In this document: in pieces, positions 1 to 37,099 of the stretch | Layout of the letters: each line of letters starts with the position of its first letter | Position numbering within the stretch: position 1 is the stretch's first letter | Origin: Candidatus Bipolaricaulota bacterium | GTDB lineage: Bacteria > Bipolaricaulota > Bipolaricaulia > UBA7950 > UBA9294 | Direction of reading: 5' to 3' | Assembly: GCA_018817505.1 (NCBI GenBank) | Contig: JAHITR010000029.1 | Coordinates: 1 to 37,099 of the forward strand | Length of the DNA: 37,099 nt | Program-made: the position numbers and the translations under genes | The notes under the pieces: generated by a model | What the model was told of the DNA's origin: nothing | Databases searched by the model: none | What the model saw: only the letters and a program-made list of their open reading frames with translations

Positions 1-298
1 CTTCATCGCGGATGTGATGCCGGATTTCTCCTTTGATCAGGTTCTCAGCATATTCGAGGAACCCCTTCCCATGGGAGAGATCGAAGTTGTACACCGCATT
101 CATCAACCCAAGATAGCCAGGACGAAAGAGATCCTCAGAGGCAAATCCACTGGAGGTGAATCCCGCATCAATGACATCCTGTATCAGGAAGGTTCCCCGC
201 TGCAGAATCTCCGCACGCACCATTTCAAGATCATCACACTCATCCGTCAGTCGTTGGAGGAGTTCGTCCAGAGAAAGATCGCCTAGTGGTTTGCCCAT
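1..298 (-). CDS. RNA polymerase sigma-70 family factor, diverged (N-terminal part, cut by window edge)
   Basis: The minus strand from ATG at 298 stays open for 99 codons to the window edge, so the C-terminal part is missing. Residues about 56-98 match sigma region 2: GYLGLMNAVYNFDLS, then EYAENLIKGEIRHHIRD. The complete sigma factor at 14519-15316 aligns with it (GYIGLLNAVSNFDLD, IQGEIRHYIRD), so the two are paralogues of the SigF/SigB/FliA type that switch promoter choice of RNA polymerase. The segment before region 2.2 is unusual: it reads RPGYLGL where QAGYIGL is usual, and the normal region 2.1 helix is poorly kept. The start overlaps the stop of the upstream gene (TAATG, one base shared) and has only a weak ribosome site, so translation probably depends on the upstream secreted-protein gene. 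It could be a degenerate regulator. Family call is firm, specificity unknown. Confidence 0.82.
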   Translation of the reverse strand, partial: MGKPLGDLSLDELLQRLTDECDDLEMVRAEILQRGTFLIQDVIDAGFTSSGFASEDLFRPGYLGLMNAVYNFDLSHGKGFLEYAENLIKGEIRHHIRDE

Positions 299-1485
299 TA
301 GTTCATCCCGAAGGTCAGCTCGAATCCGACCGAAACCAATTGGATGCCCGTGAAGTCAAACTCAGCCTTGGTGAACAACAGGACACCGCAGAACTGAACG
401 TCAGCATAAATGCACTGACCGACAAACCCGGTAGCATCAAACGTGGTCAAGCTCTTCAATGTGACCGGATCAATCGAGGCTTCAATAGCGATCAGCTGTT
501 GCGCAAAGAAGAACGATGAATCGAACGTGGTTGCCGTCGTGATGATGACATCACACAGTTCGAAGGATACGGCAAAGCCCTGTGAATCAAAGACAATCGG
601 AATAATCGTCAACGGGAGCAGCTTTGTAAACGACGTGTGCGACGTGAATCGGACAACGTCAATCTGAAGGTCAATGATGAAGTCGAGCGCAGTAATCGAG
701 AACGCACCATCAAGACTCAGCGAAGCCATGAACGCCATTGTAGGCTCAGCGAATTGATACCCCATCTCAAACAGCAGCTTCACCAATCCCGTGCTGTCAA
801 ACCATGTCGTGTTGCTCGCAAGCATTCCGAAGCCTTCGACTTCCAATCGGAACAGCTCTTCTTCAAAGTAGAAGCCAGGAACGATCGATACATCTAGATC
901 TGTTGGCGCAACGCACAGTCCAGACAGATGATTGAACAAATACAGCAAACCATGGCTAAATGGCGCCTCGATCCCCCCAAGAACGCTGATCAAGTTCTCA
1001 GCGCCAAAGCCGGTCAGGCTGGTGATGGTAAAACCACAGGCGATGGTGCTAGACAATTCGAGGACACTTCCCATGCTGTACGTAGGGGTCTGCGGTCCGA
1101 CAATGTCGGCCAGTATCAGATCGAACCCTATGTTGATCCCGACGATGGATATGTCCACGCTCAATTCGTTCCAAGAAAAAATCGGCTCAAAACGGATTTC
1201 GTTGGACATTTGTACTGCACCAAGATCAACGGCTAATACCACGGCTTCAGACACAAATCCAGCAAGATCAAATCCCGTTTCCGAGGTGAAGCTGAATCCA
1301 CTGATTGAGAATCCCAGTGTCAGATCAGATCCAATATTGTAGGATGCTGGCGGGACGGGGGTATAGGAGACGTCAAGGCCGACGCTCCCCGAGAAGCCGA
1401 CGCCACTTGCTGCGACAGTCCCCATTCCCGCAGCAAAGAGCAGAATAATCAAACTGAAAACTACCTGAGCGCTCATGCATCGCAT
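298..1485 (-). CDS. secreted beta-rich protein with repeated FDxxG motifs, unknown function
   Basis: 395 residues from ATG at 1485, chosen because GGAGGAGG lies 5 nt upstream and a signal peptide follows at once (hydrophobic stretch about residues 8-25, cleavage near AAS). The open frame extends further upstream but without a ribosome site. The mature part is rich in Phe, Ile, Val, Ser and Thr with alternating hydrophobic residues, as in beta strands, and has almost no Lys or Arg. A motif FD-x-x-G-[FLI] recurs at residues 72, 229, 299, 349 and 376, each time opening a strand-like segment; the protein ends in one such strand (VGFELTFG). This fits a surface or outer-membrane beta protein, but I recognise no family. 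It is coupled to the sigma factor gene downstream (TAATG). No clear promoter was found in the 125 nt upstream. Confidence 0.7.
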   Translation of the reverse strand: MRCMSAQVVFSLIILLFAAGMGTVAASGVGFSGSVGLDVSYTPVPPASYNIGSDLTLGFSISGFSFTSETGFDLAGFVSEAVVLAVDLGAVQMSNEIRFEPIFSWNELSVDISIVGINIGFDLILADIVGPQTPTYSMGSVLELSSTIACGFTITSLTGFGAENLISVLGGIEAPFSHGLLYLFNHLSGLCVAPTDLDVSIVPGFYFEEELFRLEVEGFGMLASNTTWFDSTGLVKLLFEMGYQFAEPTMAFMASLSLDGAFSITALDFIIDLQIDVVRFTSHTSFTKLLPLTIIPIVFDSQGFAVSFELCDVIITTATTFDSSFFFAQQLIAIEASIDPVTLKSLTTFDATGFVGQCIYADVQFCGVLLFTKAEFDFTGIQLVSVGFELTFGMN

Positions 1486-1610
1486 GATGACCTCCTCCAA
1501 GATGTCGTTTGAAGGATATTCGCAAGAGCTCTGCAATAGAGGGAAACCCGTGCAAGGGAGGTCGTTGATTTGTCCTCGATACGTGGGACATGTGGCCAGG
1601 CGAACGCCAC

Positions 1611-1648
1611 AAAAAAACCCGCCTGGCGTTGTAGACAGGCGGGTTTGT
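1611..1648 (-). terminator. Rho-independent terminator of the serine operon
   Basis: A perfect 10-bp stem (AACCCGCCTG at 1616-1625 with CAGGCGGGTT at 1636-1645) is followed on the minus strand by a run of seven T. It lies 16 nt after the stop of the DUF1015 gene. Confidence 0.88.
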
Positions 1649-1663
1649 GTCATCCTGTGCGGA

Positions 1664-2965
1664 TTATTTCTTGATCTCCATTTTCGCAAGAACAAGACCT
1701 GTCAGCAATTTCGGATAGAAATCCGTCGACTTCTGTGGCATCTTTTCATTGTGATCCGCCACACGAACGACTTCCTCGGGGCTGGTGGCGTTGAGGTAGA
1801 AGAACAGTTGTTCCTTGCCTGTCTTCACCATCGCGACTCCCTCATCAGCATCGACGGTATAGGTGACGTTGCGTTGCTCTTCAAGAGCTTTGACATCGAT
1901 CCCTAGCAGCCGATCAAGAATCGCAGCATGAAGAATCGTGACGTCGAGTCTCTTATAATCCTCGGATCGATCCGGACCAATCAACGCTTCCATCATGGTC
2001 ACATCTTTCAACGTGAATGTGACGTTGGAATCTCCAACCACACAGCCGATCATATGTTGCCGTCGTCCGTCGCGCGTTGCCGTCATCATGGCGTCCACAG
2101 TGGCATGCTTTTCGATGTGGAAATCCCGAGCCGCGGCGGCAAAGAAATCGTCGGCTTCAAATCCCTCGATCCCATGGATGAGACGATGAATCGGGCGAAT
2201 GGACATGCCCGGATCAGCCACATTGAACAACGTCATCATGCGGACGTCGAATGACTCAGGCGCTGCAGCCTGCCAGCCATTCTCTTGGCACTCGTGCATG
2301 AAGTTCACGGCGGTCTCATATCGATGGTGGCCGTCGGCAATGTACAGATCCTTGTCATCCAGCGCCGCTTGGATGGTGGCGATGATGTTCGCATCCGTGA
2401 TTCGCCAAACCTGATGGAGGTTGCCATCGGCGTCCGTGGCTTCAATCAGCGGAGCGTTGCTTTCAACCACTGCCCGCAGAGCCTTCTCCGTCGATCTTGT
2501 CGGATCGTTATACAGCATAAAGATGTGGCCAAAATTGGCCTCAGTGGCCTGCATCAGTTTGAGCCGATCCGCCTTGGGCCCCTTCAGCGTATTCTCATGA
2601 GCGTGCACCTTCTCGGGCTCAAGTTTCCCTAGTGCGATGACTCCCTTTCGAGTCAGATGTTCCCCTTCAAAAGAGTACGTCTGATGATAGGCGTAAAAGG
2701 CGGGTTCGCTGTCGCGAATGAGAACACGCTTGGCGATCCATTCACGAAGGGAATCGGCTGCTCGCGTATAGACGTTGTTGCCGTCTGAATCGGCCGCCTG
2801 TGACAAGCCCTTGATAATACGCACGATGTTGTATGGACTACGCTGATAGCAGGCCTGCTGAACGTCTGGATACACTCGGTCATACGGCGGGGTTACCACA
2901 TCTGAGATGCTGCCGACCACTGCCGGGTCGTAGCGATAGCCACGGAATGGAATGATTGTTGCCAA
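1664..2965 (-). CDS. DUF1015 family protein, last gene of the serine operon
   Basis: 433 residues, the usual length for DUF1015 (COG4198). The start is TTG at 2965, with GGAGG 5 nt upstream; no ATG fits. Typical family segments are the N-terminal FRGYRYDPAVVG, DVVTPPYD at about residues 22-29, HAHENTLKGPKADR at 121-134 and DGHHRYETA at 211-219. The family has no assigned biochemical activity that I know. It lies 9 nt after the serA stop, in an operon with a class V aminotransferase, so a role linked to serine metabolism is likely (inference). The DGHHRYE motif resembles the HR motif of ParB/sulfiredoxin-fold proteins, a fold that also includes free-serine kinases. Cytoplasmic; no signal peptide or membrane segment. 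Confidence 0.88.
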   Translation of the reverse strand: MATIIPFRGYRYDPAVVGSISDVVTPPYDRVYPDVQQACYQRSPYNIVRIIKGLSQAADSDGNNVYTRAADSLREWIAKRVLIRDSEPAFYAYHQTYSFEGEHLTRKGVIALGKLEPEKVHAHENTLKGPKADRLKLMQATEANFGHIFMLYNDPTRSTEKALRAVVESNAPLIEATDADGNLHQVWRITDANIIATIQAALDDKDLYIADGHHRYETAVNFMHECQENGWQAAAPESFDVRMMTLFNVADPGMSIRPIHRLIHGIEGFEADDFFAAAARDFHIEKHATVDAMMTATRDGRRQHMIGCVVGDSNVTFTLKDVTMMEALIGPDRSEDYKRLDVTILHAAILDRLLGIDVKALEEQRNVTYTVDADEGVAMVKTGKEQLFFYLNATSPEEVVRVADHNEKMPQKSTDFYPKLLTGLVLAKMEIKK

Positions 2966-2974
2966 TGCGTCCTC

Positions 2975-3898
2975 CTAGGAATTCGCACGGGCGAATTCGA
3001 TCACGATGTCGGCGGCTTCACGCCCAACACGTTCCTGTGCTTCGACTGTGGCCGCACCAATGTGGGGTGTCAACGAAACGGCTTCTTGGGCAAACAGAGG
3101 ATGGTTTGCTTCAGGTGGCTCGTTGGCAAACACGTCCAATGCTGCGCCTGCAACCTTGCCCGAATTCATGGCGGCCACAAGTGCCGTCTCATCAATCGTG
3201 CCACCTCGCGCGCAATTGATCAGATACACGCCATCCTTCATCGTGGCAAATTGCGGCGTCGAAATAGAAGGCCCGACCTTGGGATCAAACGGGATGTGCA
3301 GTGAGATGAAGTCCGAGCGTGCGAGCAATTCATCCTTTGTAACCATTGGGGCGATATCAGGAATGGGGCTCTGCGTGAGGAAAGCGTCGGAGCACAGGAC
3401 CTTCATGCCCAATGCCGATGCCTTCCGTGCCAGCGATTGACCGATGCGGCCAATGCCGATGATGCCCAACGTCTTGCCCGCAATCTCGACGCCGCCAAGC
3501 TTCTTCTTCTCCCACGCACCGGCCTTAGTGGACACTGTTCCTCGCCCGATGTGCCGAGCCAGTGAAAGCATGTGCCCCAGAGCAAGCTCAGCGACCGAAT
3601 TGGAGCTGGCTGCCGGTGTGTTGCGAACTGCTACTCCTTTGCTCTGCGCATGGGCGACATCCACGTTGTCAAGTCCCACACCGGCACGCACAACGAGCTT
3701 CAGCTTCGTCCCGGCGTCGATGATGTTGGCGCGAACTTTGGTCGCACTGCGAATCACAATGGCATCATAGGCGGCTATCTCGACAGCCAGTTGTTCAGGC
3801 GTCAAATCCGTCTTCTCATCTACCTCAAGGCCAGCGTCGCGCATCGCGGCGATGGACGCTGGATCAAGCACATCTGAAGCTAGCACGCGAAATCCCAT
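2975..3898 (-). CDS. serA: D-3-phosphoglycerate dehydrogenase, short form (D-2-hydroxyacid dehydrogenase family)
   Basis: 307 residues from ATG at 3898 (AGGAGG 6 nt upstream, overlapping the stop of the aminotransferase gene). It oxidises 3-phosphoglycerate to 3-phosphohydroxypyruvate with NAD, the first step of serine synthesis. Visible motifs: RAGVGLDNVD at about 71-80 (catalytic Arg region nearby), the nucleotide-binding GIGRIGQSLARKA at 148-160, NCARGGTIDE with the catalytic Arg, and the C-terminal HIGAATVEAQ with the catalytic His. It ends right after the second catalytic lobe, so it lacks the C-terminal ACT or ASB domain of long SerA proteins and is probably not feedback-inhibited by serine through ACT. 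The genes on both sides support serine synthesis over other 2-hydroxyacid substrates. Confidence 0.9.
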   Translation of the reverse strand: MGFRVLASDVLDPASIAAMRDAGLEVDEKTDLTPEQLAVEIAAYDAIVIRSATKVRANIIDAGTKLKLVVRAGVGLDNVDVAHAQSKGVAVRNTPAASSNSVAELALGHMLSLARHIGRGTVSTKAGAWEKKKLGGVEIAGKTLGIIGIGRIGQSLARKASALGMKVLCSDAFLTQSPIPDIAPMVTKDELLARSDFISLHIPFDPKVGPSISTPQFATMKDGVYLINCARGGTIDETALVAAMNSGKVAGAALDVFANEPPEANHPLFAQEAVSLTPHIGAATVEAQERVGREAADIVIEFARANS

Positions 3899-3908
3899 GT
3901 TATCCCTC

Positions 3909-4976
3909 CTACAGACCGAGCACTGTCTCGATTGCCTTGAGCAGTCCCTCGATCTCGTCGATCTGTACGTCCCCCATGTGGGCAATGCGGAAAGTCTTGT
4001 TCTTGATGTCTCCGTATCCATTGGCAATTCGAAGGTTGAACTCATCGGCGAGTCGATTGATCATAGTTGGCACATCGATCCCTTTGGTATTCACAACCGA
4101 CGTCAAGGTTTGCGACCGATATCCTTCCTCAGGGTAGATGTCGAAGTGCTTCATGGCCCATGCCTGCACGATGGATGCCAACTTGGCGTGGCGGGCGAAG
4201 CGCTTCTCCATGCCTTCTGCGAGCATATCCGTCAGCTGCGCGTTAAGGGCATACATATGAGGAATGGAGGGCGTGGATGGCGTCTGATTCTTTAGATGCG
4301 ACTTGTACATCAGCGGGATGTTGAAGTAGTAGGAGCGGGAAGGCACAGTCTTTGATCGCTCGACAGCGCGGTCACTGATTGCTGCGACAGCCAATCCAGC
4401 TGGCAAAGCAAAGGCTTTCTGAACTCCCGCCAACACGAAATCAATCCCCCACGCGTCGGTTTCGATGGGTGCGCCAGCCATTCCGCTGACAGCATCCACG
4501 AGCAGGAATACATCGGGATACTTGGCAACGACTTTGGCAATGGATTCCAGCGGGTTCATCAATCCGGTGGAGGTCTCATTGTAAACAAGCGTCACTGCGT
4601 CGTACTTCCCGGTCGCCAACTGCTCATCCACCATTTCTGGCTTGATGGCCGTATCCCACGGCAACTCAAACGTATCACAAGGCACGTTGTTGGCTACCGT
4701 AATCTCATGCCAGCGCTCCGAAAACGCGCCGTTGACGAGGTTGAGACATCGTTTGGCCACCAGATTGGTGACTGCCGATTCCATGGCCCCGGTAGACGAC
4801 GCCGTATACAAAAGCACAGCATTCTTTGTGAATAGCACTTGCTGCAACTTGCTCTGAATATCTGCATACAGCTCGGAGAACTCCGGAGTCCGGTGATGAA
4901 TCTGAGGAGTCGCCAGTTCTTTCAGAATCTCTGCTCGTACTTGTGTGGGTCCAGGTGTAAATAGTCTTTTGTGCAT
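3909..4976 (-). CDS. class V aminotransferase (serine-pyruvate/alanine-glyoxylate type; likely the phosphoserine or serine aminotransferase of the operon)
   Basis: 355 residues from ATG at 4976, with GGGAGGGG just upstream. It is a PLP enzyme of the alanine-glyoxylate/serine-pyruvate family: N-terminal LFTPGPTQVR, the TASSTGAMESA phosphate-binding loop at about 58-68, Asp161 in LLVDAVSG (pairs with the pyridine nitrogen) and the Schiff-base lysine K187 in LAGVQKAFALP. First gene of the serA operon with its own promoter. Many anaerobes and thermophiles lack classical SerC and use this family next to serA, so transamination of phosphohydroxypyruvate is the likely job (inference). A role in the reverse direction, serine or alanine to glyoxylate, cannot be excluded. 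Confidence 0.88.
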   Translation of the reverse strand: MHKRLFTPGPTQVRAEILKELATPQIHHRTPEFSELYADIQSKLQQVLFTKNAVLLYTASSTGAMESAVTNLVAKRCLNLVNGAFSERWHEITVANNVPCDTFELPWDTAIKPEMVDEQLATGKYDAVTLVYNETSTGLMNPLESIAKVVAKYPDVFLLVDAVSGMAGAPIETDAWGIDFVLAGVQKAFALPAGLAVAAISDRAVERSKTVPSRSYYFNIPLMYKSHLKNQTPSTPSIPHMYALNAQLTDMLAEGMEKRFARHAKLASIVQAWAMKHFDIYPEEGYRSQTLTSVVNTKGIDVPTMINRLADEFNLRIANGYGDIKNKTFRIAHMGDVQIDEIEGLLKAIETVLGL

Positions 4977-5014
4977 GCTGCCCCTCCCATAACGCTCGTG
5001 TGTTGTTGCGAGGG

Positions 5015-5043
5015 AGCATACTCGCTGGTTTTTTGCTTTGCAA
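5015..5043 (-). promoter_or_regulatory. sigma-70-type promoter for the serine operon
   Basis: On the minus strand, -35 TTGCAA (5043-5038), 17-nt spacer, -10 TATGCT (5020-5015). It lies 38 nt upstream of the aminotransferase start. Confidence 0.6.
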
Positions 5044-5098
5044 CGAGTCTTGGGCATGTTGGGAACGCGGCCTTGCGCACGTTCGGCGCCTATGGAAT

Positions 5099-5127
5099 TT
5101 GGGTGATGGAGAACTTCCGATTAGACT
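5099..5127 (+). promoter_or_regulatory. candidate promoter for the LemA operon
   Basis: -35 TTGGGT (5099-5104), 17-nt spacer, -10 TAGACT (5122-5127), giving a short 5' leader before the LemA start at 5150. The -35 match is weak, but the same -10 occurs before the lipoylation operon. Confidence 0.4.
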
Positions 5128-5149
5128 CTGCGCGATCAGGGAGGATGTC

Positions 5150-5707
5150 ATGAGTATCGCCGTTGCACTGGGAGGGCTTGCCGTCGTGATCTTGTTGTGG
5201 GGTCTGTTGACCTACAACCGCTTGACTGCCCTTCGAGTGAAGGCCGACGAATCCTTGGGGGACATTGATACACAATTGAAGCGGCGATGGGATCTCATCC
5301 CCTCGCTGGTTACAGCAGTTCAGGAATACTCGCGGCACGAGTCAGACGTCTTTGAGCAAATCGCTGCAGCCAGAGGCCGATCCGCGAGTGCTTCCTCTCT
5401 TCGCGAACAGGTCCAAGCTGAAGAAGGTCTGAAGGAGGCCATGAAATCCCTGTTCGCGATCGTCGAGGCCTATCCAGAACTCAAGGCTGATGAGAACTTT
5501 ATGTTGCTCCAGCAAACGCTTGAGCAGATCGAAGACGCCATACAACGGTCGCGTCATTATTACAACGCCGTCGTTCGCGACTTCAACATGTCTATCGAAG
5601 TGTTCCCGCGCAATTTCATTGCCAGCCTATTCGGCTTTCATGAGCGAGATTTCTATTCCCTTACAGGAGGTGCCGAACGAACGACTCCTTCGGCTCGAAT
5701 CAGATGA
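5150..5707 (+). CDS. lemA: LemA family membrane protein
   Basis: 185 residues from ATG at 5150, chosen for GGGAGG 5 nt upstream and the immediate N-terminal membrane helix (residues 3-20). Family signature: YNRLTALRVKADESLGDIDTQLKRRWDLIPSLV, here split between about residues 21 and 53, then a long helical bundle with heptad character and the conserved YYNAVVRDFN near 145. LemA proteins have one membrane helix and a cytoplasmic-side or external helical bundle; the molecular role is unknown. The gene is coupled to the DUF2207 gene by an ATGA overlap, which is the usual pairing, so the two probably act as one membrane complex. Confidence 0.93.
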   Translation: MSIAVALGGLAVVILLWGLLTYNRLTALRVKADESLGDIDTQLKRRWDLIPSLVTAVQEYSRHESDVFEQIAAARGRSASASSLREQVQAEEGLKEAMKSLFAIVEAYPELKADENFMLLQQTLEQIEDAIQRSRHYYNAVVRDFNMSIEVFPRNFIASLFGFHERDFYSLTGGAERTTPSARIR

Positions 5708-7416
5708 CCCCATCCATCCGTCGCATCGCTTTCGTTTCTTGGCTGTTGGTGCTCTCCGTCAGCTTCGTTGCCGCAGCTGATCTTCGAATTCAGGATTTCT
5801 CGGTTGATATTCTCGTCGATGCTTCCGGAGAATTGCTCATCACGGAGGACATCACGGTTCGCTTTCTTACGCCACACCACGGGATTGAGCGCTTCATTCC
5901 CATCTCGGGCAAGACACCGTGGGGCGAGAACATCAAGATCGATCTGAAACTAGAGGATATCCAGCTGGATGGCGGCTCTGTCGCCTACACGTCAAAAACG
6001 CGTGGATCCGACCGAGTTTTTCGCATTGGCGATCCTGATCGAACGATCCAAGGCACGTATGATTATTCGATTCGGTACCGAGTTAATCGTGCTTGGCTGT
6101 TTCATGAGAACACGCTGCAACTGTACTGGAATGTGACCGGCAACAATTGGGACATTCCCATTGAGCACGCCTCGGCCACGATCCGCTTTCCGGGTTCTGT
6201 CGCCCTTGCGTCTGTCTCTGGCATTTCGTACTTAGGCTACGAAGGAAGCACTGGACGAGGGTCCTCAGGGGAACCTACAGGGAGTGGCTCGCTGTATTTC
6301 CAATCAGGCATTCTGTACCCGGGAGAGGGATTGACGATTGACGTCTCTATCCCGCGCGAGATGCTACCCATTGCCCCGCCGACCGTTGCCCAGCGCGTGC
6401 TCTATTTCCTCGATGCCAACAGATATGCCGCCCTGCCAATTCTCACATTCTTGGTCATGTGGTTTTTGTGGGCCAAGCTAGGGAAAGACCCGCGCAAGCG
6501 CGTGATCGCACCCAACTTCGCCCCTCCAAGAGATCTTCATCCAGGCGCTGTGGGCGTGCTCATCGACGATCGCATTGACCTTCGCGATATCAGCGCCATG
6601 CTTGTTGGATTGGCCGTCAAAGGGCATCTCTCCATCAAGGAACCAAAGAAGGACGAATATGTCTTCGTGAGGCAACCGAATTCGGCAGACACACTATCGC
6701 CGGCAGAACAGGCTCTGTTTGACGCAGTGTTCGATACCCCAGAAATTGAGGAGAGATCCCTCGCATCGCTAGAGCAGGTGTTTTACAAGTCCTTGCCGAC
6801 TATCAAATCCCGATTGGTTGGCCAGCTCATTGAAAAGGGGTACTACAAGAACAATCCAGAGAGAACAAGAGGCTTCTACATCGGCATTGGGTTGTTCACC
6901 CTGCCGCTTGCCGTCTATTTGGGCATTCAATCGGCTTCTGTCTATTTGGCGGCTGCCGTGGCAATCAGCGGACTCGTCATTTTGGCTTTCTCTCGATTTA
7001 TGCCTCGGAAGACGATCCAAGGTGTGCGAATGCTTGAGGAGATCCTAGGATTGTCCGAATACATTCGCAAGGCCGAAGTGAATCGAATCGAGTTTCACAA
7101 CGCTCCAGAGAAAGGTCCGGATCTGTTTGAGCAATTGCTGCCGTATGCCATTGCCCTCAACCTGACCAAGGTATGGACGAGGCAGTTCGACGGGTTGCTG
7201 ACTGAGCCGCCGCAATGGTACACCGGACATTCGGGGGCACCCGTATTCAATGCCATCCTGTTTTCTCACACGCTCTCAGGCATGACTCGTTCCATGCAAC
7301 AGACCTTCGTGTCAGCCCCTCGCAGTTCAGGAAAGTCTGCCTTCAGCGGACGAAGCTCGTTTGGCGGAGGGTTTTCAGGCGGAGGATTTGGTGGAGGTGG
7401 GGGTGGGGGCTGGTAA
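5704..7416 (+). CDS. DUF2207 domain membrane protein with Gly-rich C-terminus
   Basis: 570 residues, start ATG at 5704 overlapping the LemA stop by 4 nt. A signal peptide (residues 1-25, ending AAA) leads into an extracytoplasmic beta domain typical of DUF2207 (about 26-225, with HGIERFIPI and the DYSIRYRVN segment). A membrane helix follows at about 240-258, then a cytoplasmic region with GVLIDDRIDLRDISAMLVGL, and two more hydrophobic segments at about 395-430. The C-terminus ends in a Ser/Gly run (SFGGGFSGGGFGGG), a hallmark of this family. Function is not established. Its genetic partner LemA is directly upstream. A small hairpin (7415-7432) at the stop is too weak to call a terminator. 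Confidence 0.92.
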   Translation: MTPSIRRIAFVSWLLVLSVSFVAAADLRIQDFSVDILVDASGELLITEDITVRFLTPHHGIERFIPISGKTPWGENIKIDLKLEDIQLDGGSVAYTSKTRGSDRVFRIGDPDRTIQGTYDYSIRYRVNRAWLFHENTLQLYWNVTGNNWDIPIEHASATIRFPGSVALASVSGISYLGYEGSTGRGSSGEPTGSGSLYFQSGILYPGEGLTIDVSIPREMLPIAPPTVAQRVLYFLDANRYAALPILTFLVMWFLWAKLGKDPRKRVIAPNFAPPRDLHPGAVGVLIDDRIDLRDISAMLVGLAVKGHLSIKEPKKDEYVFVRQPNSADTLSPAEQALFDAVFDTPEIEERSLASLEQVFYKSLPTIKSRLVGQLIEKGYYKNNPERTRGFYIGIGLFTLPLAVYLGIQSASVYLAAAVAISGLVILAFSRFMPRKTIQGVRMLEEILGLSEYIRKAEVNRIEFHNAPEKGPDLFEQLLPYAIALNLTKVWTRQFDGLLTEPPQWYTGHSGAPVFNAILFSHTLSGMTRSMQQTFVSAPRSSGKSAFSGRSSFGGGFSGGGFGGGGGGGW

Positions 7417-7461
7417 GAATCCTCCGATTCTTGTAGTATGCCTTGGAAGGGGGCCTCAAAG

Positions 7462-8082
7462 ATGATGACGTTCGACCGACGGTTGATCCTGGCACTGAGT
7501 ACTCTACTTTTTTGCGTCAGTTTTGTGCTAGTCGCTGCCGAGGTCGGATCCGTTCACATCGATTGGGATCCGTTCGTGCCCGTATCGTGGGATCTTTTCC
7601 AGGGCACACCGCCTGTAGATGCCACTCGGCGAACTGAGGCCGCGGCTATACACATGACCATCAGTTGGCGAGCGAGTTATTCGGTCTCATCCAGCAATGG
7701 GGGAACCTCCTGGCTAGGACAGGTTGCCCAGATTAGTGTGACCAACACGATGGAGCCTGCCAGTTCCTGGGTCGTTCCAAGCAAGGCCGACAATGCCGTG
7801 CTGAACCACGAACAACTCCATTTCGATCTCAACGAGGTCTATCGACGCAAGCTTGAATGCCTTCTGCTGGGAACCAGCGCCTGTGCGGGCGCCACTCAGC
7901 AAGCAGCTGTTGACCAATTGTATGCCGCGCTTCATCAGACGGCCTCTGCCGTTCTTGCGAAAGTATCGGAGATGCAAGCGCTCTATGATGCGCAGACGTC
8001 CCATAGCACCAACGCCTCAGAGCAAGCACGTTGGCAAGGCCTAATCAGTCAATGGCTCCTTGCCCCAACAACGGCTCCCTAG
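7462..8082 (+). CDS. secreted DUF922-type putative zinc metalloprotease
   Basis: 206 residues from ATG at 7462 (GGAAGGGGG 8 nt upstream; an ATG at 7438 is in frame but lacks a ribosome site). A signal peptide spans about residues 1-26. The centre carries HEQLHFDLNE (residues 116-125), an HExxH zinc site with a candidate third ligand Glu125, within a pattern I recognise from DUF922 (SWxxxY..., NHEQxHFD). Two cysteines downstream (CLLLGTSAC) could form a disulphide. Expected to act outside the membrane; substrate unknown. It follows DUF2207 by 45 nt and is probably co-transcribed, suggesting it serves the LemA/DUF2207 system (inference). Protease activity is inferred from the motif only. Confidence 0.72.
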   Translation: MMTFDRRLILALSTLLFCVSFVLVAAEVGSVHIDWDPFVPVSWDLFQGTPPVDATRRTEAAAIHMTISWRASYSVSSSNGGTSWLGQVAQISVTNTMEPASSWVVPSKADNAVLNHEQLHFDLNEVYRRKLECLLLGTSACAGATQQAAVDQLYAALHQTASAVLAKVSEMQALYDAQTSHSTNASEQARWQGLISQWLLAPTTAP

Positions 8083-8201
8083 GACAGCGCCTTCCAACGT
8101 CACCGATCATCCCATGAAACCATATGCCTCGTAATGGGGTATCTCTGTGAAAGGCGACCTACCTCCTTGCCTGATTCAAGCATCAGCGTGCCCGCAATGA
8201 A

Positions 8202-8231
8202 GAAGGGCGGCGAGAAAACTCGTCGCCCTTC
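8202..8231. terminator. hairpin between convergent genes, probable bidirectional terminator
   Basis: A 13-bp stem with one G-T pair (8202-8214 with 8219-8231) and an AAAA loop lies between the end of the DUF922 gene and the end of hypF. Only short T-rich stretches flank it (TTCTT on plus, TTCATT on minus), so strength is uncertain. Confidence 0.65.
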
Positions 8232-8240
8232 TTCTTGCCG

Positions 8241-10535
8241 TTATCCACTGTGCGGTGACAATCTGAGTGGCTCATGGCCCATAACCATTGCCAAACCAGC
8301 CATTGCCGCTTGCCCCAAACAAACCCCACCATCACCGCAAGGAACGAGTGTGTTGGTGAAGAAATCGAAGCCACCCTCCTCGCAGCATTGGCGAATGCGT
8401 GAACTGATCGAATCGTTGTAAGCGACCCCGCCACTGAGAGCAATCGACGAGATCCCTTGCTCTTGAGCCACCCTCAACGCGAGAGACGCGATCCCTTCCG
8501 CCAATGCCTTCTGCGCAGTCGCAGCGACATCTTCAACTGAGAAGGACGTCGACATCTGCACCAATTGAGCAAACAGATCCGCTGTATCCAATCGGAGGAT
8601 GCCACCGGCTTCGAAGCATCGGCTCCTCATCGGATGCGCTTGGCCCATACTCGCGGTTGCCTCCAGGCGCATCGCGGGTTCGCCCTCATAGGTTCGTTTT
8701 GAGCAAACGCCAAGCCACGCTGAAACGGCATCGAGGAATCGCCCAGCGCTGGTCGTGAGCGGCACATTGATTCCGCTATCCAGCTGTTGCATCAGCACCT
8801 TCGCCTCAGTCTCCCCCATGCCTCGCTCAACCAATTGGCCCACCACAGCGTCAGCCTTTCCAGAAGCCGCGACGAGCAGGGCTGCAGCCATTCGCAACGG
8901 CACTCTCGCCGCCATATCCCCGCCTGGCAAGCCGACCGGCATCAGCGATCCAGCGCGAAGCATGTACTGATCCTTGACAGCAAACACTTCGCCTCCCCAG
9001 GCAGTGCCATCCGTGCCGTACCCATACCCATCCAACACGATGCCCACACAGTGTTGAAGCTCGTGCTCAATCATCACCGACGCAAGATGCGCCGCGTGAT
9101 GCTGAGTCCGAATGACTCGTGCTCCGGTCGTTGTCGCCAATTCCTTGGCCCACTGACTGGTCAGAAAACGAGGGTGCTCGTCGCAGACGATCATTCCAGG
9201 CATGCGTACTTTGGTCATTCGCTGAAGATGCCCGACAGCCTCCTGGAGATAGGCCAGCGTGTCCAGATCGTCGACGTTTCCGATGTGTTGAGAGAGGGTG
9301 ACTCGCCCTCGATCGTAGAGGGCAAACGTTAGGTCCGACTCCGGACCCAGTGCCAGGATCGATTCCCCGCCAAGATTTCGTTCCAGTCCCTGCGGAACAA
9401 GTCCGCGGGATCGGCGCAAGAAGACGCACTTGCCAGCGACGTAGCGCTGAACGGAGTCGTCACAGCGGGCAACAATCCGCCGATCATGAAGAAGGAAATG
9501 ATCGGCAATTCCTTCCAGATGAGCAACGATTTCTTGGTTCTCGATGAGCATCGGCTGTCCCGGGCGATTGGCGCTTGTCATGGCAAGTGGGGCATCCAGC
9601 GACTCAAATAGCATGTGATGAAGGCCTGAGTAGGGCAGCATGACCCCAACGGTATGCAGGCCTGGAGCCGCACCAGGCAATGAGGTCATCGCCTTCTTGC
9701 GCAATACGACAATCGGCCGATGCCGACGGCGCATCATGTCACGCTCTTCTGCGGACGCATCTACGAAGCTGTCGAGCATGGACTCTGTGGCCATCACGGC
9801 AAACGGTTGATGTGGACGCCCAAGGCGGTCGCGCAGGATTCTGATGGCCCGTTCGTTCGATGCGTCACAGGCAATGTGTGTTCCACCAATTCCCTTGATG
9901 GCAACGATCTTGCCATTGTCGAGCGCACGGACGCATCGCGCGATCGCATCGTCTGCATCGCCATCCAATTGCAGGACAGGGCCGCAAGCATCGCAGGCCG
10001 TCGTTTGGGCGTGGTAGCGGCGTTCAAGCGGATTGGTGTACTCGCTCTCGCAAGTCGCACACATGGGAAACTCGGACATAGACGTTCGTGGGCGATCGTA
10101 GGGCAACGCTTCGATCACAGTGAACCGAGGGCCGCAGTCTGTACAGCTGGTGGCCCAATAGCCTTGGAAGCGGCTGGGGCCAAGGACTTCTGAGACACAG
10201 GCATCGCATATTGCGACGTCTGGCGGCAGCTGCCCCGCACCCGCCCCTTCTTCAGTCGACGGGAGGATGACGAAAGCACAAGCCCCCGTTGGGACAATCG
10301 AAAACTGTTTGATCTCGTCAATACGTGCCAAGGGTGGCGTTTCGTCTGCAAGAGCCTGTAGGAAGGATTGAATGGCGTCAGCCGAGCCCTCCACAAGGAT
10401 CTCGACTCCCGCATCGCCGAGGTTCCTGACGGTGCCCGCCAGTCCCCGCTGTTGGGCGATTCGATAGATGAATGGCCTGAACCCGACACCCTGAACAACG
10501 CCACTGACAAGCAGACGCCGCCCCTCAGCCGCCAT
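8241..10535 (-). CDS. hypF: carbamoyltransferase HypF, [NiFe]-hydrogenase maturation
   Basis: 764 residues, full length. It converts carbamoyl phosphate and ATP to carbamoyl-adenylate and transfers the carbamoyl group to the C-terminal Cys of HypE, the source of cyanide ligands on the active-site iron. Domains in order: acylphosphatase-like (about 5-90; GVVQGVGFRPF with Arg20, and Asn38 in VRNLG); two zinc-finger pairs with Cys110/113/131/134 and Cys159/162/181/184; a YrdC-like domain (about 190-380); and a Kae1-like C-terminal domain (HHAAHLASVM, DGYGYGTDGTAWGG, LSGGVAYND). All key motifs are present. The start ATG at 10535 overlaps hypA by 11 nt. HypE, HypC and HypD and the hydrogenase itself are not in the window. 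Confidence 0.97.
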   Translation of the reverse strand: MAAEGRRLLVSGVVQGVGFRPFIYRIAQQRGLAGTVRNLGDAGVEILVEGSADAIQSFLQALADETPPLARIDEIKQFSIVPTGACAFVILPSTEEGAGAGQLPPDVAICDACVSEVLGPSRFQGYWATSCTDCGPRFTVIEALPYDRPRTSMSEFPMCATCESEYTNPLERRYHAQTTACDACGPVLQLDGDADDAIARCVRALDNGKIVAIKGIGGTHIACDASNERAIRILRDRLGRPHQPFAVMATESMLDSFVDASAEERDMMRRRHRPIVVLRKKAMTSLPGAAPGLHTVGVMLPYSGLHHMLFESLDAPLAMTSANRPGQPMLIENQEIVAHLEGIADHFLLHDRRIVARCDDSVQRYVAGKCVFLRRSRGLVPQGLERNLGGESILALGPESDLTFALYDRGRVTLSQHIGNVDDLDTLAYLQEAVGHLQRMTKVRMPGMIVCDEHPRFLTSQWAKELATTTGARVIRTQHHAAHLASVMIEHELQHCVGIVLDGYGYGTDGTAWGGEVFAVKDQYMLRAGSLMPVGLPGGDMAARVPLRMAAALLVAASGKADAVVGQLVERGMGETEAKVLMQQLDSGINVPLTTSAGRFLDAVSAWLGVCSKRTYEGEPAMRLEATASMGQAHPMRSRCFEAGGILRLDTADLFAQLVQMSTSFSVEDVAATAQKALAEGIASLALRVAQEQGISSIALSGGVAYNDSISSRIRQCCEEGGFDFFTNTLVPCGDGGVCLGQAAMAGLAMVMGHEPLRLSPHSG

Positions 10536-10914
10536 CGGTGTCCATTGGCGTTCGTACGGTCAATCGGTCCACATACAGTTCTCTTCCCGTCTTCATTTCG
10601 ACTTCAGACTGGCACTTGGGGCATGTGAGAATGGGGACGGAGAAATGAAAAGCATCGTCAGAGACGTGTTCGACGGCCCCCTGATAGCCACAAGTAAGAC
10701 AAGAGACGCTAACTGGAACGAGCTCAATGATGAGGCGCGCCCCTTGCAGGGGAGTTCCTTCTGAGACCATCTCAAAGGCACTGATCAGCGAATGATCCGA
10801 TAGAATTCGCATTTCTCCCTTCTTCAAGATCACGCCGACAATCTGTCCGTCCACAGCAGCCACCTGAGGAAGCAATGCATTGACAAGCTCTGCGGCTACG
10901 GAGTATTCGTGCAT
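10525..10914 (-). CDS. hypA: hydrogenase nickel incorporation protein HypA
   Basis: 129 residues from ATG at 10914. HypA delivers nickel to the hydrogenase large subunit together with HypB. The N-terminal MHEYSVA carries the nickel ligand His2, and the zinc domain is formed by Cys72/Cys75 and Cys98/Cys101 (CLTC, CPKC). It overlaps hypB upstream by 19 nt and hypF downstream by 11 nt, so the three are translated as a coupled unit. It is slightly longer than usual at the C-terminus (extra PMDTDGG). A start further upstream is possible in frame but would break the invariant MHE start. Confidence 0.95.
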   Translation of the reverse strand: MHEYSVAAELVNALLPQVAAVDGQIVGVILKKGEMRILSDHSLISAFEMVSEGTPLQGARLIIELVPVSVSCLTCGYQGAVEHVSDDAFHFSVPILTCPKCQSEVEMKTGRELYVDRLTVRTPMDTDGG

Positions 10915-11558
10915 TGGAGACCCAGTGCGTCCAGAAGCTCGTCGATACCCTTGTCGTGGCGAGCGTCCGTGCAAACGATCCTTCCATGTGGATTGATTCG
11001 TGCGTAATCGGACAAGATGCGCTCAGGATCAACGCCGACGGCATCGGCAAGATCGATCTTGTTGAGCACGAGAATGTCGGTTTGAGCGAAGATCTTCGGG
11101 TGTTTGCGCACCATGTCATCGCCCTCGGTCGTCGAGATCACGACCATTTCCTTGGCCGTTCCGAGGGGAAAATCGGCGGGACAGATGAGGTTGCCTACGT
11201 TCTCAATGAATAGGACGTCCAGCAGCTCCATGGGAAGATGGTCCATCGCATGATCAACTCGATGCGCGTCCAGATGGCAATCATCTTGCGTGTTGAGATT
11301 GATCGAGACAGCGCCATGCGAGACAAACCGCTGATGGTCGTCGTCCCCAGCTGAATCGGCGGCGATGGTGCCGACATGACATCCGCGACTCGTCAATCGA
11401 TCAATCATTCGTTCAATCAGCGAGGTCTTGCCACTGCCAATCGCACCCATGATGCTGATCGCAGTCACCTGTTGCTCAGAGAGCAGGCGGCGATTGGCTT
11501 CAGCCAATTCCAGCTGCCGTTTCAGAATGTCTTCGCCATTCACATTGATGTTGTGCAT
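10896..11558 (-). CDS. hypB: hydrogenase nickel incorporation GTPase HypB
   Basis: 220 residues from ATG at 11558 (AGGGAGGGG just upstream). A SIMIBI-class GTPase that powers nickel insertion: Walker A GAIGSGKT at 38-45, base-recognition NKID at 166-169. The metal site at the dimer interface is intact (Cys94-His95 and Cys126 in ENVGNLICP). It lacks both the N-terminal CxxCGC nickel site and the His-rich nickel-storage stretch of some HypB proteins, so it is the short form. First gene of hypBAF, with a promoter immediately upstream. Confidence 0.96.
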   Translation of the reverse strand: MHNINVNGEDILKRQLELAEANRRLLSEQQVTAISIMGAIGSGKTSLIERMIDRLTSRGCHVGTIAADSAGDDDHQRFVSHGAVSINLNTQDDCHLDAHRVDHAMDHLPMELLDVLFIENVGNLICPADFPLGTAKEMVVISTTEGDDMVRKHPKIFAQTDILVLNKIDLADAVGVDPERILSDYARINPHGRIVCTDARHDKGIDELLDALGLQCTNTP

Positions 11559-11578
11559 ATCCCCTCCCTAGCGGCCGA

Positions 11579-11607
11579 ATGATACGAATCCCATTGCGCA
11601 GACGCAA
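11579..11607 (-). promoter_or_regulatory. sigma-70-type promoter for hypBAF
   Basis: On the minus strand, -35 TTGCGT (11607-11602), 17-nt spacer, -10 TATCAT (11584-11579), ending 21 nt before the hypB start. The other half of this divergent spacer (up to 11766) contains TTGACA at 11641 and 11698 but no matching -10 for the plus-strand gene. Confidence 0.5.
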
Positions 11608-11766
11608 AGCGACATGTCGGCGTGGTCGGATTTCGTTGCATTGACAGTCCCAAGCCGTATCATCCATGTGGAAACGTCGGCCCGAGTTTGGAGTATATTG
11701 ACAAACAACGAATGACGGCCTGACTGAATGAAGAATTCGTATGACAATCGATAAGGAGACTGTCGA

Positions 11767-12813
11767 ATGAAGAAACTGATCCTTACGGTCACGCTCTGCG
11801 TGGCTCTATCCGCACTCGCCGCAGCAGCACCCGCGATCTCGGTCGTCCCGGCCGTATACGATTTCGGATCCGTGTTCGAAGGAATCGCTGTTTCGCATAC
11901 CTTCATGATCAAGAACATCGGAGACGAAGCTCTGGCGATATCGGGAGTCAGCACTTCATGCGGCTGCACGACAGCATCAAAGCCCACAGAACCGATTGAG
12001 CCCGGGGAATCATTCGCCCTCGACGTGCTTGTGAACACAACGGGATTTAGCGGGACGATCTCCAAGAACATTACCGTTTATTCCAACGACCCGGGCTCAC
12101 CCCTGTTGACGCTCCGTGTTACGGGACAGGTGTTGAAGTCCGATCCCTATCACATCACTGCCAGTGATGCTTACTATTTGCTTTACCTGCTGATTGATCT
12201 GAGAACGGCCGAGGAGTATGAAGCGCACCACTTCCTTGGTGCTGCCAACATCCCACTCGACGGTCTTGCGGACGCACTTGCCGATCTTCCGCACGAGACG
12301 TTCATCATCCTTTATGACAATGATGGCAGCACAGTCGATGATGCCGCGCTTGTCCTGAGGGACGAAGGCTTCGCGTTTGTTCACAGGCTCGTTGGCGGAA
12401 TCAACGAATGGGTCTACCAGTATGACTTGAAGAACATCCTCAGCAACAACGCGATGTTCACCCTCCCTCCCCGAGTGCAAATCGATACGTCCAATCGAGA
12501 GAATACGCAGCTACTCGCAAGCGAGCTCGACTATTTGTTCTATCTGTACATTGACGTCCGCTCCGCAGACGATTACGCAGCTGGCCACATCATCGGCGCA
12601 ATCAACATTCCCTATGACGATCTAGAGAGCTGGAGCGATCTTCTTCCCAATGGGATCCTGCTAATCGCCTATGACCAGGACGGCTCCATGGCAGACCAAG
12701 CCGCACTGTGGCTGATTAACAACGATTTCAGCAACGCGCGTAGTCTGCTAGGTGGCTTGGGCGAATGGATTCGCCAATACGGACGAGACTACCTTTTGCC
12801 AGTCACTCCCTAA
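11767..12813 (+). CDS. secreted DUF1573 protein with two catalytically dead rhodanese domains
   Basis: 348 residues from ATG at 11767 (AAGGAGA 7 nt upstream). Signal peptide residues 1-21. A DUF1573 immunoglobulin-like domain follows (about 24-123: YDFGSVFEG, then TSCGCTTA with Cys65 and Cys67, and VYSNDPGSPL). Two rhodanese-like domains come next (about 130-222 and 248-342: LIDLRTAEEYEAHHFLGAANIP and YIDVRSADDYAAGHIIGAINIP, each given here as the recognisable lead-in segment). In both, the active-site loop that should begin with Cys starts with Asp (YDNDGST at 183-189; YDQDGSM at 302-308), so persulphide transfer is impossible there. First gene of a thiol-redox cluster; the domains may act as binding modules. 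Confidence 0.85.
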   Translation: MKKLILTVTLCVALSALAAAAPAISVVPAVYDFGSVFEGIAVSHTFMIKNIGDEALAISGVSTSCGCTTASKPTEPIEPGESFALDVLVNTTGFSGTISKNITVYSNDPGSPLLTLRVTGQVLKSDPYHITASDAYYLLYLLIDLRTAEEYEAHHFLGAANIPLDGLADALADLPHETFIILYDNDGSTVDDAALVLRDEGFAFVHRLVGGINEWVYQYDLKNILSNNAMFTLPPRVQIDTSNRENTQLLASELDYLFYLYIDVRSADDYAAGHIIGAINIPYDDLESWSDLLPNGILLIAYDQDGSMADQAALWLINNDFSNARSLLGGLGEWIRQYGRDYLLPVTP

Positions 12814-12840
12814 TCACCGTCGATGAAGAAAGGAAACGCA

Positions 12841-13980
12841 TTGAAACGATACGCTTGGGTGGTCGTGCTCGCATTGGCTGCGGCAATGTTTGCCGCGTCG
12901 GCTTCAGCAACGACGCTCGTCTTCTTTCACGAAATCGGTTGCTCGCACTGCGCTCAGGCCGATGTGTTCCTTGAGTCGATTCATCCTCAATACCCGCAGC
13001 TGGAGATCCTCCACTATGAGATTGGTGAATCCGAGTCTCAGGAGCTGTTGGCGGGGCTTCTGGCTGCCTATGAGGTTGAGCTGGGATCGGTCCCGATGAT
13101 CTTTGTCGGTGACGTCGCGTGGATTGGCGGAACGTTTTATGGCTTGTACGAAGAGCCGTACACCGTGACGGGGCGCCCCGCAGATATGACACTCGAGCTT
13201 GCCATTCAACAGGCCATTGAGGCCGATGCTCCCTCGCCGCTCACCCGGATTGTGGAGACGGACGCAAGTTCCTTGGCTGAAGGATTGACTCTCTCTGCCA
13301 TTATCATTGCTGCTGCCATTGATTCAGTGAACCCGTGCACATTCGCAGTGCTCGTTCTGCTGCTGGGAACGCTCATTGTTGCTCAGCGCAAAGGCAGCAA
13401 GGGTCTTGTGCTGAAGGCGGGACTAGCCTTCACAATCGCCATCTACATTTCCTATTTCCTTCTAGGAATCGGCGTGTTCTCCGCTATTCAAGCTGCTGGC
13501 GTGCAGAAGCCGTTCATTATTGCCGTTTCGTGCCTGGCGATTCTGCTGGGGCTTTGGAATATGAAGGACTTCTTCGCCTATGGCAAGTGGTTCAGCATCG
13601 AGGTGCCCAAGCGCTGGCGTCCGATGGTCAAGAAGCTGACATCCTCGGTCGTTTCTATCCCCGGCGCGTTCTTCATCGGCATTCTCGATTCGTTATTCTT
13701 GTTGCCTTGTTCCTCCGGACCTTACATCGCCATTTTGGCGCTGCTTTCCAAGAACTCAACGCAGGTCGGTGAGGGGCTCTGGTACCTAGCCCTCTACAAC
13801 TTCATCTTCATCCTGCCGCTGTTGGCGATTACGCTCGCCGTTCACTTTGGCTACACGACCACAGCGCGTGCCGAACGATGGAGATCAGCCCGTCTGGGTA
13901 AATTGCACTTGGCTTCTGGAATTCTTATGTTCTTGCTAGGTGCGGGTATGCTCGTTGCCGTACTCATGGGGTGGTTGTAG
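12841..13980 (+). CDS. thioredoxin-like domain fused to CcdA/DsbD-type transmembrane electron transporter
   Basis: 379 residues from TTG at 12841, preferred because AGGA lies 6 nt upstream and a signal peptide follows directly; ATG at 12823 is in frame but has no ribosome site. After the signal (1-23) a thioredoxin-fold domain carries CSHC (Cys34/Cys37) and the cis-Pro loop GSVPMIF (Pro85). From about residue 148 there are six membrane helices of the CcdA/DsbD type with the paired cysteines Cys166 (NPCTF) and Cys290 (LPCSS). This would carry electrons from cytoplasmic thioredoxin across the membrane to its own external CxxC domain. The order is reversed relative to DsbD, whose thioredoxin domain is C-terminal. 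Downstream thioredoxin gene is 1 nt away. Confidence 0.88.
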   Translation: MKRYAWVVVLALAAAMFAASASATTLVFFHEIGCSHCAQADVFLESIHPQYPQLEILHYEIGESESQELLAGLLAAYEVELGSVPMIFVGDVAWIGGTFYGLYEEPYTVTGRPADMTLELAIQQAIEADAPSPLTRIVETDASSLAEGLTLSAIIIAAAIDSVNPCTFAVLVLLLGTLIVAQRKGSKGLVLKAGLAFTIAIYISYFLLGIGVFSAIQAAGVQKPFIIAVSCLAILLGLWNMKDFFAYGKWFSIEVPKRWRPMVKKLTSSVVSIPGAFFIGILDSLFLLPCSSGPYIAILALLSKNSTQVGEGLWYLALYNFIFILPLLAITLAVHFGYTTTARAERWRSARLGKLHLASGILMFLLGAGMLVAVLMGWL

Positions 13981-13981
13981 T

Positions 13982-14455
13982 ATGAGACTCGTCGCAATGA
14001 TTCTGTCTGCCCTCTGTCTCACGGCAGTGTCTACATTTGCCGCCGTCTCTGCACCCCCAGATCCTCTGATCATTGTCTTTTATGAAGAAGGCTGCTCCAG
14101 TTGCGCAGAGATGGATGATCTGCTCACGGGAATGATGATCGATTCACCCGAAACGGCTATTGCGCGATACGAGATTACGCAGCCGGGGTCATTCGAGCTG
14201 TTGGCGAAATTGGCCAAAACCTACCAAATCGAGATTCCCTCTATCGTCCCCATCGTCTTCGTCGCCGATGACGTCGTTATCGGCATGGGTAGAACACAGG
14301 AGTTCGCACTCCGAAACGCGATTGGCGATTGCCTTTCCGCCGGATGCGAGTCGCCGGTCGCCCGTCTCCCTCTCTCACAATTGCGCGCTGACTTGCCACG
14401 ACTGGCCTTGTTTCTAGTGATATTCCTTGCCGTGGCATGGTTCCAGTTGCACTAG
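13982..14455 (+). CDS. small secreted or membrane-anchored thioredoxin-like protein
   Basis: 157 residues from ATG at 13982, one base after the stop of the thioredoxin-CcdA gene. Signal-like segment residues 1-23, then a thioredoxin fold with CSSC (Cys38/Cys41) and a likely cis-Pro in IVPIVFV near residue 90. A hydrophobic helix at about 136-155 ends the protein, so it is tethered to the membrane with the redox domain outside. Its N-terminal half resembles the thioredoxin domain of the gene upstream (duplication). The likely role is to accept electrons from that transporter. Two further cysteines (GDCLSAGC, near 123-128) may form a second pair. Confidence 0.78.
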   Translation: MRLVAMILSALCLTAVSTFAAVSAPPDPLIIVFYEEGCSSCAEMDDLLTGMMIDSPETAIARYEITQPGSFELLAKLAKTYQIEIPSIVPIVFVADDVVIGMGRTQEFALRNAIGDCLSAGCESPVARLPLSQLRADLPRLALFLVIFLAVAWFQLH

Positions 14456-14518
14456 ACCGCACTGCGTCGAAGTTTCAGCGTATACTAGGCAAAAGAACGA
14501 GGGAATTGGGCGAGTGAT

Positions 14519-15316
14519 ATGGTCGAATCGAAGCATACTGAGCTTGCAGATCTGAACAACGAGGAGCTCATTTCCGCGCTTCACGAAGCGACTACAGGCT
14601 CGTGCAAGCACCACACACCTTCAGACCTCCGAGCAGAAATCGTGAATCGAAACGTCGGATTGGTGAAGTCCATCGCACTCAAATTCCTCAGCTCGGGAGA
14701 GCCCCTGGATGACTTGATTCAGGCCGGCTACATCGGCCTTCTCAATGCAGTGAGCAATTTCGATTTGGACCGCAGCAATCGGTTCTCAACTTATGCCAGC
14801 CATCTCATCCAAGGAGAGATTCGTCACTACATTCGTGACAAGCACGCTACCATACGAATTCCCCAATGGGTGCAAACCATGAATCGTCGAATCAAAGAAG
14901 CTGAAGAACAGATTTTCCAGCATCAAGGACGCCCTCCGACATTGACGGAGCTATCGGCCATGGTCGACTTGCGAGAGGAACAGGTGCGTATGCTTCTGCG
15001 CAGTCGTGAATCGATGACCTACGTATCGATCGATCAGGATCGCCGTGCTGGAGACCCGAACCCGTCGCCACCCACGACAGAGCGTATGATCTCCGAATCT
15101 GACGGGCTACCGTTCGATATTCGCATGCGTATTTTGGCGGCCATCGAACAGTTGTCAGACATTCAGCAAAGCGTGATCCAGGGACTCTTCTATCAAGGCA
15201 AGAGTCAGTCAGAGGTAGGCAAAGAGCTAGGTATTTCTCAGCGGCAGGTGTCAAGAATGAAGGATCGTATTCTGATGGATATGCGTGAGACGGCTCACCT
15301 TGAAGATTCCAACTAG
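14519..15316 (+). CDS. RNA polymerase sigma-70 family factor, SigF/SigB/FliA-like (group 3)
   Basis: 265 residues, complete. Region 2: DLIQAGYIGLLNAVSNFD (about 64-81) and FSTYASHLIQGEIRHYIRD (promoter -10 recognition). Region 3: RPPTLTELSAMVDLREEQV. Region 4 helix-turn-helix: SQSEVGKELGISQRQVSRMKDRIL for -35 recognition, given here as its two halves SQSEVGKELGIS and QRQVSRMKDRIL. Region 1.1 is absent, so it is an alternative sigma, not the housekeeping one. Start ATG at 14519 has only a weak ribosome site. A TATACT box (14481-14486) may be a -10, but I see no -35. No anti-sigma or anti-anti-sigma gene lies next to it; the next gene encodes a small helical protein. It is a paralogue of the truncated sigma at the left edge. 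Confidence 0.92.
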   Translation: MVESKHTELADLNNEELISALHEATTGSCKHHTPSDLRAEIVNRNVGLVKSIALKFLSSGEPLDDLIQAGYIGLLNAVSNFDLDRSNRFSTYASHLIQGEIRHYIRDKHATIRIPQWVQTMNRRIKEAEEQIFQHQGRPPTLTELSAMVDLREEQVRMLLRSRESMTYVSIDQDRRAGDPNPSPPTTERMISESDGLPFDIRMRILAAIEQLSDIQQSVIQGLFYQGKSQSEVGKELGISQRQVSRMKDRILMDMRETAHLEDSN

Positions 15317-15363
15317 GAACTGCCTTCATTAGGAATAATCGCAGCATGGGGGAGATGTCATTG

Positions 15364-15645
15364 ATGGAAGCAAAAGGGAAGGGCGATCTACTCACCCTGA
15401 TTGGAATGGCGATCGAGCAACTTCGTCAGAGCATTGAATTGTTCACGTCGGAGTCCCAAACAGAGGGCGCGACTTGCCTTTCGGAAGTGATTCGTGAGAT
15501 CGATGCTTACATGGACAGAGCTTGCGATGATCCCTTGCTGAAGCTTGCACACATCGACGCGTCTAATCTTGCCACCGACTTGAAGCACATCAAGACGGAT
15601 CTTGTGGCAGTCATCGACCAAGTCAATCACCTCACACCGTCCTAA
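15364..15645 (+). CDS. small helical protein of unknown function
   Basis: 93 residues if translation begins at ATG 15364, which has GGAG 9 nt upstream; ATG 15346 would add six residues. The protein is predicted helical throughout, with no signal, membrane segment or known motif; there are two cysteines. It lies 47 nt after the sigma factor stop and 2 nt before the SDR start, so it is part of that operon. A partner of the sigma factor, such as an anti-sigma or chaperone-like regulator, is possible from position alone. I do not recognise the family. Confidence 0.7.
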   Translation: MEAKGKGDLLTLIGMAIEQLRQSIELFTSESQTEGATCLSEVIREIDAYMDRACDDPLLKLAHIDASNLATDLKHIKTDLVAVIDQVNHLTPS

Positions 15646-15647
15646 CC

Positions 15648-16382
15648 ATGTCTTCCATACCTTCCATGCCGTGCGCTGTCATCACTGGGAGCACAAAGGG
15701 AATCGGACTTGCCATCGCAAAGGAGCTGGCTGCGGTCGGCTATGCTCCGATCCTGAATTATTCGCAGGATGTGACAAGAGCAGAGCGTGCCCTTTCATGC
15801 CTCCAAGAGATCCGCAAAGAGGCAAGGCTTGTTCGAGCCGATGTGACCACGGAGTCAGGCGTTCTTGCGCTGTTTGAGGCCGCACTGGACCAAGGTGCAG
15901 TCGAGGTATGGGTCAACAACATCGGACAGTTCCACGACAAGCCATTTCTTGAGACGTCCATTGGCGACTGGGAGGCAACTCTCAGCAGCAACCTGTTGAG
16001 CGCTGTTCTCTGCTGCCAGCGCGTTCTCCCATTCATGCGCGAACGCCGACGGGGAAGCATCATCAACATCGCGTCCTTTCATGCTGATCAACTACGGGCT
16101 AGGCCAAACACGCTTCCGTATGCGATTGCCAAGGCAGGTCTGATTCACCTCACACAGACGCTCGCCAAGACGGAGGGAGCCTACGGGATTCGTGTCAACG
16201 CGTTGGGGCCAGGATTTATTGACGGTGGAGACCACACATCCCCTGAACATGCCAAGAACGTATCGCTAGAGAGGCTCGGCAATGCGGATGATGTGGCCAA
16301 AGCAGTACGCTTTCTCATCTCCGAGGATGCCAGATACATTACTGGAGCTTTTCTCAATGTAGACGGAGGTGCTCTGCTCTAG
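15648..16382 (+). CDS. short-chain dehydrogenase/reductase (SDR), FabG-like
   Basis: 244 residues. Classical SDR: cofactor loop TGSTKGIGLA at about 14-23, NNIG where NNAG is usual (near 90), Ser in IINIASF, catalytic YAIAKAG (Tyr and Lys), then a VNALGPGFIDGG segment, and the C-terminal ITGAFLNVDGGALL typical of FabG-like enzymes. The loop favours NADP. It is NAD(P)H-dependent, with substrate unknown: it is not the FabG of the fatty acid operon, which lies at 21023-21754. Start ATG 15648 lies 2 nt after the small gene upstream. A first, in-frame ATG with SSIPSM is used; MPCAVITG at residue 7 is an alternative start. Confidence 0.9.
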   Translation: MSSIPSMPCAVITGSTKGIGLAIAKELAAVGYAPILNYSQDVTRAERALSCLQEIRKEARLVRADVTTESGVLALFEAALDQGAVEVWVNNIGQFHDKPFLETSIGDWEATLSSNLLSAVLCCQRVLPFMRERRRGSIINIASFHADQLRARPNTLPYAIAKAGLIHLTQTLAKTEGAYGIRVNALGPGFIDGGDHTSPEHAKNVSLERLGNADDVAKAVRFLISEDARYITGAFLNVDGGALL

Positions 16383-16398
16383 AAGCAGAACACCTCCG
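16364..16398. terminator. hairpin at the end of the SDR gene, probable convergent terminator
   Basis: An inverted repeat of 15 nt with one mismatch (16364-16378 with 16384-16398) spans the SDR stop codon. It lies 27 nt beyond the stop of the convergent VWA gene. No strong T-run follows on either strand. Confidence 0.5.
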
Positions 16399-16424
16399 CA
16401 TCATCGTTCTAATGAGGCTCTAAA

Positions 16425-17858
16425 TTAGTTGCCCACCTCAGCTTGATAGCCGCCACTCGCCTTCTCCACGGTAATCATGGTCGTTTGCTGATCAGATACG
16501 ACCACGTTGGTCAGCGTAATTGCTGGTGCCGTATCAATCACAATCGTGTACGTTCCCGCAGGCAATTGCGGACCAGGTTCTCCCAGTCTGCCTGCATAGA
16601 CAATGTTACCTTCGAGGTCATAGACCGTGTATGTGAATGGAGCAGCCATACTCAGCGCTTGCCGCAGCTCTTCACGGCTTCCCGCATCGTAATATACTCC
16701 GCCAGTGGCTTGAGCGATCTCGATCAATTGATCACGCGCAGTCACGTTGCGGGTGATGTCGAAGCCAACAATATGCATCTTCAAATCGTAGCCGAGGCCA
16801 ATGAGGTCCTTGGCGGCCTGAACTGGATCACCACCGCATGTTTCCATGCCATCGCTAATGAGCAGAACGAGCTGTGGATCGGAGATTTTGGCCAAATCGG
16901 CTTGGGTTTGCTCCAAGACGTAGGCAAGTGGCGTTGCGCCAGCTGGTTCCAATGCGAGAATCTCGGCCTGCAATAGACCCCGCTGCATCGGTCCCACAGG
17001 AGCGATTAACACACTGTGCCCGCACCCGCCAAACTGACGAATGCCAACGTTGGCCGTTTCGGGAAGGTTGTTCAGCAAGTCGACGATTACATTCTTTGCC
17101 ACATCGATCTTGACTTCACCATCAACAATTTCCAGCATACTGGACGACGTATCCAAAACGATCAGATACGTCCTGGCGAGGCTCTGATAGGAAAAGGCTA
17201 GATCCCCGACAGGCAGAAGCTCTAGGCTGCCGAACGCCTCTCCTGTGATCACAACCTCCGTTCGCCCCATGGCACCCACTGCGTCAATGCTCGGCCCCGG
17301 ACAATTGGAATGATCCTCGTCAGCAGGAACGTCGCTCAACCGCACGAAGCGGAAAGTATCCGAAGCATTGACATACGGGCCGATATCGATGGCCCCTGGG
17401 TATCCGACCGTTTCCCCGACGTAAATATAAGAGTATCCGTCCGTGCTGATCTCCACTCGCGCGGGGTTCTGATTGGTGTTGTAGATGAATAGGTCGTTGC
17501 CCGCGACATCCACGAGAACGTTGTCGACAAACTCCAAGACGAGATAGCCCCGGTTATCAATCACACTCAATCGAAAGCCTAGAGAGACGGCGTTCGTATC
17601 ACATCCACTGCATCCCTCGCAACCATCACAGTACGCGTCAGGCGGACCCAGCGCCTCTTCAGGATCGTCATAGGCATCCCGCACGCAACTCGCAGCGAGG
17701 TAGTCCACTACGCGATCCGCAAACGCCGCATCCCCCATGGGAAATGTGACACCAAAATACGTTGTCGGCTCTGATCGGAGAACTGGATTGACCAGCACCA
17801 CTAGGCTGACAATCAAAAGACAATACCGGATCCTTCTAAAGACCACTCTGGCCTTCAT
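16425..17858 (-). CDS. secreted von Willebrand factor A protein with a discoidin-like N-terminal domain
   Basis: 477 residues from ATG at 17858 (GGAGG 7 nt upstream). A basic N-terminus and hydrophobic stretch (1-28) form a signal peptide. Residues about 55-205 look like the surface-protein domain with EALGPPDA, VSLGF, GYLVLEF, GNDLFIYN and VEISTDGYSYIYVG, with a cluster CxxCxxCxxC (Cys77/80/83/86) inserted. A VWA domain follows (about 228-415) with an intact metal site: DTSSSM (236-241), GATPLAYV and ISDGMETCGG. The C-terminal part is a beta domain of about 60 residues (TYTVYDLEGNIVYAGRL). Likely extracellular adhesion or assembly role; no anchor seen. The VWA part resembles that of the protein at 25472-27817. 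Confidence 0.85.
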   Translation of the reverse strand: MKARVVFRRIRYCLLIVSLVVLVNPVLRSEPTTYFGVTFPMGDAAFADRVVDYLAASCVRDAYDDPEEALGPPDAYCDGCEGCSGCDTNAVSLGFRLSVIDNRGYLVLEFVDNVLVDVAGNDLFIYNTNQNPARVEISTDGYSYIYVGETVGYPGAIDIGPYVNASDTFRFVRLSDVPADEDHSNCPGPSIDAVGAMGRTEVVITGEAFGSLELLPVGDLAFSYQSLARTYLIVLDTSSSMLEIVDGEVKIDVAKNVIVDLLNNLPETANVGIRQFGGCGHSVLIAPVGPMQRGLLQAEILALEPAGATPLAYVLEQTQADLAKISDPQLVLLISDGMETCGGDPVQAAKDLIGLGYDLKMHIVGFDITRNVTARDQLIEIAQATGGVYYDAGSREELRQALSMAAPFTYTVYDLEGNIVYAGRLGEPGPQLPAGTYTIVIDTAPAITLTNVVVSDQQTTMITVEKASGGYQAEVGN

Positions 17859-17908
17859 CCCGTCACCTCCGCCCCTTGGAGTTCCACCCTGTTGCAGCAA
17901 TTGTACTC

Positions 17909-17937
17909 ATCATAGAACGATTTGCTGCAGAAGGCAA
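17909..17937 (-). promoter_or_regulatory. sigma-70-type promoter for the VWA gene
   Basis: On the minus strand, -35 TTGCCT (17937-17932), 17-nt spacer, -10 TATGAT (17914-17909), 51 nt before the start codon. Confidence 0.55.
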
Positions 17938-17998
17938 GCAGACTGCTTTCCAAGCCCATTCACGCACTCGCGAAAGCACGATTCCTCGATTGCCGATG

Positions 17999-18027
17999 TT
18001 GACGCCCTGGCCCCAGTTGGCTAACAT
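17999..18027 (+). promoter_or_regulatory. sigma-70-type promoter for tRNA-Leu and the plsX-fab operon
   Basis: -35 TTGACG (17999-18004), 17-nt spacer, -10 TAACAT (18022-18027). Transcription would start a few bases before the mature tRNA 5' end at 18039. Confidence 0.7.
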
Positions 18028-18038
18028 CTCCACCAGTT

Positions 18039-18127
18039 GCCGAGGTGGCGGAATTGGCAGACGCGCACGGTTGAGGGCCGTGTGGACTTTAACGTCCGTG
18101 CGGGTTCAAGTCCCGCTCTCGGCACCA
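18039..18127 (+). tRNA. tRNA-Leu, anticodon GAG, CCA encoded
   Basis: An 89-nt class II tRNA with a long variable arm. Acceptor stem GCCGAGG pairs with TCTCGGC (one G-T pair), followed by discriminator A and encoded CCA (18125-18127). The anticodon stem CACGG/CCGTG encloses loop TTGAGGG, giving anticodon GAG at 18073-18075. The T arm contains GGTTCAAGTCC. The plsX start is 22 nt downstream with no terminator between. Confidence 0.97.
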
Positions 18128-18149
18128 TATCGAAACGGAGAGCGCATCT

Positions 18150-19163
18150 ATGCGAATCCTACTAGATGTCATGGGGGGCGATCATCACCCCGAGGAACTT
18201 GTCAAAGGTGGCATCGCGATAGGGAAGCATCGAAAGATTGACATCGTTTTCGCGGGAGATCCCCAGCTCATCGACTCCGCTCTCAAGAAATACGGCCAGA
18301 CTGCAGGACACTCTTTTCATATTCTACCCTGTAGCGAAGTCATTCAGATGGATGACAGCCCTGTGAGGGCCGTCCGAGAGAAAGGCGACTCGTCCATCAT
18401 TCGTGGACTGCAGGAACTCAGTGCAGGAAATGTAGATGCCTTCGTTTCACCTGGCAACACGGGAGCTGTCGTAGCAGGCTCATTATTCACTCTCGGACGA
18501 ATCAAGGGAATCCCACGCCCTGGAATCATGACCGCCTTGCCCACCTTGAGCGGCCAGGATACGTTCCTCATCGATGTCGGAGCCACTTCTGACTGCCATG
18601 CCGAGCATCTGGTACACTTTGCTCAAATGGGAATCACGTATGCACGAGAAGTTGTTGGCATCGCCGCCCCCACAGTGGGCCTCCTGAACATCGGAGGAGA
18701 ACAGGGCAAGGGAAATCGGCTCATAACGAGAGCCTACGAATTGCTGAAAGCCACGGATCTTCGTTTTATTGGCAATGTTGAAGCGCATCAAATCATCAAC
18801 GATCGACCGGCCGATGTGGTCGTGGCTGACGGATTCGTGGGCAATATCTGTCTGAAAACCATCGAAGGCAGCGTTTCCGCAGTCACCGGAATCCTGAAGA
18901 AATCCATTCGAGAATCCGTCGTGACCCAATTGGGCGCACTGCTCATGAAACGCGCATTCGGGGATTTGCGATCCGCTGTGTCCTATCAGAAGCGCGGCGG
19001 TGCACCTTTGCTTGGTGTCAATGGGATTGTCGTCATCGCACACGGCAGATCAGACGCTGAAGCGATTGGAAGCGCCGTCGACGTTGCCAGACGTGAAGTG
19101 GAAGCCAATCTGGCAGACAAGCTCGCCCGACTCGTTCCCCAAGCGGACCATCATGGGAGTTAG
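18150..19163 (+). CDS. plsX: phosphate acyltransferase PlsX
   Basis: 337 residues, the usual length. It makes acyl phosphate from acyl-ACP for phospholipid synthesis. Family motifs: N-terminal MRILLDVMGGDHHPEE, PVRAVREKGDSS near 70, SPGNTGAVVAGS near 98, and NVEAHQIINDRPADVVV, then DGFVGNICLKT. GGAGA lies 8 nt upstream of the ATG. First protein gene after tRNA-Leu, heading plsX-fabH-fabD-fabG-acpP, the standard arrangement. It overlaps fabH by 11 nt. No fapR-like regulator or rpmF is next to it. Confidence 0.96.
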   Translation: MRILLDVMGGDHHPEELVKGGIAIGKHRKIDIVFAGDPQLIDSALKKYGQTAGHSFHILPCSEVIQMDDSPVRAVREKGDSSIIRGLQELSAGNVDAFVSPGNTGAVVAGSLFTLGRIKGIPRPGIMTALPTLSGQDTFLIDVGATSDCHAEHLVHFAQMGITYAREVVGIAAPTVGLLNIGGEQGKGNRLITRAYELLKATDLRFIGNVEAHQIINDRPADVVVADGFVGNICLKTIEGSVSAVTGILKKSIRESVVTQLGALLMKRAFGDLRSAVSYQKRGGAPLLGVNGIVVIAHGRSDAEAIGSAVDVARREVEANLADKLARLVPQADHHGS

Positions 19164-20130
19164 AATTGCGGGAACTGGCAGTCACTTGCCTGCCAGGATC
19201 GTCACCAACGACCAGCTCGCAACATGGGTGGATACATCCGATGAATGGATCGTTCAACGTACAGGCATTCAGAGTCGGCACCTACTTGAAGCATCTGAGA
19301 TCCCTTCTGACATGGGTGTTGATGCAGGCAAGAAAGCCCTAGAAGCCGCCCACGTGCTACCTGAGCAGGTAGATCTTCTTCTGGTGGCCACCAATTTCCC
19401 GGACCTTATCTGTCCGGGGACAGCCCCGTTTGTCGCCGACGGCCTCGGACTGGACAGCGCGCCATTTTTTGATCTGAAGGCAGGGTGCTCCGGATTTGTT
19501 TATGGAGTCGCTGTCGCCAACGGACTGATCGAATCGGGCCTGTTCCCACGCATTCTCGTCATCGGCATTGAAGCGCTTTCACGAGTCACGGATTGGTCCG
19601 ATCGACGAACATGTGTTCTGTTTGGTGATGGCGCCGGGGCGGCATTGCTCGAAAAAGCAACGGGCCCATCAGCAATTCTTGGATCTGCGCTGTATGGCGA
19701 CGCATCCAAGTCGATGTTTCTCAACCTGCCGGCAGGTGGAACTCGCTTGCCTGCCTCTGCCGAAACGGTCGCCCAAGGCGCTCACTTCCTCAAAATGGAG
19801 GGTTCGGGTGTTTTTCGCAACGCAGCGCCAATGATGGAAACCGCGACGCTCGCAGCGCTGGCTGACGCTGGCCTCACGTTGGCAGATGTCGATTGGATCA
19901 TTCCCCATCAAGCCAACCAGCGCATCATCGGTGCGCTCGTGCGCAAGCTCGACGTTTCTGCGGATCGGGTCATCGTCAATCTGGATCGGGTCGCCAACAC
20001 GTCGACAGCGTCAATTCCCATTGCACTTGACGAAGAGATTCGATCGGGGAAGATCCAGCCTGGAGACGTCATTGTGATGACCGCTTTTGGCGCAGGCGTA
20101 ACTTACGGCGCCATCGTCGTCAGAATCTAG
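19153..20130 (+). CDS. fabH: beta-ketoacyl-ACP synthase III FabH
   Basis: 325 residues from ATG at 19153, which overlaps the plsX stop by 11 nt; the longer open frame upstream belongs to plsX. It condenses acyl-CoA with malonyl-ACP to start fatty acid synthesis. The catalytic triad is complete: Cys112 (KAGCSGF), His252 (IPHQANQR) and Asn282 (VANTSTAS). Other family marks are the N-terminal GTGSHLPARIVTND and SDEWIVQRTGI. Substrate range (acetyl or branched primers) cannot be read from the sequence by eye. Confidence 0.97.
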   Translation: MGVRIAGTGSHLPARIVTNDQLATWVDTSDEWIVQRTGIQSRHLLEASEIPSDMGVDAGKKALEAAHVLPEQVDLLLVATNFPDLICPGTAPFVADGLGLDSAPFFDLKAGCSGFVYGVAVANGLIESGLFPRILVIGIEALSRVTDWSDRRTCVLFGDGAGAALLEKATGPSAILGSALYGDASKSMFLNLPAGGTRLPASAETVAQGAHFLKMEGSGVFRNAAPMMETATLAALADAGLTLADVDWIIPHQANQRIIGALVRKLDVSADRVIVNLDRVANTSTASIPIALDEEIRSGKIQPGDVIVMTAFGAGVTYGAIVVRI

Positions 20131-20157
20131 AAGAAGGATCGAGTCAAGGAGGAGGCC

Positions 20158-21036
20158 ATGTCTTCCAATGTCGCCTTTCTGTTCCCTGGACAGGGTCGAA
20201 TCCCCGAAGCCCTTCCTTCGAACAGCAATCAGTTCTCTCCTCTCCTCGCGCTCGCCAACGATGCGGGCCTCGCGCTGGAAACGTGGATCGGATCAGGCGA
20301 CACAGACAGGCTGTCACAGACTGACGCAGCCCAGCCGATTCTGCTTTTCGACAGCCTCTGTAGAGCACAATGCCTGCGTGATGTCGGCTGGTCGCCCATG
20401 TGCGTAGCGGGCCATTCATTGGGCGAGTATGCAGCACTCGTTTCCGCGGGCGTACTCACACAGGCAGATGCCATGCGCGCAGTCATTGAGCGGGGCCATC
20501 TGATGAGCCACGTACAGGGGGGGGCAATGGCTGCCATTCTCAAACTCGATCTAGAGACCGTCACCGCCCTGTGTGATGGCACAGAGACCGTCGTTGCCAA
20601 TCACAATGCGCTCACGCAAGTCATCGTTTCGGGACCCATTGCCTCCGTGAAGTTAGTTATCCAGCGAGCTGAGGATGCCGGTGGGCGATGCATCCCTCTG
20701 AACGTTTCCGGCCCATTCCATTCACCGCTCATGCAACCAGCTCAGGACGCGTTGTCGCCCCTACTGCAGCAATTGGACTTCGCCGAGCCTCGAATTCCCG
20801 TCATCTCTGGAGTGAACGGAAAAGCCGAAGACAAAGCCACCGTTCTCAAGGATCTCCTTCTACGACAAATCACCGCCAGTGTGCGCTGGGTCGACGTTGC
20901 CAACGAATTGGAGCGATTGGACGTGGACACAGCAATCGAGGTCGGGACGGGGGATGTACTCACCCGTCTGGGACTCAGATCCAATTCACCTATTCGATTC
21001 CTAACCTTCGAGGAGGCCATTCATGAAAGAGAATGA
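20158..21036 (+). CDS. fabD: malonyl-CoA:ACP transacylase FabD
   Basis: 292 residues, AGGAGGAGG 2 nt upstream of the ATG. It transfers malonate from CoA to ACP. Active-site GHSLGEY with nucleophile Ser87, His188 in SGPFHSPLM, and the oxyanion FPGQG loop at 9-13. The loop after FPGQG is shortened (usual SQxxGMG replaced by RIPEALP), so the protein is a little shorter than most FabD at the N-terminus. Overlaps fabG by 14 nt. Confidence 0.94.
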   Translation: MSSNVAFLFPGQGRIPEALPSNSNQFSPLLALANDAGLALETWIGSGDTDRLSQTDAAQPILLFDSLCRAQCLRDVGWSPMCVAGHSLGEYAALVSAGVLTQADAMRAVIERGHLMSHVQGGAMAAILKLDLETVTALCDGTETVVANHNALTQVIVSGPIASVKLVIQRAEDAGGRCIPLNVSGPFHSPLMQPAQDALSPLLQQLDFAEPRIPVISGVNGKAEDKATVLKDLLLRQITASVRWVDVANELERLDVDTAIEVGTGDVLTRLGLRSNSPIRFLTFEEAIHERE

Positions 21037-21754
21037 TCACCCTATCAGCGTTGTGACCGGCGCCATTCAAGGCATCGGAAGAGCCATCACCCAAAGGCTC
21101 CTCGATGAGGGTGGCACTGTCGTTGGCATTGACCTGAATCAAGAAGCAGGAGCAGCGCTTGAGAAACAACTGGATCGATTTCGATTCCTCGCCGCCAATG
21201 TGGCGAACGGCGATCAAATCCAACAAGCCCTCGATACAGTCATTGAGGAATACGGACGAATCGACAACCTGATCTGCAATGCTGGGATCACGCGAGATCA
21301 GATTATCCTCCGCATGACGGAAAAGGAATGGAACGACGTGTTGGCAGTGAATCTGACCGGCACCTACCATTGCATCCGCTCAGCAGCTCGCCAGTTCGTC
21401 AAGCAGCGCCACGGTGCGATTGTCGCCATTTCGTCTGTCGTCGGGTTGACCGGAAATGCAGGGCAAGCCAACTATGCTGCTTCGAAGGCTGGAATCATCG
21501 CCTTGTGTCGAAGTGTGGCCAAGGAACTCGGAGCTCGCAACGTACGGGTCAACGTCGTTGCCCCAGGCTTCATCGAATCCGATATGACGGCCGTCCTTTC
21601 TGAAGAGGTACGTCGTAAGTATGTTCAAGGCATACCACTGCGACGAGCGGGAACCGTAGATGAAGTAGCATCTGCAGTCAGTTTCTTGCTTTCCGAAGGG
21701 GCATCCTATATAACTGGTCAGGTACTCGGAGTTAACGGGGGCATGTACCCCTAG
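21023..21754 (+). CDS. fabG: 3-oxoacyl-ACP reductase FabG
   Basis: 243 residues; GAGGAGG lies 6 nt upstream of ATG 21023, inside the end of fabD. NADPH-dependent reduction of 3-ketoacyl-ACP. Motifs: TGAIQGIGRA at 12-21, NAGITRD at 86-92, Asn110, Ser138 (ISSVVG), Tyr151 and Lys155 (YAASKAG), APGFIESDM and ITGQVLGVNGGMY. All catalytic residues are present, and position in the fab operon fixes the role. Confidence 0.96.
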   Translation: MKENDHPISVVTGAIQGIGRAITQRLLDEGGTVVGIDLNQEAGAALEKQLDRFRFLAANVANGDQIQQALDTVIEEYGRIDNLICNAGITRDQIILRMTEKEWNDVLAVNLTGTYHCIRSAARQFVKQRHGAIVAISSVVGLTGNAGQANYAASKAGIIALCRSVAKELGARNVRVNVVAPGFIESDMTAVLSEEVRRKYVQGIPLRRAGTVDEVASAVSFLLSEGASYITGQVLGVNGGMYP

Positions 21755-21784
21755 AATAGGCAGAAAGAGGGAGGTTCATTCGAT

Positions 21785-22033
21785 ATGAGCGACGTCTCAG
21801 ACAAGGTAAGGACGATTATTTGCGACCAACTGATGGTGGACCAAGCAGAAATCACTGACGAATCATCGTTTGTCGAGGATCTAGGTGCTGACTCTTTGGA
21901 CACAGTCGAACTCATTATGGAATTCGAGGACGAGTTCGGAATCGAAATTCCCGATGAGCAGGCTGAGAAGATTTCCACTGTCGGTGAGGCAGTCGCCTAC
22001 CTTGAGAAACTCTTGTCAGAAAAGAAGGCATAA
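21785..22033 (+). CDS. acpP: acyl carrier protein
   Basis: 82 residues, strongly acidic helical protein. The phosphopantetheine site is Ser37 in [16 protein letters not shown] is 10 nt upstream of the ATG. Last gene of the operon, followed by a strong terminator. fabF, which often follows acpP, is not here. Confidence 0.98.
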
Positions 22034-22056
22034 GCTTCATTCTGCATTGAAGAATT

Positions 22057-22094
22057 GGGGACAACACTGTCATTGTTGTCCCCTTTTCGTTTTT
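22057..22094 (+). terminator. Rho-independent terminator of the plsX-fab operon
   Basis: A 9-bp perfect stem (GGGGACAAC at 22057-22065 with GTTGTCCCC at 22075-22083), 9-nt loop, followed by TTTTCGTTTTT. Confidence 0.93.
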
Positions 22095-22136
22095 CCATCG
22101 ACTCACGCTCCAACGCGAAACAAGGGGGGATAGGGA

Positions 22137-22625
22137 ATGACTGAACGCGAGAAACGCGGACGAATCGGAGGCAAGAGCCCCAACCCTTATCACGAGGATA
22201 AGAAATACCCAGAGCCAACGGACTGTCCCCGCTGTCAGCTGGTCTATCGGAACGGACGGTGGCAAGTGAAGGACGCAGATGAAGAACCAAAGACGTCTCA
22301 CTCCAGTCACTGCCCTGCGTGCAGGCGTGAGATGGACCTTCTGCCTGCGGGACTGCTTTATCTCAGCGGAAGCTATTGGGAACGGCATCAAGAGGAAATC
22401 CTCAATATCGCGAGGAATCAATCGGCTTCTGCTGCAGCGCAGCGCCCGCTTCAACGGATCATGTGGATCGAAAAAGCCGAGGACAAGACAGAAATCGCCA
22501 CCACATCCAGTCATCTCGCCCAGCGAATTGGTAAGGCCATCGAAGATGCCTGCAAGGGCACGCTGGCGATCAAGCACGCAGACGATTCTCAGCTGGTGCG
22601 GCTTTATTGGGAGAGATCTGAGTAG
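22137..22625 (+). CDS. zinc-finger protein, BCAM0308/NMD3-like family
   Basis: 162 residues; AGGGGGG lies 7 nt upstream of the ATG. Two CxxC pairs (CPRC near 30-33 and CPAC near 59-62) form a probable zinc site separated by about 25 residues, within a pattern (TDCPRCQLVYRNGRW...) seen in BCAM0308-type proteins and distantly in the NMD3 ribosome-export factor. The C-terminal half (TSSHLAQRIGKAIEDACKG..., ending VRLYWERSE) also fits that family. The role is unknown. It begins a tight five-gene run; the next gene starts 1 nt after its stop. Confidence 0.72.
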   Translation: MTEREKRGRIGGKSPNPYHEDKKYPEPTDCPRCQLVYRNGRWQVKDADEEPKTSHSSHCPACRREMDLLPAGLLYLSGSYWERHQEEILNIARNQSASAAAQRPLQRIMWIEKAEDKTEIATTSSHLAQRIGKAIEDACKGTLAIKHADDSQLVRLYWERSE

Positions 22626-22626
22626 G

Positions 22627-23238
22627 ATGGCCACGCTCCGAGACACTTCGCTGGGCAGCTATCTTGACGACGTCTCCGGTTCATCGCCAACCCCGGGCGG
22701 AGGGAGCGTCGCCGCCGTGGTAGCCGCTCTGGCAGCCGCCCTCGGGTCCATGGTCACGGCGCTTGCTGCTAGGAAAAATGAGAACGAATCCATCCGTATT
22801 CTGGCCGAAAAATGCAGGGCATATCGGGAGACCTTCCTTCAGCTAGGCACCGAGGACCAGGCCGCGTTCGAGGCGGTCATGGCTGCGCTTAAGCTCAGCA
22901 AAGAAGATTCAGCGCGACCCGCCCAAGTCGAAGCCACGGTCCAAAGGGCAGCCCGCGCCCCCTTGGCCGTAGCCCAATCGTGCTTCGATTTCCTGGTCGA
23001 TCTCGAATCATTGACTACGCAAGCTTCTCGCCATGCCATCAGCGATGTGGGTGCGGCCGCACATTTCGCACTCGCTGCACTGCGAGCGTCGCTGCTCAAT
23101 GTACACATCAACTGCACCTTCATGAAGGATCAGGCGACAGCAGCAGCATTTGAAGCCGCTGCAAGCGAGCTGGAAGCCAAAGGTGCGGCTCGAAGCCAAC
23201 GTATCGTCGATCAAGTGCTTGCGCGGATTCGGGGATAG
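22627..23238 (+). CDS. cyclodeaminase/cyclohydrolase family protein (FtcD C-terminal-like)
   Basis: 203 residues from ATG at 22627, 1 nt after the upstream stop; the longer open frame upstream belongs to the preceding gene in another frame. It is an all-helical protein with the N-terminal signature SSPTPGGGSVAAVVAALAAAL of the formimidoyl-tetrahydrofolate cyclodeaminase family (cited here as TPGGGSVAA), the NxxxR... helices and DVGAAAHFALAALRAS. Family members release ammonia from 5-formimino-THF to form methenyl-THF, linking histidine, glycine or purine breakdown to one-carbon metabolism. It stands alone, without a formiminotransferase domain. Some family members act as methenyl-THF cyclohydrolase, so the exact reaction is open. 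Confidence 0.85.
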   Translation: MATLRDTSLGSYLDDVSGSSPTPGGGSVAAVVAALAAALGSMVTALAARKNENESIRILAEKCRAYRETFLQLGTEDQAAFEAVMAALKLSKEDSARPAQVEATVQRAARAPLAVAQSCFDFLVDLESLTTQASRHAISDVGAAAHFALAALRASLLNVHINCTFMKDQATAAAFEAAASELEAKGAARSQRIVDQVLARIRG

Positions 23239-23241
23239 CGC

Positions 23242-24036
23242 ATGCCCCATCCCGCAGCGCTCTCCAAACGCTTGGATGTTGCCGTCGATGCCGCGCGAAC
23301 TGCCGGAGGAATCCTATATGCCGGATTCCAAGCAGGGGCCATTGATTACGAAACAAAATCCCATCGAAATGATGTGGTCACTGCATTGGATCTTCGCGCG
23401 GATCAAGCCATCATCGAGATCCTGCGGAGCAGCTTCCCTGAAGACGGGATTCTGACCGAGGAAAGTGGGCAAATGGGTGATTCGCTGAACGGGCAATGGG
23501 TGATCGATCCGTTGGACGGCAGCAGCAATTACGCCCAGAACATCCCCCATTTTGCGACGTCCATCGCCTTTTGCCTTCAAGATGTGCCTTTGATCGCCTG
23601 CATCCACGATCCCATGCGCAACGAAACATTCACCGCTGTTCGAGGCGCCGGAGCAGCGCTCAATGGGAGAGCGCTGCATACATCAGATCAACAACAACTT
23701 GAAGGGGCCTTCCTGTGTGCTGGAACATCCATCCATCCTGACCTAAGACTGCGCTTTCATCAATTGATGCCGCCGTTTCTGCAGACTGCCCGGGCACTTC
23801 GCACGACCGGCTCAGCTGCATTGGATCTCGCCTACGTTGCTGCCGGGCGCTTCGACGCCGCCTGGTATCCGCAGTTGAGTTGGTGGGACGTCGCAGCAGG
23901 CATCCTGTTGATCGAAGAAGCCGGAGGATACAGTTCAGACCTTTGTGGGTGTGCCTTCGCCGGTCCCACGTCAAGCATCCTGGCCTCTAACGGACCGCTG
24001 CACGACACCATTTTGTATTGGCTCAAAAGGGAGTAA
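23242..24036 (+). CDS. inositol monophosphatase family protein
   Basis: 264 residues. Mg-dependent phosphatase fold with all metal motifs: ILTEESG (Glu73/Glu74), WVIDPLDGSSNY (Asp89, Asp92) and WWDVAAGILLIEEAGG. The second motif has SSNY where inositol phosphatases usually have TTNF, so the substrate may differ (inositol phosphate, fructose-1,6-bisphosphate, histidinol phosphate or phosphoadenosine phosphate are all used by family members). ATG 23242 lies 3 nt after the stop of the upstream gene, and the NSUN methyltransferase gene starts 2 nt after its own stop. Confidence 0.9.
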   Translation: MPHPAALSKRLDVAVDAARTAGGILYAGFQAGAIDYETKSHRNDVVTALDLRADQAIIEILRSSFPEDGILTEESGQMGDSLNGQWVIDPLDGSSNYAQNIPHFATSIAFCLQDVPLIACIHDPMRNETFTAVRGAGAALNGRALHTSDQQQLEGAFLCAGTSIHPDLRLRFHQLMPPFLQTARALRTTGSAALDLAYVAAGRFDAAWYPQLSWWDVAAGILLIEEAGGYSSDLCGCAFAGPTSSILASNGPLHDTILYWLKRE

Positions 24037-24038
24037 CG

Positions 24039-24935
24039 ATGGAAAGCACCAACGAGTCGCGCTATCGATCCATCATCGAGGATTGGGATGCGTTCCAGAA
24101 GGCGGCCGACAGTCCCATGCCCTATGTCGTGCGATCCAATGCATTGAAGATTTCTTCGCACGCTTTGTACACCCGCCTTGTCGATGCCGGCATGGATGTG
24201 ACTCCGTACGCGTGGAATCATGACTTGTTCGAGCTGGCCGAGCCGCCTGGGCGACGGATTGAGCATTGGTTGGGGCTCTATTACGCGCAGGAGGCCGTTC
24301 AGACCCTGCCCGTCCTGGCGCTCGATCCCCAGCCAGGTGAGATGGCCCTCGACCTTTGTGCCGCGCCAGGGGGAAAAGCGACGTACATGGCCGCACGAAT
24401 GCAGAATCGAGGCACATTGGTAGCCAATGAACCCAGTGGACGAAGACAGATGTCCCTGCTCGCCAACATCAATCGACTGGGTGTACTCAATACGATGGTG
24501 ACGGCATATCAAGGCGAAAATTTCCCCATGCAAACGAGCTTTGATCGCATCCTCGTGGACGCCCCCTGCTCAGCGGAAGGCACGCTACGAAAAGAGACGT
24601 TGCTACGTGATGGCGCATCGAGTGGGACGATCTCTCGATTGGCCTCACTGCAGAAGCGGCTGATCCTCCGTGCGTTTGACCTGCTTGCCTCAAGCGGCCT
24701 TCTCGTCTACTCCACATGCACGTTTGCGCCCGAGGAAAACGAAGCTGTCGTAGCCTATCTATTGCAGGAGCGTGATGCGAAGATTCTTCCCTTTGAGAGC
24801 CCCATCGAAACGTCCTCTGGGCTGCTTGGCTGGCAGGGAGAGACATTCCCCGAACAAATCCGACATTGCGTGCGCGTCTATCCCCATCAGCTCAACAGCG
24901 GAGGAGGTTTTCTTGCCCGTATCACCCGAGCTTAG
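24039..24935 (+). CDS. NOL1/NOP2/Sun (RsmB/RsmF) family RNA cytosine-C5 methyltransferase
   Basis: 298 residues from ATG at 24039 (AAGGGAG 5 nt upstream). It methylates C5 of cytosine in rRNA or tRNA with S-adenosylmethionine. Motifs: SAM site LDLCAAPGGKATYMA (105-119), DAPCSAEGTLRK (174-185, Cys177) and YSTCTFAPEENE (224-235, Cys227), the two cysteines needed for covalent catalysis and release. The short N-terminal region resembles the RsmF/archaeal type, not the long NusB-like domain of RsmB. The C-terminal PUA-like domain is encoded by the next, overlapping gene. Confidence 0.93.
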   Translation: MESTNESRYRSIIEDWDAFQKAADSPMPYVVRSNALKISSHALYTRLVDAGMDVTPYAWNHDLFELAEPPGRRIEHWLGLYYAQEAVQTLPVLALDPQPGEMALDLCAAPGGKATYMAARMQNRGTLVANEPSGRRQMSLLANINRLGVLNTMVTAYQGENFPMQTSFDRILVDAPCSAEGTLRKETLLRDGASSGTISRLASLQKRLILRAFDLLASSGLLVYSTCTFAPEENEAVVAYLLQERDAKILPFESPIETSSGLLGWQGETFPEQIRHCVRVYPHQLNSGGGFLARITRA

Positions 24936-25368
24936 ACAACAGATCACGACGTTCTTTGTTCAGCAGTTCGGCATCTCTGAGTCCTTCATCGCCAATCTGA
25001 CGATGGAAGCGAACAAGGAAGAGATATGGGCAGGCACCGGAATGGTGCTTCCCGGCATCTTCTCGCCTCGAGCCATCGGTCTGCGCATCGGGCGGGATTT
25101 TTCTGGCGGATTCAAACCCACCAGCGTGTTCCTCGCCGCACTTGGATCTCTCATCACACGCTCTGTCATCGACGTCAGCCTGGAAGAGCTTCGCAGTCTA
25201 CTGCTGGGCCAGCGCATTCCCTACGCTGGAGCGGAGGTCGGCTATGTCGCTCTGTCCTATCAAGGCGACGTCCTGGGTTGCGGACAATGCCGCAATGGCA
25301 AACTTCATGCACTCATTCCAACAGGGCGGAGGCAGGAATTGCTAGAAATCCTTTCCATCCGAAGCTAG
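24913..25368 (+). CDS. PUA-like RNA-binding domain protein, companion of the RNA methyltransferase
   Basis: 151 residues. The start is TTG at 24913, with GGAGGAGG 5 nt upstream, inside the last codons of the methyltransferase gene (23-nt overlap, different frame). The central part, LPGIFSPRAIGLRIGRDFSG followed by GFKPTSVFLAALG, matches the PUA-like C-terminal domain of RsmF-type methyltransferases (Pfam Methyltranf_PUA). In RsmF this domain is fused to the catalytic core; here it is a separate protein, presumably binding the same RNA and forming a complex. An ancestral frameshift that split one gene is possible, but the start signal looks functional. Confidence 0.78.
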   Translation: MPVSPELRQQITTFFVQQFGISESFIANLTMEANKEEIWAGTGMVLPGIFSPRAIGLRIGRDFSGGFKPTSVFLAALGSLITRSVIDVSLEELRSLLLGQRIPYAGAEVGYVALSYQGDVLGCGQCRNGKLHALIPTGRRQELLEILSIRS

Positions 25369-25471
25369 ATAAAATCGAAATCGCGAAAATGTAATCCAGA
25401 TAACAGATTCCTGACCCCTTGTTCGGCTAGAATGTCTCTGAAAGTTGGGACAATCGTCCAGGAGGTACAGG

Positions 25472-27817
25472 ATGAGAAATCGAATTTTGTTGTTGGCGAT
25501 GTGTGTTGCCGCATTGGTAGCCATATCTGCCAGCGCTGTGAATAACATCGTATTCATTCTCGATTCATCGAACAGCATGAACAAGGTATTGGGTGAGAAT
25601 ACGCGGATTGAGGAGGCTAAGGACGCACTGACCAGCCTACTCTACTCCATACCAGGGAATGAAGAGATCGGTCTGCTTGTCTACGGACATCGGCTCAGTA
25701 AGACGAATCAGGTAGAGAGCTGCAAAGACATTGAGATGCTGTTTGCGCTGAAACCGTTCTCTGAAACGATTCGGAATTCCATGATCGATGCGCTCGGGCC
25801 AATCGTTGCACAAGGCCTGACTCCGTTGGCTGACTCATTGGTGGCTGCCGCCAATGAATTGGCGCTCCGTCCAGAACCCGGAACGATCATTCTGATTAGT
25901 GATGGAGAAGGAAACTGCAGTGGGCAGCAAGAGATCGTGGCTGCCATGTTGTCGACCATGAATCCCCCCATCACGCTTCAGGTGGTCGGACTGGGAATTG
26001 AATCTGCTGCGCGAGCGACATTGACAAGAATGGCCGAACAGACAGGCGGCAAATACTGGCCCGTCGAAGACGCGGCAGGGTTGCTGGAAGCACTCCTTCT
26101 GGCTGTTGAAGCGCCACGCGGGGAAATCGTTCCTCAAGAAATTTCCGCCATACCCAGTGATTATGAACGCTATGGCGTCACCAACATCATCTACGGGACC
26201 GAAGGTGACGACGTTCTGTACGGTACGGCCGCAAACGACCTGATTCTCGGGTTGGGGGGTAACGACTTCTTGATCGGCCTCGATGGTGATGACGTCCTCA
26301 TCGGAGGAGCAGGAGACGACATCCTTGAGGGCATGAAGGGCAACGACCGATTGGATGGTGGAGCTGGAAACGACCTGCTGCTGGGTGGCGACGGCGATGA
26401 CATCCTCTGTGGTGGCCCAGGCGGCGACTCGCTGGAAGGCGAAGCTGGCAATGACGTGCTCGATGGCGGCGAAGGCATTGACACGCTGCTAGGTGGGACC
26501 GGTCGTAACGTCCTGTATTCCATGGATCGCGGCGACATTCTGCTCGAAGGCGAGATCGTAGTAGGAACAAGCCCTCTGTGTCCGATTGGTTCGGCGCCTG
26601 AGCCAGTTTGCTCGCCAGCGCTTGCCCAGCAGCCCGTGTGTCAGCCCGCCAACTGCGCACCTCTTCCACCAGCGCCGATCGAGCCTGCGTGCCCGACTGC
26701 GCCTGTTCTCAAGACAATCAATGAAGGCGAATCCCTTCAATTGCACGGCACTGTGGCCGACTCAGACTGCAACATCACAGATTACCAGTGGCACGTGTCA
26801 GCTGGCATGCTGAACGATCCGTTCTCTTTGGATCCCGTGTATACCGCACCGATGATTGATGGCTGCGAGGATATTGACGTGGAAGTCATGTTGACGGCGC
26901 TGGATAGCTGCGGTGCATCCGCATCTGACGCATTCATTCTCCACGTGCTCAACGTCAACCACGTGCCTGTTTTGGAGCTTGGCGGTCCGCTGACTGTTAA
27001 TGAGGGCGGAACGCTCGTCCTCCGACCTCAGGTTTCCGATGCAGACGGCGATGAACTGAACTATCAATGGGGAGTCAATGGCAACTGGGGAACCATTGTG
27101 AACGGCGTGTTCACCGCTCCGATGATTGATGCTTGCGACGGCGTGGATATTATCGTCACGCTGTCAGTTGTCGACCCTTGTGGAGCGATGGTGTGCGATT
27201 CCGTCGTCATCTCGGTTCTCAATGTCAACAAGGCGCCAGTCGTCGATCTGGGACCCGATTTCGCCGTCGATGAAGGCACGAGAATCCAGCTTACGCCAGT
27301 GGTCGCAGATCCTGAATGCGATGTGCTTAGCTACTGCTGGAGCTCCAACAAGGGTTCGTTTGATAATCCATCCAGCGCTAGGCCGATGTTCAGCATGCCG
27401 ATGACGGAGAGTTGCACTGGTGAAACACTGACGATCACGCTAACCGTCGTGGATCCGTGCGGATTGTCGGCAACCGATTCAGTCGTCGTTCATGTGAACA
27501 ACCTGAATTCTGCACCCTACGTCGATCTTGGCCCGGACTTCTGCGTTCTTGAGTGCAGCAGCATACTGCTCACTCCAGTTGCGGGAGATCCAGAGAACGA
27601 TCATCTTGTGTACTCATGGAACGTCACCGGTGGTGCTCTGGACAGTTACTGCTCAGCCGCCGCCGTGTTCACAGCTCCAATGACGGCTCAATGCGAAGGA
27701 GAGACCGTGACGATCACATTGACCGTCACCGATCCTTGTGGGCTCTCGACCACAGACTCGGTCCACGTGAGGATCGAGAACGTGAACCAGCCTCCGCGAG
27801 TTCACGCGGATCCGTAG
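25472..27817 (+). CDS. large secreted protein: VWA domain, RTX calcium repeats, four Ig-like repeats
   Basis: 781 residues from ATG at 25472 (GGAGG 6 nt upstream). Signal peptide 1-22. VWA domain about 25-215 with an intact metal site: DSSNS (31-35), Thr117 in GLTPLAD, Asp144 in ISDGEGNC. Glycine-rich RTX nonapeptides (GGxGxDxLx) at about 239-360 would bind calcium outside the cell. A Pro/Cys-rich linker at 368-410 has five cysteines, followed by four Ig/PKD-like repeats of 87-94 residues (410-773), each with DxC/DPCG and a V-x-x-V-N-x-x-P joint. The protein ends at the joint into what would be a fifth repeat. No membrane anchor. Likely a surface or matrix adhesin. No clear promoter in the 103-nt spacer upstream. 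Confidence 0.9.
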   Translation: MRNRILLLAMCVAALVAISASAVNNIVFILDSSNSMNKVLGENTRIEEAKDALTSLLYSIPGNEEIGLLVYGHRLSKTNQVESCKDIEMLFALKPFSETIRNSMIDALGPIVAQGLTPLADSLVAAANELALRPEPGTIILISDGEGNCSGQQEIVAAMLSTMNPPITLQVVGLGIESAARATLTRMAEQTGGKYWPVEDAAGLLEALLLAVEAPRGEIVPQEISAIPSDYERYGVTNIIYGTEGDDVLYGTAANDLILGLGGNDFLIGLDGDDVLIGGAGDDILEGMKGNDRLDGGAGNDLLLGGDGDDILCGGPGGDSLEGEAGNDVLDGGEGIDTLLGGTGRNVLYSMDRGDILLEGEIVVGTSPLCPIGSAPEPVCSPALAQQPVCQPANCAPLPPAPIEPACPTAPVLKTINEGESLQLHGTVADSDCNITDYQWHVSAGMLNDPFSLDPVYTAPMIDGCEDIDVEVMLTALDSCGASASDAFILHVLNVNHVPVLELGGPLTVNEGGTLVLRPQVSDADGDELNYQWGVNGNWGTIVNGVFTAPMIDACDGVDIIVTLSVVDPCGAMVCDSVVISVLNVNKAPVVDLGPDFAVDEGTRIQLTPVVADPECDVLSYCWSSNKGSFDNPSSARPMFSMPMTESCTGETLTITLTVVDPCGLSATDSVVVHVNNLNSAPYVDLGPDFCVLECSSILLTPVAGDPENDHLVYSWNVTGGALDSYCSAAAVFTAPMTAQCEGETVTITLTVTDPCGLSTTDSVHVRIENVNQPPRVHADP
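26186..26551 (+). repeat. RTX-type calcium-binding nonapeptide repeat array (coding)
   Basis: About 13 tandem units of roughly 27 nt encode GxGxD-type repeats such as GGAGDDILEG, GGDGDDILCG and GEAGNDVLDG. Later units degenerate (GGTGRNVLYS). Confidence 0.88.
26699..27790 (+). repeat. four Ig/PKD-like protein repeats (coding)
   Basis: Units start at about residues 410, 497, 587 and 680 of the protein. Shared marks: VDLGPDF or equivalent, a NEG/DEG turn, FTAPM, TLTVVDPCG and LNVNxAPV. Units 3 and 4 are the most alike, suggesting the latest duplication. Confidence 0.82.
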
Positions 27818-27846
27818 GCACAAGACCTCCAACGATTGAACCAACC

Positions 27847-27880
27847 GATCTGCTCCGTCTACTCGTAGGCGGAGCAGATC
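27847..27880. terminator. long perfect hairpin between convergent genes
   Basis: GATCTGCTCCG at 27847-27857 pairs with CGGAGCAGATC at 27870-27880, and pairing continues inward (about 15 bp). It lies 29 nt after the VWA/RTX gene and contains the stop codon and last codons of the DUF501 gene on the other strand. No T-run follows, so termination is likely but not certain. Confidence 0.55.
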
Positions 27881-28392
27881 ACTTGTTGTGAAGAGCATTC
27901 AATGACCGGGAGCATATCCAACACGGCACGGCCGACGGGATTTGCCTCAGCCAGTTCATGGGCAGCGTGAAGGTGAAGACACTTGAGTCGATCCCAGTTC
28001 GAGATGCCGCCGATGCCGCGCCCCACTAGGCCCACGAGGGTCCCGTTGGCTGTAAGAGCGGCCTTCTCGTCGGCAGACAGAAGCTCGTCTCGGATGGCAC
28101 ACGTTCGCTGATGAGCCTGGCGCATCGCGTCGCGCAGCTCGGGCTGTTCCATCATGCGCGTTTCCAAATGCTTCACCCAGCCATCGGCTTCCAGATGTCC
28201 GATTTCTCTGGCTAGGAGGGGACAGGTCAGCCAAAACAAGGTTGGGAAGGGTTTGCCTGCCACGACGGGGTGGACGCGAATCACTTGAGGATACCCATAC
28301 GAGCAGCGAACCGATACGCGAAAGACTCCGCGAGGCCTACGCCCAAGCTGTTGGCCAACGATCCGTCGATCACTCACATCCTTGCATTCCAT
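27859..28392 (-). CDS. DUF501 family protein
   Basis: 177 residues. Recognised DUF501 pattern: QLGRRPRG near the start, VRCSYGYPQVI, then KPFPTLFWLTCPLL, GHLEADGW, and the C-terminal GRGIGGISNW with KCLHLHAAHELA. The function is unknown. The CxxG and two-Cys/His arrangement could bind a metal, but no motif proves it. Start ATG at 28392 has GGGAG 6 nt upstream and overlaps lplA by 19 nt; a GTG at 28377 overlapping the lplA stop is the alternative. It ends the lipoylation operon, although a role in lipoylation is not implied by the family. Confidence 0.88.
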   Translation of the reverse strand: MECKDVSDRRIVGQQLGRRPRGVFRVSVRCSYGYPQVIRVHPVVAGKPFPTLFWLTCPLLAREIGHLEADGWVKHLETRMMEQPELRDAMRQAHQRTCAIRDELLSADEKAALTANGTLVGLVGRGIGGISNWDRLKCLHLHAAHELAEANPVGRAVLDMLPVIECSSQQVICSAYE

Positions 28393-29120
28393 GTGGGACT
28401 CCCGTATTTGGTCTTCTTCAGCTGCTCAGCACATTCGATCTCTTGTGCAGTCAATGTTCCCGGTCTCACTCCAACACCCAACGCACAGGCTAGGGCATGG
28501 ACAATCGGCTGCACAAGCTCCTGAGGTTCAATGGATCGAGACACGTGCTCCGAAAGCGTCATCATGGCACGCGGGCGCGAGGCAATTCCCGAAGCGCAAT
28601 ATCCTGGGCCCATTGCGCGAAGCAGTTGCTCCATGGGTACGGGTGACGGCTGGACAAGAATCGTGCTGTGATAGAGCACCGCAGATCCTCGGCGGGCCTG
28701 CGCCGCGCCGCCGACCTTCTTCCCGTTGAGATATAAGCCATTGTCCTGGCATGAGACATGGACGGGCAAGAAGGAGGCCAGGGCATTCGATAATGACTGG
28801 CCAAAGAAGGCAAACACCGAGGCGACATCAGACGTCTTTGACCGCTTGTTGGCGAACACAGACACATTGAGATTGCCAGGGTAGTGAAAGACTGTGCCTC
28901 CTCCTGAGATGCGCCGAAGAATGGGTATGTCTTGCTCGAGTGCCCGGGCCACGTCCACTTCTGCTGCAAGGGACTGAGCTCTGCCAAGGATGATGGCATG
29001 CTGATTTTGCCAGATTCGGATTGTCTCGACACGTTCTTTTCTGGCCGAATCGAGTAGCACTTCCTCGATTGCCAATCCCCAGGCAGGTTCTGTAGGGACA
29101 AGATCAGTCAGCAATCTCAT
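28374..29120 (-). CDS. lplA: lipoate-protein ligase A / octanoyltransferase family protein
   Basis: 248 residues, start ATG 29120 overlapping the lipA stop (ATGA). BPL/LPL fold: RRISGGGTVFHYPGNLN at about 69-85 (lipoyl-AMP binding) and LNGKKVGGAAQAR at 131-143 with catalytic Lys135. Attaches lipoate (ATP-dependent ligase) or moves octanoyl/lipoyl groups between proteins. It lacks a clear C-terminal accessory domain of long LplA, so activation of free lipoate is not assured. Cys175 (GPGYCASG) lies near where LipM/LipL transferases carry their catalytic Cys, so a transferase role is possible. Its neighbours lipA and lipB make de novo synthesis available too. Confidence 0.85.
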   Translation of the reverse strand: MRLLTDLVPTEPAWGLAIEEVLLDSARKERVETIRIWQNQHAIILGRAQSLAAEVDVARALEQDIPILRRISGGGTVFHYPGNLNVSVFANKRSKTSDVASVFAFFGQSLSNALASFLPVHVSCQDNGLYLNGKKVGGAAQARRGSAVLYHSTILVQPSPVPMEQLLRAMGPGYCASGIASRPRAMMTLSEHVSRSIEPQELVQPIVHALACALGVGVRPGTLTAQEIECAEQLKKTKYGSPTWNARM

Positions 29121-29983
29121 GTCGCGTTGTAGGCGGCAGCTGCGTGATACGAACTTCGCACCAGTGGGCCGGCAATCACAGCTTTGAACCCCATGGCATA
29201 ACCAGCGGCTTCCAACAACCCGAACTCTTCCGGCGGCACAAATCGGGACACAGGGATTGATGTTGACGAAGGCTGCAGATACTGGCCCAGAGTCACCATC
29301 GACACGCCCGCATGACGCAGATCAGCCATCGCTTCTTGGATCTCATTCAGACTCTCTCCGAGACCAACCATGAGTCCCGACTTGATCATTCGTCCGCCCG
29401 AAATTTCGGACAGATAGCGCAGCACGTCAAGGGATTGACTGTAACCAGCACGTCGATCCCGAAGAGCGGGGGTCAGCCGCCGAACGGTCTCCAAGTTGTG
29501 TCCAATCACATGGGCGTCGGTCGCCGCAATACAATCCAGCGACTGCCGTCGTCCCGAGAAATCGGGAATCAGCACTTCGATGGTGATTGTCCCTGCGGAT
29601 TGGGTAATCGCATCGATCACCCGGGCGAACGCGGCAGCACCGCCATCGGGCAGATCGTCCCGATCCACAGACGTCAGCACGACGTACTGAAGGCCAAGCT
29701 CGCCAACAGCTGAGGCCAGCCGAGTCGCCTCGTCCCCATCGACGATGCCCTGAGGATCCCCTGTTGGCACATCACAGAATCGGCAACCCCGAGTACATGT
29801 GGCGCCAAGCACCATGAACGTCGCTGTGCGCGCGCTCCAGCACTCGACTGCATTGGGACACTGGGCGCCCTGACAGACCGTCTCTAGGTTGTGCCTCGCG
29901 AGCAAATCGCGCATGTCGGCCATGCCTGCAGATTGGGCAGGTGTAGGGACACGAACCTTAATCCAAGACGGATGTTTGGGCAT
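29117..29983 (-). CDS. lipA: lipoyl synthase LipA
   Basis: 288 residues; a near-perfect AAGGAGGTGA lies 8 nt upstream of the ATG. Radical-SAM enzyme that inserts two sulphurs into protein-bound octanoate. Auxiliary cluster cysteines Cys37/42/48 (CQGAQCPNAVEC), radical-SAM cysteines Cys63/67/70 (CTRGCRFC) and the C-terminal RSSYHA whose Ser ligates the auxiliary cluster. All are intact. It lies between lipB and the lplA-like gene. Confidence 0.97.
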   Translation of the reverse strand: MPKHPSWIKVRVPTPAQSAGMADMRDLLARHNLETVCQGAQCPNAVECWSARTATFMVLGATCTRGCRFCDVPTGDPQGIVDGDEATRLASAVGELGLQYVVLTSVDRDDLPDGGAAAFARVIDAITQSAGTITIEVLIPDFSGRRQSLDCIAATDAHVIGHNLETVRRLTPALRDRRAGYSQSLDVLRYLSEISGGRMIKSGLMVGLGESLNEIQEAMADLRHAGVSMVTLGQYLQPSSTSIPVSRFVPPEEFGLLEAAGYAMGFKAVIAGPLVRSSYHAAAAYNAT

Positions 29984-29986
29984 GCC

Positions 29987-30661
29987 CTAGGTCACCTCCT
30001 TGGGGTCTATGGGAACGATGTCGCGTTCCAATAGGCTTCCCAGATGAAGAATGACTTTCATCCCAGCTGTCGCGACATCGACTTTCGAATCGCATACGTC
30101 GTTGATCGATACCGTATCAACTGACAATCCGCACGGGCGGATCATGCGAAAATGCTCCTGATTGACGCTCACATTGAGTGCCAGTCCATGATAGGTCACC
30201 CAGTTCTTGACGTACACGCCGACAGACGCAATCTTGCGCTCGCCGACCCAAACACCGGGGAAACCTTCCTTGCGGGCACTTGAGATCGCCCAGTCGCTCA
30301 GAGCTCGAATCATCGCTTCTTCCAACCACCAGACAAATCGATGGATGTTTTTCCCGTATTCCCGCAAATCAAGAATGGGATAGACGACCAATTGCCCAGG
30401 CCCGTGGTACGTGATGTCTCCTCCACGCTCGATCTCATAAATGGAAATGCCCTGCCCTTCTAGAACATCAGTTGGCACCAAGATATGATCGCGAGATCCT
30501 GATCGTCCGAGCGTGAACACGGGGTTGTGTTCGACAGACAGAAGAAGGTCGCCGAGTTTCCCCGCATAGCGTCGGGCGTGAAGCGCTCGTTGCAGCGTCA
30601 ACACGTCTCCGTAGTCCGCTTTGCCCAGCGGCACATGCCCGATGGTGCTATGCGGCTTCAA
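29987..30661 (-). CDS. lipB: octanoyl-[ACP]:protein N-octanoyltransferase LipB
   Basis: 224 residues. The start is TTG at 30661, inside the end of the lipoyl-domain gene (14-nt overlap); no ATG is available near the family start. It moves octanoate from ACP to the lipoyl domain. Motifs: RGGDITYHGPGQLVVYP (79-95), Lys143 in RKIASVGV and catalytic Cys177 in IRPCGLS. Its acyl donor would be the AcpP of this window. It lies 3 nt upstream of lipA. Confidence 0.96.
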   Translation of the reverse strand: MKPHSTIGHVPLGKADYGDVLTLQRALHARRYAGKLGDLLLSVEHNPVFTLGRSGSRDHILVPTDVLEGQGISIYEIERGGDITYHGPGQLVVYPILDLREYGKNIHRFVWWLEEAMIRALSDWAISSARKEGFPGVWVGERKIASVGVYVKNWVTYHGLALNVSVNQEHFRMIRPCGLSVDTVSINDVCDSKVDVATAGMKVILHLGSLLERDIVPIDPKEVT

Positions 30662-30893
30662 TTTCGCCCAGTATGTCTCCCGTGGCGATGGCTGTCGTTT
30701 CGGGAGTAAGAATCTTCGTCAGACGTCCCGACACAGGAGAGGGGATCACAAACGTCGTCTTTTCTGTTTCGACTTCCAGCAAATCATCGCCTTCCTGAAG
30801 TTGGGCATGGATCGGCTGCAACCATTGGACAACCACTGCTTTGGAGACGTCCCCCAAGTCAGGCATCAGAATGTGAACCAGTTCAGCTTTCAT
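30648..30893 (-). CDS. stand-alone lipoyl (biotinyl/lipoyl attachment) domain protein
   Basis: 81 residues; GGGGGG lies 2 nt upstream of the ATG, so spacing is short. The whole protein is one E2-type lipoyl domain: ILMPDLGDVSKAVVVQWL, GDDLLEVETEKTTFVI with the modified lysine K45 on the hairpin turn, and SPVSGRLTKIL. No linker, no peripheral-subunit-binding or catalytic E2 domain follows. It heads an operon with lipB, lipA and an lplA-like gene, so it is almost certainly their substrate (inference). It could be a free lipoyl carrier or a split piece of an E2 subunit. It is not GcvH-like in sequence. Confidence 0.9.
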   Translation of the reverse strand: MKAELVHILMPDLGDVSKAVVVQWLQPIHAQLQEGDDLLEVETEKTTFVIPSPVSGRLTKILTPETTAIATGDILGEIEAA

Positions 30894-30917
30894 GTCCCCC
30901 CTTTCATTTCGACGCGA

Positions 30918-30946
30918 AGTCTAGCCGATCCCCTCTGTATCGTCAT
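30918..30946 (-). promoter_or_regulatory. candidate promoter for the lipoylation operon
   Basis: On the minus strand, -35 ATGACG (30946-30941), 17-nt spacer, -10 TAGACT (30923-30918), 25 nt before the lipoyl-domain gene. Its -35 sits one base from the -35 of the ychF promoter. Confidence 0.42.
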
Positions 30947-30947
30947 C

Positions 30948-30976
30948 TTGTACCCGCGCCAGCTGCCATCTAGAAT
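30948..30976 (+). promoter_or_regulatory. sigma-70-type promoter for ychF-tsaC
   Basis: -35 TTGTAC (30948-30953), 17-nt spacer, -10 TAGAAT (30971-30976), 20 nt before the ychF start. Confidence 0.6.
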
Positions 30977-30995
30977 GGGACGTCAAGGAGGCACT

Positions 30996-32084
30996 ATGGG
31001 GTTTTCGTGCGGTCTAGTAGGGCTCCCCAATGCGGGCAAGTCGACCCTATTCAATGCGCTATCCAATGCAGGCGCCCGTGTGGAGAGCTATCCGTTTTGC
31101 ACCATTGGTGCCAATATCGGAACGGTAGCTGTTCCCGACCTGCGTCTTGATCGACTGGCAACCGTCTTCCCCGACAAGAGAAAGGTGCCGACCCATCTTG
31201 AGTTCGTCGATATCGCCGGATTGGTCGAACATGCGGCAAACGGCGAAGGCATGGGAAACCAATTCCTCTCAGAGATTCGCACAGTCGATGCCATCCTGCA
31301 CGTCGTGCGCTGTTTCGAGGATGCCAATGTCGCCCATGTGACCGGATCCATCGATGCAGCTCGTGACATCGGCATCGTCGAGACGGAGCTGCTTCTTAAA
31401 GACCTAGAGACCCTTAGTCGTGTGGCCAAGCGACTCAGGCAAGAAACCAAGGGCAAGGATCGCACCGCAGGCGCACGATTGGCTGCTTGGGAGGCACTTC
31501 TTGAACAGGTGAGCGCTGGCATACCCATTCGCACACGGCCAGTAAACCATGTCATCGATGCACTCGTTGCAGAGACATCTCCGCTAACAGCCAAACCCAT
31601 GCTGTTTGTTGCCAATGTGGGGGATGAAGGCGATTGCGAGCATCTCTCTGCGATTGAGCGAATAGCCAATGATCAAGGATCCCGCGTGGTGGCCATTCGC
31701 GGGAGACTGGAGGCTGAAGTCGGAGAGATCGCCACGTCACCCGAAGAACGAGTCTCGTATCTTGGGCAGTACGGGATGACGGAGACGGGCTTGGATCTTC
31801 TCGTTCGCGCGGGCTATGACCTTCTCCATCTGATCACGTTCTACACATTCGAAGGCCCGGAAGTCCGTGCCTGGACTGTTCCCACAGGGACGGTGGCTCC
31901 AGCTGCAGGGGGCAAAATCCATTCTGATTTTGCCGATCGGTTCGTTCTCGCAGAAGTGATGGCTCTGGACGAGCTGGTCGATGCGGGTTCAGAGAAGCCG
32001 TTGCGCGACGCAGGACACATCAGACGCGCAGGCCGTGACTACGTCGTTGCTGACGGTGACGTCATTCATTTCGTCTGCTCATGA
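30996..32084 (+). CDS. ychF: redox-regulated ATPase YchF (Obg family)
   Basis: 362 residues from ATG at 30996 (AAGGAGG 5 nt upstream); the long open frame upstream is not used. An Obg-family P-loop protein that prefers ATP: GLPNAGKS at 9-16, DIAGLVEHAANGEGMGNQFL (switch II region), and NVGDE at about 207-211 where GTPases have NKxD. The C-terminal TGS domain (about 275-360) is present: LITFYTFEGPEVRAW and the final DYVVADGDVIHF. Associated with ribosomes and stress responses. Coupled to the downstream tsaC by ATGA. Confidence 0.96.
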   Translation: MGFSCGLVGLPNAGKSTLFNALSNAGARVESYPFCTIGANIGTVAVPDLRLDRLATVFPDKRKVPTHLEFVDIAGLVEHAANGEGMGNQFLSEIRTVDAILHVVRCFEDANVAHVTGSIDAARDIGIVETELLLKDLETLSRVAKRLRQETKGKDRTAGARLAAWEALLEQVSAGIPIRTRPVNHVIDALVAETSPLTAKPMLFVANVGDEGDCEHLSAIERIANDQGSRVVAIRGRLEAEVGEIATSPEERVSYLGQYGMTETGLDLLVRAGYDLLHLITFYTFEGPEVRAWTVPTGTVAPAAGGKIHSDFADRFVLAEVMALDELVDAGSEKPLRDAGHIRRAGRDYVVADGDVIHFVCS

Positions 32085-32680
32085 TGCCCACCGTGCTGTC
32101 CTACAACCATCCCGACACCATGTCGTTCGTACATGTGGCTCTAGAGATGGGACAAACACTGATCTTCCCAACAGACACCGTCTATGGCCTCGGAGGCAAC
32201 CCGTGGGATGAGCGCACACTCAACCATGTGCGGAGGCTCAAGGATCGGACAGCAGATCAACCCTTCACGCTCCACCTTTCGAGTGTCGAAAGCATTTATG
32301 GTTACGCCGATTGCACGCCGCAGATTCAGGCGATCATCGAGCAGCTGTTGCCCGGCCCCTACACCCTGTTGCTTCCCGCTGGAGCCAAAGCGCCTTCATC
32401 GGCAGTGTCTGAGGGGAAAATCGGCATACGTGTCCCGGATCATCCATTCTTTGCCTGTTGTCTGCGTCGCCCCGTATTCGCCACATCTGTGAATCGACAT
32501 GGCGAACCGCCACTCAATGACGTAAGCGATATCATTGAAAGCTTCTCAGAAGTCGATCTGATCATTACCGGCGAGGTGTCAGGAGAATCCTCAGCGATCA
32601 TTGACTTGACGCAGACGCCCTACCGCGTACTGCGTGGATCGTTGACTGAAGCACAATCGCACCTGCTAGAACAGGAATAG
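32081..32680 (+). CDS. tsaC: L-threonylcarbamoyladenylate synthase (TsaC/YrdC/Sua5 family)
   Basis: 199 residues; ATG 32081 overlaps the ychF stop by 4 nt. It makes threonylcarbamoyl-AMP for tRNA t6A37. Motifs: FPTDTVYGLGG near 29-39, the ATP-site region RRLKDRTADQPFTLHL (usual KxRP is replaced by KDRTADQP), LPGPYTLLLPA, IGIRVPDHPF and SAIIDLTQTPYRVLRG. Length fits TsaC, without the Sua5 extra domain. A HypF-type carbamoyl role is unlikely for a single YrdC domain. The 3' end overlaps the convergent EamA gene by 15 nt. Confidence 0.9.
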   Translation: MMPTVLSYNHPDTMSFVHVALEMGQTLIFPTDTVYGLGGNPWDERTLNHVRRLKDRTADQPFTLHLSSVESIYGYADCTPQIQAIIEQLLPGPYTLLLPAGAKAPSSAVSEGKIGIRVPDHPFFACCLRRPVFATSVNRHGEPPLNDVSDIIESFSEVDLIITGEVSGESSAIIDLTQTPYRVLRGSLTEAQSHLLEQE

Positions 32681-33577
32681 GCAGGCGACGCCGCCGATTG
32701 CGAGCAACGTTCCTGCCACTGCTCGCGGTGACACCTTCTCCTTGCGGACGAGAACCGAGAACGCGAGCAACAACACAGGCGGAAGTGCCATCAGAGTCGA
32801 GGCAATTCCGATCTTCGCGTTGGCCAATGCCATCATGGACAACGTCACACCAGCAAATGGCCCCGCCACCGCCCCGCCCATCATGGAGAGGGCTGCTTTG
32901 CGATTTCGAAAGACATCGAGATCCTTCTTCCACCGACCGCCGACGAACGCAGCCAGCCACACAGCGAGGGTGGCCGCCAAAATCTGAACAACGTTTGCGG
33001 AGAGCGCAGGGAACTCGCCACCCAACGCTTGTTTGGACAGGATATAGCGCAGGGACTGGGTGGCAACCGTGCCCAGCGCGAACAACACGCCGATCACGAT
33101 GTGCCTTCGTGCCCCAGGCTCTTCGCCTGCCGGACGCGCCGAGATGACCAACGCAATACCGGCCACAGTGACCCCGGCTGACAGCATTTGCGCTCCCGTC
33201 AGCCGTTCTCCAAAGATACCCCACGCCAGAATGGCACTGGTTACGGGAATCAAGGCAGTCACCAGCGATGTTCTGTGTGCGCCAAGATGCAGCAGCGCGC
33301 GGAATAAGAAAGCATCAGAAATCGAAAACCCGATGACACCCGACAGGGTGAGCCAGCCCCATCGCCCCAAGTCAGCACCAAACGGCAACGGCGTACGATA
33401 GACGATCCAATGAACCATCAGCAGCAACACAACGGCTACGGTCAGCCGCCAGCGATTGAGCCATTTGGGGCCAGCCAGGCGTACAGCAGTCGTGAACAGA
33501 AGGTAGCTGGCTGTCCAGCAACACGCAGTCGCTAGACCAGCCAACTCTCCGGGATAGGCTGACAACACGGTCGACAT
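32666..33577 (-). CDS. EamA/DMT-family permease, ten membrane helices
   Basis: 303 residues with about ten hydrophobic helices in two EamA halves (roughly 10-140 and 158-303). Family marks: GFSISDAFLFRALLHLGA, TALIPVTSAILAWGIFGERL in the first half, and LMALPPVLLLAFSVLVRKEK with the final GTLLAIGGVACLF in the second. These transporters usually export or import amino acids, nucleotides or other metabolites. The start ATG shares one base with the tnaA stop (TAATG), so it is co-translated with tryptophanase; tryptophan, indole or a related amino acid is a reasonable substrate guess, not shown. Confidence 0.88.
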   Translation of the reverse strand: MSTVLSAYPGELAGLATACCWTASYLLFTTAVRLAGPKWLNRWRLTVAVVLLLMVHWIVYRTPLPFGADLGRWGWLTLSGVIGFSISDAFLFRALLHLGAHRTSLVTALIPVTSAILAWGIFGERLTGAQMLSAGVTVAGIALVISARPAGEEPGARRHIVIGVLFALGTVATQSLRYILSKQALGGEFPALSANVVQILAATLAVWLAAFVGGRWKKDLDVFRNRKAALSMMGGAVAGPFAGVTLSMMALANAKIGIASTLMALPPVLLLAFSVLVRKEKVSPRAVAGTLLAIGGVACLFLF

Positions 33578-34962
33578 TACGTTCGATGCAAGGGCATGAA
33601 GCGGGCCACGAAGTGTCGTAGCGGACCCTCACCCTCAATCAGTCGATAGCCGGGCAATGTGGGCGCCGCTTGAGCCACCGCTTCGGCGGCATCAATCACC
33701 ACATCAAAATGCTCTCGCATGTACATCCGGCGGGGAATGGCCAAACGCACCAATTCCATTTCCGGGTACACAACGTGTCCATCTGGCGACTCATGGGCAA
33801 ACATCACGCTGCCAATTTCCACCCCGCGGATTCCGCCTTCGAGATAGAGGGCGTTTGCTACGGCCAGCGCAGGGAATTCAGCTTGCGGAATCGAAGGCAC
33901 CATCGCACGCGCGTCCATGTACACCGCATGCCCGCCAATCGGCTCGATGATCGGAACGCCAACGGATTTCAATCCTTCACCCAAATAGCGAGCCTGTCCT
34001 ATTCGGTCTGCCAAATAGGAGGGTTCGAGGACTTCACGAAGGCCGACAGCGATCGCTTCCAAGTCCCGGCCTGCCAATCCACCGTAGGTGGGGAATCCTT
34101 CCATGAGAATCAGCCGTTCCCGCGCCAGCTCGAATGTCTTGAGGTCGTTCATCGCCAGAATGCCGCCGATGTTGACCAATCCGTCTTTCTTGGCACTCAT
34201 GGTCATGCCGTCGGCGAGCGAGAACATTTCTTTCGCAATTTCCGCGGGCGATTTGTCAGCATAGCCTTGCTCGCGCTCGCGAATGAAAAAGCTGTTCTCG
34301 GCGAATCGGCAGGCGTCAATGAAGAAAGGAAGACCGTGTGCATGAGCAATCTCACTGATTTCGCGCAGATTGGCCAGCGACACCGGCTGCCCGCCACCGC
34401 TGTTGTTGGTGATCGTCATCATCACCATGGGAATGCGTTCCGTCCCCACATCGGCGATGAAAGCGCGCAGTTTGTCCGCATCCATGTTCCCCTTGAACGG
34501 GTGGATCAGCGACGGATTAAACGCCTCATCGATCACCAGATTGACCGGCTCGCCCCCATTGGCAAGGATGTTGGCCCGCGTTGTGTCGAAGTGCATGTTG
34601 TTGGGGATGACGTCGCCAGGCTTGATCATGGCCGAGAACAGGACGTTTTCAGCTGCCCGTCCTTGGTGCGTGGGCAGGACGTAGGTGAATCCAAAAATGT
34701 CGTCGACAGCTTCACGAAACCGCGCGTAGCTGCGACTGCCTGCGTAGGACTCATCGCCGACCATCATCGCCGACCACTGGTTTTGGCTCATGCCCCCCGT
34801 TCCTGAGTCCGTCAGCAAATCGACATACACGTCCTTTGCCTGAAGATGGAACAAGTTGTAGCCAGCCTGTTGAAGGCGTTGTTTACGTTCTTCAGCTGAC
34901 AAGATCGAGATCGGCTCAATCACTTTGATGCGATAGGGTGGCAGTACTCTGTCTTTGCGCAT
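33577..34962 (-). CDS. tnaA: tryptophanase (tryptophan indole-lyase)
   Basis: 461 residues; GGAGGAAGGA directly upstream of ATG 34962. PLP beta-eliminating lyase of the tryptophanase/tyrosine phenol-lyase family: YAGSRSY (73-79), [11 protein letters not shown] (96-106), [11 protein letters not shown] (214-224), MSAKKDG with Schiff-base Lys259, and the C-terminal LRHFVARF. Two residues separate the activities: here FDTT (Asp126) and VEIG (Ile383) match E. coli tryptophanase, where tyrosine phenol-lyase has FTTT and MERG. It should degrade tryptophan to indole, pyruvate and ammonia. A leader ORF with one Trp codon lies upstream, and an EamA permease is coupled downstream. Confidence 0.9.
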
Positions 34963-35011
34963 AATTCCTTCCTCCTCTTTGACTCATGAGTGTGCCCGTG
35001 CGTGTCGATGT

Positions 35012-35131
35012 CTACTGCGAGGCACGACGTAGGAAGGGAGGATGGGGAATATTCCGTCGGACGAGTCTGAGCGGATCGGCGTTCGATCGCACCCAGAAGG
35101 GTCGTTCCCTGCGTGATCCTGAGCGCTTCAT
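35012..35131 (-). CDS. candidate leader peptide of the tnaA operon
   Basis: A 39-codon open frame on the tnaA strand, from ATG 35131 to TAG 35014-35012. GAGGAGA lies 6 nt upstream, among the better ribosome sites in the window. It follows a promoter match and ends 49 nt before tnaA. The peptide is Arg-rich and has a single Trp (residue 13, in RPFWVRSNADP) and a Pro-rich segment near the end (IPHPPF). In E. coli and Proteus, tnaC is a short leader with one essential Trp upstream of tnaA that stalls ribosomes when tryptophan is abundant. Sequence identity to TnaC is not evident; it could be an unrelated small protein. No intrinsic terminator lies between leader and tnaA. Confidence 0.45.
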   Translation of the reverse strand: MKRSGSRRERPFWVRSNADPLRLVRRNIPHPPFLRRASQ

Positions 35132-35164
35132 AGAATCTCTCCTCGAAATCGGGAAGTCATGAGA

Positions 35165-35193
35165 ATGGTAGGACAATCCCGCCTCTCGAGCAA
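35165..35193 (-). promoter_or_regulatory. candidate promoter for the leader-tnaA-permease operon
   Basis: On the minus strand, -35 TTGCTC (35193-35188), 17-nt spacer, -10 TACCAT (35170-35165). It would start transcription about 25-30 nt before the leader ORF. Confidence 0.42.
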
Positions 35194-35220
35194 CCGCGTT
35201 CGCATCGTCCAGTCAGCAAG

Positions 35221-35250
35221 TTGACGCGCTGACAAGATAACGGCTACAGT
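35221..35250 (+). promoter_or_regulatory. candidate promoter for the HEAT-repeat gene
   Basis: -35 TTGACG (35221-35226), 18-nt spacer, -10 TACAGT (35245-35250), 26 nt before ATG 35277. With the leader ORF and the divergent tnaA promoter this accounts for the 314-nt spacer 34963-35276; nothing else was seen there. Confidence 0.5.
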
Positions 35251-35276
35251 TGATCAGCAAGCAGTCTGGAGACTCG

Positions 35277-36125
35277 ATGCGAGATCAAATCAGCCAACTT
35301 ATCGAAACAGGCGAACATCCCGCCCTTTCTCTGCTGCTCGATGGCGCGGATATGTCCACCCTTCGCTTTGCCGCTAAGCAATTCGTGTCAGCGCTTCAAG
35401 AGAATAACGACGACTTGTTGCAGTCCATTCCCAAATTGATGAATGAATCGTCGACCGGCGCGCACCACTTGGCTTGCCAGCTCATTCCCTATGCCTATGA
35501 AATCAAACGGCGGCAAGCCGTCGGGTTTCTGCCTCGGCTCATCGAATCCACAGACTGGACCGTTCGCGATGCGGCGTGCGAAGTGACGGGCCGTCTGTTA
35601 CGCGATGACTTTTCTCGAATGCTCCCCGTTCTAGAAGCCTGGCGATCACGGCAGTCAAGCAATATGTCGCGCGCGCTGGCCATCGCAACCATTCGAGCCG
35701 CTGACCCGATGCATCTCGAACGCGCTGATCCGCTATTAAGACTGCTCGAACCGTTGTTGTCCGAACGCGACCCCATCGTTCGCAGGAATTTGGGCCCGTC
35801 AGCCATCGGCACCACGCTGCTTGCCCATTACCCGAGTCAAACCTTTGAGTACTTGGCCAAATGGTCCACATCCTATGACGCGCAGACGCTATGGAACGTC
35901 GCCATGGCCTTCACTTCGCCAGCTGCCGTTCCCATCACCAAGAAAGCACTGATTGTGCTGCGCAAGCTGTCCCTCGACGAACGCCGATTGGTATGGCGGG
36001 CCGTTGCATCTGCCATGTGGAAGTTGGGACGCAAGAGACCTGATTTGATCCGCCCCGAGCTCGCCCGCTGGTTGGAGGACGAACGCCGCGTCAACGTGGC
36101 GCGAGAGGCCATCAAGCATTTGTAG
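35277..36125 (+). CDS. HEAT-repeat / DNA-alkylation-repair-like helical protein
   Basis: 282 residues from ATG 35277 (GGAG 6 nt upstream). Entirely alpha-helical with repeated two-helix units: STDWTVRDAACEVTGRLL, SNMSRALAIATIRAAD, ERDPIVRRNLGPSAIG, DAQTLWNVAMAF and LVWRAVASAMWKLGRKRPD. The WTVRDAACE and RRN/PSAIG units resemble the HEAT-like repeats of the AlkD/DNA-alkylation-repair family. No catalytic residue can be confirmed, so it may be a HEAT scaffold. The ATG at 35250 region is in frame but has no ribosome site. It lies 67 nt before the acetyltransferase gene, with no terminator between. Confidence 0.65.
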   Translation: MRDQISQLIETGEHPALSLLLDGADMSTLRFAAKQFVSALQENNDDLLQSIPKLMNESSTGAHHLACQLIPYAYEIKRRQAVGFLPRLIESTDWTVRDAACEVTGRLLRDDFSRMLPVLEAWRSRQSSNMSRALAIATIRAADPMHLERADPLLRLLEPLLSERDPIVRRNLGPSAIGTTLLAHYPSQTFEYLAKWSTSYDAQTLWNVAMAFTSPAAVPITKKALIVLRKLSLDERRLVWRAVASAMWKLGRKRPDLIRPELARWLEDERRVNVAREAIKHL

Positions 36126-36192
36126 GCAGTCCATCGCCGTCATCCGTGGCATCACACGCCCGATTTGGGTATCGTTTTGCCCGAGGTATCCC

Positions 36193-37099
36193 ATGATCAT
36201 TCGCAGCTATCAACGTGACAAAGATTTACAGGACTGTCTTCGCATCTATCGCGAAGTGGGTTGGGTTTCAGAGAAAGCCCATGAAACGGCAGCAGAACAC
36301 TTGCTGCAATCGAGCCGAAGCTTGGTGACTGAGTTGCATGGCAGTGCCGAATGTCTTGCCGTGGCAAGCACTGGGACTATGCAGTACCTCGACTCAACCC
36401 TGCCAATGAGTGCAATCACCAGCGTGACCACCAGCCGTATTGCCCGCAAACAAGGCTTTGCCAGCCGGTTGACCGCACAATTGCTGGCTGAAGAAGCCTC
36501 GCGCGGGTTTGCCTTGGCCATACTAGGGATCTTCGAGCAGGGCTACTACAACCAGCTCGGATTCGGAAACGGCGGCTATCAATTGCGCTGCACATTGGAT
36601 CCGTCTAGGCTACAGATTCCTGCCAAAGCACGCATCCCCGTACGCCTTGGTAACGACGATTGGCAGGCGATGCATGAGGGCAGACTCAATCGCAGACGCA
36701 CGCATGGAGCCTGTACAGTGACTGAGCCTGGGATTACTCAAGCCGATGTCTATTGGTCGGAACATGGATTTGGATTGGGCTATCTTGATGACCATGGTGA
36801 CCTATCCCACCACTTCTGGTGTTCGTCCAAAGGCGAACATGGCCCCTACCGGATTATCTGGATGGCCTATCAATCAAGGGACCAATTCTTGGAACTGATG
36901 GCGCTCATGCACAGCCTTGGCGATCAAGTAAATGCCATCCAATTGCAGGAGCCACCTGAAGTTCAGCTTCAGGATCTCATCCGTCAGCCCATCAGAACGC
37001 GCAACATCACCAAAGGCTCGCCCTACGAGAATCAAATGACCGCGCTTTCCTATTGGCAAGCAAGAATCCTCGACCTGCAGGGATGTTTGGCAGCAACCC
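36193..37099 (+). CDS. Eis-like GNAT N-acetyltransferase (C-terminus cut by window edge)
   Basis: Open from ATG 36193 (GAGG 6 nt upstream) to the window end, 302 codons without a stop. The N-terminal GNAT domain has the Eis-type signature: MSAITSVTTSRIARKQGFAS (acetyl-CoA pyrophosphate loop region), then LLAEEASRGFALAILG and YYNQLGFGNGGYQL, where Eis proteins have a similar YxRFGYG turn. After about residue 145 a second region follows, as in Eis (tandem GNAT then SCP2-like), with a typical total near 400 residues, so about 100 are missing. Eis enzymes acetylate amines such as aminoglycosides, histones or other proteins; the substrate here is unknown. Confidence 0.75.
   Translation, partial: MIIRSYQRDKDLQDCLRIYREVGWVSEKAHETAAEHLLQSSRSLVTELHGSAECLAVASTGTMQYLDSTLPMSAITSVTTSRIARKQGFASRLTAQLLAEEASRGFALAILGIFEQGYYNQLGFGNGGYQLRCTLDPSRLQIPAKARIPVRLGNDDWQAMHEGRLNRRRTHGACTVTEPGITQADVYWSEHGFGLGYLDDHGDLSHHFWCSSKGEHGPYRIIWMAYQSRDQFLELMALMHSLGDQVNAIQLQEPPEVQLQDLIRQPIRTRNITKGSPYENQMTALSYWQARILDLQGCLAAT

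Follow-up and report, generated by a model that had tools for sequence, protein, structure and literature searches.

A conserved leader peptide before tryptophanase in Candidatus Bipolaricaulota: a putative regulator convergent in role with TnaC

TnaC is the textbook example of a nascent peptide that allows the ribosome to sense a free amino acid. Other leaders serve different ends: those of the ErmCL type respond to an antibiotic ligand and control a resistance gene, while codon-starvation attenuators of the trpL type have several Trp codons and an intrinsic terminator. TnaC itself carries W12, D16, (I19) and P24, that is, W-x3-D-x7-P with the Pro before the stop codon (PMC8429421, PMC10941005), and in its L-Trp pocket in the 23S rRNA the bases U746, A752, A2058 and U2609 matter (PMC8429421). 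In ErmCL-type leaders, arrest on the short leader releases the Shine-Dalgarno (SD) sequence of the next gene, a mechanism quoted in PMC10219788. In the cutFOG operon of Rhodobacter capsulatus, the leader is CutF, an exported copper-sensing protein with a signal sequence and a CxxxC motif (PMC9973294).

Here, we consider a leader ORF in a window of 37,099 nucleotides, the whole stretch of DNA that was analyzed, from a Candidatus Bipolaricaulota genome (G000, genus g1; an assembly of 2.66 Mb in 241 contigs). The features of the locus are as follows.

32666 to 33577, minus strand: EamA/DMT transporter gene, directly behind tnaA (PF00892; weak YddG-type match)
33577 to 34962, minus strand: tnaA, tryptophanase (NCBIfam NF009709, 675.6 bits; PF01212; tryptophanase-type residues)
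35012 to 35131, minus strand: leader peptide ORF, 39 codons, ATG to TAG (translation, homologues, leave-genus-out HMM, pN/pS)
35093 to 35095, minus strand: single Trp codon of the leader, codon 13, position RR-12
35139 to 35144, minus strand: SD of the leader ORF, GAGGAG, 7 nt 5' of the leader ATG
35165 to 35193, minus strand: promoter, with TTGCTC at 35193-35188, a 17-nt spacer and TACCAT at 35170-35165

The leader translates as MKRSGSRRERPFWVRSNADPLRLVRRNIPHPPFLRRASQ, followed by the stop codon TAG, and the tnaA ATG at 34962 lies 49 nt past that stop. A sequence-only reading had described an ORF of this length and position on the tnaA strand, with a strong ribosome site and one Trp codon, all of which is borne out by the coordinates, the translation and the homologues. 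The promoter that it proposed at 35193-35165 fared less evenly. Its coordinates are right and TTGNNN-N17-TACC[AC]T is identically placed in 9/9 loci with enough sequence, the window's included, but the match to consensus is weak (3/6 and 4/6) and the promoter scan did not list it. A terminator scan found no intrinsic terminator, an Rfam scan of the spacer returned one chance match and nothing else, and the leader peptide had no match in Pfam or NCBIfam.

The solved structures nearest to TnaA are those of tyrosine phenol-lyases. At the aligned positions of the tyrosine phenol-lyase residues T124, R381 and F448, the window's enzyme has D, I and H, as in tryptophanases; an identity as tyrosine phenol-lyase was rejected on these replacements. 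The TnaA proteins of the relatives likewise have D/[I or V]/H, except that the second position is not matched in three. The EamA transporter is probably in the same operon as tnaA and, given its weak match to the aromatic amino acid exporter YddG, may export tryptophan or related aromatics. All nine leader-bearing loci examined retain the tnaA-eamA order, and some leaderless relatives have it as well.

For comparison, we used Candidatus Bipolaricaulota MAGs from uncultured bacteria. These assemblies are fragmented and incomplete, and the leaders are few (n=10). Genes of the tnaA type are present in 47/60 relatives, and the upstream spacers of most were inspected. The leader occurs in the window's genome and nine relatives, at the same place before tnaA, in four genera:

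genus g1: G000, G003 (leader truncated by the contig end) and G004
genus g2: G005
genus g13: G016, G028 and G022
genus g9: G012, G020 and G031

It is confirmed as a real, conserved, peptide-coding ORF with a strict link to tnaA. Across the carriers, it spans 34 to 39 codons and ends 36 to 64 nt before tnaA. Conservation of the frame and of the distance to tnaA, two checks named in the sequence-only reading, therefore holds, with purifying selection in frame. A profile of the ten leaders, run against 100 genomes of the phylum, finds these ten loci, one per genome and always before tnaA (next match E = 0.004), although the ten match this profile by construction. Free of that circularity, a profile of the seven leaders outside g1 ranks the window's ORF top among 1030 frames (E = 4.7e-9; next 0.49), and profiles of single genera also put it first (g9 alone, 1.5e-7; g13 alone, 1.5e-5). 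A degenerate DNA pattern for RRNIPxPPF had 38 matches in about 85,000 species. Five of these fall in a short ORF with the leader's C terminus, all in Bipolaricaulota; the other 33, in frames lacking that C terminus or the context, were judged to be chance. A scan of viral contigs for the leader pattern gave one chance frame only. In the literature searched, NIPHPPF had no match, and Bipolaricaulota and tryptophanase came together in one paper, which was off topic.

The conserved part of the peptide is its C-terminal end, as listed here together with the two arms of a hairpin that involves the same codons.

35030 to 35059, minus strand: C-terminal motif RRNIPHPPFL, a putative arrest motif, nearly invariant in the ten leaders while synonymous codons vary
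35034 to 35050, minus strand: 5' arm of the hairpin, overlapping the motif codons and predicted to pair with the tnaA ribosome site (folding; in silico opening by a ribosome at the Phe codon)
34964 to 34979, minus strand: 3' arm of the hairpin, including the tnaA SD (GGAGGAAGGA) (sequence, folding)

In the alignment, most leaders have [DN]P[LI] at RR-6 to RR-4, followed by [VA]RRNIP[HCR]PPFL and usually two residues to the stop; the end of the motif varies as PHPPF, PCPRF, PCPPS and PRPPF. The N termini are variable, and strong conservation is C-terminal, a pattern that would fit an arrest peptide. Hence the Pro-rich end, remarked upon in the sequence-only reading, is the very part of the leader that is conserved. 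Over all leader pairs, changes at codon positions 1/2/3 number 324/305/613; for the final ten codons of the conserved block, the counts are 48/79/288. Within genera, pN/pS in the leader frame is 0.13 (g1), 0.36 (g13) and 0.24 (g9), as against 1.07 to 2.88 in the other two frames. The excess of third-position changes and the low in-frame pN/pS argue that the peptide itself is under selection. Conservation as a pure RNA effect was rejected because synonymous positions vary freely.

The Trp residue is less constant. It sits ungapped at RR-12 in g1, g2 and g13, but all three g9 genomes have Ile or Ala there, so that the conservation of Trp, a further check named in the sequence-only reading, is seen in three genera and fails in the fourth. 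Additional Trp residues outside RR-12 occur in G004 (two) and G022 (one). Since g9 lacks Trp, neither the residue nor its codon can be the whole sensor.

Compared with E. coli tnaC-tnaA-tnaB, the arrangement is alike in that a short leader ORF with its own promoter precedes genes for tryptophanase and a transporter, and Trp is present in most of the leaders, as in TnaC. Thus, the tnaC-tnaA-like layout that had been proposed stands as regards a leader ORF with its own promoter before tnaA, but not as regards the gap, which is 36 to 64 nt (49 in the window) rather than the 220 nt with a Rho site in E. coli. The peptides also differ. The leaders have 34 to 39 residues rather than 24, and W-x5-[DN]P-x4-RRNIP (with no W in g9) in place of W-x3-D-x7-P-stop. 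They have no Pro-stop arrest site, their conserved Pro-Pro lying at least 3 codons before the stop, and, unlike TnaC, are associated in most members with a predicted SD-pairing hairpin. Homology to TnaC was rejected: the leader profile scores TnaC at -1.7 bits, below 1337 of the 1666 shuffles reported. This agrees with the earlier remark that the peptide is not recognisably TnaC. On the ribosome side, the pocket bases U746, A752, A2058 and U2609 are identical in the leader-bearing G000, G004 and G012, which is permissive but not proof. Separately, the 23S rRNA of the leaderless G036 has U746G and A752C relative to E. coli.

Other known systems share single elements with this locus. As in ErmCL-type translational attenuation, a ribosome arrested on the leader would free the SD of the gene that follows; the peptide is a different one, and we know of no recognisable motif common to the two. 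The arrest peptides of the RAPP class (ApdA, ApdP and CruR) resemble the leaders in having Pro-Pro near the C terminus with Arg nearby, but the R-[AGS]-P-P or RxPP module of that class (PMC10951233) is absent and the conserved end reads P-H-P-P-F. Among systems studied in detail, CutF and cutO come closest in having these parts: a Pro-rich, stall-like C-terminal motif lies next to basic residues, and the downstream SD is shielded by a hairpin located between the leader and the gene for the enzyme (PMC9973294). The Bipolaricaulota leader, however, has only 34 to 39 residues, lacks a signal sequence and CxxxC and stands before tryptophanase. From sequence comparison, we regard it as a new, lineage-specific, putatively regulatory leader that is convergent with TnaC in role and not a member of its family. 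It may resemble TnaC in sensing and probably differs in output.

The hairpin, of which the sequence-only reading had made no mention, appears in the minimum free energy folds of most members, in which the PPFL codons and beyond pair with the tnaA SD region. Because gaps in the MAFFT alignment of the spacers ruled out counting covariation by column, we tested the pairing with recodings, permutations and sliding windows. The pairing is stronger than in most synonymous recodings of the same peptide in G000 (fraction 0.057), G003 (0.026), G004 (0.011), G031 (0.008) and G028 (0.036), with 0.12 to 0.89 in the remaining members, and cognate pairs of arm and SD beat swapped ones over the ten species (0.0047 of permutations) and over g1, g2 and g9 together (0.045), the recoding and permutation tests both counting related species as independent. 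Dinucleotide shuffles of the arm gave 0.013 in G000, 0/300 in G003 and G004 and a marginal 0.05 in G031, the rest being not significant. In 7/10 leaders, no upstream window pairs with the SD as well as the arm does. Pairing is no better than the null in G005, G016, G012, G020 and G022, and for G000 alone the dinucleotide z-score of the whole hairpin is -0.9. Sequestration of the SD is thus well supported in the window's genus, where the pairing exceeds what the peptide requires, and suggestive in single members of two other genera (G031 and G028); as a general feature of the leaders it is unproven, the outcome being mixed across members. In silico, the unpaired fraction of the SD in G000 rises from about 0 in the free RNA to 0.56 with a ribosome that has Phe in the P site, and a ribosome at the stop codon leaves it at 0.0.

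Constraint on the C-terminal peptide, a Pro-rich end following basic residues and an SD-closing hairpin at that same end together fit translational attenuation, and we lean, if only slightly, toward the leader being a cis-acting regulator of the tnaA-eamA operon of this kind. The transcript would start just 5' of the leader. The PPFL codons and beyond would form the 5' arm, with the tnaA SD in the 3' arm, such that tnaA would be closed as long as no ribosome occupies the end of the leader. The nascent C terminus [DN]PLxxVRRNIPHPPFL would then slow or arrest the ribosome translating it, most likely in the presence of abundant tryptophan, the substrate of the enzyme, and the paused ribosome would cover the 5' arm, free the tnaA ribosome site and switch on tryptophanase and the transporter. 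Arrest, tryptophan as the ligand and induction rather than repression are what we infer for this scheme, tryptophan being a reasonable candidate for the signal of a tnaA leader. Weighing against it are the five members in which the pairing does not exceed the null, the low z-score of the hairpin in G000, the lack of Trp in g9 and the fact that PHPPF is not among the known strong arrest motifs (RAPP type). In its fullest form, the proposal is more tentative, and we would put it somewhat short of even: an independently evolved tryptophan-sensing arrest peptide, [W]x5[DN]PLxxVRRNIPHPPFL, would detect free tryptophan together with the ribosome, hold the SD hairpin open and thereby switch tnaA on, one genus having a version that lacks Trp.

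If true, this would be a second solution, unrelated to TnaC, of the problem that TnaC solves. A leader of this enzyme that is unrelated to TnaC and comes from a distant phylum of uncultured bacteria would help to separate what a ribosome essentially needs for sensing tryptophan from what is historical in TnaC. RRNIPHPPFL offers a new C-terminal motif for structural work, and the leaders with and without Trp are a ready-made natural experiment.

An unlikely alternative is transcription attenuation as with TnaC, in which arrest would shield a Rho-loading site and block termination before tnaA, the hairpin being secondary. Both TnaC (PMC8429421) and CruR (PMC9426467) act by shielding from Rho. 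A Rho-based scheme has to be kept in view because the 3' half of the window's leader is C-rich and G-poor, as rut sites are (78-nt window, C-G = +18, C 0.37, G 0.24). Yet C exceeds G only weakly in G016 and G012 (+6), a spacer of 36 to 64 nt, as opposed to 220 nt in E. coli, leaves little room for Rho to load after the ribosome has left, and the SD pairing goes unexplained. Plain translational coupling, whereby translation of the leader merely opens the tnaA ribosome site with no sensing or arrest, would account for the short spacer and for the pairing of the SD with the leader end. It needs no specific peptide, however, whereas RRNIP, situated mostly 5' of the pairing arm, hardly varies even though its codons do, and we consider coupling alone improbable. 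Alternatively, the product of the ORF might be a small, stable protein with a target in trans, such as TnaA or the transporter, as selection on the peptide and its constant company with tnaA-eamA would allow. That strong conservation is confined to the C-terminal part of a peptide of 34 to 39 residues matching no Pfam or NCBIfam family, that its conserved end is encoded by the same codons that form the SD-pairing arm and that G007 lost the leader and kept tnaA make such a protein hardly probable. Very improbable, finally, is sensing of tryptophan starvation, in which a ribosome waiting at Trp-13 would leave the hairpin closed and tnaA off when tryptophan is scarce: the Trp holds a constant position without gaps in g1, g2 and g13 and the direction of control would be physiologically sensible, but all three g9 leaders are without a Trp codon, and a single one makes a weak starvation sensor. 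Unlike attenuators of the trpL type, the window's leader has one Trp codon rather than several and no intrinsic terminator.

With respect to the history of the leader, the leader-bearing genera fall in one clade of the TnaA tree (SH-aLRT 96) with one leaderless member, G007, and two changes account for the distribution of the leader on this tree. The divergent gene and tnaA of G007 are only about 135 nt apart, and given this short spacer the leader was probably lost within the leader clade, with tnaA kept. A TATCAT box now stands close before tnaA in this natural leader deletion.

Some features of the surroundings extend beyond the leader-bearing loci. The divergent gene (35250-36125, plus strand in the window), encoding a HEAT-repeat or DNA-alkylation-repair-like protein, is retained upstream of tnaA in much of the family, including members that have no leader. 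A second TnaA-type gene, 46 to 48% identical and without a leader, occurs in G005, G020, G033, G036 and others. The tnaA genes of genera g3, g6 and g10 come immediately after a gene for a protein with GIHFYF at its C terminus, resembling a beta-barrel protein; in these genera, tnaA is therefore probably expressed from another promoter.
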